The notes below the pieces were generated by a model that was given only the letters and a program-made list of their open reading frames with translations, was not told the DNA's origin and searched no databases. Below are positions 1 through 64,000 of a DNA stretch of 64,000 nt, piece after piece. Both the position numbers and the translations under genes were made by a program. Origin of the DNA: an uncultured Flavobacteriaceae bacterium. Its GTDB lineage: Bacteria > Bacteroidota > Bacteroidia > Flavobacteriales > Flavobacteriaceae. The stretch lies in the NCBI GenBank assembly GCA_947495135.1, contig CANLXN010000012.1, forward strand, positions 62,001 through 126,000, written 5' to 3'. How positions within the stretch are numbered: the first letter of the stretch is position 1; each line of letters starts with the position of its first letter.

Positions 1-83
1 TGCGCAAATGCGTCGTGATTTCCGAAAGAAGAGAAAACCCCCAATAACAATGTCAAAATAAATGTTCTTACATAATGTCTCAT
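1..83 (-). CDS. Start of a secreted protein (cut by window edge)
   Basis: Reading the minus strand from an ATG at 83-81, the frame stays open to the window edge and begins MRHYVRTFILTLLLGVFSSF. This is a basic N-terminus followed by a hydrophobic stretch of about 14 residues, which is a typical Sec signal peptide. The mature part lies outside the window, so no function can be given. It is transcribed away from the XRE regulator gene, and the two share a 274-base upstream region that carries a large inverted repeat. Confidence 0.6.
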   Translation of the reverse strand, partial: MRHYVRTFILTLLLGVFSSFGNHDAFA

Positions 84-162
84 AATTAAAATTTAATGGT
101 GAATATTTAAAGCCTGCTAGGGAGCATTCTCGAGACGTATTGGTGTAAATGTACCTCCAGAA

Positions 163-233
163 GCAACAACTGTTTATTCTTCAGGGGTATAAATTATACG
201 CATGAGGAAACACCTTAATAAGACAGTTGTTGC
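163..233. repeat. Imperfect inverted repeat, arms about 16-17 bases
   Basis: The arm at 163-178 (GCAACAACTGTTTATT) is the reverse complement of 217-233 (AATAAGACAGTTGTTGC), except for one inserted base. The 38-base centre contains a smaller palindrome (GTATA-AAT-TATAC, 187-199). It lies in the 84-357 gap between the leftward secreted-protein gene and the rightward regulator. It could fold into a cruciform or an RNA hairpin, or be an operator. Nothing else was seen in this gap. Confidence 0.6.
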
Positions 234-357
234 GAGAACCGTGAATTCTTGAATTGAGACCACAAAAGACATTTTTAAAGAATTAAAAAACGAATATAAA
301 TGTAGAATTGAACTAATTTGAACTGCAATTTGAGTAGTAAATGAATCTATAAATGAA

Positions 358-696
358 ATGAAAGTAGGAGCAAACATTAGAAAGATCCGAATACTTAAAG
401 GCTACAGTCAAGAGTACGTGGCAGACTCACTGGATATTTCGCAAAAGACGTATAGTCATTTGGAGAACGATAAGTCTAAAATTAGCTTAACCAGACTCTC
501 TCAAATTGCCAAATTGTTTGAGGTAAATGTGATCCAGATATTAACAACAACTGGTCTGGTAGATGATGATGTTTTGGACCTCAAGAATGAGCTCGAGGAT
601 TTTCAAGAAACTAGACTTTATTCCAAGCTGATCAATGTGAACCGTCAACTAGAAAACTTAATTGAAGAAATTAAATTATGGAAAGACCAGCAGTAG
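358..696 (+). CDS. XRE-family helix-turn-helix regulator
   Basis: This is a 112-residue protein. Residues 5-65 form a Cro/C1-type HTH domain, with the pattern SQEYVADSLDISQKTYSHLE covering the two recognition helices. The remainder (about 73-112) is a charged helix that could form a coiled coil for dimerisation. There is no sensor domain, so it probably acts as a small DNA-binding protein. The start is the ATG at 358; no upstream in-frame start is better placed. It lies 58 bases before an acyltransferase gene and an EptA-like gene in the same direction, so it may control this envelope-modification cassette, but that is inferred from position only. Confidence 0.85.
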   Translation: MKVGANIRKIRILKGYSQEYVADSLDISQKTYSHLENDKSKISLTRLSQIAKLFEVNVIQILTTTGLVDDDVLDLKNELEDFQETRLYSKLINVNRQLENLIEEIKLWKDQQ

Positions 697-754
697 ACAT
701 CAAATATTCCCCTTAAAAATCATAAGTTGTACCAATTTCATATATTTTCGTAAG

Positions 755-1747
755 ATGGATAAAAGAAAAGGGTGGATTGATCAAGCTCGTGGTCTCTCCA
801 TATTTATGGTAGTATACGGACATAATTTCCCCTCGGTGGAACCTTATATTTACAGTTTTCACGTTCCTTTATTTTTTTTTATTGCTGGAATGTTCCATCC
901 TTCAAAAGTAAACTTGTCTGTGATAAAAAGAAGAACAAAAATGATCTTGGTTCCTTATTTTTTCTGGGCATCTACCTTGTTTTTATTTTGGTTCTTTTTG
1001 GGTCGAAAATTTGGAAAAAGCAGCGATTTAGAGCTATCTGCCACGGATAACTTTCTTGGAATATTTTATGCGCAAGGTGGTCAACAGTTTATGGATTGGG
1101 GAATTCCTCTGTGGTTTCTTCCGTGCATTTTTATGGTGTTTTTGCTGTTCTCATTAATAAGAAAAATACCCAATAGAATTGTTTCCAATGCAGCGCTGTT
1201 CTTGGTTATTGCTGTCGGATTTATTTGGCCAAGGCTTACAGGGATTAATCTGCCATGGAGTATGGACGTAGCGATGGTGGCGCTTTCTTTTTATTTCTTC
1301 GGAAATATCCTCAAAACAGCAATTTTCAGCATTAAAAAACCCCAACTCTACATCGCTTTGCTAGTTTTGTTTGCTGTTCATTTTACAGCCTTCTATTTCA
1401 ATACGTTAAAAGTGGATATGTATCGTGCGCTGTATGGAGAGGAAGCCTTGTTTTTTATCAGTGGTCTTGCTGGAGCCATGTTCTATGTTCTACTTTTTAA
1501 AGCAATACCTTTATTTAAGTTTTTAGAATATATCGGAAAACACACCATAGTCATACTTGCAACTCATTTAAGAGCTTTGACTGTTATTAAATTAGGTTTG
1601 ATGTTGATAGTGGGCACTACAGTTTTTAATTTTTCTGAACCAGAGCGGTTTCTGTTGGCAATAGGACAAATTATCATCATTATTCCGGTAATCTGGTTAG
1701 TTAATAAATTTGCACCCGTATTAGATGGTAAAGTTAAAAAAGCATAA
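755..1747 (+). CDS. Acyltransferase family 3 membrane protein
   Basis: A 330-residue integral membrane protein with about ten hydrophobic segments. The N-terminus has the family hallmarks of acyltransferase 3 (OafA/NodX type): RGLSIFMVVYGHN with the catalytic-type histidine, then a second histidine in SFHVPLFFFIAGMF. Such proteins O-acetylate or succinylate surface glycans. The ATG at 755 was chosen because homologues begin just before the D-x-A-R-G-L motif. The frame is open further upstream to 662, but that part overlaps the regulator gene and is not hydrophobic. The next gene overlaps it by 23 bases, so the two are translationally linked. The natural acceptor is unknown. Confidence 0.88.
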   Translation: MDKRKGWIDQARGLSIFMVVYGHNFPSVEPYIYSFHVPLFFFIAGMFHPSKVNLSVIKRRTKMILVPYFFWASTLFLFWFFLGRKFGKSSDLELSATDNFLGIFYAQGGQQFMDWGIPLWFLPCIFMVFLLFSLIRKIPNRIVSNAALFLVIAVGFIWPRLTGINLPWSMDVAMVALSFYFFGNILKTAIFSIKKPQLYIALLVLFAVHFTAFYFNTLKVDMYRALYGEEALFFISGLAGAMFYVLLFKAIPLFKFLEYIGKHTIVILATHLRALTVIKLGLMLIVGTTVFNFSEPERFLLAIGQIIIIIPVIWLVNKFAPVLDGKVKKA

Positions 1748-3209
1748 AAAAATAATTCTTTTTCACTTATTGGTGAATGTATTGGTCGTGCTTTTTATAA
1801 CAGGAGCATCCTATATTCATGTTCCGCTAGAGGGTTTTAAAGACACCGCTATTTATTTGGTTCATCTTTGTGTACTGCAAATAACAGTAGCTGGGTTTAT
1901 ATATTTCTTAAGTTTATTTAAGTGGGTTTTTAGAGTTCTTTTCTCCTTTTTGTTTGTGTTGTACTGTTTGTTCTCTTTTTGGGCTTACACACAGGATATG
2001 TCTATTACCCCCTCTCTTTTACAAGCAATATTTGAAACCAAAACAGACATAGCTGTGGATCTTATTACTTGGCCCTACGTGCTGTTTGTGAGTTTTTCTC
2101 TATTGGTTCTGTTTTTTATTCTGAAATTTCACAGTAAAATAAACTATAAACAGGGTTGGAGGGTATTTATAATTCCGGCAATTTTGTGCCTTGTTGCATT
2201 CTTTGTTATGGAAAAAAAACGACCGGGAAGTCTTAAAAATAGGCTTCCGTACAATTTAATTCTTGGCATTGATGCGTTTTACGAAATACCCCAGCTTCAA
2301 CTCAACCATGAAATTACAGAGAGCGTCTCCAATACAGAGAGCCTCAAGCTAGTTTTCGTTTTAGGTGAAACAGTGAGGGCAGATCACCTTTGGCTTAATG
2401 GTTATGAGCGAAATACCACCCCAAAACTTTCAGAAAAAAACAACTTAATCAGCTTTCCGAAGGTATTTACCAAGCATACCTACACGGGCGCAAGCGTACC
2501 ACAAATTTTAACTAACCAGGACCTAACAGATACCATTGGACCTTATACCAGTCTTTATGCTATTGCTCAAAAAGCAGGGTACGAAACAACTTGGATTGGA
2601 AATCAGACATTGGAAAAGTCCTATGCTCCGGTGGCCGAAACTAATAAGCATATATTGTTGGTTGACGAATATAAAAGTGAATTTAGTTTTGCCAAAGCCC
2701 TAGATGAGGTCATGCTACAGCCTATGGATTCTATTTTACGACGAAGCGAGAAGGAGTTGATCACATTGCACATGATTGGCAGTCATTGGTGGTACGAAAA
2801 CAGATATACCGATCAATTTAGAAAGTACCAACCAGTAATTGACAGTAAATATGTTCCCTCCTTGAGCGCGGAGCAAATGATTAATTCTTACGACAATACT
2901 ATTCTGTATTTAGATACTTTTCTGGACAATGTAATTAATAGACTAGAGAAAGAAAATGTTCCAACGGTGATGGTTTATGTTTCGGATCATGGTGAACATT
3001 TGGGAGAAAATGGAAAGTGGTTGCACGCCCAGGCAGGAGATGAAGTTAAAAACCCGGCTTATCTAATATGGTATTCTAAAAGTTTTCAAGAGAAGTTTCC
3101 TGAAAAGGTGCATTTACTCTGTGACAGGAGCTTTAATCCAACACCCACAGACGTTGTTTTTGATCATGTATTAGATCTATTAGATATTGAATTTAAACTT
3201 CGTCCATAA
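1725..3209 (+). CDS. EptA-like phosphoethanolamine transferase (sulfatase fold)
   Basis: A 494-residue protein with about five N-terminal membrane segments (residues 1-165) and a C-terminal alkaline-phosphatase/sulfatase domain. Metal-binding motifs are visible: VLGETVRADH early in the domain, a Thr near residue 254 in YTGASVP that matches the nucleophile position of EptA, and SDHGEHLGENG near the end. Known relatives move phosphoethanolamine from phosphatidylethanolamine onto lipid A or other glycans on the outer face of the inner membrane. The cysteines that flank the nucleophile in proteobacterial EptA are absent here. It overlaps the acyltransferase gene, which suggests joint modification of LPS or a related glycan. 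The substrate is inferred. Confidence 0.85.
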   Translation: MVKLKKHKKIILFHLLVNVLVVLFITGASYIHVPLEGFKDTAIYLVHLCVLQITVAGFIYFLSLFKWVFRVLFSFLFVLYCLFSFWAYTQDMSITPSLLQAIFETKTDIAVDLITWPYVLFVSFSLLVLFFILKFHSKINYKQGWRVFIIPAILCLVAFFVMEKKRPGSLKNRLPYNLILGIDAFYEIPQLQLNHEITESVSNTESLKLVFVLGETVRADHLWLNGYERNTTPKLSEKNNLISFPKVFTKHTYTGASVPQILTNQDLTDTIGPYTSLYAIAQKAGYETTWIGNQTLEKSYAPVAETNKHILLVDEYKSEFSFAKALDEVMLQPMDSILRRSEKELITLHMIGSHWWYENRYTDQFRKYQPVIDSKYVPSLSAEQMINSYDNTILYLDTFLDNVINRLEKENVPTVMVYVSDHGEHLGENGKWLHAQAGDEVKNPAYLIWYSKSFQEKFPEKVHLLCDRSFNPTPTDVVFDHVLDLLDIEFKLRP

Positions 3210-3238
3210 AAAAACAGACCACCGTTAAGTAGTCTGTT
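3207..3238 (-). terminator. Rho-independent terminator of the stomatin-like gene
   Basis: The stem ACAGACCAC / GTAGTCTGT (3214-3222 with 3229-3237, one mismatch) has a 6-base loop. Read on the minus strand it is followed by a run of seven T. It lies between the convergent EptA-like and stomatin-like genes and fits the leftward gene best. Confidence 0.7.
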
Positions 3239-3263
3239 AAAAAGTATTCTGAAATTTTAAATT

Positions 3264-4247
3264 CTAGTATTCTTCCGCTTCATCACGATTTGGTGGAGTT
3301 CTTTTTGCCTTCGGCTTGCGAACAATTCCTTTTGCTTCATTTGTTTTCTTCATCTCTTCACCAATTTGATTGCTCGCCACAAAAGAAGCGATCATATCGT
3401 TGAGCATATTACTACCCGCTTGCGGAGAGTTGGGCAACAAGATCAAGTTGGTGTTGGTTTCTTCACCAATAGATTGAAGTGTATCGTAATGTTGAGTTAC
3501 CACAATTAAAGCCGAAGCTTCTTGAGAATTAATACCTACATTGTTCAATACATCTACAGATTCCTCTAGTCCACGAGCAATTTCACGACGTTGATCTGCA
3601 ATACCTTGTCCTTGTAGACGCTTGCTTTCTGCTTCTGCACGGGCTTTGGCAACGATTTTAATTCGCTCCGCCTCTGCTTCATATTCTGCTGCAACTTTCT
3701 CACGCTCTGCTGCGTTAATTCTGTTCATGGCTGCTTTTACTTGTACATCTGGATCAATATCTGTTACCAATGTTTTAATGATGTCGTAACCATAATTGAT
3801 CATGGCTTCATTTAATTCTGTCTTTACGGCAATTGCGATATCATCTTTTCTTTCAAACACATCATCCAACTTCATTTTTGGAACTTCAGCACGAACCACA
3901 TCAAAAACATAGGAAGTGATTTGGTCATGCGGATTTTCAAGTTTATAAAATGCATCGTATACTTTTTCTTTAATTACCTGAAACTGTACAGAAATTTTTA
4001 AACGAACAAATACATCATCTTTTGTTTTTGTTTCCACTAATACATCTAATTGTTGTATTTTTAGATTGATCCTACCAGTAATTCGATCAATTAATGGAAT
4101 TTTGAACTGCAGTCCAGAGGAGCGTATACTATGAAACTTACCAAAGCGTTCTATAACTGCGGCAGTTTGTTGCTTTACAGTAAAAACGAACATAAGTATT
4201 ATAAAAAACCCTACGATTAGCACAGGGACTAAGAGAAAACCATTCAT
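3264..4247 (-). CDS. SPFH/band-7 (stomatin/slipin-like) membrane protein
   Basis: A 327-residue protein with one N-terminal membrane helix (about residues 5-23) and then the SPFH domain, with KQQTAAVIERFGKFHSI and PLIDRITGRINLKIQQLDV as typical family signatures. An alanine/glutamate-rich helical stretch follows (about 190-225, AEYEAEAERIKIVAKARAEA). Family members form large ring-like oligomers on the membrane and scaffold other proteins, often the FtsH protease. The last 40 residues are charged and probably disordered. It is transcribed alone, with its own terminator at 3207-3238. The partner is unknown, since no NfeD or protease gene is adjacent. Confidence 0.9.
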   Translation of the reverse strand: MNGFLLVPVLIVGFFIILMFVFTVKQQTAAVIERFGKFHSIRSSGLQFKIPLIDRITGRINLKIQQLDVLVETKTKDDVFVRLKISVQFQVIKEKVYDAFYKLENPHDQITSYVFDVVRAEVPKMKLDDVFERKDDIAIAVKTELNEAMINYGYDIIKTLVTDIDPDVQVKAAMNRINAAEREKVAAEYEAEAERIKIVAKARAEAESKRLQGQGIADQRREIARGLEESVDVLNNVGINSQEASALIVVTQHYDTLQSIGEETNTNLILLPNSPQAGSNMLNDMIASFVASNQIGEEMKKTNEAKGIVRKPKAKRTPPNRDEAEEY

Positions 4248-4326
4248 AGTTTAAAAATTTAAATTAATAAGATAATGAAGGTACGAAAATTACTATATTT
4301 TAGTGCCCATCAAAAGAACCTATTTT

Positions 4327-5010
4327 ATGAGTCTCAAGAACCTCTTATTTGTTACGATCGCCTTCGTGTTTATTCAAACAACGAGCGCACAAAGAAATTT
4401 TGACCAAAGCAATCATATCGGCCTTTCCGGAGGTATCTCCCTTTCAGATATTCAAACAGATAACTTCACCACAGAACAAGGTGGAGGGTATTATTTGTCC
4501 TTCAATACAAGGGGTGCTTTTTGGAACGACTTTGACTTAATTTATGGAATCGGCTTTTTACAATCTGAAATAGGTATTCTTGGTAGTGATGTTAATAGTA
4601 CGAATGGAAATTTTGATGAGCAGTACATCGACTACGAAATGACAGGAGCGCAGATTAAAATGTTACTTAGCTATAATATCATCGTTAACCACTTGAGCGT
4701 AGAGGCTGGACCATTACTGAACGTAAATGGAAAACTCAAATTGAAACGCAGTGGCTTTGAAGATTTTGTGCTAGACGGTTATGAAACCTTAAGAGCCGAA
4801 GATATTCAAAACGTATCTCGTATTCACGCAAGAGTTGCTGCTGGTGTAACCGCAGGAATTACTAATTTCCGTTTAGGTGTGCAGTACCAATATGGCTTGA
4901 CCAACCAATTCAATAGATTTAATGATAACCCAGATTTGGAGCAGTCAAGTGCTGGAGATTTCAAAGGAAATACCTCTAATATTTTGTTCACAGCCGCTTT
5001 CTATTTCTAG
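4327..5010 (+). CDS. Outer-membrane beta-barrel protein (PorT-like family)
   Basis: A 227-residue protein. The ATG at 4327 gives a clean signal peptide (MSLKNLLFVTIAFVFIQTTS) with cleavage after TSA. A GTG at 4303 lies in frame upstream but spoils the signal. The mature part alternates polar and aromatic residues (SLSDIQTDNFTTE, GGYYLSFNTRG, LGVQYQYGLTNQF) and ends in AAFYF, a terminal phenylalanine typical of outer-membrane barrels. It fits the small 8-strand 'outer membrane protein beta-barrel' family common in flavobacteria. A near-consensus promoter element TATATTTT lies at 4294-4301. Its stop codon overlaps that of gltX on the other strand. The specific role is unknown. Confidence 0.78.
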   Translation: MSLKNLLFVTIAFVFIQTTSAQRNFDQSNHIGLSGGISLSDIQTDNFTTEQGGGYYLSFNTRGAFWNDFDLIYGIGFLQSEIGILGSDVNSTNGNFDEQYIDYEMTGAQIKMLLSYNIIVNHLSVEAGPLLNVNGKLKLKRSGFEDFVLDGYETLRAEDIQNVSRIHARVAAGVTAGITNFRLGVQYQYGLTNQFNRFNDNPDLEQSSAGDFKGNTSNILFTAAFYF

Positions 5011-6518
5011 CCAATAGTTTGAATTGCCTTTTGAATACGCTGAATGGTTTCTTCTCTTCCTAGCAAAGAAGAAATCTCAAATACATCTGGACCACTCATG
5101 CTACCCACTAGCGCCAAACGTAATGGCATCATTACTTTTCCAAATCCCATTTCCTGAGAAGTAATCCAAGCTTTGATGTTTTCTGAAATAGCTGCACCTG
5201 TAAAATCATCTGTATTTTTAAGGAGGTCTATCACATTTGTAAGAATTTCTGGAGTATCTTCTTTGAATGCTTTTTTAGACGCTTTTTCATCATAAGAATC
5301 TGGAGCAACAAAAAAGAAAGAGGCCTGATCCCAAATATCGGAAACAAAAGTAGCGCGCTCCTTTACCAGACTAACAATGGTCGATATGGGTAATTGAGTT
5401 TTCACACCTTTTTCTTGAAGCAATGCTGAAAATTGCGTAGCTAAAACGACTTCGTCCATTTCCTGTAGATATTGGTTTTGAAACCACTTGGATTTATCTG
5501 GATCAAATTTAGCTCCTGCACGGTTCACACGTTCTAAACTGAAGGCGTCAACCAGTTCGGGTAAAGTGAAAATTTCTTGTTCGGTACCCGGGTTCCAGCC
5601 TAGAAACGCAAGCATATTTAAAACGGCTTCAGGTAAATAACCATCTTCTCTATATCCCGCAAAAGATTCTCCTTCTGGTGTTTTCCACTCCAAAGGAAAG
5701 ACTGGAAATCCTCCAGCGTCTCCATCCCGTTTGCTCAATTTTCCTTTTCCGTTAGGTTTCAGAATTAAAGAAAGATGAGCAAATTGAGGTGCGTCCCAAC
5801 CAAAAGCACGATACAGCATATAGTGCAGCGCTAATGAAGGTAACCACTCTTCTCCTCTAATAACATGGGTAATATCCATAAGATGATCGTCCACAATATT
5901 GGCAAGGTGATAGGTGGGCATTCCGTCACTTTTAAAAAGCACCTTGTCGTCTAGTGTGTTGGTATCTATTTTAATATCCCCGCGAATCACATCGTTTAAA
6001 TGAAGAGTTTCGTTTTCTGGAGACTTAAAACGAATTACATACTTTTCTCCTGCCTCCAACTTAGCAGCAGTCTCTTCCGAAGAAAGTGAAAGTGAATTAT
6101 TGAGTTGTTGGCGGTTGTGCCAGTTGTAGATGAAGGTCTTCTTTTCAGCCTCATAAGCACTTCTTTGTGCTGTAAGTTCTTCTGGAGTATCGAATGCGTA
6201 ATAGGCGTTGCCATCTGCGATTAATTGATCTGCGTATTGTTTGTATAAATGTTTACGCTCACTCTGTCTATAAGGGCCATAGCCTCCATCGCTGTGTGGT
6301 CCTTCATCGAAAGGGATGTTTAGCCAGTTTAACGCTTCTACGATATATTCTTCTGCGCCCTCCACATAACGTGTCTGGTCTGTGTCTTCAATACGAAGCA
6401 CAAAATCTCCTCCATGTTTTTTGGCGAATAGATAGTTGAATAAAGCGGTGCGAACACCACCAATATGTAATGGTCCTGTTGGACTAGGAGCAAAACGAAC
6501 ACGCACTTTTTGAGACAT
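5007..6518 (-). CDS. gltX: Glutamate--tRNA ligase
   Basis: A 503-residue class I aminoacyl-tRNA synthetase that attaches glutamate to tRNA-Glu in the cytoplasm. The HIGH-type signature is seen in FAPSPTGPLHIGGVRTALF near residue 8, the family's RIEDTDQTR follows, and the KMSKS-type loop appears as KLSKRDGD near residue 264. The length is normal for bacterial GluRS, and the C-terminal helical anticodon-binding part is complete. The ATG at 6518 gives the expected MSQKVRVRFAPSPTG start. Promoter element TATCTTTG lies 27 bases upstream on the minus strand. The stop overlaps the barrel gene's stop in the shared bases CTAG, so no terminator fits between them. Confidence 0.97.
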   Translation of the reverse strand: MSQKVRVRFAPSPTGPLHIGGVRTALFNYLFAKKHGGDFVLRIEDTDQTRYVEGAEEYIVEALNWLNIPFDEGPHSDGGYGPYRQSERKHLYKQYADQLIADGNAYYAFDTPEELTAQRSAYEAEKKTFIYNWHNRQQLNNSLSLSSEETAAKLEAGEKYVIRFKSPENETLHLNDVIRGDIKIDTNTLDDKVLFKSDGMPTYHLANIVDDHLMDITHVIRGEEWLPSLALHYMLYRAFGWDAPQFAHLSLILKPNGKGKLSKRDGDAGGFPVFPLEWKTPEGESFAGYREDGYLPEAVLNMLAFLGWNPGTEQEIFTLPELVDAFSLERVNRAGAKFDPDKSKWFQNQYLQEMDEVVLATQFSALLQEKGVKTQLPISTIVSLVKERATFVSDIWDQASFFFVAPDSYDEKASKKAFKEDTPEILTNVIDLLKNTDDFTGAAISENIKAWITSQEMGFGKVMMPLRLALVGSMSGPDVFEISSLLGREETIQRIQKAIQTIG

Positions 6519-6544
6519 TTTTTTCAGAATTGAATTTAAGTCTG

Positions 6545-6552
6545 CAAAGATA
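6545..6552 (-). promoter_or_regulatory. Promoter -7 element for gltX
   Basis: The minus strand reads TATCTTTG, an exact match to the Bacteroidota -7 consensus TAnnTTTG, 26 bases before the gltX ATG. No clear TTG -33 element is seen at the usual distance. It sits in the 39-base gap after the hydroxylase gene, so gltX can be transcribed independently. Confidence 0.6.
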
Positions 6553-6557
6553 CAATT

Positions 6558-7598
6558 CTAAGATTTCATTTCAGCAGGAATTCGTTTATTCATAATTGCA
6601 AACCATAAAGGAGGTACTAGGCTTAAAATCATGGAAGTAGGATAACCAAATGGCATTTGCGGACTTACATCATGATAGTCCATTAATTGGTACTTTTTAC
6701 TCGATTTGTAATGATGATCACTGTGCCTTGTAAGTTCATACAGCATGATTCTTCCAAGAACATGGTTGGAGTTCCAAGAATGAACCTCCCTCACCCTTTC
6801 ATATCGTCCACTTTGGGTCTTTTTTCTGCTTAGTCCGTAATGCTCAATATAGTTAATTGTTTCTAGTAGAAGAGCTCCAATAACACCCACTATAACAGCA
6901 ATAATAGCCGCAAAAGGACTCAACGCAAAATAAATAATGGAAACGTATGACAACTGAATTAAATGAAACCAAAACAGGTCATTCTGAATACTGAAGAACC
7001 CTTTCTTGTTGCGTTTCAGAATTTCTTTTTGTAAGCGCCACGAATTAATATATTGGCCAATGATCGATGTGAACCAAAAAGAATAGACACTTTGGTTGTA
7101 TTTAGCACTTGCCGGGTCTTCTGCTGTCGCCGCTTTTGCATGATGACCATAGTTGTGTTCAATATAAAAGTGCATGTATAAAGCAGGAAGCAATAACAGT
7201 TTCCCTAGGGTCTTTTGCCACTGTAGGTCTCTATGGCCTAATTCGTGGGCCACGTTAATTCCGTTAGACCCAACAACGATTCCTACGGAGAACACAAGAC
7301 CAACTAGCTCGGGGGTAGTATAATTTACAACTGAAAGACTCCAGAGAAACCAGCCTACTAAACCAAAAACCACAGGAATATTGATCAATAGAAGCAAATC
7401 GAATAGAAATTTTTTCTTTTTAATCGCTGCTTCTTCTTCGGAAAGGTTTTTGCGATCAAGTGGCATAATTGATTCAAGAATGGGAATAACTACAAAAGCA
7501 AAGACGGGCGTAAAGAACACCCAATGGCCCTTGAATAGGAGTCCGATAAGAGCCGCAAACGGAATAGCGAATGCGGTAAGATATTTAAGGTCTTTCAT
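6558..7598 (-). CDS. alkB: AlkB-type alkane 1-monooxygenase (di-iron membrane hydroxylase)
   Basis: A 346-residue membrane protein with about six hydrophobic segments and all the AlkB histidine motifs in order: HELGHRD, EHNYGHHAKAATAEDPAS, NYIEHYGL and LTRHSDHH. These ligate the di-iron centre that inserts oxygen into the terminal carbon of medium-chain alkanes in the inner membrane. The extended context of each motif, especially the ATAEDPAS stretch and NYIEHYG, is specific to AlkB rather than to general fatty-acid desaturases. The ATG at 7598 is the only good start. No rubredoxin or rubredoxin reductase lies nearby, so electrons must come from elsewhere. Activity on alkanes rather than other lipids is inferred. 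Confidence 0.88.
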   Translation of the reverse strand: MKDLKYLTAFAIPFAALIGLLFKGHWVFFTPVFAFVVIPILESIMPLDRKNLSEEEAAIKKKKFLFDLLLLINIPVVFGLVGWFLWSLSVVNYTTPELVGLVFSVGIVVGSNGINVAHELGHRDLQWQKTLGKLLLLPALYMHFYIEHNYGHHAKAATAEDPASAKYNQSVYSFWFTSIIGQYINSWRLQKEILKRNKKGFFSIQNDLFWFHLIQLSYVSIIYFALSPFAAIIAVIVGVIGALLLETINYIEHYGLSRKKTQSGRYERVREVHSWNSNHVLGRIMLYELTRHSDHHYKSSKKYQLMDYHDVSPQMPFGYPTSMILSLVPPLWFAIMNKRIPAEMKS

Positions 7599-7751
7599 GT
7601 AAGCAGACAGTAATTTGTTAGATTCAGCACTAGTAAACAGCTCGCAAATGCCTTAGAGATGTGTTAAATTTCCTGACCGAATTCATAAAATATCTCTTTG
7701 GAGTAATTTTTGTGCTATTTTAGGTGTTCTGTTATACAGTAAAACCACTCT

Positions 7752-10700
7752 ATGAGTACATTCAGCGTTATTCAGCAAAAGCTGGAGCAATTTATAAAAA
7801 AATACTATACTAACGAATTAATAAAAGGGGTGATCCTTTTCTTCGCTATAGGATTGTTGTATTTAATTGTGACGCTGCTGGTAGAACACTTCCTTTGGCT
7901 CAGTTCTAGTGGAAGGACCATTCTCTTCTGGACATTTGTATTTGTGGAAGTTGGATTGTTCGTGCGGTTTATTGCGTTTCCTTTGGCCAAACTATTTAAA
8001 TTACAGCAAGGGATTGGTCATGTAGAGGCTTCTAGGATTATAGGAAGTCACTTTCCGCAGGTTAATGATAAGCTTCTTAATGTTATTCAATTAAACCAAA
8101 ATCAGAGAGAGTCTGAGCTTCTCGCGGCGAGTATAGATCAGAAGGCAGGAGAGCTACAACCAGTTCCATTTAAAAGCGCTATTAATTTCAAAAAGAACGC
8201 GAAATACCTCAAGTATGCAGCTATTCCAGTGGTAATCATTTTAATGGTGAATCTACTCTGGGATAAAGAACTTTTCAGCAATAGTTATGAGCGGGTAGTG
8301 AATTACGATCAGGCATATGAAGCACCTGCACCTTTTAGTTTTATTTTGGTGAATGAGAATTTAACGGCAATAGAGAATAAGAATTTCACTCTGAAAGTGA
8401 AAACAGAAGGAGCTGTGGTTCCAGAAAATGCCAGTATTCGCTTTAAGAATGAGGCCTATTATTTAGAGCAAACGTCTCCTGGCCGATTCGAATATACATT
8501 CTCACAACCTTCCGATGCGGTTTCATTTCAGCTAAGTGCCAATGATGTTACTTCACAAGAATATACACTAGACGTAGTTAAAACACCGTCGTTGTTGGGT
8601 TTTGAAATGTTTTTGGATTATCCTGGATACACTGGAAGACGAGATGAGACGCTTAAAAGTACTGGAAATGCAACTGTGCCAGAAGGAACACGGGTTAGTT
8701 GGAGAGTGAGAACCCAAAATACTGATGAGGTTCAAATAAAAACGAAGGATACATCATACGCATTTACGGCAACAGCTCAGGAATTTAGTTTTAATAAGGG
8801 TGTTTATCGGAGAATGGATTATGCCATTACTACATCGAATAAGAACCTAAAAGAATACGAAAACCTATCGTTTACTTTAGGAGTTATTAAGGATGAATAC
8901 CCAGAAATCAAAGTGGAGTCTAAGGAGGATAGTACGAACGCTCAAACAACCTATTTCTTGGGAGATGTGAGAGATGACTACGGGCTCAGTAAGTTACAAG
9001 TTGTTTATTATCCAGAAGGAAATGAGAAAGAAAAAAAGACGGAAGCAATTGGTATAAATAAAACGAATTTTGATCGATTCGTCTATTCGTTTCCAGGAGA
9101 TCTAGATTTGCCAGAAGGAATTTCTTACGAGTATTACTATGAAGTTTTTGACAATGACGCTATTCACAATTACAAATCTGTCAAAAGTGGGTTTTATGCT
9201 TTTCGTAAATTAACGAAGGAGGAGTTGGAAAACCAACAATTGGATAAACAGGAGGAGAATATAAAGGACCTTTCCAAGACTTTAAAGGAGATGAAGAGGC
9301 AGGATAAGAAGCTTGAAGAGTTAAACGATCTGCAGAAGGAGAAGAATGAAATGAATTGGAATGATAAAAAGAAGTTAGAGAACTTTATTCAGCGGCAGAA
9401 GCAGCAGGAACAGATGATGAAGAATTTTTCCAAGGAGATGAAAGAAAATTTGCAGCAATTTCAACCAGAGGAAGAAAGCGACCCGTTTAAAGAACAACTG
9501 GAAGAGCGACTTGAAGATAACGAGGAGCAAATGGAAGAAAATGAGAAGCTATTAGAAGAGCTTGAACGGTTACAAGATAAAATCGATAAGGAAGAATTAA
9601 CTGAGAAATTAGAAAAGCTTTCTAAGCAGAATAAGAACCAGGAAAAGAACTTGGAGCAGTTGGTTGAATTAACCAAAAGGTACTATGTGACTAAAAAAGC
9701 CGAGAAGCTAGCGGAGGAATTGTTTAAACTTGGAGAGGAACAGGAAAAGTTGTCTGACGCACCAAAGGAAGAAAATACGGAGGAAAAACAAGGAGAGCTA
9801 AATAAAGAGTTTGAAAAGTACAAGGAGCAAATGAAAGAACTTCAAGAGGAGAACAAAGGGTTAAAAGAACCCATGGATATTCCTCAAGATAGCGGAGGTG
9901 AGGAACAAATACAGGAGGAACAGAAGAAGGCGACAGAGCAATTACAACAACAGAAACCAGAGGGTGCAGCTCCTAGTCAGAAAAAAGCGGGTAAGAAGAT
10001 GCAAGAAATAGGTAAACAGATGCAGGCCCAGATGCAAGCTGGACAAGGGGAAACAATGGAAGAAGATGTGGAAATGATGCGACAAATTCTTGATAATTTG
10101 GTTACTTTCTCGTTCGAGCAGGAGGACTTAATGGAGTTATTTAAAGAAACGGATTACGGAAGTGCTGCTTTTGGAAAGCGTTTAAATATTCAAAATGATC
10201 TTAAACTTAATTTTCAACATATAGATGACAGCCTGTTTGCTTTGTCATTAAGGCAGCCAATGATTAGCAAGGAAATCAATGAATCTTTGACGGAGGTGAG
10301 TTACAATCTCGATAAAAGTTTGGAGCGTTTAGCAGAGAATAGAAAGCGTAATGGAATATCGAGTCAGCAGTACACGGTGACTGGTGCTAATGAATTGGCA
10401 ATTTTGTTAAGTAATATTCTTGGAAATATGCAGGCGCAAATGAATGCTTCAGGGCAGGGAAAAGGACAGGGCAAAGGAAAAGGTCAAGGTCAAGGACAGG
10501 GTGAAGGCTTTCAGTTACCAGATATTATAGAAAAGCAAAAAAGTTTAGGTGAGAAGATGGGTGAAGGAATGGGCAAGGGTAAGTCTGGCAAAGAGGGTCA
10601 AGAGGGTGAGAGCGGAGAAGGTGGTGAATCTGGTGGACAGGAAGGGGAGAACGGAAGAGAAGGAAAAGAAGGCAAGGGAGGAAAAATCGGTCAGGGTGAA

Positions 10701-11207
10701 GGAGAAGGTGGCGGAGAGAATGGCGGTGGTTCTGGAGGAGACGGCAAGGGAGGTAAGGATGGAGAGAATGGTGATGGTGAAGGATACAATGAGGATCTCA
10801 ACGGGGAGTTATATGAAATATATAAGCAACAGCAGCAGTTAAGAAATCAGTTACAAGACAGACTAAACGAAAAAGGACTTAAGGGAAGAGGAGGAGACTT
10901 GATCAAGGAAATGGAGGGGATCGAGCAGCAGCTCCTAGATAAAGGATTCAACCAAAGAACGCTTGAAAGAATGTTGAACCTGGAATATGAATTATTAAAA
11001 TTGGACGAAGCCGATTTTGAGCAGGGTCAAGAAACAAAGCGAGAAGCTAGGACGAATAGACAAAAATTTAGAAACACTCTACGTTTAAATCCAGAGGACA
11101 TTAAGAAATATTTCAACACTACAGAAATTCTCAACAGGGAAGCATTACCTTTGCGCCAAGAATATAAAAAGGAAGTGCAAAAGTATTTTAAAACAAGTAA
11201 TGATTGA
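7752..11207 (+). CDS. DUF4175 family giant membrane-anchored coiled-coil protein
   Basis: An 1151-residue protein. Two membrane helices occupy about residues 22-75, with a third near 155-172. Next come two or three beta-rich Ig-like stretches (about 190-490) with phrases such as PGYTGRRDETLKSTGN. A very long charged coiled coil (about 490-760, rich in K, E and Q) follows, then a glycine/lysine/glutamate low-complexity segment (about 898-1012), and finally a helical C-terminus. This architecture matches DUF4175, a Bacteroidota family of unknown function. It overlaps ybeY by 8 bases and is probably co-transcribed with it. The layout suggests a structural or scaffolding role spanning the periplasm, but no function is established. 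Confidence 0.85.
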   Translation: MSTFSVIQQKLEQFIKKYYTNELIKGVILFFAIGLLYLIVTLLVEHFLWLSSSGRTILFWTFVFVEVGLFVRFIAFPLAKLFKLQQGIGHVEASRIIGSHFPQVNDKLLNVIQLNQNQRESELLAASIDQKAGELQPVPFKSAINFKKNAKYLKYAAIPVVIILMVNLLWDKELFSNSYERVVNYDQAYEAPAPFSFILVNENLTAIENKNFTLKVKTEGAVVPENASIRFKNEAYYLEQTSPGRFEYTFSQPSDAVSFQLSANDVTSQEYTLDVVKTPSLLGFEMFLDYPGYTGRRDETLKSTGNATVPEGTRVSWRVRTQNTDEVQIKTKDTSYAFTATAQEFSFNKGVYRRMDYAITTSNKNLKEYENLSFTLGVIKDEYPEIKVESKEDSTNAQTTYFLGDVRDDYGLSKLQVVYYPEGNEKEKKTEAIGINKTNFDRFVYSFPGDLDLPEGISYEYYYEVFDNDAIHNYKSVKSGFYAFRKLTKEELENQQLDKQEENIKDLSKTLKEMKRQDKKLEELNDLQKEKNEMNWNDKKKLENFIQRQKQQEQMMKNFSKEMKENLQQFQPEEESDPFKEQLEERLEDNEEQMEENEKLLEELERLQDKIDKEELTEKLEKLSKQNKNQEKNLEQLVELTKRYYVTKKAEKLAEELFKLGEEQEKLSDAPKEENTEEKQGELNKEFEKYKEQMKELQEENKGLKEPMDIPQDSGGEEQIQEEQKKATEQLQQQKPEGAAPSQKKAGKKMQEIGKQMQAQMQAGQGETMEEDVEMMRQILDNLVTFSFEQEDLMELFKETDYGSAAFGKRLNIQNDLKLNFQHIDDSLFALSLRQPMISKEINESLTEVSYNLDKSLERLAENRKRNGISSQQYTVTGANELAILLSNILGNMQAQMNASGQGKGQGKGKGQGQGQGEGFQLPDIIEKQKSLGEKMGEGMGKGKSGKEGQEGESGEGGESGGQEGENGREGKEGKGGKIGQGEGEGGGENGGGSGGDGKGGKDGENGDGEGYNEDLNGELYEIYKQQQQLRNQLQDRLNEKGLKGRGGDLIKEMEGIEQQLLDKGFNQRTLERMLNLEYELLKLDEADFEQGQETKREARTNRQKFRNTLRLNPEDIKKYFNTTEILNREALPLRQEYKKEVQKYFKTSND
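10447..10788 (+). repeat. Gly/Lys/Glu-rich low-complexity coding tract
   Basis: Within the DUF4175 gene, 10447-10510 encodes alternating G-Q-G-K-G units and 10556-10788 encodes G-E-G, G-K-G and G-G-S units. The plus strand here is almost entirely A and G, giving very strong purine asymmetry. Such a tract can vary in length by slippage. It is probably a flexible linker in the protein. Confidence 0.8.
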
Positions 11208-11616
11208 GTTTTATTCTGAAACGGAATTTGAATTAACAAATGGTGCTGAGGTGGAAAAATGGATTTCTTCGGTGATTTCTTCTGAAGGATTTGAGGAGGG
11301 AGATATTACTTATGTCTTTTGTAGCGACGAGTATTTACATAAATTGAATCTTCAGTTTTTGAATCATGATACCTTAACGGATGTTATAAGTTTTGACAAC
11401 TCTTTGGGAAAACAAGTGCACGGAGAAATTTACATATCAATAGATAGGGTGCGGGAAAATGCAAGCGAGTTTGGGGCAGTGATCATGGACGAATTACATA
11501 GAGTAATGGTGCACGGGGTTTTACACTTCTGTGGATATAAAGATAAAACGTCTGATGAAGAAAAACGGATGCGATTAAAGGAGGATGAGGCATTAAATGC
11601 GAGGATTTTCGTATAA
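11200..11616 (+). CDS. ybeY: Endoribonuclease/rRNA maturation factor YbeY
   Basis: A 138-residue protein of the UPF0054 family, a zinc-dependent RNase that works in 16S rRNA 3'-end processing and ribosome quality control. Landmarks are FLNHDTLTDVISFD, HGEIYIS and the metal motif HGVLHFCGYKD near residue 107. In E. coli the zinc is held by three histidines (HGTLHLLGYDH). Here the third position is an aspartate (H-x3-H-x5-D), apparently usual in this phylum, and Asp can bind zinc. The start ATG overlaps the end of the DUF4175 gene, which indicates translational coupling. Confidence 0.92.
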   Translation: MIEFYSETEFELTNGAEVEKWISSVISSEGFEEGDITYVFCSDEYLHKLNLQFLNHDTLTDVISFDNSLGKQVHGEIYISIDRVRENASEFGAVIMDELHRVMVHGVLHFCGYKDKTSDEEKRMRLKEDEALNARIFV

Positions 11617-11700
11617 GTGGTTGAAAATCAATTAAATAGGCTCTTAGAATATTGAGTGCCAGCGATTTAAGTACAACTAGAGTATAAAATTTAAATAAAT

Positions 11701-11716
11701 TGTTCCACGTGGAACA
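11701..11716. promoter_or_regulatory. parS: parS-like centromere site upstream of mnmG
   Basis: TGTTCCACGTGGAACA is a perfect 16-base palindrome. It matches the general ParB-binding consensus TGTTNCACGTGNAACA; the Firmicutes form has T and A at the two N positions. It sits 8 bases before the mnmG start codon. A second copy lies just after mnmG. ParB spreading from such sites organises and segregates the origin region. The two copies around one gene make chance unlikely, although neither parA nor parB is in the window. Confidence 0.8.
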
Positions 11717-11724
11717 TTGTAACG

Positions 11725-13596
11725 ATGTTTAATAAAGAATATGATGTTATAGTAGTGGGTGGTGGCCATGCAGGTTCTGAAGCGGCGGCGGCGGCGGCCA
11801 ACCTCGGGTCTTCTACGCTTTTGATCACTATGAATCTTCAAAACATAGCACAGATGTCATGTAATCCTGCCATGGGAGGCATTGCCAAAGGGCAAATAGT
11901 TCGTGAAATTGATGCGTTGGGAGGATATAGTGGAATTGTCTCAGACAAAAGTGCGATTCAATTTAAGATGTTGAACAAAAGCAAGGGTCCAGCGATGTGG
12001 AGTCCTAGAGTGCAAAGCGACAGAATGCGTTTCGCAGAATCTTGGCGATTGATGTTGGAGGGAACACCTAACTTAGACTTCTATCAGGAAATGGTGGGAG
12101 GAATATTAGTGGAAAATGGTCGGATAGTTGGAGTTAAAACCTCACTTGGTATTGAGGTTCGGGCAAAGAGCGTTGTGCTAACAAATGGAACTTTTCTAAA
12201 TGGACTAATTCATATTGGAGAGAAGCAATTTGGTGGTGGACGTGCTGGTGAAAGAGCGGCGACTGGTATTACAAAAGAACTAGTAGAATTGGGATTTGAA
12301 TCTGGAAGGATGAAGACAGGAACACCCCCAAGAGTGGATGGTAGATCGTTGGATTTTTCAAAAATGATTGTTCAGCCAGGCGATGCGGATGCGCAAAAAT
12401 TTTCTTATTCTGATGAAACGAAACCGCTAACTCATCAAAGAGATTGTCATATGACTCATACCAGTGAGATCGTACATGACTTATTAAAAGAAGGTTTTGA
12501 TAGATCACCAATGTTTAATGGTGCTATTAAAAGTATTGGGCCTAGATATTGCCCTTCTATCGAAGATAAGATCAATCGATTTGCTGACAAAGATCGACAT
12601 CAGCTTTTCGTTGAACCTGAGGGATGGGATACGGTAGAATATTATATTAATGGGTTCTCTACTTCTCTACCAGAGGAGGTGCAGTTTAAAGCTCTTAGGG
12701 AGTGTGCAGGTTTTGAAAATGTGAAGTTTTTTAGACCTGGCTATGCTATAGAATACGATTATTTTCCACCTACACAGTTGAAGCATACGTTAGAGACCAA
12801 ATTGGTAGATGGATTGTTTTTTGCTGGCCAAATTAATGGAACCACTGGATATGAAGAAGCTGCTTCCCAAGGGCTAATGGCCGGAATCAATGCGCATCAA
12901 AAAGTGCATGGCAAAGGTGATTTTATTTTAAATAGAGACGAAGCTTATATAGGGGTGCTTATTGATGATCTTATTACGAAAGGAACCGAAGAGCCGTATA
13001 GGATGTTTACTTCAAGGGCGGAATATAGAACGTTATTAAGACAGGACAATGCCGATTTTAGATTAACTCCAAAGGCCTTCGACATTGGTCTAGCTAGTGA
13101 AAAGCGTCTTCGAAAAATGGAGGAGAAACGAACTAAAAGCAATGCATTTGTACAGTTCTTTAAGGACACCAGTGTTGTACCAACGGTCATCAACCCTATT
13201 TTGGAAGCCAAGAATTCGGCTGCGGTTAAACAAAGTGATAAAATGTTCAAGATGTTTTCGAGGCCTAATATTACGATGGAGGATATGCGAAAAGTCCAAA
13301 GTGTTGATGATTTTATAATTGAAAACAATCTGGATACAGAGGTGTTGGAGCAAACCGAAATACAAGTAAAGTATGCGGGATATATTCGGAAAGAAAAGAA
13401 CAACGCAGATAAATTAAGTAGGCTGGAGAATGTAAAGATCCCGGCTAATTTTGATTATACAAAACTAAAGTCTCTGTCTTATGAGGCAAGAGAAAAGCTT
13501 ACAACAATACAACCAGTGACTATATCGCAGGCATCTCGAATAAGCGGGGTGTCTCCTAATGATATTTCTGTATTATTAGTTTATATGGGTAGATAA
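11725..13596 (+). CDS. mnmG: tRNA uridine-5-carboxymethylaminomethyl modification enzyme MnmG
   Basis: A 623-residue FAD protein that, with MnmE and a folate donor, modifies U34 in the anticodon of certain tRNAs. The N-terminal dinucleotide fold VVGGGHAGSEAAAAAANLG lies at about residues 10-28. The family motifs SCNPAMGGIAKG, the catalytic-type CPSIEDK and GQINGTTGYEEAASQG are present, and the C-terminal helical domain ends with GVSPNDISVLL. The length is normal. The ATG at 11725 is chosen because it gives MFNKEYDVIVVGGG. parS-like palindromes lie immediately before and after the gene. mnmG (gidA) is often near the replication origin in bacteria, which fits this context. Confidence 0.97.
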   Translation: MFNKEYDVIVVGGGHAGSEAAAAAANLGSSTLLITMNLQNIAQMSCNPAMGGIAKGQIVREIDALGGYSGIVSDKSAIQFKMLNKSKGPAMWSPRVQSDRMRFAESWRLMLEGTPNLDFYQEMVGGILVENGRIVGVKTSLGIEVRAKSVVLTNGTFLNGLIHIGEKQFGGGRAGERAATGITKELVELGFESGRMKTGTPPRVDGRSLDFSKMIVQPGDADAQKFSYSDETKPLTHQRDCHMTHTSEIVHDLLKEGFDRSPMFNGAIKSIGPRYCPSIEDKINRFADKDRHQLFVEPEGWDTVEYYINGFSTSLPEEVQFKALRECAGFENVKFFRPGYAIEYDYFPPTQLKHTLETKLVDGLFFAGQINGTTGYEEAASQGLMAGINAHQKVHGKGDFILNRDEAYIGVLIDDLITKGTEEPYRMFTSRAEYRTLLRQDNADFRLTPKAFDIGLASEKRLRKMEEKRTKSNAFVQFFKDTSVVPTVINPILEAKNSAAVKQSDKMFKMFSRPNITMEDMRKVQSVDDFIIENNLDTEVLEQTEIQVKYAGYIRKEKNNADKLSRLENVKIPANFDYTKLKSLSYEAREKLTTIQPVTISQASRISGVSPNDISVLLVYMGR

Positions 13597-13604
13597 CACA
13601 TAAA

Positions 13605-13620
13605 TGTTCCACGTGGAACG
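13605..13620. promoter_or_regulatory. parS: Second parS-like site, downstream of mnmG
   Basis: TGTTCCACGTGGAACG matches the upstream copy in 15 of 16 bases; the inner 14 bases (13606-13619) are a perfect palindrome. It lies in the 42-base gap between the mnmG stop and the methyltransferase start, about 1.9 kb from the first copy. This spacing suits a ParB loading zone. Confidence 0.78.
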
Positions 13621-13638
13621 TTCTAGCAAAAAATTGAA

Positions 13639-14481
13639 TTGGATTCAGCAAAGGAACATATTTCAATAAAAGATTTTTTAGTTTCAGGTGAAGAATTTTC
13701 CTTGAAGCTGAATCAAGATTTTGGGTTTTTAGAAACAATTCCCCGGCCTAAACTAGAAGATTTAGCTAAATATTACGAGAGCGAGGATTATATTTCGCAC
13801 ACCGATTCTAAGAAAGGGGTACTTGCTTTTTTATATCAGACGGTTAAAAAATACTCGCTTAATAAAAAAGTAGCACTCATTGAAAAACGAAATTCTGGAA
13901 AGGGGTCTTTATTAGATATTGGAGCTGGAACGGGCGAGTTTTTAAAGGTTGCAGAAAATAAAGGTTGGGATATTTCTGGAGTAGAACCAAATTCGAAAGC
14001 TAGGTCCTCTGCGAAAACAAAGGGGGTGTCTCTTTTGGAAAGTATGGATGCAGTGGCAGGCAAACAATTTGACGTTGTTACTTTGTGGCATGTGTTAGAA
14101 CATTTACCAGATTTGGAAAAAACTGTTGCCAAAATTGAAAGTTTGATTAAAGTTGGAGGCACGCTCATTATTGCAGTTCCCAATCATAATTCTTATGATG
14201 CAAATTATTATAAGAATTTTTGGGCAGCTTATGATGTGCCAAGACACCTTTGGCATTTTTCCCAATCGTCTATGCGAAAATTGTTTTCGAAGAAAATGAA
14301 ATTGGAAAAGACGAAGCCAATGATTTTTGATTCCTTTTATGTGAGCTTGCTTTCAGAAAAATATAAAAACGGAAATGCTTTTTCTATCCGAGCATTTTTG
14401 ATTGGACTCAGGTCGAATGTCCTTGCAATGTCTTCAAAAGAATACTCTTCCCTCATTTACTGCTTTAAAAAGACTGAATAG
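13639..14481 (+). CDS. Class I SAM-dependent methyltransferase
   Basis: A 280-residue protein. The SAM-binding motif I is LLDIGAGTGEFLKVAENKGW (about residues 91-110), followed by the acidic motif GVEPN and the post-motif VVTLWHVLEHLPDLE. The family 'methyltransferase domain 23' in flavobacteria has the same beginning, with KDFLVSGEEFSL and YYESEDYISHTDS. No ATG lies before this conserved part. The TTG at 13639 is the first usable start after an in-frame stop at 13624, and it gives the family's normal N-terminus. The acceptor is unknown; a small molecule, lipid or glycan is possible. Confidence 0.85.
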   Translation: MDSAKEHISIKDFLVSGEEFSLKLNQDFGFLETIPRPKLEDLAKYYESEDYISHTDSKKGVLAFLYQTVKKYSLNKKVALIEKRNSGKGSLLDIGAGTGEFLKVAENKGWDISGVEPNSKARSSAKTKGVSLLESMDAVAGKQFDVVTLWHVLEHLPDLEKTVAKIESLIKVGGTLIIAVPNHNSYDANYYKNFWAAYDVPRHLWHFSQSSMRKLFSKKMKLEKTKPMIFDSFYVSLLSEKYKNGNAFSIRAFLIGLRSNVLAMSSKEYSSLIYCFKKTE

Positions 14482-14624
14482 GTCAATAGAGGGCAGCAGC
14501 GGGCAGTTTTCTCTTTATGTGTTAACATATAGGCTCGAGCAACAAAACGCTCTAAAAACGCTTAAAAACAGATGTTTTTAAATTGATAAATCCTATAGCT
14601 GTGGGCTATGTTGATAGTTTTGCG

Positions 14625-15779
14625 CTATGGTTGCTCTTTTTTATGAATAAGTCTTGTAAGTTGAATAGATAGGTCTGTAAAAATAATTTTGGAATTACCG
14701 TTCCTTTCAATGTGGTAAGAAGCATTTTCTAGTGCAGAAGTGATTTCGAAAATATTGTTTTGGTGAACGAAAGGAGCAAATTTATGGATCGTAAATTTTG
14801 TATCCTTCGTTTCGAAATAAACCAGCGAATCTGCCTTGTAGTTTTTGAGCAGGGCTTGGCGAAATAGTTCGATACAGTACAACAGGAAATTTTTTTGGGT
14901 TTCACGACCCTTTCCTGCCATCATATCGCTCCATTCTAGTAAAGATTGAATCGCTTTTTTATTTCCCTTGGCTTTAAATGCTGTTCGTACCCATAACACA
15001 AACCATTCTTCGAAAATGGCGTCTTCACTGTCGTTAGTAATAATATGTAAAGCGCGGTTATAATCGCCATGGGCTTGACGACTAGCTTTGACCGCTTCTG
15101 TTTCTGAAACGTTCATTTCAGAAATGAGCGCTGTGGCAATGTCATTTTCAGATAAAAGTGGAATATGGAGGGTTTGACACCTAGATCGAATGGTATTAAT
15201 GATCTGTTCTTCATTCTCGGTGAGTAAAAGTAGGATGGTTTTATCTGGCGGTTCCTCTACTAATTTTAAAATTTTATTGGAACATTCCGTATTCATTTTA
15301 TCGGCCATCCAAATAATCATGATTTTATACCCCCCTTCATATGCAGTTAATGCTAATTTTTTGGATATTTCTTCCGCCTCTTTTACACTTATATTTCCTT
15401 GTTTATTCTCGATGCCTAATAGCTGAAACCAATTAAAGAGTGAGCCATACGGACTTTTTGACATAAAATCTCTCCACTCCGTGGAAAAAGAACTAGAAAC
15501 AGCATTCTTTTTTACACTGTCATTGGTGTTAACGGGATAAATGAAATGGAGGTCGGGGTGTGAAAAACTGTCGACATTCTTGGCACATCTATGATAGGCT
15601 TCACTCTCTGGTTCATGTGCGCTACAAAGTAAGATTTTAGCATACGCTAAAGCTAGAGGGAGTAATCCGCTACCACTTAATCCTGAAAAAAGTTGGGCGT
15701 GCGCAACACGGCCATTGGTAAGCGTAGTTTTTAAGTGTGATTTAAGATGTGGGTGTCCTATTACTTCAGAAAAATCCAT
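14625..15779 (-). CDS. holB: DNA polymerase III subunit delta'
   Basis: A 384-residue clamp-loader subunit of the AAA+ type. FSEVIGHPHLKSHLKTTL and VAHAQLFSGLSGSG lead into a degenerate P-loop in which the Walker lysine is replaced (SGSGLL), as is usual for delta', which does not bind ATP productively. Later motifs are NKILKLVEEPPDKTILLLLT and the SRC motif in TIRSRCQTLHIPL. Only two of the zinc-module cysteines are seen (LLCSAHEPESEAYHRC). The ATG at 15779 gives MDFSEVIGH. A TTG six bases earlier lies inside the promoter element and is less likely. The gene converges with the methyltransferase; the 143-base gap holds only A/T-rich sequence with a short hairpin at 14563-14580. Confidence 0.9.
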   Translation of the reverse strand: MDFSEVIGHPHLKSHLKTTLTNGRVAHAQLFSGLSGSGLLPLALAYAKILLCSAHEPESEAYHRCAKNVDSFSHPDLHFIYPVNTNDSVKKNAVSSSFSTEWRDFMSKSPYGSLFNWFQLLGIENKQGNISVKEAEEISKKLALTAYEGGYKIMIIWMADKMNTECSNKILKLVEEPPDKTILLLLTENEEQIINTIRSRCQTLHIPLLSENDIATALISEMNVSETEAVKASRQAHGDYNRALHIITNDSEDAIFEEWFVLWVRTAFKAKGNKKAIQSLLEWSDMMAGKGRETQKNFLLYCIELFRQALLKNYKADSLVYFETKDTKFTIHKFAPFVHQNNIFEITSALENASYHIERNGNSKIIFTDLSIQLTRLIHKKEQP

Positions 15780-15782
15780 ACG

Positions 15783-15790
15783 CAAAACTA
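15783..15790 (-). promoter_or_regulatory. Promoter -7 element touching the holB start
   Basis: The minus strand reads TAGTTTTG, an exact match to TAnnTTTG, only three bases before the holB ATG. If used, transcription would begin at or within a base or two of the ATG and yield a leaderless message. Confidence 0.45.
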
Positions 15791-15896
15791 TACATTTTAT
15801 GTCAATTCTGTTTCTTTCACAACCGAAACCCGGATCTCATTTCTTTCTGAAACACGCTAAACTAAATTATAGCAAATTTATACTCCTTTAGACCTC

Positions 15897-15925
15897 TTGT
15901 TAATGAGTGGTTTGAGTTATATTTG
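15897..15925 (+). promoter_or_regulatory. Promoter of pgk (TTG -33 and TATATTTG -7)
   Basis: TTG at 15897-15899 and TATATTTG at 15918-15925 are separated by 18 bases, matching the Bacteroidota sigma-A promoter TTG-N17-23-TAnnTTTG in both parts. Transcription should start near 15930, giving a leader of about 14 bases before the pgk ATG at 15944. This argues against the upstream TTG (15923) as the start codon. Confidence 0.75.
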
Positions 15926-15943
15926 TTATCCAAAATTATTCAG

Positions 15944-17131
15944 ATGAAAACAGTGACCGATTTCAATTTTGAAAATAAGAAAGCGCTTATAAGAGTAGAT
16001 TTCAATGTGCCTTTAGATGAAAATCAACAAGTTACAGACACTACTCGAATTGAAGCCGCCAAGCCAACCATCATTAAAATTTTGGAGGATGGTGGAAGCT
16101 GCGTCTTAATGTCCCACCTCGGGAGGCCGAAAGAAAGAGAAGAGCAGTTTTCCTTAAAACACATTATTAGTGCGGTTTCTGATGTTTTGTCGGTACAGAT
16201 AAAATTTGTGGAAGATTGTGTGGGAGACAAGGCGAAAGAGGCTGTTGCCAATTTGCATCCAGGAGAAATACTCTTGTTAGAGAATCTAAGATACTACAAA
16301 GAGGAGACGGATGGAGATGAAGATTTCGCGAAGCAACTTTCAGAACTAGGAGATATCTATGTAAATGATGCTTTTGGAACTGCGCACAGAGCCCACGCGT
16401 CAACGGCGGTTATTGCTCAATATTTTCCAGAGAATAAATGTTTTGGAATGCTCCTCGCTTCAGAAATTACAAACGTGAATAAAATACTAAGTGATGGGGA
16501 AGCTCCTATTACCGCTATTATTGGTGGCGCCAAAGTTTCTTCAAAAATTACTATTATTGAGAATATCCTAGACAAAGTAGACCATCTCATTATTGGAGGG
16601 GGAATGGCGTTTACATTTATTAAAGCGCAAGGTGGATCAATTGGAAACTCTCTTGTAGAAGATGACAAACAACAATTAGCGCTTGAAATTCTGGATCTAG
16701 CTAAGAAAAAGAACGTAGAGGTGCATTTACCATATGATACGGTAATTGCAGATAGTTTTTCAAATGAAGCTAAAACGCAAATGTGCGATATTAAAGCTAT
16801 TCCCAACGATTGGATGGGACTTGATGCTGGCCCAGAGACCAGATCCTATTTCGCAGATGTTATCCGAAACTCTAAAACCATTCTTTTTAATGGTCCAGTA
16901 GGCGTATTTGAGATGCCGAGTTTCGCGGCAGGAACCATCGCGGTCTGTTCGGCTATTGCAGATGCTACTAAGAACGGCGCTTTTTCGCTAGTAGGAGGAG
17001 GTGATTCTGTATCTGCGGTAAAACAATTCAATTTTGGCGATCAAGTGAGTTATGTTTCTACTGGTGGAGGAGCAATGCTTGAAATGTTGGAAGGAAAATC
17101 CTTGCCAGGTGTGGAAGCTATATTGAGTTAA
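15944..17131 (+). CDS. pgk: Phosphoglycerate kinase
   Basis: A 395-residue glycolytic enzyme that transfers phosphate from 1,3-bisphosphoglycerate to ADP in the cytoplasm. The family signature KALIRVDFNVPLDENQQVTD is at about residues 11-30. The substrate loop LMSHLGRPK, the hinge GGAKVSSKI, and nucleotide-site motifs FNGPVGVFE and GGGDSVSAV complete the two-lobed fold. Length is normal. The ATG at 15944 was chosen because the promoter's -7 element covers the alternative upstream TTG. It is a single-gene unit: the next gene has its own candidate promoter. Confidence 0.97.
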   Translation: MKTVTDFNFENKKALIRVDFNVPLDENQQVTDTTRIEAAKPTIIKILEDGGSCVLMSHLGRPKEREEQFSLKHIISAVSDVLSVQIKFVEDCVGDKAKEAVANLHPGEILLLENLRYYKEETDGDEDFAKQLSELGDIYVNDAFGTAHRAHASTAVIAQYFPENKCFGMLLASEITNVNKILSDGEAPITAIIGGAKVSSKITIIENILDKVDHLIIGGGMAFTFIKAQGGSIGNSLVEDDKQQLALEILDLAKKKNVEVHLPYDTVIADSFSNEAKTQMCDIKAIPNDWMGLDAGPETRSYFADVIRNSKTILFNGPVGVFEMPSFAAGTIAVCSAIADATKNGAFSLVGGGDSVSAVKQFNFGDQVSYVSTGGGAMLEMLEGKSLPGVEAILS

Positions 17132-17155
17132 TTTTCAATATATAACACCTAAAAG

Positions 17156-17185
17156 TTGTACAATTTTTGTAAATCCGTATTTTTA
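17156..17185 (+). promoter_or_regulatory. Candidate promoter of the LysM transglycosylase gene
   Basis: TTG at 17156-17158 is followed after 19 bases by TATTTTTA (17178-17185), seven of eight matches to TAnnTTTG. It lies 35 bases before the ATG at 17221 and supports that ATG over the GTG at 17200. Confidence 0.5.
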
Positions 17186-17220
17186 GCAAAATTTACGCGG
17201 TGACCCCCCGTTACTTTATT

Positions 17221-18804
17221 ATGAAATCACCTTTTATATACTCACTTCTATTTCTTATGAGCGTTACATTGTGCGCTCAGGAAACGAACATAATCACAGA
17301 GACCACTTCTGAAACAGACTCACTTCCCACAAAAATGATCCAAGTGGTAGATAGCATAACGGTGCAGCGTATCGACAACGATTTGCCAACTACTGTAATT
17401 GCTACTCAAACGAAGGATACGGTTGTTTTTAACCTCCGTGACAATGCATTGGCGAAAAAAGTAGATTCGTTATGGCTTCACGAACTTTACAATAACGATT
17501 TATTTGAAGAAGTTTATGGTTCGATCACCCAAATGAATTTCGATCCAGTAGAATATGAAGAACTACCTACCGAACTTCTTAAATCACGTCTAGAAGAATT
17601 AAATGCTCGAACACCTTTTAACGTCGAGTACAATCCATCCTTGGAGAGTGTAATTAAACGCTATCTCAAGAATAGAAGAACCACAATGTCAAAGCTAATG
17701 GCGTTGAGTGATTACTACTTTCCTATGTTTGAAGAGGAATTAGATAGACAGGGTTTACCTCTGGAAATGAAGTACCTAGCAATTGTAGAATCTGCGCTAA
17801 AGCCACAAGCGACCTCTCGAGTAGGTGCTCAAGGGTTATGGCAGTTTATGTTTAGCACAGGTAAAATGTTTGGCCTGGATGTAAATTCGTATGTGGACGA
17901 ACGCTCAGATCCAGTAATGGCAACTGAAGCCGCGGCAAAATATTTACACAGCCTTTATACAAGTCTTGGAGATTGGGACTTAGCTTTGGCAGCCTATAAT
18001 AGTGGGCCAGGGAATGTTTCCAAAGCAATTAGACGTTCTGGAGGACGAACTAACTATTGGAATATTAGACAACATCTTCCACGTGAAACAGCGGGTTATG
18101 TTCCAGCTTTTCTTGCGACAATGTATATTTTTGAGTTTGCAGAAGAACACGGCTTTAAAAGTAACGGACCAAAATATCCTTACATCTTAACAGATACGGT
18201 GAAAGTGAAGAAAATGATTTCCTTAGATCAGGTCGCTAGAGTTACTAATCTTCCAATTGAGGAACTAGAATTTCTTAATCCTTCCTATAAACTAGGTATA
18301 ATTCCAATAGTGAAGAATGAAAACTATATGCTTCGTTTGCCTATAGAATCTGTTGGACTATTTGTTTCAAATGAAGAAGCCATCTACGCTTTGGCTGAAA
18401 AGGAATTTAACCAAAGAGAAAAGCCCTTACCAGAATTGTTTGAGCAGAAAGATCGAATTCGCTATCGGGTAAGAAGTGGCGATTACTTAGGAAAGATTGC
18501 TTCCAAATATGGAGTCACGGTTAGTAAAATAAAAAGATGGAACGGTTTAAAAAGTAATAGACTAAAAATTGGTCAACGACTTACCATCTACCCACGTAAA
18601 ATGAATGTAAGTAATTCCTCTTCAAGCACCACTAAGAAAAGGCCAGCGGTGAATGGCGCTGCATATACTGTTAAAAGTGGAGATTCGCTTTGGAGCATTT
18701 CACAAAAATTTCCAGGTGTTACTGTGGAACAAATTAAAAAATGGAACGATATTAGTGGTAGCAATCTCAAACCGGGAATGAAACTTAAAGTATCGAAAGG
18801 TTAA
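17221..18804 (+). CDS. LysM-containing lytic transglycosylase (MltD-like)
   Basis: A 527-residue secreted enzyme that cleaves the glycan strands of peptidoglycan. The ATG at 17221 gives a signal peptide (MKSPFIYSLLFLMSVTLCAQ). The SLT domain is at about residues 175-320, with catalytic Glu190 in LAIVESALKPQATSRVGAQG, then GLWQFM, AAYNSGPGNV and LPRETAGYVP. Two LysM repeats follow near the C-terminus (RYRVRSGDYLGKIASKYGV and AYTVKSGDSLWSISQKFPGV) and bind peptidoglycan. This is the MltD plan. It is followed after 19 bases by a DUF4837 lipoprotein, probably in one operon. Confidence 0.93.
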   Translation: MKSPFIYSLLFLMSVTLCAQETNIITETTSETDSLPTKMIQVVDSITVQRIDNDLPTTVIATQTKDTVVFNLRDNALAKKVDSLWLHELYNNDLFEEVYGSITQMNFDPVEYEELPTELLKSRLEELNARTPFNVEYNPSLESVIKRYLKNRRTTMSKLMALSDYYFPMFEEELDRQGLPLEMKYLAIVESALKPQATSRVGAQGLWQFMFSTGKMFGLDVNSYVDERSDPVMATEAAAKYLHSLYTSLGDWDLALAAYNSGPGNVSKAIRRSGGRTNYWNIRQHLPRETAGYVPAFLATMYIFEFAEEHGFKSNGPKYPYILTDTVKVKKMISLDQVARVTNLPIEELEFLNPSYKLGIIPIVKNENYMLRLPIESVGLFVSNEEAIYALAEKEFNQREKPLPELFEQKDRIRYRVRSGDYLGKIASKYGVTVSKIKRWNGLKSNRLKIGQRLTIYPRKMNVSNSSSSTTKKRPAVNGAAYTVKSGDSLWSISQKFPGVTVEQIKKWNDISGSNLKPGMKLKVSKG

Positions 18805-18823
18805 TTCCCTTAAACTTTCTGAA

Positions 18824-19807
18824 ATGAAAAATATATTTTACACTGCACTGGTACTCTGTTTGGCATTTGTCTCTTGTGACAACGATAAGAAAGGAAAGGG
18901 TAGCAACACTTATTTGGCGAAATCTGTTGGTAGAATAAACAGTTTACAAGTAATTGTTGAGAACGATTTGTGGAATGGAGCTGTTGGAGAAAAAATTAGG
19001 GAACATTTTGCGGCACCAACCTTAGGATTGCCTCAGGAGGAACCTATTTTTACTATTAGCCAAATGATTCCCGAGACACATGAAGGTTTTGCAAGAAGTT
19101 CGCGTACTTTTCTGCATGTTTCTATAGGAACTCAGGATACGCTCAAGCTTAAAAAAGATGTGTATGCAAGGCCACAAGCAGGAGCCTATATAATAGGTAC
19201 TTCAGAAGAGAACCTAATCACACTCATTGAAGAAAATCACGAACGAATTATCAATGCTTTTAAGGGTGCAGAAGTAAAAGAAAGACAAAAAAGAACAAAA
19301 ATCTCTGCGTTAAAGATCGATTCGTTAAAAGAACGTTTTGGATTATCCCTATCGGTGCCTTCGGCCTACAGAGTTGCCTCTGCTAATGATGAGTTTTACT
19401 GGCTCCGAAAGGATTTAAGAGACGGAGAAACCAATATTCTAATTTACCGTGTTCCTATGGCAACAATTCATAAAGACAGCTTGGTTATTGGTGAAATAAT
19501 TAGAATGAGAGATTCAATTGGATCTGGATATTTATTGGTAGAGGATGATGGCTTATTTGTAACTGAAGAAGCCTATGCTCCATTTTTAGAGGAAACACAG
19601 ATTGATGGTAAATTTGCTTTTGAAACCAAGGGAACTTGGGAAGTAAAAGGAGAGTATATGGCCGGACCCTTCACTAATTATGCGATACTAGATGAAAAAA
19701 GAGGAGAATACCTTATTCTTGAAGGCTTTACATATGCCCCGGAGGTTGAAAAGCGAGACCTGCAGTTTGAATTAGAATCAATTCTGAAATCGGCTAAACT
19801 AGACTAG
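18824..19807 (+). CDS. DUF4837 family lipoprotein
   Basis: A 327-residue protein beginning MKNIFYTALVLCLAFVSCDN, a lipoprotein signal with the lipid-bearing cysteine at residue 19. The body contains phrases typical of DUF4837, such as SLQVIVENDLWNGAVGEKIR, FWLRKD-like FYWLRKDLRDGETNILIYR and the GTWEVKGEYMAGPF segment before the end. The family is found in flavobacteria and related bacteria and its function is unknown. It stands 19 bases behind a peptidoglycan transglycosylase and ends at a strong terminator, which suggests a two-gene envelope unit. Location is probably the periplasmic face of either membrane. Confidence 0.82.
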   Translation: MKNIFYTALVLCLAFVSCDNDKKGKGSNTYLAKSVGRINSLQVIVENDLWNGAVGEKIREHFAAPTLGLPQEEPIFTISQMIPETHEGFARSSRTFLHVSIGTQDTLKLKKDVYARPQAGAYIIGTSEENLITLIEENHERIINAFKGAEVKERQKRTKISALKIDSLKERFGLSLSVPSAYRVASANDEFYWLRKDLRDGETNILIYRVPMATIHKDSLVIGEIIRMRDSIGSGYLLVEDDGLFVTEEAYAPFLEETQIDGKFAFETKGTWEVKGEYMAGPFTNYAILDEKRGEYLILEGFTYAPEVEKRDLQFELESILKSAKLD

Positions 19808-19827
19808 CAAATTTCAGAAAAACAAAT

Positions 19828-19863
19828 AAAAAAGCCCGAAAGGATATACCATTCGGGCTTTTT
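19828..19863. terminator. Bidirectional rho-independent terminator
   Basis: AAAAAAGCCCGAA (19828-19840) pairs perfectly with TTCGGGCTTTTTT (19852-19864) around an 11-base loop. A run on the left and T run on the right make it work for both the rightward DUF4837 gene and the leftward tatA gene. Confidence 0.92.
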
Positions 19864-19885
19864 CGTTTTAGAATAAAATCTAAAA

Positions 19886-20071
19886 CTATTTTTTATCTTC
19901 GATTTTGTCGGCGTCTTCTTCCTTAGAAGCTTCTTTAAATTCCTTAATACCACTTCCTAGTCCGCGCATTAATTCAGGAATTTTTCTTCCACCAAACAAT
20001 AGTAAAACAATTACTACGATTAACGCTATTTGCCATGGGCCAATAGCTAAAGGGATGAGTATTGCATTCAT
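19886..20071 (-). CDS. tatA: Twin-arginine translocase subunit TatA/E
   Basis: A 61-residue protein with one membrane helix ([20 protein letters not shown], about 9-28), the [20 protein letters not shown] hinge and amphipathic helix, and an acidic, lysine-rich tail. This is the TatA/TatE pattern. TatA oligomers let folded proteins cross the inner membrane once TatC has recognised them. TatC is not adjacent. A promoter element TACCTTTG lies 20 bases upstream. It is a single gene closed by the shared terminator. The short tail is at the lower end of the family's length range. Confidence 0.93.
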
Positions 20072-20090
20072 GATTCAGTAATTTATATGA

Positions 20091-20098
20091 CAAAGGTA
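20091..20098 (-). promoter_or_regulatory. Promoter -7 element for tatA
   Basis: The minus strand reads TACCTTTG, an exact match to TAnnTTTG, 19 bases before the tatA ATG. No good TTG is seen at the -33 distance. Confidence 0.6.
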
Positions 20099-20241
20099 AC
20101 AAGAATTACTTAGATAATGCGTTTTCTAAGATAACTTTCATACAAGGAATGCCTTTGTTGAGTTAAGGTTTATGTTAATTTAGACCGTAATAATTTTGAG
20201 AGCTAGGCCCTAATGTTCATGGCTCATTTCGGCTAAAGTCT

Positions 20242-20249
20242 TACATTTG
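20242..20249 (+). promoter_or_regulatory. Promoter -7 element for the M23 peptidase gene
   Basis: TACATTTG matches TAnnTTTG exactly, 19 bases before the ATG at 20269. A TTC rather than TTG occurs at a 23-base distance upstream. It probably drives the M23-GH3 pair. Confidence 0.6.
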
Positions 20250-20268
20250 TAATGCTTATTTTTAAAAG

Positions 20269-21135
20269 ATGGCAAAAAAACAAAAAAGAAGTAAAAACAT
20301 TAAGAGAAAACTACTTCATAAGTACCGCTTAGTGGTATTGAATGAAGCTACTTTCGAGGAGCGGTTTTCTTTTAAGCTTAATCGCCTCAATGTTTTTGTT
20401 TTTAGTTCTGTTTTTGCAGTGATTCTGATCGTCTTAACAACGATTCTCATCGCGTTTACTCCACTTAGAGAATACATACCAGGATACTCTTCTACCGCTT
20501 TAAAGAAACAAGCGGTTAATCTTACATTCAAAACAGACTCTTTAGAGCAGGAACTCCAAGTAAATGAGCAATACCTAGCCTCGATTAAGAAAGTACTTAC
20601 AGGAGATGTGAAGTCGGTTGATTTTAACAAAGATTCTATCTTGGAGGCAGTTCAAATAGAAATGGAAGGAGTAGATCTCTCCCCTTCTAAACAGGACTCT
20701 ATTTTAAGGGAAAAAGTGTCTCAAGAGGATAAATATAATTTACTTACTGCAAGTGAACAGCTCAATGTAGTCCTATTTGCCCCTGTGAAAGGCTCGATCT
20801 CTGAGCCGTATAATTTGGAAAAGAAACACTTCGCAGTGGATATTGTGACTACCAAAGACAGTCCTGTGAAGGCAACCGCGGATGGTACAGTGCTGTTCGC
20901 TGGATGGACCGCCGATACAGGAAATGTGATAATTTTACGACACAACAACAACCTCATCTCAATTTACAAGCACAATGCCTCATTAAACAAGGAACAAGGA
21001 GAGTTGGTAACGGCTGGAGAGGTGATCGCAATTGTTGGAAACACAGGAGAATACACTACAGGACCGCATTTGCATTTTGAACTTTGGAGTGATGGATACC
21101 CTATTAACCCCACTCAATTTATAGATTTCGATTAA
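20269..21135 (+). CDS. M23 (LytM) metallopeptidase, membrane-anchored
   Basis: A 288-residue protein with a very basic N-terminus, one membrane helix (about residues 44-66), a short coiled-coil stretch, and a C-terminal LytM domain. The zinc site is complete: H187 and D191 in HFAVD, and H267 and H269 in GPHLHFELW. It should therefore be an active D,D-endopeptidase that cuts peptidoglycan cross-links in the periplasm, unlike the degenerate LytM protein at 60535. The next gene starts only 3 bases after its stop, so the two are expressed together. Confidence 0.92.
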   Translation: MAKKQKRSKNIKRKLLHKYRLVVLNEATFEERFSFKLNRLNVFVFSSVFAVILIVLTTILIAFTPLREYIPGYSSTALKKQAVNLTFKTDSLEQELQVNEQYLASIKKVLTGDVKSVDFNKDSILEAVQIEMEGVDLSPSKQDSILREKVSQEDKYNLLTASEQLNVVLFAPVKGSISEPYNLEKKHFAVDIVTTKDSPVKATADGTVLFAGWTADTGNVIILRHNNNLISIYKHNASLNKEQGELVTAGEVIAIVGNTGEYTTGPHLHFELWSDGYPINPTQFIDFD

Positions 21136-21138
21136 GAC

Positions 21139-22632
21139 ATGTCACTAAAATCTTTTGGAGCAAAAATCTTCGCAAAAAATGTAGTAAAAGGCATTGATGC
21201 ATGGGCCAATAAGCCTGTAGAAACCCAACAAAAGGTTTTTAAAGAACTTCTTTTAGAAGCTGAGAACACCCAATTTGGTAAGGATCATCATTTCCGAGAG
21301 ATAAAGACTTATGCAGATTTTGCAGCACGCGTTCCCATTCGAGACTATGAGGCTTTAAAACCATATGTAGATAAGGTGGTGGCAGGAGAGCCGGACATTC
21401 TTTGGCCTGGAAAACCACTTTATTTTGCAAAGACTTCAGGGACCACATCGGGCGCAAAATATATCCCACTTACCAAGGCCTCTATGCCGTCACATATAGA
21501 TGCAGCTAGGAATGCAATTTTGTGTTATATCCACGAAACGGGCGATTCTAAATTTGTTGATGGAAAGATGATTTTTTTACAAGGAAGCCCTGAAATTAGC
21601 GATAAAAACGGTATTGGACTGGGTAGACTTTCGGGTATTGTGGCTCATTATGTCCCTTCCTATCTACAAAAAAACAGAATGCCTAGCTGGGAGACAAATT
21701 GTATTGACGACTGGGAAACGAAGGTAGATGCAATTGTAGAGGAAACCAAAAATGAGGATATGACTATTATTAGTGGTATCCCTTCTTGGGTACAAATGTA
21801 TTTTGAAAGGTTAACGGCAGATACAGGAAAGAAAGTAGGTGATCTTTTTAAGAATTTTAATCTATTTATCTATGGAGGAGTTAATTATGAACCCTACAGG
21901 ACGAAGTTTGAAAAGTTAATAGGTAGAAAGGTAAATAGTATTGAACTCTACCCTGCTTCAGAAGGGTTTTTTGCATTTCAGAATAAACAAAACGAAAAAG
22001 GATTACTATTACAGCTTAACGCTGGTATGTTCTATGAATTCGTGAAAGCGGATAATTTTTTCGATCCCCAACCCAAAAGAATCACCATTGGGGAGGTGGA
22101 ATTAGGTGTCAATTACGTGATGATCATTTCGACCAATGCGGGCTTATGGGCATATAATATTGGGGATACGGTTATTTTTACATCTCTTAAACCATATAAG
22201 TTAGTTGTTTCTGGGCGTATTAAGCATTTTATTTCGGCTTTTGGAGAACATGTAATAGGCAAGGAGGTAGAACAGTCAATGCAGGAAGCTATGGAAGAAT
22301 TTGGGTTTTCTATTTCTGAATTCACAGTAGCGCCTAAGACCATTATCGAAAATGAGCTGCCATATCACGAATGGTTCATTGAATTTGATAAGAAACCTAC
22401 TAATCTTGACGAAATAGCGCGTTTTATAGATGCCGCCATGCAAAAACAAAACTCATATTATTTTGATCTAATCGAAGGAAAAGTACTACAAAGGCTGAAA
22501 ATCACCATTCTTAAGACAGGTAGCTTCAATGAATATATGAAAGGACAAGGGAAATTAGGTGGACAAAACAAAATTCCAAGACTCTCTAACGACCGCAAGA
22601 TTGCGGATCAGTTAATAAAACTACAAGCATAA
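21139..22632 (+). CDS. GH3 auxin-responsive promoter family protein (acyl-adenylating)
   Basis: A 497-residue protein of the GH3 family, named for plant enzymes that adenylate a carboxylic acid and join it to an amino acid. ATP-site motifs are visible: FAKTSGTTSGAKYIPLT (phosphate loop, about residue 95), YPASEGFFAFQN, and the hinge-region YNIGDTVIFTS followed by GRIKHFISAFGEHV. Bacterial members are common in Bacteroidota, but their substrates are not known. It follows the M23 peptidase by 3 bases, which suggests a link with the envelope, though this is inference. The next gene has its own promoter element. Confidence 0.88.
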   Translation: MSLKSFGAKIFAKNVVKGIDAWANKPVETQQKVFKELLLEAENTQFGKDHHFREIKTYADFAARVPIRDYEALKPYVDKVVAGEPDILWPGKPLYFAKTSGTTSGAKYIPLTKASMPSHIDAARNAILCYIHETGDSKFVDGKMIFLQGSPEISDKNGIGLGRLSGIVAHYVPSYLQKNRMPSWETNCIDDWETKVDAIVEETKNEDMTIISGIPSWVQMYFERLTADTGKKVGDLFKNFNLFIYGGVNYEPYRTKFEKLIGRKVNSIELYPASEGFFAFQNKQNEKGLLLQLNAGMFYEFVKADNFFDPQPKRITIGEVELGVNYVMIISTNAGLWAYNIGDTVIFTSLKPYKLVVSGRIKHFISAFGEHVIGKEVEQSMQEAMEEFGFSISEFTVAPKTIIENELPYHEWFIEFDKKPTNLDEIARFIDAAMQKQNSYYFDLIEGKVLQRLKITILKTGSFNEYMKGQGKLGGQNKIPRLSNDRKIADQLIKLQA

Positions 22633-22641
22633 AATAAATAT

Positions 22642-22649
22642 TATCTTTG
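22642..22649 (+). promoter_or_regulatory. Promoter -7 element very close to a start codon
   Basis: TATCTTTG matches TAnnTTTG exactly and ends 7 bases before the ATG at 22657. Initiation would leave a leader of only a few bases. Confidence 0.55.
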
Positions 22650-22656
22650 CTTTTTA

Positions 22657-24342
22657 ATGAGCATTAAGAAAAAACACACCCGAACACGAGCGCAGGAAAG
22701 TAGCGGCGCCATTGAACGACTCTACATTACCATGAGACATCTTTTTAACCGAGGCTTTTATAAGCCTATGGGAGTCTCCGGTGAAACCTTACGAGATTCG
22801 CTACTTATCTTACGTCCAGAGATTTACGGATCTATAGCTGAAGAAAAGATTGAGTTACAAGGATTAATTTATGTGATCGACAGACTTCCTTATGGAATTG
22901 AAGAATGCCGGTTTATAAATCTCACCAGTGATGAAGGTTATAAAGACTCGCATTTTGAACCGATAATACCTGCTAAACGCCGCCGTAATTGCTATAGAAT
23001 TGACGACGAGCAGATGAATATTGAAGTTACAAGAGGACGGAGTGAAATTTATGACGTACTCACCCATCTCACCTTTCTATATATTGAGTCTCATAAAATT
23101 ATGAAACGTGTACTCATTAATGAGGAGGGGGAAGTAGTTCGAGATTGGCAAAAACTAGAAACAGCAGTACTAAAAGGAGGTAAATTATCCCAGAAAGAGA
23201 AGGAAATTGCACTTACGCATACCGCCAACTTTTTAGGCAGAACCTTTGAAGAAGTGAGCGAAGTATATGGAGATTTTAGCTGTAAGGAGGACGAAAATCG
23301 CTTTTTAAAGATTATATATTACCTCGGAAAAGGCGCCATAGCAGAACATTTGAATGAATATAAACGCCTTATTTCGTTTAGTCCAGTCCTTAGAGAACGT
23401 CTTGGCCATCATATTCATGGAGAAGTGTGGGCTGAAAGAATTAAGAGCGTATTACACAATAAAGGCCTTTTACAAAGACCCATTCATATAATCAGTGCTA
23501 ATATGCACAGTGTCATGAATACTTTATATGCTGAAGGGGCACTAGTTACAGAGAGAAAAGGGAAAACTACGTTTGAATTATTCGAAATGCTGAGTAATTC
23601 TGAAAATAGCAAGATGAGGTTGAAGGTCAGCAAAAAAGCGGCCGCGAATGGTATGACTTATCTTAAAGATGAAAGTGGCACTAATATAGACGTGCAAATA
23701 TTTGACACTCAATTATTGCCAAAAGGGAGTTTTTATGCTGAAATGCTTGAGTCGAATACTGCCGAAATGCCTGTTATTATTGTAATGGACTATGCTTTTG
23801 GAGAACAAGCTTACGAAACTTTGGATGAGCTATTGAAACCGTTCGCAACAGCGAATAAAGTTGAATTACTCAATGTGGACTCTGTTTCTATTATGGGAAA
23901 AGCGGGTATTTTAGAAGGAGGAAAAGGAGATATTATGATACCTACTGCACATATTTTCGAAGGTACAGCAGACAATTATCCTTTCAAAAATAAACTCAAA
24001 AAGAAGGATTTTGAAGGGGACGGAATCAACGTCTGTACTGGGGCAATGATAACTGTTTTAGGAACTTCCTTACAAAATCGAGATATTTTGAGATTCTTTT
24101 ATGAGTCTACCTGGAATGTAATAGGTCTTGAAATGGAAGGTGCTCATTATCAAAAGGCAATTCAGTCGGCTTCCAAGATTAGGGGTAGTATTAACCCAAA
24201 AGTAGAGGTTAGATATGCTTATTATGCTAGTGATAACCCATTGGAGACTGGAAGTACTCTGGCTTCTGGCGGATTAGGAACCACAGGAGTAAAACCTACA
24301 TATCTAATTACTGAAAAAATATTACGTCAGATATTAACGTAG
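22657..24342 (+). CDS. DUF6909-like protein with nucleosidase-like C-terminal domain
   Basis: A 561-residue cytoplasmic protein. I believe it belongs to DUF6909, a Bacteroidota family without known function. The N-terminal half (1-300) is helical and basic (RLYITMRHLFNRGFYKPMGV). The C-terminal half (about 370-561) resembles the purine nucleoside phosphorylase/nucleosidase fold: IIVMDYAFGEQAYETLDELL, SIMGKAGILEGGKGDIMIPT and the GLEMEGAHYQKAI segment, which looks like the M-E-x-A/G ribose-binding motif of MTA/SAH and AMP nucleosidases. This suggests binding of a nucleoside or nucleotide, but catalytic residues cannot be confirmed by eye. It is monocistronic. Confidence 0.7.
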   Translation: MSIKKKHTRTRAQESSGAIERLYITMRHLFNRGFYKPMGVSGETLRDSLLILRPEIYGSIAEEKIELQGLIYVIDRLPYGIEECRFINLTSDEGYKDSHFEPIIPAKRRRNCYRIDDEQMNIEVTRGRSEIYDVLTHLTFLYIESHKIMKRVLINEEGEVVRDWQKLETAVLKGGKLSQKEKEIALTHTANFLGRTFEEVSEVYGDFSCKEDENRFLKIIYYLGKGAIAEHLNEYKRLISFSPVLRERLGHHIHGEVWAERIKSVLHNKGLLQRPIHIISANMHSVMNTLYAEGALVTERKGKTTFELFEMLSNSENSKMRLKVSKKAAANGMTYLKDESGTNIDVQIFDTQLLPKGSFYAEMLESNTAEMPVIIVMDYAFGEQAYETLDELLKPFATANKVELLNVDSVSIMGKAGILEGGKGDIMIPTAHIFEGTADNYPFKNKLKKKDFEGDGINVCTGAMITVLGTSLQNRDILRFFYESTWNVIGLEMEGAHYQKAIQSASKIRGSINPKVEVRYAYYASDNPLETGSTLASGGLGTTGVKPTYLITEKILRQILT

Positions 24343-24430
24343 CGAAACAGGATCACATAGCGGTGTGGTACAATACGTACAATACTATAAGAAAAGGAGT
24401 GTTAATTTAGCTTTAGGCTAATCTAAAATA

Positions 24431-24438
24431 TAATTTTG
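24431..24438 (+). promoter_or_regulatory. Candidate -7 element overlapping the rmlB start
   Basis: TAATTTTG matches TAnnTTTG exactly but overlaps the TTG (24436-24438) taken as the rmlB start. If it is the promoter of the polysaccharide locus, translation would have to begin at the GTG at 24451 or the promoter is not this one. Confidence 0.4.
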
Positions 24439-25452
24439 GAAAACAATAAAGTGTTAGTTACTGGGGGAGCAGGGTTCATAGGATCTAATTTTGTCCAATA
24501 TATTTTGGAGTGCAGTAACGATGAAGTATTTGTTCTCGATAATCTTACATATGCAGGAGATCTAAAGAATTTGGCGTTTGCTGAGGGGAATTCTAATTAC
24601 CATTTCATTAAAGGAGACATTTGCGATGAATCCTTTGTAAAGGGGCTTTTCAATGAACATAATTTTGGTAAGGTGGTTCATTTTGCAGCAGAGTCGCACG
24701 TAGATAACTCTATTTCTGGTCCTGGTGCATTTATTCAAACCAATATTGTAGGAACGTTCCATCTTTTACATGCGGCCTATCTAACTTGGATGGACGGACC
24801 CAATAAACTGAAAGACGCTTTTATTCATGCTCGGTTTTTACATATTTCAACCGATGAGGTATATGGAACACTGGGAGCATCTGGTCTTTTTACAGAAGAA
24901 ACTCCCTACGCACCCAATAGTCCGTACAGCGCTTCCAAGGCTTCGTCGGATTTTATTGTGAGAAGCTATTTTCATACGTACGGGATGCCTGTGGTAACTA
25001 CTAATTGTTCGAACAATTACGGGCCTAATCAGCATAAAGAGAAGTTGATCCCAACAATAATTCGAAAAGCACTGTCGGGTGAGCCTATTCCTATTTACGG
25101 AGATGGTCAGAATATTCGCGATTGGTTATATGTCTGGGATCATTGCATTGGAATAAAATTAGTTTTAGATCACGGCATCCTGGGAGAGACCTATAATATT
25201 GGAGGAAGGAATGAGCGTAAAAACCTATATATTGCAGAAGCCATTTGTGAATTGCTGGATCAATTGAGGCCAAAAGAGCGTTCGCATAAAGAGCAAATCA
25301 CTTTTGTAACAGATAGACCAGGCCACGACTTTAGATACGCCATTGACGCATCCAAGATTGAAGAAAATTTGGGATGGAAGGCCAAAGAGGATTTCGAAAG
25401 TGGTATTTTGAAAACAATTGAATGGTATTTAGAACATACAGACCGACTTTAA
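24436..25452 (+). CDS. rmlB: dTDP-glucose 4,6-dehydratase
   Basis: A 338-residue short-chain dehydrogenase of the extended type and the second enzyme of dTDP-rhamnose synthesis. NAD-binding VTGGAGFIGSNFVQYILE is at the N-terminus; catalytic motifs are STDEVYGTLG and YSASKASSDF; the substrate-site NNYGPNQHKEKLIPTIIRKA follows. The start is uncertain: the frame opens with TTG at 24436, giving MENNKVLVTGG, while a GTG at 24451 would give MLVTGG. An exact promoter -7 element overlaps the TTG. It is the first gene of the rmlBACD cluster and of the polysaccharide locus, with rmlA starting 9 bases after its stop. Confidence 0.95.
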   Translation: MENNKVLVTGGAGFIGSNFVQYILECSNDEVFVLDNLTYAGDLKNLAFAEGNSNYHFIKGDICDESFVKGLFNEHNFGKVVHFAAESHVDNSISGPGAFIQTNIVGTFHLLHAAYLTWMDGPNKLKDAFIHARFLHISTDEVYGTLGASGLFTEETPYAPNSPYSASKASSDFIVRSYFHTYGMPVVTTNCSNNYGPNQHKEKLIPTIIRKALSGEPIPIYGDGQNIRDWLYVWDHCIGIKLVLDHGILGETYNIGGRNERKNLYIAEAICELLDQLRPKERSHKEQITFVTDRPGHDFRYAIDASKIEENLGWKAKEDFESGILKTIEWYLEHTDRL

Positions 25453-25461
25453 GCTAACGAT

Positions 25462-26319
25462 ATGAAGGGAATTATTTTAGCCGGTGGATCCGGAACAAGA
25501 CTACACCCTCTTACCCTTGCGGTGAGCAAACAATTAATGCCGGTGTACGACAAACCAATGATCTATTACCCTCTTTCCACTTTGATGCATGCGGGGATTA
25601 GAGAGATACTCATCATTTCTACCCCTCAAGACTTGCCCCTTTTCAAAAAGCTTCTGGGGAATGGCGAAAAATTTGGCTGCAATTTTCAATATGCAGAACA
25701 AGAAGATCCCAACGGACTAGCAGAGGCCTTTATAATAGGGAAAGATTTCATAGGAGATGACAAAGTAGCACTAATTTTAGGAGATAATATCTTTTACGGA
25801 AGTGGATTAAAAGAACTTCTTCAAAGTAATAATGATCCGGATGGAGGAATTATTTATGCCTACCATGTTCTAGACCCGGAGAGATACGGTGTTGTAGAAT
25901 TTGATAAGCAAGGGAAAGCACTTTCAATAGAAGAAAAACCAGATAATCCGAAATCTAATTACGCAGTTCCTGGAATATATTTTTACGATAATAGTGTCGT
26001 AGAAGTGGCGGCTAACATAGCTCCAAGCGCTCGCGGGGAACTCGAGATAACAGATGTAAACAATGTTTATCTTCAGCAAGGAAAATTACGAGTGAGTATT
26101 TTAGATAAAGGAACGGCTTGGTTAGATACGGGAACATTTAGTTCTTTGATGCAGGCAGCGCAGTTTGTCGAGGTAATCGAAGAGCGACAAGGATTAAAAA
26201 TTGGCGCTATTGAAGAAGCTGCATATGAAATGGGCTATATTTCGAAGGATGAATTAATAAAATTAGCAGAGCCACTTCTTAAAAGTGGATACGGTAAGCA
26301 CTTAATGCAGTTGAAGTAA
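25462..26319 (+). CDS. rmlA: Glucose-1-phosphate thymidylyltransferase
   Basis: A 285-residue enzyme that makes dTDP-glucose from dTTP and glucose-1-phosphate, the first step to dTDP-rhamnose. The nucleotide loop [18 protein letters not shown] is at residues 8-25, [10 protein letters not shown] gives the metal-binding aspartate, and [20 protein letters not shown] and [14 protein letters not shown] are family hallmarks. Full length. Its stop overlaps the rmlC start (TAATG), so translation is probably coupled. Feedback inhibition by dTDP-rhamnose is known for the family. Confidence 0.97.
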
Positions 26320-26867
26320 TGTTAGAAATCAAACCTACTCCCCTCAAAGATTGTTTTATACTGAAACCAAGTGTTTTTAAAGATGAACGCGGTGTTTTTT
26401 CTGAAACGTTCAATAAAAAAGTATTCCGAGAAGCATCTGGTGTTGATGTAGACTTCGTTCAGGATAACCAGTCTAAGTCTTCGTATGGTGTTTTGCGTGG
26501 ACTACATTTTCAGTTAGGAGAAATGGCGCAAGCCAAACTGGTACGGGTGATTTCTGGACGAGTATTGGATATAGTAGTGGATCTTAGAAAGAATTCGGAA
26601 ACTTTTGGACAAAATTTTTCCATAGAATTGGATGATCAAAATCATCTACAGCTGTTTGTTCCTAGGGGTTTTGCCCATGGCTTCGTTACGTTGTCTGAAA
26701 AATCTACCTTCTCTTATAAATGCGATAACTATTACCACAAACAAAGTGAGGGAGGAATTATCTATAACGACCCCACTTTAAGCTTAGACTGGCGCATACC
26801 GCATGATAAGTTGATAATCTCGGAGAAAGACCTAGAACTTCCTACTTTTGAAGATTTCATATTATGA
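26319..26867 (+). CDS. rmlC: dTDP-4-dehydrorhamnose 3,5-epimerase
   Basis: A 182-residue cupin enzyme and the third step of dTDP-rhamnose synthesis. The hallmark QDNQSKSSYGVLRGLHFQ carries the catalytic histidine (RGLHFQ). VDLRKNSETFGQ and FVPRGFAHGFVTLSE are conserved barrel strands, and YKCDNYYHKQSEGGIIYNDP holds the catalytic tyrosine region. The ATG overlaps the rmlA stop by one base, and its own end overlaps the rmlD start by 4 bases. Confidence 0.97.
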   Translation: MLEIKPTPLKDCFILKPSVFKDERGVFSETFNKKVFREASGVDVDFVQDNQSKSSYGVLRGLHFQLGEMAQAKLVRVISGRVLDIVVDLRKNSETFGQNFSIELDDQNHLQLFVPRGFAHGFVTLSEKSTFSYKCDNYYHKQSEGGIIYNDPTLSLDWRIPHDKLIISEKDLELPTFEDFIL

Positions 26868-27715
26868 TAAAAGTACTGGTAACTGGCGCAAAAGGGCAAT
26901 TGGCTTCTTGCATTAAGGATGCAGCGGCTCAATTCTTAGAATTAGAGATCACTTTTGTTCAAAAGGAATTATTAAATTTACAAAGCAAAACGTCTGTTCA
27001 GAATTTTTTTAATACCTATACGTTTGATTATTGCATTAATACTGCCGCCTATACCAATGTTGAAAAGGCAGAATCTGACAGTGAGAATGCATTTCTAACC
27101 AATGCAGAAGGGGTTAAATATCTAGCAGAAGCATGTTCAGAAGCCAATACGGTGCTTGTCCATATTTCTACAGACTATGTGTTTGATGGTAAAAAGACGA
27201 CCCCATATAATGAAAAGGATGTTCCTAATCCAATAAATATTTATGGCGCTTCTAAACTGTTAGGGGAGCAATATATTCGAGAGCTTTGTAGTAAGTATTT
27301 CATCTTTAGGACTTCTTGGTTGTACTCGCAGTACGGGCATAACTTTCTTAACTCTATGCTGAAGTTCGCTAAAGAGAAAAAAGACTTGACAATTACCACC
27401 GAGCAAACGGGAACTCCAACCAACGCAAATGATCTCGCCATTACTATCTTAAAAATTGTTACCTCTAGAAGTGAAAATTATGGTTTATATCATTTCAGTA
27501 ATAAAGGAAAAGCAACTTGGTTCGATTTTGCAGAAGCAATTTTCGAATTTACAGAAGAAATAGAAACTGTAAATCTTGTAAAAACCGACTATTACCGTAC
27601 TTTTGCAGCTAGACCCGTTTATAGCGAGTTAAGTTTGGAGAAGTTCAGGAAAACGTTCCCTGTTAAAATTATCAATTGGGAGCGGAGTTTACAAAGGTTA
27701 ATTGATCAACTTTGA
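26864..27715 (+). CDS. rmlD: dTDP-4-dehydrorhamnose reductase
   Basis: A 283-residue NAD(P)H-dependent reductase that completes dTDP-L-rhamnose. VTGAKGQLASCIKDAA is the dinucleotide loop. HISTDYVFDG and the catalytic YGASKLLGEQY follow, and FRTSWLYSQYGHNF is family-specific. It starts within the last four bases of rmlC (ATGA). It closes the rml cluster: the 134-base gap to the next gene is A/T-rich and shows neither a clear terminator nor an exact promoter element, so the locus may be read as one long transcript. Confidence 0.96.
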   Translation: MIKVLVTGAKGQLASCIKDAAAQFLELEITFVQKELLNLQSKTSVQNFFNTYTFDYCINTAAYTNVEKAESDSENAFLTNAEGVKYLAEACSEANTVLVHISTDYVFDGKKTTPYNEKDVPNPINIYGASKLLGEQYIRELCSKYFIFRTSWLYSQYGHNFLNSMLKFAKEKKDLTITTEQTGTPTNANDLAITILKIVTSRSENYGLYHFSNKGKATWFDFAEAIFEFTEEIETVNLVKTDYYRTFAARPVYSELSLEKFRKTFPVKIINWERSLQRLIDQL

Positions 27716-27849
27716 TTAGGTTAGAACTGTTTTTACTCTGATCACTCAAATTGGACATTAAAAAGAAGTAATTTATCAGCAACCCTTTTACATAATTCAC
27801 ATCTAGTAATAGATCTTCACTAAAAATGAATTTTTGAATCCCTTTTATC

Positions 27850-28827
27850 ATGACAGAAAATAATACAGATGAAATAGATTTGGCTTTTGTCGGAAAGCAA
27901 ATAAAGAAATTGTATCACAGTTTTTTGGTTTGGTGTTACCGAGGAGTTCAATTTGTAATAAAACATTGGATTGCACTTGCAGCAATTTGTTTAACAGGTA
28001 TTGTTGTAGGCCATTTTTGGCAAAACTCTGTTGAACCAAATAATAGTTCGACACTTATTATTCAAACAAATTTTAAGAGCACTAACTACGTATACGAGTC
28101 TCTTAGTTTGCTTAGAGATAAGAGTATTCAGGGAGATTCGGCATTTTTGGTAAAAAACAATTTCAAATATGAAGACCGAGAAATTTTAGGAATTGCTATT
28201 GAACCTGTGGTAAACATCCTTGAAATACTTGAAAATCCAAGATCGTATAATCGAAACCTTAATGAATTTTTAGCACAGACGGATTTTGTGGATGATTTAC
28301 TTCTTTCAGAAGTGTTTTTCAATGAATATAAATATCATAGATTGGTGATATATACAACTCCTTATGGAAATGAAAGTACCCTGAAAAAAGTGATTGAATA
28401 CCTAAATAATAACAAGTTATATAACGACACAAAGGTGATTGCCATAAAGGATACAAAGGCCAAAATTGCAGCAAATAAAAAAACTATTGATCTAATAGAT
28501 GGAATTTTAGAAAATAGCGCTAAGGCAATTAAGGGATCAGAGCCAGAGAGTGGCCAGATCACTTTTAACGCCCAAAACTATACTAATTTGGCAGATTTAG
28601 TTGATGGAAAAACAGATCTACTAGAAGAGAATGAAGATTTGAACAGGGAACTGTTGAAATATAACAATGTAGTTCAACTTGTAAATACGCCAAGTACTGT
28701 TCCAATCACTAGTCTTAAGCATAAAAAGAGATTATTACTACCAATTGTTTTAATTTTCCTCTATTGCTTCTTCTTTTTCATAAAAGAAATGTTTACAAAA
28801 GCAAGGAGATTGGCTGTAGAATCCTAA
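27850..28827 (+). CDS. Wzz-like chain-length determinant protein (no kinase domain)
   Basis: A 325-residue protein with one membrane helix near the N-terminus (HWIALAAICLTGIVVGHFW, about 38-56), a long periplasmic part, a coiled-coil stretch (about 255-285, LEENEDLNRELLKYNNVV), and a second helix near the C-terminus (LLLPIVLIFLYCFFFFIK). This two-helix plan is that of Wzz polysaccharide co-polymerases, which set polymer length together with Wzy. The sequence is divergent and there is no tyrosine-kinase domain. Position in the locus supports the call. Confidence 0.68.
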   Translation: MTENNTDEIDLAFVGKQIKKLYHSFLVWCYRGVQFVIKHWIALAAICLTGIVVGHFWQNSVEPNNSSTLIIQTNFKSTNYVYESLSLLRDKSIQGDSAFLVKNNFKYEDREILGIAIEPVVNILEILENPRSYNRNLNEFLAQTDFVDDLLLSEVFFNEYKYHRLVIYTTPYGNESTLKKVIEYLNNNKLYNDTKVIAIKDTKAKIAANKKTIDLIDGILENSAKAIKGSEPESGQITFNAQNYTNLADLVDGKTDLLEENEDLNRELLKYNNVVQLVNTPSTVPITSLKHKKRLLLPIVLIFLYCFFFFIKEMFTKARRLAVES

Positions 28828-28831
28828 ATGT

Positions 28832-29746
28832 ATGAAGCTTCCTAATTTTATTCTTGCCGGTTTCCCAAAATGTGGCTCGACCTCATTGCATTATTATCTG
28901 AAGGAACATCCTGAAATATTTATGCCCGATCAAAAGGAGCTCCATTATTTTACATATGATATTATATCGAAACAAAATAAAGGAAAGGGTGATCTCGAGA
29001 TAAAGAAATTCCACGTTGGTGATTTTTCTTCCTATCAAAAGCATTACGAAGATGTGGAGAATCAAAAAATGATAGGAGATGCTTCTCCTTCTTATGCAAA
29101 TTACCCTGAAGTGTTTCCTAAAATTAAAGAAACTTTAGGTAATGATACCAAGGTGATAGTTTTACTCAGAGACCCCGTAAAGAGAGCTTATTCTAATTAT
29201 CTACATCTAAGAAGAGAGGATAGAGAAACTCAGCCTTTCTATGAAGCCCTGCAACTAGAATCTGAACGAAGACAAATGGGCTATGGAGATTTTTGGTATT
29301 ACCGTTTTAACTCAAGCTATTACGATAAAGTAAAATTATTAAAAGAAAGTTTCGATGAAGTGCTAATTATTACTTTCGAAGAGTTTATTAAAAACCCCAA
29401 TAAAGGTATTGATGATCTTTACTCATTTTTGTCTGTTAGCAGGGATTTTCGTCCAGAGTCGCTCAACACTCAATTTAACCCAGGAGGTGTTTATAAAAAA
29501 AACATAGTGACTAACTTTATTTTTAGACAGAGCAAATTAAAGAGCAATATTAAAAAATGGATTCCTATAGGAACACCTATTAAGAAGGCAAAAATTAAAC
29601 TAATTAAGAAGTACAAGGAACCTACTCCACCTATAGACCCTAAGGCTGAGGAATATTTGATAAATGTCTTGAAAAACGATGTTGAAAAATTGTCTAGAGA
29701 TTTTGGTGTAGATATATCCTATTGGAATGATAAATTCATAGACTAA
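28832..29746 (+). CDS. PAPS-dependent sulfotransferase
   Basis: A 304-residue protein of the sulfotransferase family. The 5'-phosphosulfate loop is AGFPKCGSTSLHYYL (about residues 8-22) and the 3'-phosphate motif is VLLRDPVKRAYSNYLHLRRE (about 110). Such enzymes transfer sulfate from PAPS to sugar hydroxyls. No signal peptide is seen, so it acts in the cytoplasm, probably on lipid-linked oligosaccharide before export. It begins 4 bases after the Wzz-like gene and lies in the middle of the locus, which implies a sulfated surface polysaccharide. PAPS supply genes are not in the window. Confidence 0.87.
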   Translation: MKLPNFILAGFPKCGSTSLHYYLKEHPEIFMPDQKELHYFTYDIISKQNKGKGDLEIKKFHVGDFSSYQKHYEDVENQKMIGDASPSYANYPEVFPKIKETLGNDTKVIVLLRDPVKRAYSNYLHLRREDRETQPFYEALQLESERRQMGYGDFWYYRFNSSYYDKVKLLKESFDEVLIITFEEFIKNPNKGIDDLYSFLSVSRDFRPESLNTQFNPGGVYKKNIVTNFIFRQSKLKSNIKKWIPIGTPIKKAKIKLIKKYKEPTPPIDPKAEEYLINVLKNDVEKLSRDFGVDISYWNDKFID

Positions 29747-29756
29747 AATTGAAATA

Positions 29757-31184
29757 TTGAATAATTCGGAGCTTGTTGTGAATACACCCAAACTGGAGAA
29801 ACTTGGCATTTTTCTAGTTCTACTCTCTATATTTTTTATACCGTTTAGTTCCTACCAACCTATATCTTTTCTAGGCGAATTTTCGAGAGAAGCTCCTGTT
29901 ATCTTTTTAATTCCCGCTATTCTTATTCTGGTATATACCTCCATACTAAGCAAGAAAATCTATATTCCATATAAAAACCCCTTGTTCCAGCTGTTGTTGG
30001 TAATTTTAGTGTTCTTTCTTTTAACAACCCTATTAAATTACCCTTCAATTAAAGACTATTACTTCAAAGGAACCACTGGTTCGATGCGTTTTATACGTCA
30101 ATTTGCGGCATTAGTGGCTTCTTCCTTCTTTTTTATGCTTACCTATTATAATGTTTTCAGGAAGTATAGCGCAGAGAAGTTGTTTCGACTTATTCGACGC
30201 GTTTTTTTATATAGTTTTATTGTGGTCTGGGCGTATGCATTTTTGGAGATTTTGATTGTGAAATTGAATTTGCTTTTCTTAAGGAGTGCGGTTTCGTTAT
30301 TCGATTATTTTCCTTTTACTCAAGCAAAAATGGATTATCGTCTAAAGAGAATATCTTCCGTTACTTTTGAAACTCCAGCATTGGCAACCTATTTATTTAC
30401 GGTCGCTGGATGGATGTTCAGTTATGTATTTACTGAGAAGGGCTTAAAGAGATTTATACCAGGTCTTGCTGTGGTTGTTTTGGCATTGTTTTCTGGTTCT
30501 CGAGCTGGGTTATTCATAATTGTGTGCCAGACCTTGGTATTTGGTATTTTCCTGGTAAGAAAGGTAAAATACCATAAGTTGGTATTTTACATTTCGATTG
30601 TAAGTATAGTATTGGCGGTGACTGCAGATGCTGCCTCAGGAAGAAAGATTTCCACCTATTTAATTGAAAAGGCGACTTCTTTCGATTTAACAGATAGTGA
30701 ACACGCTATTTCTAATCGCTCTCGTTTTGGAATACAGAGCGCTAATTTTGAAGTGTTTAAAGAGCATCCTATTTTGGGAGTGGGTTACGGTCAACAGAGC
30801 TTTGAAGCAAAGAAGAAGTACCCCAATTGGGCTAAGGTTGGAAATTGGGAGTTTAGATTAAAATATCTCAATAAAGACAATCCATCTTTCCCTCCGGGAT
30901 ATAATATTTATACTCGATTACTAGCTGAAACGGGTATCATTGGAACCCTTTTGTTTTTGTTATTTCTTGTATTCATCTTCATTATTGCGTTTAGGTTTGT
31001 CTTAAAGAATGACGATCGATATCTCATATCAATAGTTATTATTATTGCAATGACGGGGATTTTACTGAATTGGCTAAAAGTAGATAGTATGCGAAATTTT
31101 GGGTTTTGGATTCATTTAGCTCTATTATTGAGTATGATGAGAAACTCTAAGGTTGTTATCAATTATAAGAAAGATGAAGGTTGA
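29757..31184 (+). CDS. Wzy-like O-antigen polymerase/ligase family membrane protein
   Basis: A 475-residue protein with about eleven membrane segments. The Wzy_C (O-antigen ligase) region shows SGSRAGLFIIVC, a large periplasmic loop with HPILGVGYGQQSFEA, and PGYNIYTRLLAETGIIGTLL. In ligases and many polymerases a histidine precedes the Asn of this last motif; here it is tyrosine. The likely role is polymerising repeat units on the outer face of the inner membrane. The start is TTG at 29757 (GTG at 29778 is possible); no ATG fits. It overlaps the flippase gene. Confidence 0.8.
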   Translation: MNNSELVVNTPKLEKLGIFLVLLSIFFIPFSSYQPISFLGEFSREAPVIFLIPAILILVYTSILSKKIYIPYKNPLFQLLLVILVFFLLTTLLNYPSIKDYYFKGTTGSMRFIRQFAALVASSFFFMLTYYNVFRKYSAEKLFRLIRRVFLYSFIVVWAYAFLEILIVKLNLLFLRSAVSLFDYFPFTQAKMDYRLKRISSVTFETPALATYLFTVAGWMFSYVFTEKGLKRFIPGLAVVVLALFSGSRAGLFIIVCQTLVFGIFLVRKVKYHKLVFYISIVSIVLAVTADAASGRKISTYLIEKATSFDLTDSEHAISNRSRFGIQSANFEVFKEHPILGVGYGQQSFEAKKKYPNWAKVGNWEFRLKYLNKDNPSFPPGYNIYTRLLAETGIIGTLLFLLFLVFIFIIAFRFVLKNDDRYLISIVIIIAMTGILLNWLKVDSMRNFGFWIHLALLLSMMRNSKVVINYKKDEG

Positions 31185-32475
31185 TTATTTGCGAAATGGA
31201 GTTATTGGGTTGTTTTCAAACAAAGGGTTTAAGGTCCTTTTATTGAGAGTTTTCGGTGTAGGTTTTTTTTTCGCCCTCTCACTTTTTATAACCAATAATT
31301 TTGAAGCCAATTTGGTCGGTAAGTACGATTTCGTGCGATCATTTTTATTGATTATTGGTGGGTTAACTATGTTGGGGACCAATCAAGGAATTATATATTA
31401 TTCAGGTGTTTTAAAAGCATCGAATTCTTTGGGTTCTCTTAAAAACACCTACACGAAGATGGTCGTCATTATAGCGTGTGTTGCTCTTTTTTGTTTTGCT
31501 CTTTCTTTTTTTTTAAATGAAAATTGGGTAAATAAATTTTTCGACAAACCAGAAGCTGCTAGTTTAATCTCTAAATTAGTTTTGACTTTGTTTTTTTTCG
31601 CCCTTACTATGCTTAACATAGATACCATGAGAGGACTTAATAGAACATTGTTATCTGAATTGTTTAGAAATATCTTTAGATATTCACCTTTTCTTCTATT
31701 TACTGTTGTGCTATACATTACCGCGCAACCAGAACTGCTCATTGAAGCTTATCTTTTCGGTTTTGTGGTATTGTCTATGATTTCGACTATAGTCGTCTTT
31801 GTAATGTTTAATAGATATACCGTGTCCGAGGGAATAAAGAAGTATAATTATGTAAGCATCTTGAAGCGATCGTATCCAATGGCCTTGAGCGCAGTAGCTT
31901 ATTTCCTTATGCAGAGCGTCGACATTATTTTGCTCAGTAAGTTTGAAAGCTTCGAAACGGTGGCTTACTATTCGATTGCTGTAAAATTAGTTACAGTTTG
32001 TTCCATGGCTTTATTTGCGGTGAGCGCAGTATTGGCCCCTAAAATTGCAGAAATTTATGAACGAAAGCAATTCAAAAAACTTTCAAAGCTTATAAAGACT
32101 AATACTCGATTGATGGTTGGGTTAAGCATACCTCTTTTCCTAATATTAGGGTTTTTTCCAAGTTTTTTCTTAGGCTTATTCGGAAACGATTACGTTTTAG
32201 CTAAGACAGCACTCCTTTGGCTATTACTAGGCCATGTATTTAATGTTTTTTGCGGACCTGTAGCTGTGTATATGAACATGACTGGCAGACAAAGCATATT
32301 ACAACGCATACTTTTTGTGGGATTGTTAGTGAATTTTGGCCTCAATTGGATCTTGATTCCTAAATATGGAATGGAGGGTGCGTCTTGGGCAACGGCAATT
32401 AGCACTATTGCATGGAATTTATTGGCGGTTTCCTACACTTACACTAAGGACAGGACGAAAACATTTTTATCTTAG
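31174..32475 (+). CDS. Wzx-type polysaccharide flippase
   Basis: A 433-residue protein with about twelve to fourteen membrane helices, of the polysaccharide biosynthesis (MATE/MVF-like) superfamily. Signatures include KVLLLRVFGVGFFFALSLFI at the N-terminus, LMQSVDIILLSKFES near the middle (the typical D-x-x-L-L pattern) and NMTGRQSILQRILFVGLLVN towards the end. It should flip undecaprenyl-linked repeat units across the inner membrane. The ATG at 31174 overlaps the end of the polymerase gene by 11 bases and is preferred to the in-frame TTG at 31153. Confidence 0.9.
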   Translation: MKVDYLRNGVIGLFSNKGFKVLLLRVFGVGFFFALSLFITNNFEANLVGKYDFVRSFLLIIGGLTMLGTNQGIIYYSGVLKASNSLGSLKNTYTKMVVIIACVALFCFALSFFLNENWVNKFFDKPEAASLISKLVLTLFFFALTMLNIDTMRGLNRTLLSELFRNIFRYSPFLLFTVVLYITAQPELLIEAYLFGFVVLSMISTIVVFVMFNRYTVSEGIKKYNYVSILKRSYPMALSAVAYFLMQSVDIILLSKFESFETVAYYSIAVKLVTVCSMALFAVSAVLAPKIAEIYERKQFKKLSKLIKTNTRLMVGLSIPLFLILGFFPSFFLGLFGNDYVLAKTALLWLLLGHVFNVFCGPVAVYMNMTGRQSILQRILFVGLLVNFGLNWILIPKYGMEGASWATAISTIAWNLLAVSYTYTKDRTKTFLS

Positions 32476-32488
32476 CAACATAGAAATA

Positions 32489-33286
32489 ATGAAAAAGAAA
32501 CTTCTAATATTAATAGCCCATTATAATTACCCAGACGGTTTAGAAGCTTCATTACGATCTATTGAAGAGGACTTTCAAGTTGATATTTTGGTGGTTGATG
32601 ACGGAAGTAATGAGGCCCTAGATGAGGAGAGGTTTAGAAATATTTTCAAAAGTGGTGATATATACTTTGATCACTTGCCAACAAATCAAGGGGTAGGTGT
32701 TGCTGCGAATCGCGCGCTAGAGTTGGCACAAGGAATGAACTATGAACTTTTGGGCCGCATGGACTGCGGTGATCTTTGTTATAAGGGAAAGTATAAAAAA
32801 CAACTCCAGTACCTTTCTGAGAATCTGGATGTAAAACTTTTAGGTACATGGGCACGAGTTGTGGATGAAAAAGGCAAATTTTTACATATGTTAAAATTTC
32901 CTACAGATTATGAAGAAATTAAAAAGAAAATGTATCTCAACAGTATGTTTTTAAATCCGTCGGTTGTTTTTTATGCTGAAATTATTCATACCGTGGGTAA
33001 TTATCCATACAAATATAGAAGAGCATCTCAAGATTATGCTTTCTTTTTTAACGTAATCAAACACTTTAAGGCTGAAAACCTACCTGAAGTTTTAATGGAT
33101 TATGTAGTAGAATCACATTCCATTTCAACTACAAAAAGAAAGCTTCAGGTAAAAAACAGGTTATTAGTAATACAGGAGAACTTTTATTTAGGAGTATATC
33201 CTATTATTGGTTGGTTGCGGTCCGCTGTTCTTTATTTTTTTCCAAGAAGCGCAACCACATTTTTAAAAAAGAAATTTCGCAAATAA
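32489..33286 (+). CDS. Family 2 glycosyltransferase
   Basis: A 265-residue GT-A fold enzyme. LILIAHYNYPDGLEASLRSI begins the fold, VDILVVDDGSNEALDEERF binds the nucleotide, and LLGRMDCGDLCY holds the D-x-D-like metal motif (here D-C-G-D). The C-terminal third includes SQDYAFFFNVIKHF and is basic. It should add one sugar to the lipid-linked repeat unit on the cytoplasmic face. The ATG at 32489 sits 13 bases after the flippase stop; the frame is open further upstream inside the flippase gene but without homology. Donor and acceptor are unknown. Confidence 0.88.
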   Translation: MKKKLLILIAHYNYPDGLEASLRSIEEDFQVDILVVDDGSNEALDEERFRNIFKSGDIYFDHLPTNQGVGVAANRALELAQGMNYELLGRMDCGDLCYKGKYKKQLQYLSENLDVKLLGTWARVVDEKGKFLHMLKFPTDYEEIKKKMYLNSMFLNPSVVFYAEIIHTVGNYPYKYRRASQDYAFFFNVIKHFKAENLPEVLMDYVVESHSISTTKRKLQVKNRLLVIQENFYLGVYPIIGWLRSAVLYFFPRSATTFLKKKFRK

Positions 33287-33317
33287 TGAAAACACTAATT
33301 AGGAACCAATATTAGTT

Positions 33318-34547
33318 ATGAGAGTTTTAATAAAGAGCCTGTATCCTTACTTGTTTTTATCTTTCTGCTTTGTAATCCCTCTGGACAAATACGCAACAGC
33401 AGTACCTAACATTATTTTGGTGGCATTATTAGTAAGTTTTCCTTTTGCTGTTACTAAACAAGATTTTGCGAAATTATTAAAGAAAGAAATAATAATTTTT
33501 GCGGGATTGGTTACCTTAATTGCCTTTAATACTTTTTTTTATCATGAGATGACTAGAGATGTTGTTGTCTTAAAAAAAATCGCTTCATCTCTTCTGCTTA
33601 TCGTACTTTTCATCCCACTGGAAAAGACAGAAAATCTTAAAAAGACACTTATTGTTTCTGTATTAGTCTGCATTATTATTTGTCTATATAATCTCTATTG
33701 GTTCTATATGGAAGAAGGAGTCTTTAATTTTTCGAGTGGCTCTGTTATAAACGATATTCTTATAATTGACCGACTTTATTTAGGGTTTTTATGCGTGATA
33801 AGCATTATTGCGTCTATTGGCCTAATCGGAGAAAAATATAACGATTACAATAAGTGGTATTTTGCAAATATTGTGCTATGTGTAGCTTTCGTTTTATTGA
33901 TTTCATCCCGGATTGCTATTCTATTATTGATTGTGTTATTTTTTCTAAAGATGTTTTATACTGAAAACAGAAAAAAGTACCTCTTGTTTTTCATAGGCAT
34001 AGTAGGAATTGTCTTGGTCTCTTTTATGCTAAATAAAAACCTCAATGAACGATTCTTTTTTACCCATAGCACACAAAAAGGTAAGATTTCTTACATTGAA
34101 CTAGCGAGCAAATGGGAACCCAGAGTGGTGATATGGGAGTGCAATTATGCTATTTTTAAGGAAGATCCAGCGCTGTTAGTTGGAAATGGATTTTACAATG
34201 TTAAAGATAAACTAGCAAACTGTTACCAAGAAAAAATACAACAGAGTGAGCGAAGAAAATATTTTGTAGAACAGCGATTCAATCCGCATAATCTATTCGT
34301 TGATTTTATAATAAGTAGTGGGCTCCTTGCCGGCGCTCTTTTTATAATATTATTGGGTTTTATGTTTATTAGAAATAGGACGTCTTATTTTAAAATGGCA
34401 GCTGTCCTTTCCATCATAGCGTTTGCTTTTATTGAGAGCTTTTTTCATAGACAGATAGGGGCGTATATTTTTGCAATCATCATTATTTTAATTATTTACC
34501 CTAAAACTAAGGAGGTTTCTAAAAAAAATGAAACTACTCAAGCATGA
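33318..34547 (+). CDS. Second O-antigen ligase/polymerase family membrane protein
   Basis: A 409-residue protein with about eleven membrane helices. The Wzy_C region contains VLLISSRIAILLLIVL, the loop ALLVGNGFYNVKDKLANCYQ, and FNPHNLFVDFIISSGLLAGA with the family histidine (PHN). It is the second such protein in the locus. One may polymerise repeat units and the other may ligate the finished chain to lipid A core. The histidine makes this one the better ligase candidate, but the families cannot be separated by eye. It overlaps the next gene by four bases (ATGA). Confidence 0.8.
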   Translation: MRVLIKSLYPYLFLSFCFVIPLDKYATAVPNIILVALLVSFPFAVTKQDFAKLLKKEIIIFAGLVTLIAFNTFFYHEMTRDVVVLKKIASSLLLIVLFIPLEKTENLKKTLIVSVLVCIIICLYNLYWFYMEEGVFNFSSGSVINDILIIDRLYLGFLCVISIIASIGLIGEKYNDYNKWYFANIVLCVAFVLLISSRIAILLLIVLFFLKMFYTENRKKYLLFFIGIVGIVLVSFMLNKNLNERFFFTHSTQKGKISYIELASKWEPRVVIWECNYAIFKEDPALLVGNGFYNVKDKLANCYQEKIQQSERRKYFVEQRFNPHNLFVDFIISSGLLAGALFIILLGFMFIRNRTSYFKMAAVLSIIAFAFIESFFHRQIGAYIFAIIIILIIYPKTKEVSKKNETTQA

Positions 34548-35671
34548 CTAAACTTAAAGTAGCACATATATTACATTCAGTAGGCGGAGTAGACGTTTCA
34601 TTACGTTTAATTTCGGGAAACTTAGACCCAGATCGTTTTGATAGTATCATCATTCATGGTATTAATGATACAAAGAAGCCTTTCGTAAATAAAAATGGAG
34701 AGGCCCTGAAAGAATATAAATTACCTATCAATAGAGAAGTTAATTTAATTCAAGATCTAAAATCTATTCGAGAAACTATAAAGATTTTAAAGAGGGAACG
34801 CCCAGACATTATACATGCCCATAGCGCAAAAGGAGGGATTATTGCAAGGGCGGCGTCTATTTTTCATAAAGTAAATGTGCTGCACACGCCTCAGGCCTAT
34901 TCTTACCTCAGTGAACCAAAAGGGTTTAAAAGAAGTGTCTTTTTAACAATCGAAAAAGTATTCAAAAGAATTAACTCTTTTCTATTAGCATCGTCTAACT
35001 CTGAAAGAGATAGAGGAATAAAGGAAGTGGGTTATAAAAGAGAGAGAGCTTTACTCTTTAACAATTGTATTTTACCTATTTCTGAACAAGAGCTAATAGC
35101 CCATAATATTTCATTGCCTAAAGATTTTATTTGTACCGTTGGTCGTCCATCATTTCAAAAGAATATTGAAATGATGATTGAAGTAGTAAAGACGATCGCT
35201 ATAAAGAAACCAGAAATCCACTTGGTGATAATGGGCGTAGGAGAATATAGCCCGAATAAAGAAAATGTCGAAAGATTAACTAAAGAATATGGGCTGGAGA
35301 ATAACATCACCCTTATTCCTTGGATAGAAAGAGAAAAGATATTCTCAATTGTTAAAAAGTCTAGATTATATATATCTACTGCTCGCTATGAAGGCCTTCC
35401 ATATTCCGTGATCGAAGCGCTATGTCTTGGCAAATCCTGTGTAGTAACAAATAGCGATGGAAATAGAGATTTGGTGAAAGATGATTTTAATGGATATGTT
35501 ATTCAAGATAATTCGGTAGAAATGATGGCAAATCGTATTTTTGCGCTCTTAGATAACGATGAATTGAGGGAGAAATTCGAAGAAAACGCCAAAAAACGTT
35601 TCGATGAGCACTTCAATATTTTAAATAATATACAAAATTTGGAAAGCACCTACGAGCTTTTAAGAAAATAA
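34544..35671 (+). CDS. Family 4 glycosyltransferase
   Basis: A 375-residue retaining GT-B enzyme. The N-terminal acceptor domain has HSVGGVDVSLRLISGNLD and RPDIIHAHSAKGGIIARAAS. The C-terminal donor domain has CTVGRPSFQKNIEMMIEVVK and the E-x7-E motif in YEGLPYSVIEALCLGK. There are no membrane helices, so it works at the cytoplasmic face. Its ATG overlaps the stop of the ligase-like gene. Donor sugar unknown; UDP-xylose or dTDP-rhamnose are made by neighbouring genes. Confidence 0.92.
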   Translation: MTKLKVAHILHSVGGVDVSLRLISGNLDPDRFDSIIIHGINDTKKPFVNKNGEALKEYKLPINREVNLIQDLKSIRETIKILKRERPDIIHAHSAKGGIIARAASIFHKVNVLHTPQAYSYLSEPKGFKRSVFLTIEKVFKRINSFLLASSNSERDRGIKEVGYKRERALLFNNCILPISEQELIAHNISLPKDFICTVGRPSFQKNIEMMIEVVKTIAIKKPEIHLVIMGVGEYSPNKENVERLTKEYGLENNITLIPWIEREKIFSIVKKSRLYISTARYEGLPYSVIEALCLGKSCVVTNSDGNRDLVKDDFNGYVIQDNSVEMMANRIFALLDNDELREKFEENAKKRFDEHFNILNNIQNLESTYELLRK

Positions 35672-35679
35672 ACGAATCG

Positions 35680-36978
35680 ATGAAAATAGCTGTAATTGGA
35701 ACAGGATATGTTGGATTAGTAACAGGAACATGCCTTGCCGAGACTGGAAATGATGTGATCTGTGTTGATATTGATGCGGAGAAAGTAGAGAAAATGAGAA
35801 ACGGGGCAGTACCCATTTACGAACCTCATTTAGATGTACTTTTTGAAAGGAATATTAAGGCAAATAGATTGCAATTCACAACTTCTTTGGATGAGGGCCT
35901 TGCACATGGGGACATTGTTTTTCTTGCTTTGCCAACACCAGAGGACGAGGATGGTTCTGCAGATTTATCCTATGTACTCGGTGTAGCTCAACAAATTGGA
36001 AACAAAATTAAAGAGTACAAAGTAATTGTTGATAAAAGCACGGTTCCAGTGGGAACTGCCGAAAAAGTTCGTAAGGCGATTGCAGAAAACGCGAACTGTG
36101 AATTTGACGTTGTCTCTAATCCAGAATTTTTGAGAGAAGGTTTTGCGGTAGACGACTTCCTAAAGCCAGAAAGAATCGTAGTTGGATCTAGCAGTGATAG
36201 AGCGACCAAACTGATGGAGAAACTCTATGCGCCATTTGTACGCTCGGGAAACCCAGTAATAGTTATGGACGAAAAGTCTGCAGAGCTCACGAAATATGCT
36301 GCAAACTCGTTTTTAGCGACTAAAATTACCTTCATGAATGAAATTGCTAACTATTGTGAGAAAGTAGGGGCAGATGTAGATAAGGTGCGACGAGGAATGG
36401 GAACAGATTCTAGAATTGGGAAACGTTTCCTCTTTCCCGGAATTGGATATGGAGGATCTTGCTTTCCGAAAGATGTAAAAGCTTTACAGAAAGCAGGTAG
36501 AGATGAAGGCTATGATTTTAAAATCTTAGATTCGGTTATAGAGGTTAATGAAAAACAGAAAACTATACTTCTTCCGAAAATAATTGGTCATTTTAATGGA
36601 GATCTTAAAGGAAAAACGATTGCTGTTTGGGGATTGGCTTTTAAGCCTGAAACAGATGATATTAGAGAGGCTCCTTCTATCTATATGATGAACGGCCTGT
36701 TAGAACAAGGAGCAAATATTTCGGTGTTTGATCCTGAGGCTATGCCAAACATAGAAAGAAGATTCGGAGATAAATTGAAATATGCAACCAATATGTATGG
36801 TGCCTTAGAAGGTGCGGATGTTTTACTTATTTGTACCGAATGGAGCATTTTCAGAACACCAGATTTAAATAAACTAAGAGGAGCACTTAAAATGCCCGTT
36901 ATTTTCGACGGAAGAAACTTGTACGACGTGGATGAAATGGAACATGAAGGCTTCACCTACGTTTCCATAGGAAGATAA
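35680..36978 (+). CDS. ugd: UDP-glucose 6-dehydrogenase
   Basis: A 432-residue NAD-dependent enzyme that oxidises UDP-glucose twice to UDP-glucuronate. The N-terminal loop is IGTGYVGLVTGTCLAETG (residues 5-22), the central helix includes ELTKYAANSFLATKITFMNE, and the catalytic cysteine lies in GYGGSCFPKDVKAL. The C-terminal domain has VWGLAFKPETDDIREAPS. Length is normal. It sits 12 bases before a UDP-glucuronate decarboxylase gene, so its product is probably passed to UDP-xylose. Confidence 0.96.
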   Translation: MKIAVIGTGYVGLVTGTCLAETGNDVICVDIDAEKVEKMRNGAVPIYEPHLDVLFERNIKANRLQFTTSLDEGLAHGDIVFLALPTPEDEDGSADLSYVLGVAQQIGNKIKEYKVIVDKSTVPVGTAEKVRKAIAENANCEFDVVSNPEFLREGFAVDDFLKPERIVVGSSSDRATKLMEKLYAPFVRSGNPVIVMDEKSAELTKYAANSFLATKITFMNEIANYCEKVGADVDKVRRGMGTDSRIGKRFLFPGIGYGGSCFPKDVKALQKAGRDEGYDFKILDSVIEVNEKQKTILLPKIIGHFNGDLKGKTIAVWGLAFKPETDDIREAPSIYMMNGLLEQGANISVFDPEAMPNIERRFGDKLKYATNMYGALEGADVLLICTEWSIFRTPDLNKLRGALKMPVIFDGRNLYDVDEMEHEGFTYVSIGR

Positions 36979-36990
36979 TACCGCTAAAGC

Positions 36991-37980
36991 ATGAAGAAAA
37001 GAATTGTAATTACAGGCGCTGCAGGATTTTTGGGATCTCATTTATGTGATCGCTTTATAGCAGAAGGATACCGTGTTGTGGGGATTGATAATTTGATCAC
37101 CGGGGACATTCGAAATATTGAGCACTTGTTCCCATTGGAAGACTTTGAATTCTATAATCATGACGTTACTACTTTTGTGCATGTATCAGGTAATGTCGAT
37201 TATATTTTACATTTTGCTTCACCCGCAAGTCCGATAGATTATTTGAAAATACCGATTCAGACTTTAAAAGTAGGATCGTTAGGCACACACAACCTTCTTG
37301 GATTAGCAAAAGAAAAGGATGCACGTATTTTGATAGCTTCTACCTCAGAAGTATACGGTGACCCCTTGGTACACCCGCAAACAGAGGAATATTATGGAAA
37401 TGTAAATACCATAGGGCCAAGAGGAGTGTATGACGAGGCTAAACGATTTCAGGAGTCTATTACAATGGCTTATCACCGTTTTCACGGTCTAGAAACTAGA
37501 ATTGTCCGTATTTTTAATACATACGGCCCCAGAATGAGGCTTAACGACGGAAGAGTAATCCCCGCCTTTATTGGACAAGCATTAAGGGGTGAAGACCTTA
37601 CAGTCTTTGGAGATGGTCTCCAAACTAGATCGTTCTGTTATGTGGATGATCAGGTAGAAGGAATCTACCGTTTATTGCTTAGTGACTATTCTCTTCCTGT
37701 AAATATTGGAAACCCGAATGAAATTACTATTCTCGATTTTGCTAAGGAAATTATAAAGCTAACAGGAACCGATCAAAAGATTATCTTTAAAGAACTTCCT
37801 AAAGACGATCCATTACAAAGGCAACCAGATATTTCGAAAGCCAAAGAAATACTGGGGTGGGAGCCCAAAGTATCAAGAGCGGAGGGGATGAAAACCACCT
37901 ACCAATATTTTAAAGGTTTGACTCAAGAAGAACTTTTTAAAAGTGAACACAAAGACTTTTCAAAGCATAATAGGCTTTAA
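36991..37980 (+). CDS. UDP-glucuronate decarboxylase (UDP-xylose synthase)
   Basis: A 329-residue extended short-chain dehydrogenase. [17 protein letters not shown] binds NAD; the catalytic motifs are [14 protein letters not shown] and [11 protein letters not shown]. The stretch [16 protein letters not shown] followed by [17 protein letters not shown] is characteristic of UXS enzymes, which convert UDP-glucuronate to UDP-xylose, and separates it from dTDP-glucose dehydratases. The gene directly follows ugd, which supplies the substrate. It is cytosolic; no membrane anchor is present, unlike many eukaryotic UXS proteins. Confidence 0.93.
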
Positions 37981-37986
37981 TAAATC

Positions 37987-39333
37987 ATGATATTTAAAAC
38001 AGGAAGATACTCCGGATTTTTACGACCTATTTCGTACGTCATCGATCTATGTATTATCCATTTATGGGCATTTTATTACTTTAAAGAGACGATTCCGTTT
38101 CTCAATTATTTCATCTTTATCTCAGTGGTATGGGTTATCTTATCGGTTCGTACAAGCTTCTATGAGATTTATAGATTTACGCACCTTGCCAAAATCTTGT
38201 CCATGGTGGGAATGCAAGGAGTGTTCTTTATTTTTATTGTATTTAGTTTTTTCGGCTTTTACCACGAGTTAGAGACAGATCCTCTCACTACAATTCTCTA
38301 CATACTCTCAACCATGACGAGTATTGCCATTGCAAAAGTGGTGATTTTCTTTTTGCTGAAAAATTACCGCCGACTCTTTAGAGGAAACATTAGAAGAGTG
38401 GTTATTATTGGACTTAACCAGAAGACAGATCAGTTACGAGCATGGTTCGAAAGTAAACCTGAATACGGATATAAGTTGAAGCAAACTTTTGACCTTGAAA
38501 GCACAAGTATTGAAGAGTGTTTCGACTATATTACCGAAAATAATATAGATGAAATCTACTCTTCTGTTGCAGAAATCGACAACGATAGCCTTATAAAACT
38601 AATCGATTTTGCAGACAACAATTTAAAGATTCTAAAATTTCTTCCAGATAACAAAGAGATTTACTCTAAACGACTGGATTTTTCATATTACGGAGTACTA
38701 CCTATCCTCTCAATGAGAAAAATTCCCATTGATGAACCCTTTAATAAATTGGTAAAAAGATCGTTCGACATTGTGATGTCTCTTATGGTTATTATTGGCC
38801 TCCTTTCTTGGTTAACACCAATTCTTGCGATCATTATTAAATTGGAGTCCAAAGGCCCTGTTTTCTTTAAGCAAAAGAGAAATGGCCTTGATTATGAGGA
38901 ATTCTTTTGCTATAAGTTTCGATCCATGAAACCCAATCCCGAAGCGCACTTGCACCAAATTCGAAAAGGAGATCCAAGGGTTACCCGAATTGGTAAGATA
39001 ATAAGAAAAACAAGTATCGACGAACTACCACAATTCATCAATGTATTAAAAGGAGAGATGTCTGTAGTAGGTCCGAGACCGCATATGGTTAGCCATACCG
39101 AAATGTATGCAGAGCGAATAGATAAATTTATGGTACGTCATTTCATAAAACCGGGTATTACCGGCTTGGCTCAAGTGAGTGGTTATAGAGGAGAAGTAGA
39201 AGATGACAGCCATATTATCAATAGAGTGAAATACGATATTTTTTATTTAGAAAACTGGTCACTGTTTCTCGATTTAAAAATTGTATTTCAAACAATATTT
39301 AACGCGCTAAGAGGTGAAGAAAAAGCCTACTAA
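37987..39333 (+). CDS. Undecaprenyl-phosphate glycosylphosphotransferase (WcaJ-like)
   Basis: A 448-residue protein that starts repeat-unit synthesis by placing a sugar-1-phosphate on undecaprenyl phosphate. The N-terminal half has four membrane helices and a CoA-binding-like domain. The C-terminal bacterial sugar-transferase domain starts with KRSFDIVMSLMVIIGLLSW and contains KLESKGPVFFKQKRNGLDYE, FRSMKPN, DELPQFINVLKGEMSVVGPR and KPGITGLAQVSGYRG. The fused layout fits the WcaJ/CpsE group that uses UDP-glucose or a related hexose. Its last 20 bases overlap the next gene. Confidence 0.94.
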   Translation: MIFKTGRYSGFLRPISYVIDLCIIHLWAFYYFKETIPFLNYFIFISVVWVILSVRTSFYEIYRFTHLAKILSMVGMQGVFFIFIVFSFFGFYHELETDPLTTILYILSTMTSIAIAKVVIFFLLKNYRRLFRGNIRRVVIIGLNQKTDQLRAWFESKPEYGYKLKQTFDLESTSIEECFDYITENNIDEIYSSVAEIDNDSLIKLIDFADNNLKILKFLPDNKEIYSKRLDFSYYGVLPILSMRKIPIDEPFNKLVKRSFDIVMSLMVIIGLLSWLTPILAIIIKLESKGPVFFKQKRNGLDYEEFFCYKFRSMKPNPEAHLHQIRKGDPRVTRIGKIIRKTSIDELPQFINVLKGEMSVVGPRPHMVSHTEMYAERIDKFMVRHFIKPGITGLAQVSGYRGEVEDDSHIINRVKYDIFYLENWSLFLDLKIVFQTIFNALRGEEKAY

Positions 39334-40090
39334 TATCGCCTCAAGGCTGGTTTCCATTATCACACCAACCTATAATTCTGAAAAGTATATTGAAGAGACC
39401 ATTGCGTCTATCAGATCTCAAACACATTCTAATTGGGAACATCTCATAGTAGACGATGGCTCTACAGATGGAACTGTGGAGTTGGTTAAGAGACTTGCTA
39501 ACCAAGATTCGCGCATAAAATTTATGCAACTAGAACAGAACGCTGGGAGCGCTATCGCACGAAACCGAGGCATAAAGGAAGCTTCTGGGATTTACATGAC
39601 CTTCATTGATAGCGACGATATCTGGTTTCCTGATTTTATTGAAAATAGTATTAAGGAAATAGAAGTCTCGAAAGTTCCATTTGTGTATTCGTCTTATAGA
39701 AGATCCAACGAAGCACTGGAGTTTGTGTATTCAGATTTTATTGTGCCAAAGATTGTCAACTATACAGACATCCTTAAATCAAATTCTATTAGCTGTTTAA
39801 CAGCCTTTGTCGATATCAGCGAACTAGGTAAGAAAGAAATGCCCCTGGTGCGTAAGAGACAAGATATGGGCCTCTGGCTGCGATATCTTAAGGAGATTCC
39901 TTACGCCAAAGGTATTTTGGAACCCAAAGCCATCTATCGCATACGGGAGGATTCACTTTCTAGAAATAAGAAGAACTTGCTGCGCTCGCAATGGTACTTC
40001 TATCGAAATGTAGAGAACTTATCTGTACTGAAATCGGCTTACTTTATGATCTGTTGGATGTATTATGGCTTTATGAAGTACCGAAATTAA
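39314..40090 (+). CDS. Family 2 glycosyltransferase
   Basis: A 258-residue GT-A enzyme. VSIITPTYNSEKYIEETIAS starts the fold, HLIVDDGSTDGTVELV binds the nucleotide, NRGIKEASGIYMTFIDSDDI carries the D-x-D metal motif, and VRKRQDMGLWLRYLKE holds the likely catalytic-region ED-like pair. The start is GTG at 39314, inside the end of the glycosylphosphotransferase gene, since homologues begin just before this VSIITPTYN block and no ATG is available. It is the last gene of the rightward locus, and its stop overlaps the stop of the convergent CapK-like gene. Confidence 0.9.
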   Translation: MKKKPTNIASRLVSIITPTYNSEKYIEETIASIRSQTHSNWEHLIVDDGSTDGTVELVKRLANQDSRIKFMQLEQNAGSAIARNRGIKEASGIYMTFIDSDDIWFPDFIENSIKEIEVSKVPFVYSSYRRSNEALEFVYSDFIVPKIVNYTDILKSNSISCLTAFVDISELGKKEMPLVRKRQDMGLWLRYLKEIPYAKGILEPKAIYRIREDSLSRNKKNLLRSQWYFYRNVENLSVLKSAYFMICWMYYGFMKYRN

Positions 40091-41394
40091 AACAGCTTAA
40101 TAAACTGTTTTAGCTTTCCACGCTTGGTTCGGTTAAGCACTTCTACTTTTTTAAAAACAATTTGAAGATCCCCACCAACGTAAGTTTCCAAAGCTTTTTG
40201 AATCTTTTCGAAATCTGTTGAGGTGAGTTCCTTTTCAGAAACATACACAATTGTAAATGTTTCCAAATCGTTTTGCTCAACGATAAATTCTTTTACATTT
40301 CCATCTTCTTCTATAACACTTTTAGTAACGTAATAAAACGTAAGCCCGGGAACTTGCTTTCCTCCTTTTAAGACAGCGACATCGTTGGTTCTTCCAATGA
40401 GTTTTTCGATGGCTTGGTCTTTGGAAGATCCGCCAGAGGAAAGAATACCGAAATCCCCAATTTCGTACCTAATCATAGGATGTGCTTTGTTGTACAATCC
40501 AGTCACCACAATTTTACCAGAAGTTCCAGGAGGCACTGGATTGTTGTAATCATCTAAAATTTCGATGTATAAGGTTTCAGTGTTCAATGAAAAACGGTCT
40601 TCAGTATTGGTAAACCCCATGACACCCAATTCACTAGCGCCATATTCATTGATGATGGGGACTCCCAGCCATTGCTCTAATAGTTTTTGGTCGCTCTCAA
40701 ACAACATTTCGCTGGTAACAATACATTTTTTTAAAGTAGGACAAATGGTAGTGAGAATGGTATTTTTTGAACTTAGAAACTTCGCGAAAAGGACAATGGA
40801 ACTAGTATATCCATTAATATAATCGAATTTTTTTCTTCGGAAGGTTTTTAAGAATTGTTCCATTTTTTCTTCGGAAAGATCAAATATCGGAAACCGATGC
40901 CTACTCCCTAACCTATCCTTGAGTCGCTCCTTCTGGTATCCGAAAGTGTCTAACGGAATTCCATAAAATCGCGCTTCCAAAGAAGATCCAAGATCAATAG
41001 ACTGTTTTTTGTAAAGATCCATCACGCGCACCCAAGTTAGGGCATGGCAAAATTTGTCTTTGGCAAATATAAATGGATGTCCGCTAGAACCCGAAGTCTT
41101 ATTAACATATACCGTTTTTTCGGAATAACCTTTGGATAAGCGCTCCTTTAATGGGCGTTGCAGATCTGCTTTAGTCATTACCGGAACGTCTGTCCAGCTT
41201 CTTATTTTCTCGTCTCCAATAAATTCTTTGTAAAAACTGTTTTGTGAATAGTGAAAATCAATAAGTTCTTCCTTTTTTAGATCTATATGAGAAGCGTAGT
41301 CGTTGTTAGAAATAGCCTGAATTTTAAGCAACTCCTCTCTCGCCTCTCCTACTGGAAAACCATTCATTTTTAGCGTAAGTTCAAATAAATTCAA
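40087..41394 (-). CDS. CapK/phenylacetate-CoA ligase-like adenylate-forming protein
   Basis: A 435-residue member of the AMP-binding superfamily, in the branch with CapK and phenylacetate-CoA ligase. The phosphate loop is VNKTSGSSGHPFIFAKD (about residue 97). NEYGASELGVMGFTN, YEIGDFGILSSGG and the hinge-like LIGRTNDVAVLKGGKQVPGL follow. CapK-like genes are frequent in surface-polysaccharide loci, where they may activate an acid that decorates a sugar; no substrate is proven. The start is TTG at 41394, giving the family's usual MNLFELTLKMNGFP; an ATG at 41367 is the alternative. It runs against the locus and has its own promoter. Confidence 0.82.
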   Translation of the reverse strand: MNLFELTLKMNGFPVGEAREELLKIQAISNNDYASHIDLKKEELIDFHYSQNSFYKEFIGDEKIRSWTDVPVMTKADLQRPLKERLSKGYSEKTVYVNKTSGSSGHPFIFAKDKFCHALTWVRVMDLYKKQSIDLGSSLEARFYGIPLDTFGYQKERLKDRLGSRHRFPIFDLSEEKMEQFLKTFRRKKFDYINGYTSSIVLFAKFLSSKNTILTTICPTLKKCIVTSEMLFESDQKLLEQWLGVPIINEYGASELGVMGFTNTEDRFSLNTETLYIEILDDYNNPVPPGTSGKIVVTGLYNKAHPMIRYEIGDFGILSSGGSSKDQAIEKLIGRTNDVAVLKGGKQVPGLTFYYVTKSVIEEDGNVKEFIVEQNDLETFTIVYVSEKELTSTDFEKIQKALETYVGGDLQIVFKKVEVLNRTKRGKLKQFIKLF

Positions 41395-41418
41395 TGGGCG
41401 TGATTTTTAACTAAAGTA

Positions 41419-41426
41419 CAAATATA
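41419..41426 (-). promoter_or_regulatory. Promoter -7 element for the CapK-like gene
   Basis: The minus strand reads TATATTTG, exact to TAnnTTTG, 24 bases before the TTG start. The nearest TTG upstream is 15 bases away, slightly short. It shares the 142-base intergenic region with the purD promoter. Confidence 0.6.
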
Positions 41427-41484
41427 ACCAAACTCCCTCTCCAAGGCTCTTACAAAATTAGCTACTTTTTAACCCAACCAATTC

Positions 41485-41514
41485 TTGTCCCCGCTGAAAA
41501 ATAAAGTACTTTTG
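41485..41514 (+). promoter_or_regulatory. Promoter of purD (TTG -33 and TACTTTTG -7)
   Basis: TTG at 41485-41487 and TACTTTTG at 41507-41514 are 19 bases apart, a full match to the Bacteroidota promoter. Initiation near 41520 leaves a leader of about 17 bases before the purD ATG. No purine riboswitch or PurR-type operator could be seen. Confidence 0.75.
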
Positions 41515-41536
41515 TAAGGCATAAAAACCTCTTAAT

Positions 41537-42808
41537 ATGAATATTCTTGTACTTGGATCTGGCGGACGTGAACATGCTTTTGCCTATAAACTGTCTCAAA
41601 GCCCACGCTGCGAAAAGTTATTTGTGGCACCCGGAAATGCCGGGACTTCCTTTATAGCAAATAATGTGAAACTTTCGGTAACCGATTTTCAGGCAATCAA
41701 GCAATGTGTGCTGGCAAACGAAATTAAGATGGTGGTAGTGGGGCCAGAAGATCCCTTGGTACAAGGAATCTACAACTTTTTCAAGGGAGATAACGCACTC
41801 AAGAATATTCTGCTCATTGGTCCCTCCAGAAGAGGAGCTTTATTGGAAGGAAGTAAGCAGAGAGCAAAGGAGTTTATGATGCACCATAACATTCCAACAG
41901 CTGCATATATGGCTTTCACCAAAGAGAGTGTAGAAGCAGGAAAACAATTTTTAGAGACCCTTTCACCTCCATATGTATTGAAAGCCGATGGCCTGGCAGC
42001 AGGGAAAGGTGTGCTTATTATTAACGACATAAGCGAAGCCAAAACAGAGTTAGAGAATATGCTTTCTCATTCTAAGTTTGGAGCCGCAAGTGAAAAAGTG
42101 GTGGTAGAGGAATTTTTAGATGGAATTGAACTAAGCATATTCGTCTTAACCGACGGGAAAAACTATAAAGTTCTTCCAACCGCGAAAGACTATAAACGTA
42201 TTGGAGAAGGGGATAAGGGATTAAACACAGGGGGTATGGGAGCCATATCGCCCGTTCCTTTCGTGGATGAAGTTCTAATGAACAAAATAGAAGAGCGAAT
42301 AGTAAAACCTACTATAAATGGCCTTATTGCAGAAGAGATTGAATACAATGGTTTTGTGTTTATTGGTCTTATCATTGTGAATAGCGAGCCTTTTGTGATC
42401 GAATACAACGTCCGTATGGGTGATCCAGAAACGGAGGTGGTACTGCCTAGAATTGATAACGACTTAGTGGATTTGTTGGAAGCTACAGCCAAACAAACGT
42501 TGGATCAAGTAACCTTAGAAATTGACCCAAGATCAGCCACTACGGTGATGGTAGTTTCAGGAGGTTATCCTGAAGCCTACGAAAAGGGTAAAAAGATTTC
42601 AGGAATAGAAAGAATAGGAGATTCTATTGTGTTTCACGCGGGAACTATTCAGAAAGATGGAGAGGTCGTAACGAACGGGGGGCGTGTATTAGCGATTACT
42701 TCGTTGGATAAAGATTTCAGAATAGCACTAAAAAAATCTTACCAAAGCATAGACGAGCTATCCTTCGCTAAGATGTATTATAGAACCGATATTGGTTTTG
42801 ATCTTTAG
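41537..42808 (+). CDS. purD: Phosphoribosylamine--glycine ligase
   Basis: A 423-residue ATP-grasp enzyme of purine synthesis that joins glycine to 5-phosphoribosylamine. ILVLGSGGREHAFAYKLSQS starts the N-domain. LKADGLAAGKGVLI is the ATP-grasp lysine region, GDKGLNTGGMGAISPVPF and YNVRMGDPETEVVLPR are the family signature and metal site. Full length. It stands alone here, with a strong promoter and no other pur genes next to it, unlike purHD operons of many bacteria. Confidence 0.97.
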   Translation: MNILVLGSGGREHAFAYKLSQSPRCEKLFVAPGNAGTSFIANNVKLSVTDFQAIKQCVLANEIKMVVVGPEDPLVQGIYNFFKGDNALKNILLIGPSRRGALLEGSKQRAKEFMMHHNIPTAAYMAFTKESVEAGKQFLETLSPPYVLKADGLAAGKGVLIINDISEAKTELENMLSHSKFGAASEKVVVEEFLDGIELSIFVLTDGKNYKVLPTAKDYKRIGEGDKGLNTGGMGAISPVPFVDEVLMNKIEERIVKPTINGLIAEEIEYNGFVFIGLIIVNSEPFVIEYNVRMGDPETEVVLPRIDNDLVDLLEATAKQTLDQVTLEIDPRSATTVMVVSGGYPEAYEKGKKISGIERIGDSIVFHAGTIQKDGEVVTNGGRVLAITSLDKDFRIALKKSYQSIDELSFAKMYYRTDIGFDL

Positions 42809-42839
42809 CCTTACTTTATAACAACAAAAAGATTGTAGT

Positions 42840-43088
42840 TTATTGAACGTCTTCTCCAAGAAAAGAGTGAGAAACGATCTCTCTTTGCTCCTCATTGTTA
42901 TCATTGAATTTCTTCAATTGAAGCATCCAATAAACAAAGGCAACCGATCCAATGATCATAAACAACCAGTTAGCTGTATTTGCTGCTGTCCAGTTCTCTA
43001 ATTCTAAAGCACGAACACCGTCCATAGGGTTTAGCAATAGCGTTTCTGTAATCGACTGTATTCCTTCAAAAGTTTCTTTCCAAGACAT
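42840..43088 (-). CDS. Small single-pass membrane protein (DUF6341-like)
   Basis: An 82-residue protein. MSWKETFEGIQSITETLLLN is followed by the conserved-looking RALELENWTAANTANWLFMI, one membrane helix (ANWLFMIIGSVAFVYWMLQL) and an acidic tail. From memory it fits DUF6341, a flavobacterial family of unknown function found near DUF6427 genes, as here. The ATG at 43088 is used; an upstream TTG at 43109 overlaps the promoter element. It diverges from the DUF6427-like gene with only 39 bases between starts. Confidence 0.7.
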   Translation of the reverse strand: MSWKETFEGIQSITETLLLNPMDGVRALELENWTAANTANWLFMIIGSVAFVYWMLQLKKFNDNNEEQREIVSHSFLGEDVQ

Positions 43089-43106
43089 ATCTGTATATTT
43101 ACAATG

Positions 43107-43114
43107 CAAAAATA
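43107..43114 (-). promoter_or_regulatory. Promoter -7 element for the small membrane protein gene
   Basis: The minus strand reads TATTTTTG, exact to TAnnTTTG, 18 bases before the ATG at 43088. It sits in a 39-base divergent gap, so its -33 region must lie inside the first codons of the rightward gene. Confidence 0.6.
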
Positions 43115-43127
43115 TAAATAATGCGCT

Positions 43128-44051
43128 ATGCTTACAAGCTTTTTCGGGAAATCTAGCCCTTTAAAATTTTTATTGATTGGCTTGTACGTTTTCCTTATCG
43201 GAATAGCAGCGTTTTATAAAGGGTATTCCAATGAAACGAGTGGTCTGGAAACAGGCTATTTTCTTGGAACTATTTTCATACTCCTAGCTACTAGTTTTCT
43301 TCTGGATTTCATTATCAGGAAAAACCTATTGACACTCAACAACTCCTTTGCAGTGCTCATTTTTGCCTGCATGGCAATGATGTTACCCGCCCTTTTAGAA
43401 AGGCCAAAACTAGTGATTGCAAATCTGTTTATGGTTCTTGCCTTGCGACGTATTTTTAGCCTGCGTTCTTCTAAAAACAACGAGATTAAGGTGTTGGACG
43501 CCTCCTTGTGGATTGGCCTAGCATCTATATTCTATTTTTGGAGTTTACTTCTTTTATTGGTGCTTTTTGGTGCATTGTACCTGAAACCACAGACCAAAAT
43601 GAGGTATTTTTTGATTCCTATAATTGGTTTATTGGCCTTATTTCTTATGGTAACTGCGGGAAATTTTCTGGTCAATGATTCTTTTCAATGGTTTGTTGCT
43701 TGGCTTGGGGATACATCACTCGATTTTTTTGAGTATGCCCCAAGAAGAATACTTGTTTTTATAACGTTTATTGGAGCTATGCTTATCTGGGCCGGTATCT
43801 CCAAAGTGGCCACTATTAAGACCAAAGCAAGAAAAGAAAGGCCGTATCAGTATTTTCTGATTTATGTTTTGATTATTTCTATTATAGTGTCCCTTTTTTC
43901 TGCGGAAAAGACAGGTGCCGAGTTTATATTCTTTCTGGTGCCAGCTGCCATAGTAATTTCTTCGTATTTGGAGAAGAAGTCGGAAATATGGTTTAGAGAG
44001 GCCCTTCTTTGGATTTTTGTCTCACTGCCCATAGCAATGCTATTCCTTTAG
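43128..44051 (+). CDS. DUF6427-like polytopic membrane protein
   Basis: A 307-residue protein with eight to ten hydrophobic segments (for example FLLIGLYVFLIGIAAFY, LTLNNSFAVLIFACMAMMLP and LLALFLMVTAGNFLV). The first residues MLTSFFGKSSPLKFLLIGLY and the motif LRRIFSLRSSKNNEIKVLDA fit DUF6427, a Bacteroidota family I know only as uncharacterised. It is probably in the inner membrane. It ends shortly before a promoter for the next gene. No catalytic motif was recognised. Confidence 0.72.
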   Translation: MLTSFFGKSSPLKFLLIGLYVFLIGIAAFYKGYSNETSGLETGYFLGTIFILLATSFLLDFIIRKNLLTLNNSFAVLIFACMAMMLPALLERPKLVIANLFMVLALRRIFSLRSSKNNEIKVLDASLWIGLASIFYFWSLLLLLVLFGALYLKPQTKMRYFLIPIIGLLALFLMVTAGNFLVNDSFQWFVAWLGDTSLDFFEYAPRRILVFITFIGAMLIWAGISKVATIKTKARKERPYQYFLIYVLIISIIVSLFSAEKTGAEFIFFLVPAAIVISSYLEKKSEIWFREALLWIFVSLPIAMLFL

Positions 44052-44104
44052 AAGCGACACAGCTTTAAATTGGTTCTGTAACTTATTCTTATTTCAAAAT
44101 ATAA

Positions 44105-44112
44105 TACCTTTG
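44105..44112 (+). promoter_or_regulatory. Promoter -7 element for the DUF4254-GT9 pair
   Basis: TACCTTTG matches TAnnTTTG exactly. It lies 48 bases before the ATG at 44161 and supports that start over an in-frame upstream start near 44110, which the element overlaps. Confidence 0.6.
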
Positions 44113-44160
44113 CCACAGGTTTTGGAGTGTGAGTTCCAAAAGTCGTTTAAAACTTATACT

Positions 44161-44769
44161 ATGTTCACGGAAACTGCGAATAAAATTTTTCAGGAAGTAA
44201 TAGACACCTATCATATCATCGATGATCCGTATCAGTCGTTTACCAATGTTTACAATAAAGAGAGCCATTTACTGGAGCATTTATTGTACAGAAAATGTTG
44301 GATAGATACTGTACAGTGGCATTACGAAGATATTATACGAGACCCTAATATTGATCCGGTGGCTGCATTGGTCTTGAAACGAAAAATTGATGCCTCTAAC
44401 CAAGATAGAACCGACATGGTGGAGTACATCGACAGCTATTTCTTAGAAAAGTACAAAGACGTAACTGTTCAGGAAAATGCGAGGATTAATACCGAAAGCC
44501 CCGCTTGGGGAGTAGACCGTCTTTCGATTTTAGCGTTGAAAGTCTACCACATGAACGAGGAGGCGACTCGAGAAGACGCAGACGATGCTCACAGAGCTGC
44601 TTGTGAAAAGAAATTAAACATATTACTAGAACAACGTGTAGACTTAAGCACGGCTATTCAACAGTTATTAGACGACATCTCTAGTGGTGCGAAGTATATG
44701 AAGGTATACAAACAGATGAAAATGTACAATGATGACGAATTAAATCCTGTTTTGAGAAATCAGAAATAG
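44161..44769 (+). CDS. DUF4254 domain protein
   Basis: A 202-residue helical protein. MFTETANKIFQEVIDTYH begins it; HLLYRKCWIDTVQWHYEDII and LKRKIDASNQDRTDMVEYID are the most distinctive parts and match DUF4254. Conserved His and Asp/Glu positions suggest a possible metal site, but no activity is known. Family genes commonly neighbour heptosyltransferase-like GT9 genes, and here a GT9 gene starts 35 bases downstream. A role in LPS inner-core synthesis is a reasonable guess from context. Confidence 0.8.
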   Translation: MFTETANKIFQEVIDTYHIIDDPYQSFTNVYNKESHLLEHLLYRKCWIDTVQWHYEDIIRDPNIDPVAALVLKRKIDASNQDRTDMVEYIDSYFLEKYKDVTVQENARINTESPAWGVDRLSILALKVYHMNEEATREDADDAHRAACEKKLNILLEQRVDLSTAIQQLLDDISSGAKYMKVYKQMKMYNDDELNPVLRNQK

Positions 44770-44804
44770 GCTTGGACCCGATTTCTCGGGATGCCCTATC
44801 AAAA

Positions 44805-45842
44805 ATGCCTAAACAAAGACATATTCTAATTATACGCCTCTCAGCTATGGGAGATGTGGCTATGACGGTCCCTGTAATTAGGGTGTTGGCACAATCGTAT
44901 CCCGAACTAAAAATTACAGTTCTCTCTAGAGATCAATTTAAACCTTTGTTTTCCGATCTTCCTAATCTACAGTTCATTCAGGCAGAGGTAGATGGTCGCC
45001 ATAAAGGGTTTTTCGGGCTTTGGAAACTAGCAGGTGAGTTAAAAAAAATAGGGATCACGGATTTGGCAGATCTTCACAATGTGATTAGGTCTAAACTACT
45101 GTGTTTTTTCCTGTCTTTTAAAGGAGTGAAAATTTCAGTATTAGATAAGGGAAGAGCAGAAAAAAAAGAGCTCATTCAAGCAAATGGATCCGAAATAGCT
45201 CCTTTGAAATCCATGCACGAGCGCTATGCAGAGGTTTTTAAGAAATTAGACTGGCCGCTCGACCTTTCTCAACATATTTTTCCTGAAAGAAAACGCCTCA
45301 ATCCACGGCTACTAAATCTTATTGGAAAGGAGCCTAGAAAATGTATTGGAATTGCACCATTTGCCGCTTACACAAGCAAAATGTATCCGTTGGAACAAAC
45401 AAAAGAGCTTATTGTCCAACTCAACACCAATAACAAATACAGGGTGCTTTTGTTTGGAGGAGGAAAAGCGGAAATAGAACAACTCAAGGAACTAGAAATA
45501 CACATGGAAAATGTAAGCAATGTGGCTGGTGAGCTTACCTTTGGAGAAGAATTAGACCTGATCTCTAATTTGGATCTAATGGTCTCTATGGATAGTAGCA
45601 ACGGGCATTTGGCAGCGATGCTTGGAGTTCCAGTAATCACACTTTGGGGAGTCACCCACCCATACGCAGGCTTCACCCCTTTTCAACAACCTAATAGAAA
45701 TCAGTTAATATCCAACAGAGAGCAATATCCACTTATCCCAACTTCTATTTACGGAAATAAATTTCCAGAGGGATATGAGAATGTGATGGAGACGATTCCT
45801 TCTTCTTTGGTTTTAAGTAAAATTGAAGAGCTGATAGCTTAA
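44805..45842 (+). CDS. Family 9 glycosyltransferase (heptosyltransferase-like)
   Basis: A 345-residue GT-B enzyme. HILIIRLSAMGDVAMTVPVI is the classical N-terminal motif of ADP-heptose:LPS heptosyltransferases. IGIAPFAAYTSKMYPLEQTK and VSMDSSNGHLAAMLGVPVIT followed by LWGVTHPYAGFTPF form the donor-binding half. It should extend the LPS core on the cytoplasmic face of the inner membrane. The ATG at 44805 is preferred to an upstream TTG. Its stop directly abuts the stop of the convergent reductase gene, with no terminator between. Confidence 0.9.
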   Translation: MPKQRHILIIRLSAMGDVAMTVPVIRVLAQSYPELKITVLSRDQFKPLFSDLPNLQFIQAEVDGRHKGFFGLWKLAGELKKIGITDLADLHNVIRSKLLCFFLSFKGVKISVLDKGRAEKKELIQANGSEIAPLKSMHERYAEVFKKLDWPLDLSQHIFPERKRLNPRLLNLIGKEPRKCIGIAPFAAYTSKMYPLEQTKELIVQLNTNNKYRVLLFGGGKAEIEQLKELEIHMENVSNVAGELTFGEELDLISNLDLMVSMDSSNGHLAAMLGVPVITLWGVTHPYAGFTPFQQPNRNQLISNREQYPLIPTSIYGNKFPEGYENVMETIPSSLVLSKIEELIA

Positions 45843-46892
45843 CTACACATCATCGTAATCAATCACCAATTTCGCACTTGTTGGATGTGCTTGACATGTT
45901 AGAATTAATCCTTCAGCAATTTCTGAATCGGTTAAAATTTGGTTTTTCGCCATTTCTGCCTTCCCTTCCTTAATTCGGGCAATGCAGGAGCTGCAAATTC
46001 CACCCTGACAAGAATACGGGGCATCCAATCCTTTTTCGAGAACCGCGTCTAAAACAGAAGACTTTTGATCCATTACAAAGGTTTCGCTGTCATCGTCCAA
46101 AATAATGGTGATCTCCGAGCTTCCTTCGTGAACTTCAGTAAGTTCCCCTTCTTCTGTTGAGCTAAATAGTTCGAAATTGATGTCTTCTTCAGCAATTCCA
46201 CGACCCTTTAAGGTAGTGGTCACTTCGTTGATCATGGCTTCTGGACCACAGAGGTAAAAATGATCGAAAGAAATTTCGCCAAACTTATTTTTGAGCAGGT
46301 AGTTCACTACGCTTTTGTCAATTCGTCCACGCATGGCATTGAGTTCTTGACTTCGACTATAGATGTATTCTATTTTTAATCTTTCGGGGTTAGACGCTTT
46401 CAGCAATTCTAATTCAGAATGAAACATGGCCTCTTTTTGCGACTGATTTCCGTAAACCAGTACAAATTTGCTATTAGGTTCTGAAACTAAAACACTTTTA
46501 ATAATAGAAATAACAGGTGTAATTCCGCTTCCTGCAGCAAACCCTCCGTAGGTTTTGGCGCTTTCATTCTTTGGTTCGAATGCAAACTTTCCTTCAGGCG
46601 GCATCACCTCCAAAATATCGCCCACTTTAAGATGGTCGTTGGCATAGACTGAAAAAGTTCCTCCCCCCACTTTTTTAACACCTACTTGAAGTGTTCCACT
46701 TTCTGGACTAGAGCATAGCGAATATGCACGACGCACTTCCTTGCCGCTAATAGTATGTTTAATAGTGATATATTGACCAGCGTTAAACTGGAACGTTTCG
46801 GTTAGGTGATTGGGTACTTCAAAAGCGATAGAAACAGCGTTCGGGGTTTCTTGTTTTACTTCTGAAATTTTCAGACTGTGGAAGTCGCTCAT
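45843..46892 (-). CDS. Ferredoxin-NADP reductase-like flavoprotein with C-terminal 2Fe-2S domain
   Basis: A 349-residue protein in three parts. The FAD domain contains RRAYSLCSSPE. The NAD(P) domain has GGFAAGSGITPVISIIKSVL and FYLCGPEAMINEVTTTLK. The C-terminal plant-type ferredoxin domain has cysteines in YSCQGGICSSCIARI and LTCQAHP. The order matches PaaE/PaaK-type reductases, which feed electrons to oxygenases. The ATG at 46892 is used because the frame's extra upstream residues overlap the promoter. It is monocistronic and diverges from sprE. Partner oxygenase unknown; AlkB in this window is one candidate but far away. Confidence 0.92.
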   Translation of the reverse strand: MSDFHSLKISEVKQETPNAVSIAFEVPNHLTETFQFNAGQYITIKHTISGKEVRRAYSLCSSPESGTLQVGVKKVGGGTFSVYANDHLKVGDILEVMPPEGKFAFEPKNESAKTYGGFAAGSGITPVISIIKSVLVSEPNSKFVLVYGNQSQKEAMFHSELELLKASNPERLKIEYIYSRSQELNAMRGRIDKSVVNYLLKNKFGEISFDHFYLCGPEAMINEVTTTLKGRGIAEEDINFELFSSTEEGELTEVHEGSSEITIILDDDSETFVMDQKSSVLDAVLEKGLDAPYSCQGGICSSCIARIKEGKAEMAKNQILTDSEIAEGLILTCQAHPTSAKLVIDYDDV

Positions 46893-46909
46893 AACAAAAA
46901 ATTTTTCGG

Positions 46910-46917
46910 CAAAAATA
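46910..46917 (-). promoter_or_regulatory. Promoter -7 element for the reductase gene
   Basis: The minus strand reads TATTTTTG, exact to TAnnTTTG, 17 bases before the ATG at 46892. It excludes the longer open frame up to 46940 as the real start. Confidence 0.6.
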
Positions 46918-46989
46918 CAAAGGATAATTTGTACGGGCATTAGAAGTGGTTCTAAAGCGTGTCAAATTTTCGCTCAAATCCCACCATAT

Positions 46990-49644
46990 ATGAAAAAGAA
47001 ACGTATTTTTACGCTTCCTTTACTATCTTTAGATACTAAAAACAAAGGAATTAAGTTACAGTATCATACAAACAAAAGAATTTTGAATAAGCAGATACAA
47101 AACATTACCATACTTCTCTTAACTGTTTTACTTCTCACAGCCTGCTCGAGAAAGAAAAGCACCTTTCTAAGTCGGAACTTTCATGCAGTTACTGCAGAAT
47201 ACAATGCACTCTATAATGGAGACGTTGCTTTGGACGAAGGAAAAAGAGAATTAGCCATTTCGTATAGAGATAACTTCTGGGAAATTCTTCCCGTGGAACG
47301 CATTGAATTGAAAGAGGAGCTTACCAAACCTGGAGATAAAACCAACCCCAATTTTAATAGAGCAGAAGAGAAAGCTGCAAAAGCGATCCAGAAACACTCT
47401 ATATATATTGATGGAAAGGAAAACAATCCACAGATTGATGAGGCGTATATGATGTTGGGAAAAGCACGTTATTACGATCAGCGTTTCGTTGCGTCTCAAG
47501 ACGCTTTTAATTTTATTTTGAATAGATACTCCACCAGTAATAGTATCAACGAAGCACGAATGTGGAAGGCTAAGACCAACATTAGATTGGGGAACGAAGA
47601 GGGTGCTTTGGAGGAACTGGCTAAATTATTGGATGATGAAGGTCTAAGTGATGAGGATAATGCAGATGCTTCCGCAATTATGGCGCAGGCTTATATCAAC
47701 TTAGATTCTGTAGAAGCCGCATTACCACTTATTAAATTGGCTTCCGCTTATGTGAAGGACAATGAATTGAAGGGGCGTTATTCTTACATTAAAGGACAGA
47801 TCTATAATAGGCTGGAACAAAAAGATAGCGCGAATATGGCTTTTCAGGAAGTGATTGACCTTAACCGAAAGGCCCCTAGGGTTTATATGATCAATGCCTA
47901 CATTGCCCAAGCGCGCAACTTTGATTACGAGAAGCAGGATAAAATTGCTTTTTTAGAGTTGCTCGTAGAGTTAGAAGAAAATAGGGAAAACAGACCGTTT
48001 TTGGACCTTATTTATAATGCGAAGGGTGATTATTATCGAAATACTGCTAATATCGACACCGCTGTGATCGAATACAACAAGTCCATTCGAGCCTTTAACG
48101 ACAATCGAATTCTTCAATCTGTCAATTACTCTACTCTCGCGGAGATCAATTTTGACAATGCCGAGTATAAAACGGCTGGAGCTTATTACGATAGTACACT
48201 CGTTTTTCTTGAAGAAAAGACACGTCCATGGAGACGCGTAAAGAAAAAGCGTGAAAATTTGGATGACGTGATCAAATATGAGGACATCGCGGCCACCAAC
48301 GATTCCATTTTGCGAATTGTAGCCATGTCTGAAGCAGAGCAAATACAATTTTTTACAGACTACACTACCAAACTGAAAGCAAAAGCATTGGCAGATTCTA
48401 TTGCAAGTGTGGAAGCGCAGGAAAGAATACAAAACCAAGAATTTTACACCAAAGAAAAGGGTGATAATCCTGGAGGAGGAACTTTTTACTTCTACAATAG
48501 CACTACGGTTGCCTATGGAAAATCTGAGTTTCGTAAAATTTGGGGAAATAGAAAACTCGAGGATAACTGGAGAGTATCTTCTAAGAAAAATACCCTAAAC
48601 GACAATGAAGTTGGAGATGCTACCGAAGCGATTGTGATTGCCGAAAGCGAATTGTTTAAGCCAGAGACCTACCTCTCAAAAATCCCGAAAGAACCAGCCT
48701 TAATTGACAGCATCACAGGAGATAGAGATTTTGCTTATTATCAGCTGGGTCTTATTTACAAAGAGAAATTCCGCGAGTATGGCTTGGCGACTAACCGACT
48801 AGAGAAGTTGTTAACTTTTGGCCCAGAGGAGCGCTTAGTGCTTCCGGCGAAGTATAATTTGTACAAAATATACGAGCAGTTACCAGACCTAGCCAAAGCC
48901 GAAAAATGGAAAAATGATATTCTAAACAATCATCCAGATTCGCGTTATGCCGAAATTTTAAGAAACCCAAATTCTCAGCTCACTACAGATGAGTCTAGCC
49001 CCGAGTTTAAGTACAAGGCGCTTTACGAAGAATTTGAGAAGTCCAGATACCAATACGTCATTGAAACGGTCGAGGATTATATTACCATTTACACTGGGAA
49101 TGAAATTGTCCCCAAGCTGGAAATGCTAAAAGCAACTGCGCTCGCCCGACAGGATGGGTATGAGGCTTATAAAAAGCAATTGAACTTTGTAGCATTAAAT
49201 TATCCGCAGTCTGAGGAAGGAAAACAAGCACAGCAAATATATGCCACTGTATTACCTAGATTGGCGTTCGATAAATTTGAACCAGAAGAAGAGGCAAAAG
49301 CATGGAAAGTGGTTTATAAATTTGGTGCTGCAGATACTGCCGGTGCAACTGCGCTGTTAGAGACTTTAAATAAAGCGATCACAGATTATAATTATTCTAC
49401 TATGTCGGCTTCTATGGATTATTACGACCCGTCTACTCGGTTAGTGATTATTCATGGACTAAATACACAACTTGGAGGAAAAGGTTTCGCGGAAGTACTT
49501 CGTGAAAAGAAAGAGTACAAGGTAAGCCATCCTTATTTTGAAATTTCAAGAGCCAATTACAAGATTGTTCAGATTCACAAAAATCTAGACGATTATTTAA
49601 ATAGAGGAGCATCCATAGAAGAAAACGATAATCCCCAAAAATAA
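46990..49644 (+). CDS. sprE: SprE/PorW gliding and type IX secretion lipoprotein
   Basis: A TPR-rich lipoprotein of 884 residues from the ATG at 46990. ITILLLTVLLLTACSRKKST is a lipobox, with the cysteine at residue 52 from this ATG or 21 from the TTG at 47083. The short version has a normal lipoprotein signal, and a near-promoter TATCTTTA lies between them, so 47083 may be the true start. SRNFHAVTAEYNALYNGDVA after the signal and many tetratricopeptide-like helical pairs match SprE of Flavobacterium and PorW of Porphyromonas, needed for type IX secretion and gliding. It sits at the periplasmic or outer-membrane side. The bactofilin gene follows 7 bases later. Confidence 0.9.
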   Translation: MKKKRIFTLPLLSLDTKNKGIKLQYHTNKRILNKQIQNITILLLTVLLLTACSRKKSTFLSRNFHAVTAEYNALYNGDVALDEGKRELAISYRDNFWEILPVERIELKEELTKPGDKTNPNFNRAEEKAAKAIQKHSIYIDGKENNPQIDEAYMMLGKARYYDQRFVASQDAFNFILNRYSTSNSINEARMWKAKTNIRLGNEEGALEELAKLLDDEGLSDEDNADASAIMAQAYINLDSVEAALPLIKLASAYVKDNELKGRYSYIKGQIYNRLEQKDSANMAFQEVIDLNRKAPRVYMINAYIAQARNFDYEKQDKIAFLELLVELEENRENRPFLDLIYNAKGDYYRNTANIDTAVIEYNKSIRAFNDNRILQSVNYSTLAEINFDNAEYKTAGAYYDSTLVFLEEKTRPWRRVKKKRENLDDVIKYEDIAATNDSILRIVAMSEAEQIQFFTDYTTKLKAKALADSIASVEAQERIQNQEFYTKEKGDNPGGGTFYFYNSTTVAYGKSEFRKIWGNRKLEDNWRVSSKKNTLNDNEVGDATEAIVIAESELFKPETYLSKIPKEPALIDSITGDRDFAYYQLGLIYKEKFREYGLATNRLEKLLTFGPEERLVLPAKYNLYKIYEQLPDLAKAEKWKNDILNNHPDSRYAEILRNPNSQLTTDESSPEFKYKALYEEFEKSRYQYVIETVEDYITIYTGNEIVPKLEMLKATALARQDGYEAYKKQLNFVALNYPQSEEGKQAQQIYATVLPRLAFDKFEPEEEAKAWKVVYKFGAADTAGATALLETLNKAITDYNYSTMSASMDYYDPSTRLVIIHGLNTQLGGKGFAEVLREKKEYKVSHPYFEISRANYKIVQIHKNLDDYLNRGASIEENDNPQK

Positions 49645-49651
49645 TTAACCC

Positions 49652-50110
49652 ATGTTTTCAGAAAAGAAAGACAAAAAAGAGAAAAGTAGTATGGAACCAT
49701 CAGCAAGCCAAAACAGAATCAATGAAGGAACAAGTCTTAAAGGAGATGTTGTCTCTGATGGATTTTTCAGAATTGACGGAAAAGTAGAAGGAACAGTTAG
49801 TAAACCTTCTAAAGTAGTTATAGGAAAATCCGGAATAATTATAGGTAAACTTACTTGTGATAACGCCGATATAGAAGGAAAATTTGAAGGTATTTTGGAC
49901 GTGACTGGAACGTTAACCTTAAAATCGACCGCCCATATAGAAGGAGAAGTAGTAGTTGGTAAGTTGGCCGTTGAGCCTGGAGCTACCTTTAATGCTTCTT
50001 GTATCATGCATGGTTCCAAGCCAAAAGGTTCTACTGGATTAGATAGCAAGGGCAATCCATACGATCGTCAACAACGCGCAAAAAAGTCTGCAACCGAGCA
50101 GGCAGAGTAA
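49652..50110 (+). CDS. Bactofilin (polymer-forming cytoskeletal protein)
   Basis: A 152-residue protein. Residues about 18-125 form the right-handed beta-helix of bactofilins, with short repeating hydrophobic-glycine turns (GDVVSDGFFRIDGKVEGTVS, VVIGKSGIIIGKLTCDNADI, GKFEGILDVTGTLTLKSTAH). Both ends are charged and disordered. Bactofilins polymerise without nucleotide and position envelope machinery. It follows sprE by 7 bases and precedes the ATP synthase genes by 7 bases, so it belongs to this transcription unit. Confidence 0.93.
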   Translation: MFSEKKDKKEKSSMEPSASQNRINEGTSLKGDVVSDGFFRIDGKVEGTVSKPSKVVIGKSGIIIGKLTCDNADIEGKFEGILDVTGTLTLKSTAHIEGEVVVGKLAVEPGATFNASCIMHGSKPKGSTGLDSKGNPYDRQQRAKKSATEQAE

Positions 50111-50117
50111 CAAAGGA

Positions 50118-50342
50118 ATGGGAAATAGAGGCAATAGCGGACTCAAACGCTGGGCAGCCTTAAGCGCTATCGCCATTGAAATGGGAGTAATAATATATGC
50201 TTTTGTTCAATTAGGGAAGTGGTTGGATAGCACTTATAATGATAGTGGGAAAATGTACATTATCATTTGCACACTAGCTGGGGTAGCCATTTCACTATTT
50301 CTTGTACTAAAACAAACCAACAGGCTCAATTCGGATGAATAA
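50118..50342 (+). CDS. AtpZ/AtpI-type small ATP synthase accessory protein
   Basis: A 74-residue protein with two membrane helices (about 12-33 and 44-66) joined by a short loop. WAALSAIAIEMGVIIYAFVQ and LGKWLDSTYNDSGKMYIIIC match the AtpZ family of putative F0F1-ATPase subunits. Such proteins sit beside subunit a genes and may aid c-ring assembly or magnesium/calcium entry. It lies 7 bases after the bactofilin gene and overlaps the next gene by 8 bases. Confidence 0.85.
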   Translation: MGNRGNSGLKRWAALSAIAIEMGVIIYAFVQLGKWLDSTYNDSGKMYIIICTLAGVAISLFLVLKQTNRLNSDE

Positions 50343-50721
50343 AAATATAAAGTTCTTAGCTACCTTAATGGGTACCTTAGCGATTGTATTTGGTATTCAT
50401 TTACTTGCACTGGACGCCCAGGACAAACCACTCTTTTCGCATAAAATTATCTTGGCTTATGTGGTTAATTTTGTGTTAGCGGCAATTATCTTATTTCTAG
50501 TACAACGTAATATGAAAGAGAATTCCGCGCAAGCAGGCTTCATTTTTTTTGCAGGAAGTTTATTAAAATTCATGGTCTTTTTTCTTGTTTTTCACCCTTC
50601 TTACAAAGAGAATGGTAGTATGGAAACTATTGAGTTTATAACGTTTTTCGTGCCTTACGCGGTCTGTTTAATACTTGAGGTGTACTATCTTTCCAAACAG
50701 CTTAATAATCAGTCTCCTTAG
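50335..50721 (+). CDS. Four-helix membrane protein at the head of the atp genes (DUF6168-like, AtpI-like)
   Basis: A 128-residue protein with four membrane helices (about 7-26, 37-58, 65-86 and 102-122). The pattern, the size and the place between atpZ and atpB match AtpI, although sequence similarity to proteobacterial AtpI is low; I recall it as DUF6168. AtpI helps assemble the c-ring. Its ATG overlaps the atpZ stop region by 8 bases. The gap to atpB contains an exact promoter element. Confidence 0.7.
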   Translation: MNKNIKFLATLMGTLAIVFGIHLLALDAQDKPLFSHKIILAYVVNFVLAAIILFLVQRNMKENSAQAGFIFFAGSLLKFMVFFLVFHPSYKENGSMETIEFITFFVPYAVCLILEVYYLSKQLNNQSP

Positions 50722-50793
50722 ACTATTTTTAACAGGTAGATTTCAGAATAAAAAAAACAATGTAAATTCTTTTTTCTTTCTAAGTAATAACAG

Positions 50794-50801
50794 TATTTTT
50801 G
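50794..50801 (+). promoter_or_regulatory. Promoter -7 element for the atpBEFHAG genes
   Basis: TATTTTTG matches TAnnTTTG exactly, in the 115-base gap before the atpB ATG at 50837. It would separate transcription of the main ATP synthase genes from sprE-bactofilin-atpZ. No good TTG at -33; the region upstream is pyrimidine-rich. Confidence 0.6.
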
Positions 50802-50836
50802 CACCGATTTTTAAGGACACCATTTACTTGTTCGGT

Positions 50837-51973
50837 ATGCAAAAACAGACACTCGTTAAAATACTTTTTATTCTAACCATCGCTTTTGGTACATTTTCTT
50901 GTACAGATAAAATGGATAATAGCGAAGAGGCGAAAGCTGAAAGAAAGAAAGAAGTAAGTGAATATGTAAAACATCACAACTTAGATACACACGACTTTAC
51001 GTTGTATTCTTATAAAGGTGAGGATGGAAAAGATCACAGCATTGGATTTCCCCTTCCTGTTATTCTATGGTCTGATGGATTACACGTATTCTCTTCTGGG
51101 AAATTTCATCACGGAGAAGAGGTGGTTGAATCCAATGGAAAATACTTTGCTTTAGATACGCACAGTTATAAAATATTTGAAACCGACCAAACCGGTAAAA
51201 TCTCTTATGATGAGGATCACCACGCCACTAATGTTAAACCTTTAGACTTCTCAATAACTAAAAGTGTTTTCATGATTATAGTAGTGGGCTTAATCATGTT
51301 TTTCTTGTTCAGAGGACTCGCAAAGAGTTATGTGAAGAATGGAAGTATAGCTTCTGGTCCTGGACGTTTCTTCGAGCCAATCGTATTGTACATTAGAGAC
51401 GATATTGCCATTCCTAATATTGGAGTGGAGAAACATAAAAGATATATGCCATTTTTATTGACAGTATTCTTTTTTGTGTGGTTCTTAAACCTTTTTGGAT
51501 TAACTCCTCTTGGAATTAATGTAACTGGGAACATTGCTATTACAACTGCGTTGGCAATAATGACGTTCTTACTAACTAATTTTACTGGTACAAAAGATTA
51601 CTGGAAGCACATTTTTGATCCATTAGGAGACAGTATGCCATGGATTGCAAAAATACCTTTATATATAATTCTTATTCCAATTGAAGTACTTGGAATATTC
51701 ATTAAGCCTTTTTCATTATTAATTCGTTTGTATGCGAACATGCAGGCTGGACACATTGTACTGGGAAGTTTATTAGGATTGATTTACGTTTTCAACAGTT
51801 GGTTAGGTGGAACCTTATCATTTGGATTATCGTTTGCTATTTCTCTTATTGAATTACTAGTGGCGGCGTTACAGGCTTATATATTTACCATGTTGTCGGC
51901 ACTGTACTTTGGATTTGCAAGTGAATCGCACGACCATGCTGAAGAGCACGAAGGAGAGATACAACACTTATAG
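50837..51973 (+). CDS. atpB: ATP synthase subunit a (F0) with lipoprotein-like N-terminus
   Basis: A 378-residue membrane protein that forms the proton half-channels beside the c-ring. The essential arginine is R297 in LLIRLYANMQAGH; FLLTVFFFVWFLNLFGLTPL and the C-terminal SFAISLIELLVAALQAYIFT are also hallmarks. About 145 extra residues precede the usual start. They begin MQKQTLVKILFILTIAFGTF followed by Ser and Cys22, resembling a lipoprotein signal, and continue with a hydrophilic domain (HHNLDTHDFTLYSYKGEDGK). Long N-terminal extensions are known in Bacteroidota subunit a; acylation is inferred. The ATG at 50837 lies after the promoter element. Confidence 0.96.
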   Translation: MQKQTLVKILFILTIAFGTFSCTDKMDNSEEAKAERKKEVSEYVKHHNLDTHDFTLYSYKGEDGKDHSIGFPLPVILWSDGLHVFSSGKFHHGEEVVESNGKYFALDTHSYKIFETDQTGKISYDEDHHATNVKPLDFSITKSVFMIIVVGLIMFFLFRGLAKSYVKNGSIASGPGRFFEPIVLYIRDDIAIPNIGVEKHKRYMPFLLTVFFFVWFLNLFGLTPLGINVTGNIAITTALAIMTFLLTNFTGTKDYWKHIFDPLGDSMPWIAKIPLYIILIPIEVLGIFIKPFSLLIRLYANMQAGHIVLGSLLGLIYVFNSWLGGTLSFGLSFAISLIELLVAALQAYIFTMLSALYFGFASESHDHAEEHEGEIQHL

Positions 51974-51995
51974 AAAGAAATTAGGGTGTCCTTTG

Positions 51996-52054
51996 ACTTC
52001 GTTTTGGGCATTATCGAAAAATGGAATAGTAACTAATTGTTACTTAAACGAAGT
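51996..52054 (+). repeat. Nested stem-loop between atpB and atpE
   Basis: ACTTCGTTT (51996-52004) is the exact reverse complement of AAACGAAGT (52046-52054). Within the loop AGTAAC (52028-52033) pairs with GTTACT (52039-52044) around five bases. No T run follows, so it is more likely an mRNA-stability or processing element than a terminator. Confidence 0.6.
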
Positions 52055-52073
52055 ATTAAAATTGAATGTTTAA

Positions 52074-52283
<210 letters not shown>

Positions 52284-52297
52284 TCAGAAAAAAAAGA

Positions 52298-52335
52298 TAC
52301 ACCGCCGTGACGGTTGGTTACGGAGGTGTATTTTA
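52298..52335 (+). terminator. Terminator-like hairpin after atpE
   Basis: TACACCGCCGT (52298-52308) pairs with ACGGAGGTGTA (52320-52330), one mismatch, followed by only four T and preceded by an A run. It is probably a partial terminator or 3'-end stabiliser that lets atpE transcripts outnumber the downstream genes, as the c-ring needs. Confidence 0.65.
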
Positions 52336-52390
52336 TGCTGAAATAGATATTTCAGTAAAGATTAAACGTACAAGTATAATTAAATAGTTA

Positions 52391-52404
52391 TCCGCCACGG
52401 CGGA
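52391..52404 (+). repeat. Palindrome before atpF (REP-like)
   Basis: TCCGCCACGGCGGA: TCCGCC and GGCGGA are complementary around AC. It is GC-rich, unlike its surroundings. The tail CTGCGAATAT runs directly into the atpF ATG at 52413. A similar palindrome plus tail occurs before atpA. Confidence 0.6.
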
Positions 52405-52412
52405 CTGCGAAT

Positions 52413-52913
52413 ATGGAAAAATTATTAGGAGAATTTTCGATCGGACTCTTTTTCTGGCAATCAATATTGTTTATTGCATTACTTCTGTTATTAAGAAAGT
52501 ATGCTTGGAAACCTATTTTAAATGCAGTTTCTGAGCGTGAGGAAGGAATCAAAAATGCATTAGCATCAGCAGAGAGTGCAAAGAGAGAAATGGAGAACTT
52601 GCAAGCTGATAACGAGAAGTTGTTGAAAGAAGCAAGAGCAGAAAGAGATGCGATGATGAAAGACGCTCGCGAATTGAAAGCCAAAATGGTGGCCGACGCA
52701 AGAGATGAGGCTAAGGTTGAAGCAGACAAAATGATTACCAATGCACAGGCAGCTATTGAAAGTGAAAAGAAAGCAGCTATTGCAGATATCAAAAATCAAG
52801 TAGCTTCTTTATCTCTCGAAATTGCTGAGAAAGTAGTAAAAGAAGAATTATCTAACACAGACAAACAATTGAAATTGGTTGAGACGATGTTAGGTGATGC
52901 AAAACTAAACTAA
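52413..52913 (+). CDS. atpF: ATP synthase subunit b
   Basis: A 166-residue peripheral-stalk protein. One membrane helix near the N-terminus (IGLFFWQSILFIALLLLLRK, about 10-29), the conserved KYAWKPILNAVSEREEGIKN, and then a long charged coiled coil (about 45-150) rich in A, K and E, ending in the delta-binding region. The ATG at 52413 stands 8 bases after a palindrome. Two hairpins lie in the 129-base gap after atpE. Confidence 0.95.
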   Translation: MEKLLGEFSIGLFFWQSILFIALLLLLRKYAWKPILNAVSEREEGIKNALASAESAKREMENLQADNEKLLKEARAERDAMMKDARELKAKMVADARDEAKVEADKMITNAQAAIESEKKAAIADIKNQVASLSLEIAEKVVKEELSNTDKQLKLVETMLGDAKLN

Positions 52914-52930
52914 GTGTAATTAAACAGTTT

Positions 52931-52953
52931 TCCGTCCAACTTATTTGAACGGA
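52931..52953 (+). repeat. Palindrome before atpH (REP-like)
   Basis: TCCGTCCAA (52931-52939) pairs with TTGAACGGA (52945-52953), one mismatch, five-base loop. It is followed by GTCGAAAT and the atpH ATG at 52962, resembling the arrangement before atpF. Confidence 0.6.
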
Positions 52954-52961
52954 GTCGAAAT

Positions 52962-53498
52962 ATGAGCAGAGCAGCTATACGATACGCAAAAGCAGTTTTA
53001 CAGTTCGCAAACGAGTCGAATACCACAGAGGTGGTCTTTGGTGATATGCAATCTGTGCACGGAACAATAAGCGCAAGTAAAGAACTGCGCCTTATGCTTA
53101 AAAGCCCAATTATCAAGGCCGAAGATAAAAAACAAGCTTTGGTAACTATATTTAAAGACCAATCCGATACAACCAAAGGGCTTATCAATTTATTGATAGA
53201 CAACAAGCGTTCGGATATTCTAGGTGGTGTGGCAGAAAGTTATGTCAACTTGTACAACGAATCGAGAGGTGTAAAAGTGGCGCAAGTTACTACAGCTGTG
53301 GCGTTAAACGCTGATTTGGAAGGCAAAGTACTAGCCAAAGTGAAGGAAATGACAGGAAGCGATAGTGTAACTATTGAAAATACCATTGATGAGTCAATTA
53401 TTGGAGGGTTTATTCTTCGTGTAGGAGACCTTCAGTACAACGCAAGTATAGCGAACCAACTAGGAAATATTAAAAGAGAATTTTCGAAATCAATATAG
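52962..53498 (+). CDS. atpH: ATP synthase subunit delta
   Basis: A 178-residue protein that ties the peripheral stalk to the alpha subunits. The N-terminal six-helix bundle begins SRAAIRYAKAVLQFANES and includes KSPIIKAEDKKQALVTIF. The C-terminal part has VKEMTGSDSVTIENTIDESI and the signature GGFILRVGDLQYNASIANQL. Length is normal. The stop TAG (53496-53498) overlaps the start of the next palindrome. Confidence 0.94.
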   Translation: MSRAAIRYAKAVLQFANESNTTEVVFGDMQSVHGTISASKELRLMLKSPIIKAEDKKQALVTIFKDQSDTTKGLINLLIDNKRSDILGGVAESYVNLYNESRGVKVAQVTTAVALNADLEGKVLAKVKEMTGSDSVTIENTIDESIIGGFILRVGDLQYNASIANQLGNIKREFSKSI

Positions 53499-53520
53499 TC
53501 CATAGCTTTAGCGAAGGACT
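53497..53520 (+). repeat. Imperfect palindrome after atpH (REP-like)
   Basis: AGTCC (53497-53501) pairs with GGACT (53516-53520), with a partly paired centre. It is followed by GCGAGTATAT, so GGACTGCGAGTAT matches the element before atpF (GGACTGCGAATAT) in 12 of 13 bases. Confidence 0.55.
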
Positions 53521-53567
53521 GCGAGTATATAAGTAAATAATTGTAATAGATGATGTAAAGGTTTTTG

Positions 53568-53595
53568 TCTTAAATCTAACATCTTAAATCTAAAA
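53568..53595 (+). repeat. Tandem duplication of 14 bases before atpA
   Basis: TCTTAAATCTAACA (53568-53581) is followed at once by TCTTAAATCTAAAA (53582-53595), 13 of 14 identical, ending five bases before the atpA ATG. It lies in the mRNA leader where a ribosome would bind. There is no Shine-Dalgarno sequence. Confidence 0.75.
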
Positions 53596-53599
53596 TAAA

Positions 53600-55177
53600 A
53601 TGGCAGAAGTTAAACCAGCTGAAGTTTCAGCAATTTTAAAGCAACAACTTTCAGGTTTTGAAGCGAATGCTTCATTAGACGAAGTAGGAACTGTATTAAC
53701 CGTAGGTGATGGTATTGTTCGTGTATACGGGCTAGCCAATGTACAGTACGGAGAATTAGTAGAGTTCGAAAGTGGTTTAGAAGGAATCGTATTGAACCTG
53801 GAAGAAGACAATGTTGGTGTTGTATTATTAGGTCCATCTGTAGGAGTTAAAGAAGGAGCTACTGTAAAACGTACACAACGTATTGCATCTCTTCAAGTTG
53901 GTGAAGGTATTTCAGGTCGTGTGGTAAACACACTTGGATTCCCAATCGATGGGAAAGGACCCATCGAAGGTAAAACTTACGAAATGCCGTTGGAGCGTAA
54001 AGCACCGGGGGTAGTTTATCGTCAGCCAGTAACCGAGCCATTACAAACAGGTATTAAGTCGATTGACGCGATGATTCCAGTAGGAAGAGGACAGCGTGAA
54101 TTGGTAATTGGTGACCGTCAAACAGGGAAAACAACTGTTTGTATTGACACCATTTTGAATCAAAAAGAATTTTACGATGCAGGAGAACCTGTTTATTGTA
54201 TCTATGTAGCTATTGGACAGAAAGCTTCTACTGTAGCAAATATCGCTAAAGTACTTGAAGACAAAGGTGCTATGGCTTATACAACTATTGTTGCCGCAAA
54301 TGCGAGTGATCCTGCTCCTATGCAGGTATATGCTCCTTTCGCAGGTGCAGCTATTGGAGAGTACTTCCGTGATACAGGTCGTCCTGCGCTCATCATTTTT
54401 GATGATTTATCTAAGCAGGCAGTTGCTTACCGTGAGGTATCTCTTTTATTACGTCGTCCACCAGGACGTGAGGCGTATCCTGGAGATGTTTTCTTCTTAC
54501 ACTCAAGATTATTAGAGCGTTCGGCTAAAGTAATTGCAGATGATGCGATTGCAGCAGACATGAACGACCTTCCAGAATCTTTAAAAGGTATTGTAAAAGG
54601 AGGCGGTTCTTTAACTGCATTACCAATTATTGAAACACAAGCAGGTGATGTTTCTGCATATATTCCAACCAACGTAATTTCGATTACTGATGGGCAAATT
54701 TTCTTAGAATCAGATTTATTTAACGCGGGGGTTCGTCCAGCGATTAACGTTGGTATTTCGGTATCTCGTGTGGGTGGTAACGCTCAAATTAAATCGATGA
54801 AGAAAGTATCTGGTACTTTGAAACTTGATCAAGCACAGTTCCGTGAATTGGAAGCATTTGCTAAATTTGGTTCAGACCTTGATGCGGCTACCATGAACGT
54901 AATTGAAAAAGGTAAACGTAATGTTGAGATCTTGAAGCAAGCTCAAAATGATCCGTTTACTGTAGAGGATCAAGTGGCAATTATCTATGCAGGTTCAAAG
55001 AACTTGTTAAGAGATGTACCAGTTGAAAAGGTAAAAGAATTCGAAAGAGATTTCTTAGAGTTTTTGAACGCTAAGCACAGAGATGTTTTAGATACGCTAA
55101 AAGCTGGAAAGCTTACAGATGAGGTAATTGATACTTTATCTGCAGTAGCTAAGGATTTATCTTCTCGCTATAATTAA
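53600..55177 (+). CDS. atpA: ATP synthase subunit alpha
   Basis: A 525-residue subunit of the F1 head. The P-loop is [12 protein letters not shown] (about 170-181). [32 protein letters not shown] and the signature [20 protein letters not shown], with the arginine that reaches the catalytic site (SRVGG), are present. Length is normal for the phylum. ATG at 53600. The 101-base leader carries a palindrome and a tandem repeat. The codons look highly regular (frequent CGT, GGT), as expected for a strongly expressed gene. Confidence 0.98.
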
Positions 55178-55187
55178 TGATTTATTC

Positions 55188-55221
55188 GAAATGCAGAATT
55201 AAACTATTAGTTCTGCATTTC
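55188..55221 (+). repeat. Perfect inverted repeat between atpA and atpG
   Basis: GAAATGCAGAA (55188-55198) and TTCTGCATTTC (55211-55221) are exact reverse complements with a 12-base loop. No T run follows. Like the other hairpins of this operon it lies just after a stop codon and could protect mRNA ends or tune relative expression. Confidence 0.7.
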
Positions 55222-55265
55222 AAATACAAACTCATAACCTGCATTGTTAACTCACAACTTGAGAA

Positions 55266-56138
55266 ATGGCAAACTTAAAGGAAATACGAAATAGAATATC
55301 ATCGGTAGGATCAACGATGCAGATCACAAGTGCCATGAAAATGGTATCTGCTGCTAAATTGAAAAAAGCCCAAGACGCTATTACTGCAATGCGTCCATAT
55401 TCCGACACACTTACTACGCTTTTGCAAAACCTAAGTGCTACGTTAGATGGTGACACTGGAAGTAAATTTGCCGACCAGCGCGAGGTAAATAAAGTCTTAG
55501 TGGTTGCAATTACCTCTAATCGTGGACTCGCAGGTGCTTTCAATAGTAATATTGTAAAAGACGCCAAGCATTCTCTTGAAGCCGTCTATTCTGGTAAGCA
55601 AGTCGATTTTGTTACCCTTGGAAAAAAAGGGAACGATATCCTAAGTAAGACCGAAACAATTGTTGAAAATAACAATGAGATTTTTGACGATCTAAGTTTC
55701 GAGCCAACGTCTGCTATTGCGCAAAATTTGATGGATCTTTATGCAGAAGGAACATACGATAAAATTGTTTTAATCTACAATAAGTTCAAGAATGCCGCTA
55801 CACAAATCGTGATGCACGAACAATTTTTACCAATCGTAGCACAGGCTAATGAAGGTGAGGTTGAAACTACGAGCAATGCCGATTATATTTTTGAGCCATC
55901 TAAGGAGGAAATCGTTGAAGAGTTAATTCCTAAAATGCTTAAAACACAGTTATTCAAAGCACTACGTGATAGTGTGGCGAGCGAACATGGTGCGCGTATG
56001 ACGGCCATGCACAAAGCAACAGATAACGCGACCGAATTGCGTGATCAATTGAAATTACAATACAACAAAGCCCGTCAGGCTGCCATTACCAATGAAATCT
56101 TGGAGATTGTTGGTGGTGCAGAAGCATTGGCTGGTTAA
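55266..56138 (+). CDS. atpG: ATP synthase subunit gamma
   Basis: A 290-residue central-stalk protein. The N-terminal helix starts MANLKEIRNRISSVGSTMQI and TSAMKMVSAAKLKKAQDAI. VVAITSNRGLAGAFNSNIVK is the conserved middle, and the C-terminal helix is SEHGARMTAMHKATDNATEL with YNKARQAAITNEILEIVGGA. These hallmarks are complete. It ends the operon: a strong terminator follows. The genes for beta and epsilon are not here, as is usual in Bacteroidota. Confidence 0.97.
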   Translation: MANLKEIRNRISSVGSTMQITSAMKMVSAAKLKKAQDAITAMRPYSDTLTTLLQNLSATLDGDTGSKFADQREVNKVLVVAITSNRGLAGAFNSNIVKDAKHSLEAVYSGKQVDFVTLGKKGNDILSKTETIVENNNEIFDDLSFEPTSAIAQNLMDLYAEGTYDKIVLIYNKFKNAATQIVMHEQFLPIVAQANEGEVETTSNADYIFEPSKEEIVEELIPKMLKTQLFKALRDSVASEHGARMTAMHKATDNATELRDQLKLQYNKARQAAITNEILEIVGGAEALAG

Positions 56139-56164
56139 TAGTTGTAAAAATTTATATTTAGAAG

Positions 56165-56192
56165 GCCTCTCTTTAATAGGGAGGCTTTTTTT
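56165..56192 (+). terminator. Rho-independent terminator of the atp operon
   Basis: GCCTCTCT (56165-56172) pairs with AGGGAGGC (56178-56185), with one G-U pair and a five-base loop, followed by a seven-T run. It is 26 bases after the atpG stop. Confidence 0.9.
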
Positions 56193-56275
56193 GTACCTTT
56201 ATGGCAGGACTTTTGATTTGTTTCAAGGGTCTCCTTAAACGCAGTTAAAGGGTATTAATTTAACACCTATATGAA

Positions 56276-56776
56276 ATGTCTATAAAGTTAACATTCTTAA
56301 GTATTGTACTATTCAGTTTGTCGAGTTGTGCAGGGGGAAAAGATTCCATGTATTCCCTAGAACAAGAGGCTCCCTTTACCTTCGGAAATATGTACTTCCA
56401 GAAATGGGTTGCAGGAGTTCAAAATGGAGGATCTGGAACCAATGTTTATGTGGAGATTGAAAGCTATAGTGACGAAGTTGAACTAAAAGACATCTACTTT
56501 CGAAACGCTACACAAAGTCTAAAGGCAAAACCGAATCAACCAGACAACTATATTGGTTACTTTAACGACCAAACCAATAGAGACATTACGATGGATGGAG
56601 ACGCAACCAAGGAGGCGAAGAATAAGCTTCCAGAGCCTTTTCCGTTTAAATTAAGCCAAGATGAGGCGGTATTGAGCTACACGCATAAGGGAGAGTTAAA
56701 GTTCCTTAAAATTGGCCCTTTAGAGGAAAAACCATTATTAGCTTATCCTAGTGCTAATAACGGTAGAATAGACTAG
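56276..56776 (+). CDS. Small lipoprotein of unknown function
   Basis: A 166-residue protein beginning MSIKLTFLSIVLFSLSSCAG, a clear lipoprotein signal with Cys18. The mature part is beta-rich and hydrophilic (FGNMYFQKWVAGVQNGGSGT, NVYVEIESYSDEVELKDIYF, DNYIGYFNDQTNRDIT) and ends GPLEEKPLLAYPSANNGRID. I recognise it only as a type seen in flavobacteria, not as a named family. It stands alone between the atp terminator and dut. The 137-base upstream gap holds the terminator and a weak promoter-like TACCTTTA (56194-56201). Confidence 0.75.
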   Translation: MSIKLTFLSIVLFSLSSCAGGKDSMYSLEQEAPFTFGNMYFQKWVAGVQNGGSGTNVYVEIESYSDEVELKDIYFRNATQSLKAKPNQPDNYIGYFNDQTNRDITMDGDATKEAKNKLPEPFPFKLSQDEAVLSYTHKGELKFLKIGPLEEKPLLAYPSANNGRID

Positions 56777-56854
56777 TTCATTTTTTCTTCGGAAATTTAC
56801 ACGAATTAAAAAACGTCAATTTATCGAACTTTGATCAATTATTAACTAAGTAGA

Positions 56855-57289
56855 ATGACCATTAAAATTATTAATAAATCCACCCATCCACTTCCACATT
56901 ACGAAACCGAAGCTTCGGCAGGAATGGATTTAAGAGCGAATATTTCAGAAGATATTATATTAAAACCATTGGAAAGATCGATTGTAAAAACAGGACTTTT
57001 CATCGAACTTCCAATAGGCTATGAAGCCCAAGTGAGGCCCAGAAGCGGACTCGCAGCGAAAAAGGGAATTACAGTGTTGAACGCGCCAGGAACGGTAGAT
57101 GCAGATTACAGAGGAGAAATTGGAGTGATTTTGGTGAATTTATCGAACGAAGATTTTACCATCACCAATGGAGAAAGAGTAGCACAATTGGTGATTGCGA
57201 AACACGAACACCCGCAATGGGAAGAAGTTGAAGTATTGTCGGACACCGCTCGTGGAGCAGGAGGTTTTGGTAGTACTGGAGTAAAATAA
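56855..57289 (+). CDS. dut: dUTP diphosphatase
   Basis: A 144-residue trimeric enzyme that hydrolyses dUTP to dUMP and keeps uracil out of DNA. All five motifs are visible: [52 protein letters not shown] and the C-terminal [10 protein letters not shown] arm that closes over the nucleotide. Length is normal. It starts at the ATG at 56855 with no Shine-Dalgarno sequence. It is followed after 36 bases by the nucleotidyltransferase gene, probably co-transcribed. Confidence 0.97.
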
Positions 57290-57325
57290 GTAAGAGTAAC
57301 AGCTAAAAGAAAGAACTTAAAATAT

Positions 57326-58342
57326 ATGAAAATAATTGTCCCAATGGCGGGAAGAGGATCTCGCCTTCGTCCTCACAGTTTAACTGTGCCTAAACCATTA
57401 ATTCCAGTGGCCGGAAAACCGATTGTTCACCGTTTGGTGGAAGATATCGTTGGTGTTTTAGATCAAGAGATTGATGAAATCGCTTTTATCTTAGGAGACC
57501 CTGCCTTTTTTGGAGATGAGGTGGTAGAAAGCTTGAAAGAATTGGCACGCGGACTTGGTGCAAAACCTAGCATATATCGACAGTTAGATCCGAAGGGAAC
57601 CGGACATGCCATTATGTGCGCAGAGCCTTCACTTTCCGGACCAGCGGTAATTGCTTATGCAGATACGCTTATTAGGGCAAACTTCGATTTAGACAAAGAA
57701 GCAGATAGCGTGATTTGGACTAAAAGAGTTGATAATCCTGAAGCATATGGAGTTGTTAATTTGAACGAACGTGATGAGATTATTGAGTTGGTTGAAAAGC
57801 CCGAAACATTTGTGAGTGATCAAGCCGTTATCGGAATTTATTACTTTAAAGATGTAGGTGTTCTTAAGAATGAACTACAATACGTTTTAGATCATAACAT
57901 CATTAATGGCGGAGAATATCAAATAAACGATGGAATAAAGCGAATGATGGCAGATGGTAAGGTCTTCAAAACCGGAACTGTTGACGAATGGATGGATTGT
58001 GGAAATAAAGAGGTAACGGTTGAAACTAATGCCCGCATGTTAGGGTTTTTAGCAGAAAGTGGAGTGTCGCTTATTTCAGAAAAAATCACCAAAGAAAATG
58101 CTCAAATTATCGAACCATGTTGCATTGCGGACAACGTGATACTGAAAAATTGCACTATTGGGCCGCACGTTTCAGTAGGTAAGGGTACAATAATTGAGGA
58201 TAGTACCGTTAAGAATAGTATCATACAAACTAATACAGTCATTAAAAATGCAGTTTTAGACAATGCCATGATTGGTAATCACGCACATTTTGACGGAAAG
58301 TTTACCAACGTTAGTATTGGGGATTATAGCCAACTAAAGTAA
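57326..58342 (+). CDS. Sugar-phosphate nucleotidyltransferase with left-handed beta-helix tail
   Basis: A 338-residue protein. The N-terminal Rossmann-like domain has the loop PMAGRGSRLRPHSLTVPKPL and IPVAGKPIVHRLVEDI, then VIAYADTLIRANFD (metal Asp) and EKPETFVSDQAVIGIYYF. About residues 255-338 carry hexapeptide repeats (IADNVILKNCTIGPHVSVGK, TIIEDSTVKNSIIQTNTVIK). It resembles glucose-1-phosphate or mannose-1-phosphate nucleotidyltransferases; the sugar and base cannot be assigned. It lies outside the polysaccharide locus and in line with dut and a set of envelope genes. Confidence 0.88.
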   Translation: MKIIVPMAGRGSRLRPHSLTVPKPLIPVAGKPIVHRLVEDIVGVLDQEIDEIAFILGDPAFFGDEVVESLKELARGLGAKPSIYRQLDPKGTGHAIMCAEPSLSGPAVIAYADTLIRANFDLDKEADSVIWTKRVDNPEAYGVVNLNERDEIIELVEKPETFVSDQAVIGIYYFKDVGVLKNELQYVLDHNIINGGEYQINDGIKRMMADGKVFKTGTVDEWMDCGNKEVTVETNARMLGFLAESGVSLISEKITKENAQIIEPCCIADNVILKNCTIGPHVSVGKGTIIEDSTVKNSIIQTNTVIKNAVLDNAMIGNHAHFDGKFTNVSIGDYSQLK

Positions 58343-58373
58343 GGGCGAGGACTGGTGCAGGATAAATGAAGTT

Positions 58374-59750
58374 ATGAGAGACTTTTATAAATATATTTTT
58401 TTACTTTTCTTCGGAATCTTAAGTGCTTCGGGCACGCTGTATGCGCAAGAAACGGACGAGCAGCCTACCGACGACTTGGGTAATGTAAGTGATAAGTTTC
58501 AAGAATATTTTTTCGAGGCCTTAAAGCAAAAAGGGATTGAAAATTATGAACTGGCCCTGGAAGCACTGAAAAAAGCAAAATTAGCCGCGAAAAAGAATGC
58601 AGCTAATGAAGCAGTAGTTCATTTTGAAATGGGGAAAAATCTCAAAGAACTAAAGCGTTATGACGAGGCCGAGGAGAATTTCTTAAAGGTAACTACTACC
58701 CTTGGAAATGAGCAATTAGACGTTCTGGAGGCCATGTACGACCTTTATTATCTAAAGAAGGACTACGCAAAGGCAATTCCCTTGGTGCAGAAGTTAATCC
58801 CGTTAGATGAGGATTATAAAGAGGATCTGGCCAATTTATATCACAGAACCAGACAATACGATAAGTCTCTGGAAATACTAGACGAACTGGATGTTCTTTG
58901 GGGAGAAACTACCTACCGCAATGCTTTAAGAAGGCAGATTTATAGAGTTACAGGTAATTCGGAAGGAGCAATCAAGGATTTGGAAACAAAAATTGATAGA
59001 AATCCCAAAAAAGAAAAGGATTATCTCAACCTCATTTATCTCTACAGCGAACAGGGCGACACCACTAAGGCTTTTGAAACAGCTAAAGAATTACTTAAGA
59101 ATCGGCCAAAATCGAAATTAGTTCACTTATCTCTATACAAGTTTTATTTAGACGAGGGCAATACTGCCGATGCAATGAAGTCCATGAATGTTGTCTTTGG
59201 ATCTTCAGAAATCGAAAAAAGATTAAAATTTAAAGTTCTTGGAGACTTTTTAGAATTTGTTGGAGATCACCCCGAACATAATCAGGATTTAGATCAAGTT
59301 ATTAGCAGATTCACAGGAGAAGGTGATGGCAAAGCGTATGAGCAATTAGGAGACTTCTATTCGGCACAAGGAAAAAAAGAGGTGGCATTGAGTTTTTACG
59401 AAAAAGGAGCGATTTTGGATGAAGACAATTTCAGCTTACTCAAAAACACTTTACTTATGCAAATTGGCGTAGGTAAGTATGATGAAGCCGTTAATTTGAG
59501 TGAGAACGGGCTAGCTACGTTCCCCGCCCAACCTTTGTTGTACCTCATCAATGGAGTTGCAAACAACAATTTAAACAAACCCGATGCAGCCATAGAAAGT
59601 TTGGAAACAGGGATTGATTTTCTGTTAGACAATCCTCAAATGGAAAAGGATTATTACGAACAATTAGGGTTGGCATACGGCTTAAAAGGAGATCAGAAAA
59701 AAGCTGATAATTATAATAAGAAGGCAGCAGAAATCAATATTTCAAATTAA
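58374..59750 (+). CDS. Secreted tetratricopeptide-repeat protein
   Basis: A 458-residue protein with a signal peptide (MRDFYKYIFLLFFGILSASG, cleavage likely after LYA). The rest is about ten TPR-like helical pairs, for example YELALEALKKAKLAAKKNAA, RYDEAEENFLKVTTTLGNEQ and DFYSAQGKKEVALSFYEKGA. It should be a periplasmic scaffold. Its stop overlaps the start of the DUF4292 lipoprotein gene (TAATG), which in turn overlaps the EnvC-like gene, so these three form a tight operon. This order is common in flavobacteria and suggests a joint role in the envelope; the specific partner is unknown. Confidence 0.85.
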   Translation: MRDFYKYIFLLFFGILSASGTLYAQETDEQPTDDLGNVSDKFQEYFFEALKQKGIENYELALEALKKAKLAAKKNAANEAVVHFEMGKNLKELKRYDEAEENFLKVTTTLGNEQLDVLEAMYDLYYLKKDYAKAIPLVQKLIPLDEDYKEDLANLYHRTRQYDKSLEILDELDVLWGETTYRNALRRQIYRVTGNSEGAIKDLETKIDRNPKKEKDYLNLIYLYSEQGDTTKAFETAKELLKNRPKSKLVHLSLYKFYLDEGNTADAMKSMNVVFGSSEIEKRLKFKVLGDFLEFVGDHPEHNQDLDQVISRFTGEGDGKAYEQLGDFYSAQGKKEVALSFYEKGAILDEDNFSLLKNTLLMQIGVGKYDEAVNLSENGLATFPAQPLLYLINGVANNNLNKPDAAIESLETGIDFLLDNPQMEKDYYEQLGLAYGLKGDQKKADNYNKKAAEINISN

Positions 59751-60538
59751 TGCGGATCACGAAAATATTTTTATATACGTTGGCGCTATCGCTTCTACTA
59801 GTCTCTTGTAAGGGAGGAAAGACCGTTATTGGCAGCACTACTGCCGATGCATCTTTGGCCGTTGCAAGTATTATTAAAACACATAAAGCAGCTTCTCCTA
59901 ACTTCAAAACACTAGCATCTCGCGTGCAAGTGGCGTACGCAGACGAAAAGAAAGAACAAAGTGTTACGGTAAGCCTACGAATGGAAAAAGATAAAGTAAT
60001 CTGGATTAAGGCAGCACTTTTGGGGATTACCATTGCCAAAGTAAAGATTACCCCAGAACGAGTGAGCTATTACGAAACCATTTCCAACACCTATTTTGAT
60101 GGAGATTTCGACTTGTTGAGCGATTGGTTAGGAACCGATTTGGATTTTGATAAAACTCAAGCCATTTTGCTAGGGCAATCAATTTTTAGCTTAGAGAAAG
60201 GAAAGTATACCAGTTCGATATCTAGTAATAAATATGAGCTTGCGCCTAAAAGTCAGCCCAATAACTTCATTCATCGATTATTATTGAATCCTGATAATTA
60301 TAAAGTAAATAGTGGTTATCTCAATCAACCCAACGATGATAGGGAGTTGAGTATGCGATATGGAGATTACCAAAAATTGAATGGAAGTTTTTACCCTACG
60401 CAAGTTTTCATTAAATCTTCGGAAGGGGATAGTGAGACTAACATAGCCGTAAAATACAAGAAAATTGATCTGAATGTTGATTTGAGCTTTCCGTTTAACA
60501 TTCCGAGTGGATATGAAGAAATAGAGTTGTCTAAATGA
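59750..60538 (+). CDS. DUF4292 family lipoprotein
   Basis: A 262-residue protein with a lipoprotein signal MRITKIFLYTLALSLLLVSC (Cys20). The mature part is beta-rich: NFKTLASRVQVAYADEKKEQ, VSLRMEKDKVIWIKAALLGI, KVKITPERVSYYETISNTYF and IDLNVDLSFPFNIPSGYEEI. This is the DUF4292 pattern, and the fold is reminiscent of LolA/LolB-type lipoprotein carriers, which would fit a LolB-like role in a phylum without classical LolB. That link is inference. The start overlaps the TPR gene's stop and its end overlaps the next start by four bases. Confidence 0.85.
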   Translation: MRITKIFLYTLALSLLLVSCKGGKTVIGSTTADASLAVASIIKTHKAASPNFKTLASRVQVAYADEKKEQSVTVSLRMEKDKVIWIKAALLGITIAKVKITPERVSYYETISNTYFDGDFDLLSDWLGTDLDFDKTQAILLGQSIFSLEKGKYTSSISSNKYELAPKSQPNNFIHRLLLNPDNYKVNSGYLNQPNDDRELSMRYGDYQKLNGSFYPTQVFIKSSEGDSETNIAVKYKKIDLNVDLSFPFNIPSGYEEIELSK

Positions 60539-61764
60539 AAAACCACCGTTCCTATATCACATTATTGATTTGTCTACTTCTAACGGTAGCTGTTTCGGCA
60601 CAGTCGAAAAAACAAAAGGAGCTGGAAGCTAAACGGCAATCTATTCTTACGGAGATTCAGCAAATAAACAATCTACTCTTTAAAACTAGAGGCGAAAAGA
60701 AATCGGTTTTAGCGCAGGTAGAGGACTTAGATCAGAAAATTGCTGCTAGGAAAAGTCTGATAAGAGTAACCAATCAACAGGCCAATTTACTCACGCGAGA
60801 GATCAACGACAACCTTTCAACTATTGAACAGTTGCGGGCTGAACTAGTGACGTTGAAAAAAGATTATGCTTCCATGATCGACAAATCTTTTAAAAGTAAA
60901 TCCCAGCAAAGTAGGATTATGTTCTTACTGTCTTCGGAAAATTTCTTACAAGCCTACAAGCGTATGCAGTACATGAAGCAGTACACTTCTCATAGAAAGA
61001 AGCAAGGAGAAAGCATCAAAGGAAAAACAGAAGAGTTACAGACACTTAATAAGAACCTAATTCAACAAAAAAAGGATAAGGAACAACTAATAGCCGAAAA
61101 CAGAGCCGCTAAGAAAAAGTTAGACGAAGAAAAAAGAGATCAGGAGGCATTAGTGGCCAGCTTAAAGAAAAATGAAGGTCAGTTTGCGAAACAAATTCGC
61201 TCTAAACAACGCGCTGCAGACAAAATAGACAAGCAGATTGATGATCTTATTAAGGCAGCTATTGCGGCGAGTAATAAGGCATCAGGAACCAAAACCAAAA
61301 CTGGTAAAAGCACAAAATTTGCACTTACTCCAGAGGCAAAGGCTCTGGCAAAAAGCTTTAAAAGCAACAAAGGAAAATTGGTGTGGCCCGTACAGAAAGG
61401 AAGAATTTTGAATGCCTATGGAACCAGACAGCACCCTCAATTCCCGAATGTAAAACAAACCTTTAACGGAGTAGACATTATTACCGAACCTAATGCAAAG
61501 GCAAGAGCGGTCTTTAAAGGTGTAGTAATGCAGGTTCAGCAATTAAAAGGAGCAAATAAAGCTGTTTACGTGCGTCATGGAGATTATATTACCATTTATA
61601 ATAATTTGGCGAGTGTTTCGGTTAAAAAAGGAGATAAATTGAATACCAAACAGGAAATAGGAACGGTCTTTACGCATCCTACCTCTGGACGTGCTATCCT
61701 GAAATTCTTCATCTATCAAAATACAACCAAAATGAATCCTGCAGACTGGGTTTATAGGATGTAA
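60535..61764 (+). CDS. EnvC-like LytM factor with degenerate active site
   Basis: A 409-residue protein with a signal peptide (LLICLLLTVAVSAQS), a long coiled coil (about 25-240, KKQKELEAKRQSILTEIQQI and later KKDKEQLIAENRAAKKKLDE), and a C-terminal M23 fold (about 285-409, WPVQKGRILNAYGTRQHPQF). The first zinc motif HxxxD is NGVD preceded by F-N rather than His, and the HxH motif is replaced by AILKFFI, so zinc cannot be bound. This is the EnvC/NlpD plan: activators of amidases during daughter-cell separation, not enzymes themselves. The catalytic M23 protein at 20269 makes a useful contrast. It ends the TPR-DUF4292-EnvC operon. Confidence 0.9.
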   Translation: MKNHRSYITLLICLLLTVAVSAQSKKQKELEAKRQSILTEIQQINNLLFKTRGEKKSVLAQVEDLDQKIAARKSLIRVTNQQANLLTREINDNLSTIEQLRAELVTLKKDYASMIDKSFKSKSQQSRIMFLLSSENFLQAYKRMQYMKQYTSHRKKQGESIKGKTEELQTLNKNLIQQKKDKEQLIAENRAAKKKLDEEKRDQEALVASLKKNEGQFAKQIRSKQRAADKIDKQIDDLIKAAIAASNKASGTKTKTGKSTKFALTPEAKALAKSFKSNKGKLVWPVQKGRILNAYGTRQHPQFPNVKQTFNGVDIITEPNAKARAVFKGVVMQVQQLKGANKAVYVRHGDYITIYNNLASVSVKKGDKLNTKQEIGTVFTHPTSGRAILKFFIYQNTTKMNPADWVYRM

Positions 61765-61791
61765 GGGTTATTGTTATTTCTGAAATTTTCT

Positions 61792-62544
61792 CTATAAAGA
61801 AATGGTTCTTTCATAATTAAATGAAAGGTGCTCGGCCCAATTTACATAGCCAAATTGATTGGTAACCATCCGTGTGTTGCCAATGCTGAAGTCTTTTTTG
61901 TTTCGATGGCTGTGCCCGTAGACCCAATAATTAATGTCATTTTCCAAAATAAACGCAGTTCTTTTGGCACTAAAAGCATCGTTTAACTTACTGTTTTTAT
62001 ATTCATCGACACTGCAATTGATACTGGGAAGGTGATGCGTAACTACTATTTGTTTACCACCTTTGTTAACTTCGCTTTGCACAAATTGAAATGCTTTTTC
62101 ATGCAGTTGGTTAAATTGGTCGATTCTTAGGTGTTCTCCGTTGTAGTTTATTCTTCTAAAATCGGGCACTCCTCTCAACACTTCCGCTATATTTTTTTCA
62201 ATAACAGACCAAAAGGTGCTGAAGATGAGAAGAACATCCTCAATTTCAACAGACTTATTATCAAGAACGGTGACGTTGTGGTACACTTTCTTAATAAAAG
62301 GAAGAAAAGCATGGGCAACGTCGAAACCACCATAGTATTCGTGGTTTCCAGGAATAATATATACCTCTTTAAAGTCTTCTGAGGCTTTTTTCAAGAAATC
62401 GAGCTGTGTATAATCTCGGTCGAGGTAATAAAAGTCGCCAGCGATAATTAAATAATCGGCTTTGGGTTGAAGAGGGTTCTTTTTGAACCACGCTCTGTTT
62501 TCAGCATATTCTAAATGTAGATCGGAACATATTTGAAAAGTCAT
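61792..62544 (-). CDS. Calcineurin-like metallophosphoesterase
   Basis: A 250-residue protein with the full set of metal motifs: SDLHLEY (D-x-H), IAGDFYYLDRD (G-D), IPGNHEYYGG (G-N-H-E), VTHHLPSINC (H) and YGHSHRNK (G-H-x-H). The two-metal site hydrolyses phosphoesters; the substrate cannot be read from sequence. No signal peptide, so it is cytoplasmic. ATG at 62544. It converges with the EnvC-like gene, with 27 bases between stops and no strong terminator. Confidence 0.88.
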   Translation of the reverse strand: MTFQICSDLHLEYAENRAWFKKNPLQPKADYLIIAGDFYYLDRDYTQLDFLKKASEDFKEVYIIPGNHEYYGGFDVAHAFLPFIKKVYHNVTVLDNKSVEIEDVLLIFSTFWSVIEKNIAEVLRGVPDFRRINYNGEHLRIDQFNQLHEKAFQFVQSEVNKGGKQIVVTHHLPSINCSVDEYKNSKLNDAFSAKRTAFILENDINYWVYGHSHRNKKDFSIGNTRMVTNQFGYVNWAEHLSFNYERTISL

Positions 62545-62595
62545 GCTGTTTTTTGGTTCGTTTCACGCTTGCTGAACACTTTATGTCGAACAGTT

Positions 62596-63981
62596 CTATA
62601 CTAGAGGAATCGTTGTTTCCTTGATATCTTTAAATCCACCAGCAATATCGACTACATTATGGATTCCTCTACTTTTAAGAATGGAAGCGGCAATTACGCT
62701 GCGATACCCTCCTGCGCAATGAACATAGAACGTATCTTCCTTCGGAAATTGGCTCAAGTGATCGTTTAGGAAGCTAAGCGGTGTGTGATGGGCATTTTCA
62801 ATGTGCTTTCCACCAAATTCGGTGTCGTTTCGAACGTCGAATACGGGAGTATCGTTCGTGGTAGTTATTTTTTCAAATTCTTGTGCAGAGATGGAAGGAA
62901 GCGAATCTGTTTCGCGGTTTTCTGCTTTCCAAGCTTCAAATCCACCTTCAAGAAAACCAAGGGTCTTATCGAACCCTACTCTAGACAAACGGGTAACTGT
63001 TTCTTCTTCCCTTCCCTTTGGAGTCACGAGAAGAATAGGTTGCTCTACGTCTGCAATAAGTGCTCCTACCCAAGGTGCAAAGCCGCCATCTATGCCAATA
63101 AAAATAGATCTTGGTATGTGACCCTTAATAAATTCGGATTGGTGTCTTACATCTAGTATAACGGCTCCTGAGGCATTGGCAAGGGTCTCGAATTGAGTTG
63201 GGGATAACGCTTTGGTTCCCCTTTCGATTACCGTGTCAATATGATCGTATCCTTCTTTATTCATTTTCACATTAAGTGGAAAATAAGGTGGTGGCGGTAA
63301 AAGTCCTTCGGTGACTTCAGAAATAAATTCTTCCTTGGTCATATCTGCTCTCAAGGCATAATTCATTTGCTTTTGGCTCCCCAAGGTACCTACCGTTTCT
63401 TTGCTCATATGTTTTCCACAAGCCGAACCAGCACCATGTGCGGGATAGACAATTACATCATTGGCTAATGGCATGATCCTATTTCTTAAACTTTCAAAAA
63501 GAATACCGGCCAAATCTTCCTGGGTCATATCTGCTGCTTTTTGGGCGAGATCTGGTCTTCCCACATCTCCAAGAAAAAGAGTGTCCCCTGTGAAAATTGC
63601 ATGGTCTTTCCCGTTTTCATCTTTTAGCAGGTACGTAGTGCTTTCCATGGTGTGTCCAGGAGTGTGCAATGCTGTAATAGTAATGTTTCCAAGTGTAAAC
63701 ACCTCATTGTCTTTGGCAATAACAGCGTTAAAGTTAGGGTTTGCATTGGGACCATAAATAATGGAGGCGCCCGTTTCTTCCGCAAGCGTTAAATGCCCGC
63801 TCACAAAGTCGGCATGAAAATGGGTTTCAAAGATGTATTTTATTTTCGCATTGTTGCGTTGTGCTTTTTCAATATAGTGCTTTACTTCACGCAGAGGATC
63901 AATAATTGCTACCTCTCCGTTGCTTTCTATGTAATAAGCTCCTTGCGCTAAACAACCAGTATAGATTTGTTCAATGTACAT
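62596..63981 (-). CDS. Persulfide dioxygenase-like MBL protein fused to two rhodanese domains
   Basis: A 461-residue three-domain protein. Residues about 1-230 are a metallo-beta-lactamase domain of the ETHE1/persulfide dioxygenase type (THFHADFVSGH, HTPGHTMESTTY, FTGDTLFLGDVGRPDL, YPAHGAGSACGK). Then two rhodanese domains: the first (about 270-360, ILDVRHQSEFIKGHIPRS) has no cysteine in its active loop (LLVTPKGREE) and should be inactive; the second (about 375-461, VFDVRNDTEFGGKH) has it in YVHCAGGYRSV. The plan matches CstB-like enzymes that oxidise persulfides to thiosulfate. The ATG is at 63981, with 19 bases left before the window edge. Confidence 0.9.
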   Translation of the reverse strand: MYIEQIYTGCLAQGAYYIESNGEVAIIDPLREVKHYIEKAQRNNAKIKYIFETHFHADFVSGHLTLAEETGASIIYGPNANPNFNAVIAKDNEVFTLGNITITALHTPGHTMESTTYLLKDENGKDHAIFTGDTLFLGDVGRPDLAQKAADMTQEDLAGILFESLRNRIMPLANDVIVYPAHGAGSACGKHMSKETVGTLGSQKQMNYALRADMTKEEFISEVTEGLLPPPPYFPLNVKMNKEGYDHIDTVIERGTKALSPTQFETLANASGAVILDVRHQSEFIKGHIPRSIFIGIDGGFAPWVGALIADVEQPILLVTPKGREEETVTRLSRVGFDKTLGFLEGGFEAWKAENRETDSLPSISAQEFEKITTTNDTPVFDVRNDTEFGGKHIENAHHTPLSFLNDHLSQFPKEDTFYVHCAGGYRSVIAASILKSRGIHNVVDIAGGFKDIKETTIPLV

Positions 63982-64000
63982 AAACCAAGATTTAATATTC

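Follow-up and report, generated by a model that had tools for sequence, protein, structure and literature searches.

Putative parS sites on both sides of mnmG in a flavobacterial genome and their conservation beside this gene across much of Bacteroidota

In many other bacteria gidA, gidB, parA and parB form a cluster at the replication origin, and parAB are usually found near parS. In such ParABS systems ParB binds to parS, closes into a CTP clamp and slides along the DNA, and the resulting complex is moved by ParA. The locus studied here is similar to this arrangement in that a candidate centromere and mnmG (gidA) lie together at what may be the origin, whereas parA and parB are beside dapB on another contig, and the putative parS sites and mnmG have stayed joined. 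It also resembles the origin-proximal parS clusters of ParABS systems of the Spo0J/Soj type (Livny et al. 2007, as cited in the accessible parts of PMC10197239 and PMC7333895) in its 16-bp palindrome, its few clustered copies, its proximity to the origin in several relatives, and its soj-like ParA and Spo0J-like ParB; it differs from them in having an unlinked parB and a cluster that is tied to mnmG across much of the phylum. According to the accessible text of PMC10197239, parS clusters mark the origins of Bacteroidetes, these origins do not always coincide with dnaA, and no known condensin was found in the two Bacteroidetes studied by Hi-C. Our locus shares parS clusters with those Hi-C origin domains, and here, too, no protein scored above the SMC_prok_B cut-off. 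The main text of that article makes no mention of mnmG or gidA, and within the portion of the literature on parS/ParABS in Bacteroidota, flavobacteria and Chlorobi that was covered we found no description of a parS-mnmG link, although an earlier description in Livny et al. 2007 is possible.

The window, that is, the whole stretch of 64,000 nucleotides that was analysed, comes from an uncultured Flavobacteriaceae bacterium. The original prediction had placed two parS-like palindromes around mnmG with 8-base gaps to its start and stop codons, and both palindromes were found exactly there, with the gaps borne out by the gene model (Table 1). Both fit the 16-bp pattern TGTTNCACGTGNAACA, site 2 with one outer-base mismatch, and share the centre CACGTG; they match the chromosomal parS consensus TGTTTCACGTGAAACA, as quoted in the accessible text of PMC10197239, except for a C instead of T at position 5 and for the partner of this base. 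With three mismatches allowed, the 16-mer matched the window 3 times against 0.18 expected, and none of 100 shuffles reached 3. Across the entire draft genome (4,293,109 bases in 45 contigs) the exact 15-mer TGTTCCACGTGGAAC occurs in just two places, the mnmG flanks, 1.9 kb apart, and the chance expectation for the exact 14-mer in this genome is 0.006 from the base frequencies and 0.005 from the dinucleotide frequencies of the contig. Copies with two mismatches occur in 7 places of the draft, 6 outside the window and one at window position 18075, and the reversed pattern, used as a control with up to two mismatches, gave 1 match. The 151-kb contig holds 11 perfect 14-bp palindromes, of which no two but these sites are identical in sequence. 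The genome-wide copy search proposed with the original prediction thus returned two exact, clustered places and not many copies scattered evenly.

Table 1. Features at and near the putative parS sites (window positions)
Feature	Position	Strand	Remarks
ybeY, 5' neighbour	11200..11616	+	TIGR00043, above cut-off
parS site 1 (putative)	11701..11716	.	TGTTCCACGTGGAACA, perfect 16-bp palindrome in the ybeY-mnmG spacer; ends 8 bases 5' of the mnmG start codon
mnmG (gidA), tRNA uridine-5-carboxymethylaminomethyl(34) synthesis enzyme	11725..13596	+	TIGR00136 837.5 bits, cut-off 524.85
parS site 2 (putative)	13605..13620	.	TGTTCCACGTGGAACG, perfect 14-bp palindrome core; begins 8 bases 3' of the mnmG stop codon
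SAM-dependent methyltransferase-like gene, 3' neighbour	13639..14481	+	UbiG similarity, under that family's cut-off
Near-match TCTTCCACGTGAAACA	18075..18090	+	within a murein transglycosylase D-like gene, 17200-18804 (family score under curated cut-off)

We consider it very likely, judging from sequence, that the two palindromes serve a chromosomal ParABS system as its parS, a centromere close to the origin, in keeping with the chromosomal centromere suggested originally. This reading is supported by the consensus, the rarity of the sites, the parA-parB pair in the genome, the conservation of the sites at this locus across much of the phylum, and the proximity of a skew switch or of dnaA in several relatives. 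From the general behaviour of ParABS systems we infer that ParB, encoded with ParA on a separate contig, would load at both sites as a CTP-dependent clamp and slide across mnmG and its neighbours, and that ParA would move the ParB-parS complex, by which newly copied origins would separate. The gene mnmG would then be a passenger, with the sites occupying the short spacers on each side of it, and selection would hold the sites at their origin-side place and not at mnmG as such.

Conservation was studied in the best 80 of 592 mnmG stretches (1,580,404 bases; hereafter the named loci), from which our own genome and those near it may be absent. Among these best 80 of 592, the exact GTTYCACGTGRAAC lies beside mnmG in 78 (67 have it on both sides, 8 only upstream and 3 only downstream; L082 and L095 are without it), and the exact 14-mer is found 5' of mnmG in 75 and 3' of it in 70. 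Nearly all exact sites in these loci (186 of 187) fall between 1.3 kb upstream and 0.6 kb downstream of the gene, limits that we chose so as to include arrays, and the 187th lies about 0.9 kb downstream. The nearest site is a median of 16 bases upstream (range 6-127, 75 of the 80 loci) and 12 bases downstream. The reversed pattern had no match in the same 80 loci, and when 200 control palindromes with the same half-site letters were searched, 198 gave at most one match compared with 187 for the real sequence; the other two gave 109 and 27 matches, and both overlap the real consensus. Arrays are borne by the Flavobacterium loci, with 12 upstream copies at up to two mismatches in L038. In this locus, five copies of TGTTCYACATGGAACA at ~117-base spacing, about -179 to -647 from mnmG, stand beside seven copies with the CACGTG centre. 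Two records titled Limnohabitans and Chitinophaga pinensis (L039 and L057) have a Flavobacterium-like mnmG with parS sites and are probably mislabelled bins.

Whole genomes gave a similar picture. In the order sample of 59 genomes exact sites were found in 42; in 41 of these at least one lies no more than 1 kb from mnmG, and for the remaining one (G035) no position was located. Among the matches listed, 30 of the 42 genomes were placed. Each of the 30 has a site no farther than 1 kb from mnmG, 19 of them on both sides; in 28 of the 30 every site lies within this distance, the exceptions being G017, which has extra sites at a contig edge just past ybeY, and G030, in which one site is 5.7 kb from mnmG. 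Eleven of the further 12 genomes were read from loci, all with a site at mnmG, and G035 is the twelfth. The 17 genomes without exact sites are seven of family f10, each with one one-mismatch site adjoining mnmG, seven of family f15, and G005, G032 and G037, in which no site was found even with up to one mismatch; mnmG was not found in the latter two. The phylum sample of 80 genomes overlaps the order sample in part, and 21 of its members were read from loci of 1.5 kb each side only. In 72 an exact site was present inside mnmG or no more than 1 kb from it, 28 of them carrying sites on both sides, 22 only upstream and 22 only downstream. The other eight comprise four with exact sites elsewhere (G131, G106, G086 and G103) and four that lack exact sites (G102, G116, G123 and G143), of which G143 carries two one-mismatch sites at mnmG.

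The original prediction also held that ParB on the leader site could affect the expression of mnmG. The 8 bases between site 1 and the start codon, and the 16-base upstream median in 75 of the best 80 of 592 loci, speak for a corresponding explanation, namely that the sites are operators kept so that ParB can control mnmG, with ParB on the leader palindrome blocking or tuning transcription or translation. ParB also has a part in the regulation of gene expression, according to the accessible text of a review (PMC7333895). However, the 22 genomes of the phylum sample with a downstream site only, out of 72 with an exact site near mnmG, speak against such control. So does the genus of L082, where the sites have kept their place although mnmG is absent from it, and L082's own mnmG has no nearby site. 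These downstream-only genomes and mnmG-free clusters weaken control of mnmG as the conserved role, and we regard it as improbable.

The mnmG of L082, whose record is titled Capnocytophaga, is the only one of this genus that was itself read, and it has no site within 10 kb on its start side or in the 10 kb beyond, to the extent that the record covers them. Of 20 genomes of the genus, 19 carry 3-5 exact sites, and in all 19 a cluster adjoins an orthologue of the methyltransferase gene that is the usual downstream neighbour of mnmG (18 of 19 when loci of 3 kb were read). When stretches of 15-19 kb round the main cluster were read in 18 genomes, the methyltransferase was found in 18 of 18, and mnmG and five other window neighbours in 0 of 18; the 19th genome, that of L082, offers a 5-kb contig only, with the methyltransferase, and mnmG was absent from this as well. 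In 9 of the 18 (L357-L374) sites lie on both flanks of the methyltransferase, which is the two-sided pattern on a different gene. One more site is present in G160 on a separate contig, where none of seven query genes was found in the 15 kb read. Because the clusters persist at the methyltransferase without mnmG, the sites follow the place and not the gene, and the situation in this genus seems best explained by mnmG having left while the centromere stayed.

Another possibility is that the palindromes form hairpins in the mnmG RNA and serve in leader structure, 3' end processing or termination. In predicted RNA each site is a 5-bp stem with a 4-base loop, and both sites are terminator-like on the minus strand (2 found compared with 1.4 expected). 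Yet among 186 sites from the best 80 of 592 loci, single-arm changes on the mnmG strand that break a pair (C with A) were seen at 43 sites and those that keep it (U with G) at 22, the pattern permitting both equally. Moreover, no Rfam match reached the gathering score (the 3 weak matches lie away from the palindromes), and the folding energies had z values of -1.3 and -1.7 compared with shuffles. A structured RNA element or terminator was rejected because pair-keeping changes are not in excess and there is no Rfam match at the gathering score; we consider RNA hairpins extremely improbable. In the Tenacibaculum loci L068, L069 and L074, degenerate palindromes followed by a T run lie 3' of mnmG and resemble terminators derived from a parS copy.

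The genome under study has one ParB-family match, above the TIGR00180 cut-off, on contig C8 and hence not on the contig of mnmG. The gene order there is soj-like parA, parB, a DUF gene and dapB, with the neighbours named by eye. Among solved chains, 16 distinct sequences match this ParB up to E 0.001, under the names ParB, Spo0J, Stage 0 sporulation protein J and Noc; for ParB/Spo0J chains E was as low as 1e-51, and the aligned part contains GKNRSTVTN and SMGHGR. Noc-binding sites (NBS) have a CCCGGG-type centre and go with a Noc paralogue; identity with an NBS was rejected, as the centre here is CACGTG and the genome has one ParB-family match. Binding by another palindrome-reading regulator or a Noc-like protein instead of ParB would be in line with the off-consensus centres, such as CACATG, of some lineages. 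The fit to the chromosomal parS consensus save position 5 and its partner (accessible text of PMC10197239) speaks against such a binder, as do the single ParB-family match and the seven f15 genomes (0.3-0.6 Mb), which have neither a ParB match nor exact sites; this makes it very improbable.

A centre changed on one side (CACATG or CATGTG), with one half-site off consensus, was observed beside mnmG in G010, G022, G031, G038, G045, G050 and G055 (L220-L226), in L032 and L051, and in L241. No clear matching change was seen in the ParB recognition region of the CACATG-centre lineages. A GKxR stretch was found in 35 of 36 ParB loci and not in G005, which is weak evidence as the search expression nearly requires the motif, and the six f10 ParB proteins read have in common an F where many others have Y.

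For the parS reading itself, several observations were counted as adverse. They include the eight phylum-sample genomes that have no exact site within 1 kb of mnmG, and the skew results given below for the genome under study, G053 and G064. In G039 the site is present without a ParB match. The distance between parB and mnmG is 0.17 to 2.2 Mb in 11 single-contig relatives treated as circular (in Mb: G041 0.88, G053 1.03, G048 0.85, G026 0.80, G049 1.86, G003 1.18, G018 1.29, G013 about 0.75, G027 about 2.2, G064 0.99 and G011 0.17), and such a remote parB counts against parS because parAB are usually near it. In addition, no protein of the genome under study scored above the curated SMC_prok_B cut-off (5 weak matches) despite the presence of ParA and ParB, which suggests that the usual SMC-loading role may be absent.

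The position of the locus relative to the origin was studied by GC skew in five single-contig relatives, each sampled at 20 stretches. A switch of skew sign adjoins mnmG in three of the five: at 2.535-2.56 Mb with mnmG at 2.567 in G041, at 0.80-0.85 with mnmG at 0.876 in G026, and at 1.83-1.88 with mnmG at 1.859 in G049, with stretches departing from the skew rule at 1.21 and 2.30 Mb in G026 and at 0.25 and 1.05 Mb in G049. The skew of G064 (Polaribacter by title) is noisy, with the switch at 2.38-2.42 Mb and mnmG at 2.45, and that of G053 is unclear. On the contig of mnmG in the genome under study (C12, 151 kb only), the minimum of the cumulative skew lies 19 kb upstream of mnmG after only a mild fall. 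Beyond about 6-8 kb of the window the skew is strongly positive, and before that point it is mixed. C12 showed no cluster of DnaA boxes resembling TTATCCACA. In the named loci (best 80 of 592), TTWTCCACA boxes show a mild excess 5-7 kb downstream of the mnmG start, with 10 and 6 in two 1-kb bins and 0-5 in the other listed bins. In G130, which belongs to another class, probably Chlorobia as we take it, dnaA, dnaN, recF and two more genes are followed by mnmG; mnmG and two sites lie 6.7 kb past dnaA, the exact sites being 15 bases before and 13 bases after the ends of the mnmG model. A RecF-like reading frame was noted by eye near mnmG in G121.

A broader proposal, which we put forward tentatively as a serious possibility, is that mnmG and parS are an ancient origin-region unit. 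The common ancestor of Bacteroidota, including the class of G130 (probably Chlorobia), would already have had parS beside mnmG, perhaps on both sides of it; parA-parB would later have moved off while the centromere stayed, and the segregation complex would work without a known SMC partner. If this is true, mnmG would locate the centromere and the origin in draft genomes and bins of the phylum. In this phylum dnaA does not always mark the origin (accessible text of PMC10197239), and a centromere that stays next to a single conserved gene would offer an easy origin landmark in drafts and metagenome bins. It would also mean that parS can hold its chromosomal place with parAB remote and, in one genus, with mnmG gone. 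The mnmG-flanking sites are a ready target for experiments on flavobacterial ParB-parS, in a genome in which the usual SMC partner was not found.

Several matches lie within coding sequences. The near-match TCTTCCACGTGAAACA was rejected as a third parS because its codons spell L-P-R-E-T in the murein transglycosylase D-like gene, and it is probably a coding coincidence. The same 16-mer occurs 4.5-5.5 kb 3' of mnmG in five of the best 80 of 592 loci (L020, L021, L027, L029 and L035), where we infer that it encodes the same transglycosylase stretch; it is a trap for parS scans. In G131 and G106 (family f18), whose mnmG is on a different contig, an exact site falls within thrC and is read in frame as the peptide GSTWN (L261 4927, L262 6580); thrC was identified by family scan in L261 and by eye in L262. 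Exact parS-like sites also lie within the coding sequence of mnmG, at offset 1376 in G049 and G028, which are of one genus, and at 369 in G089.
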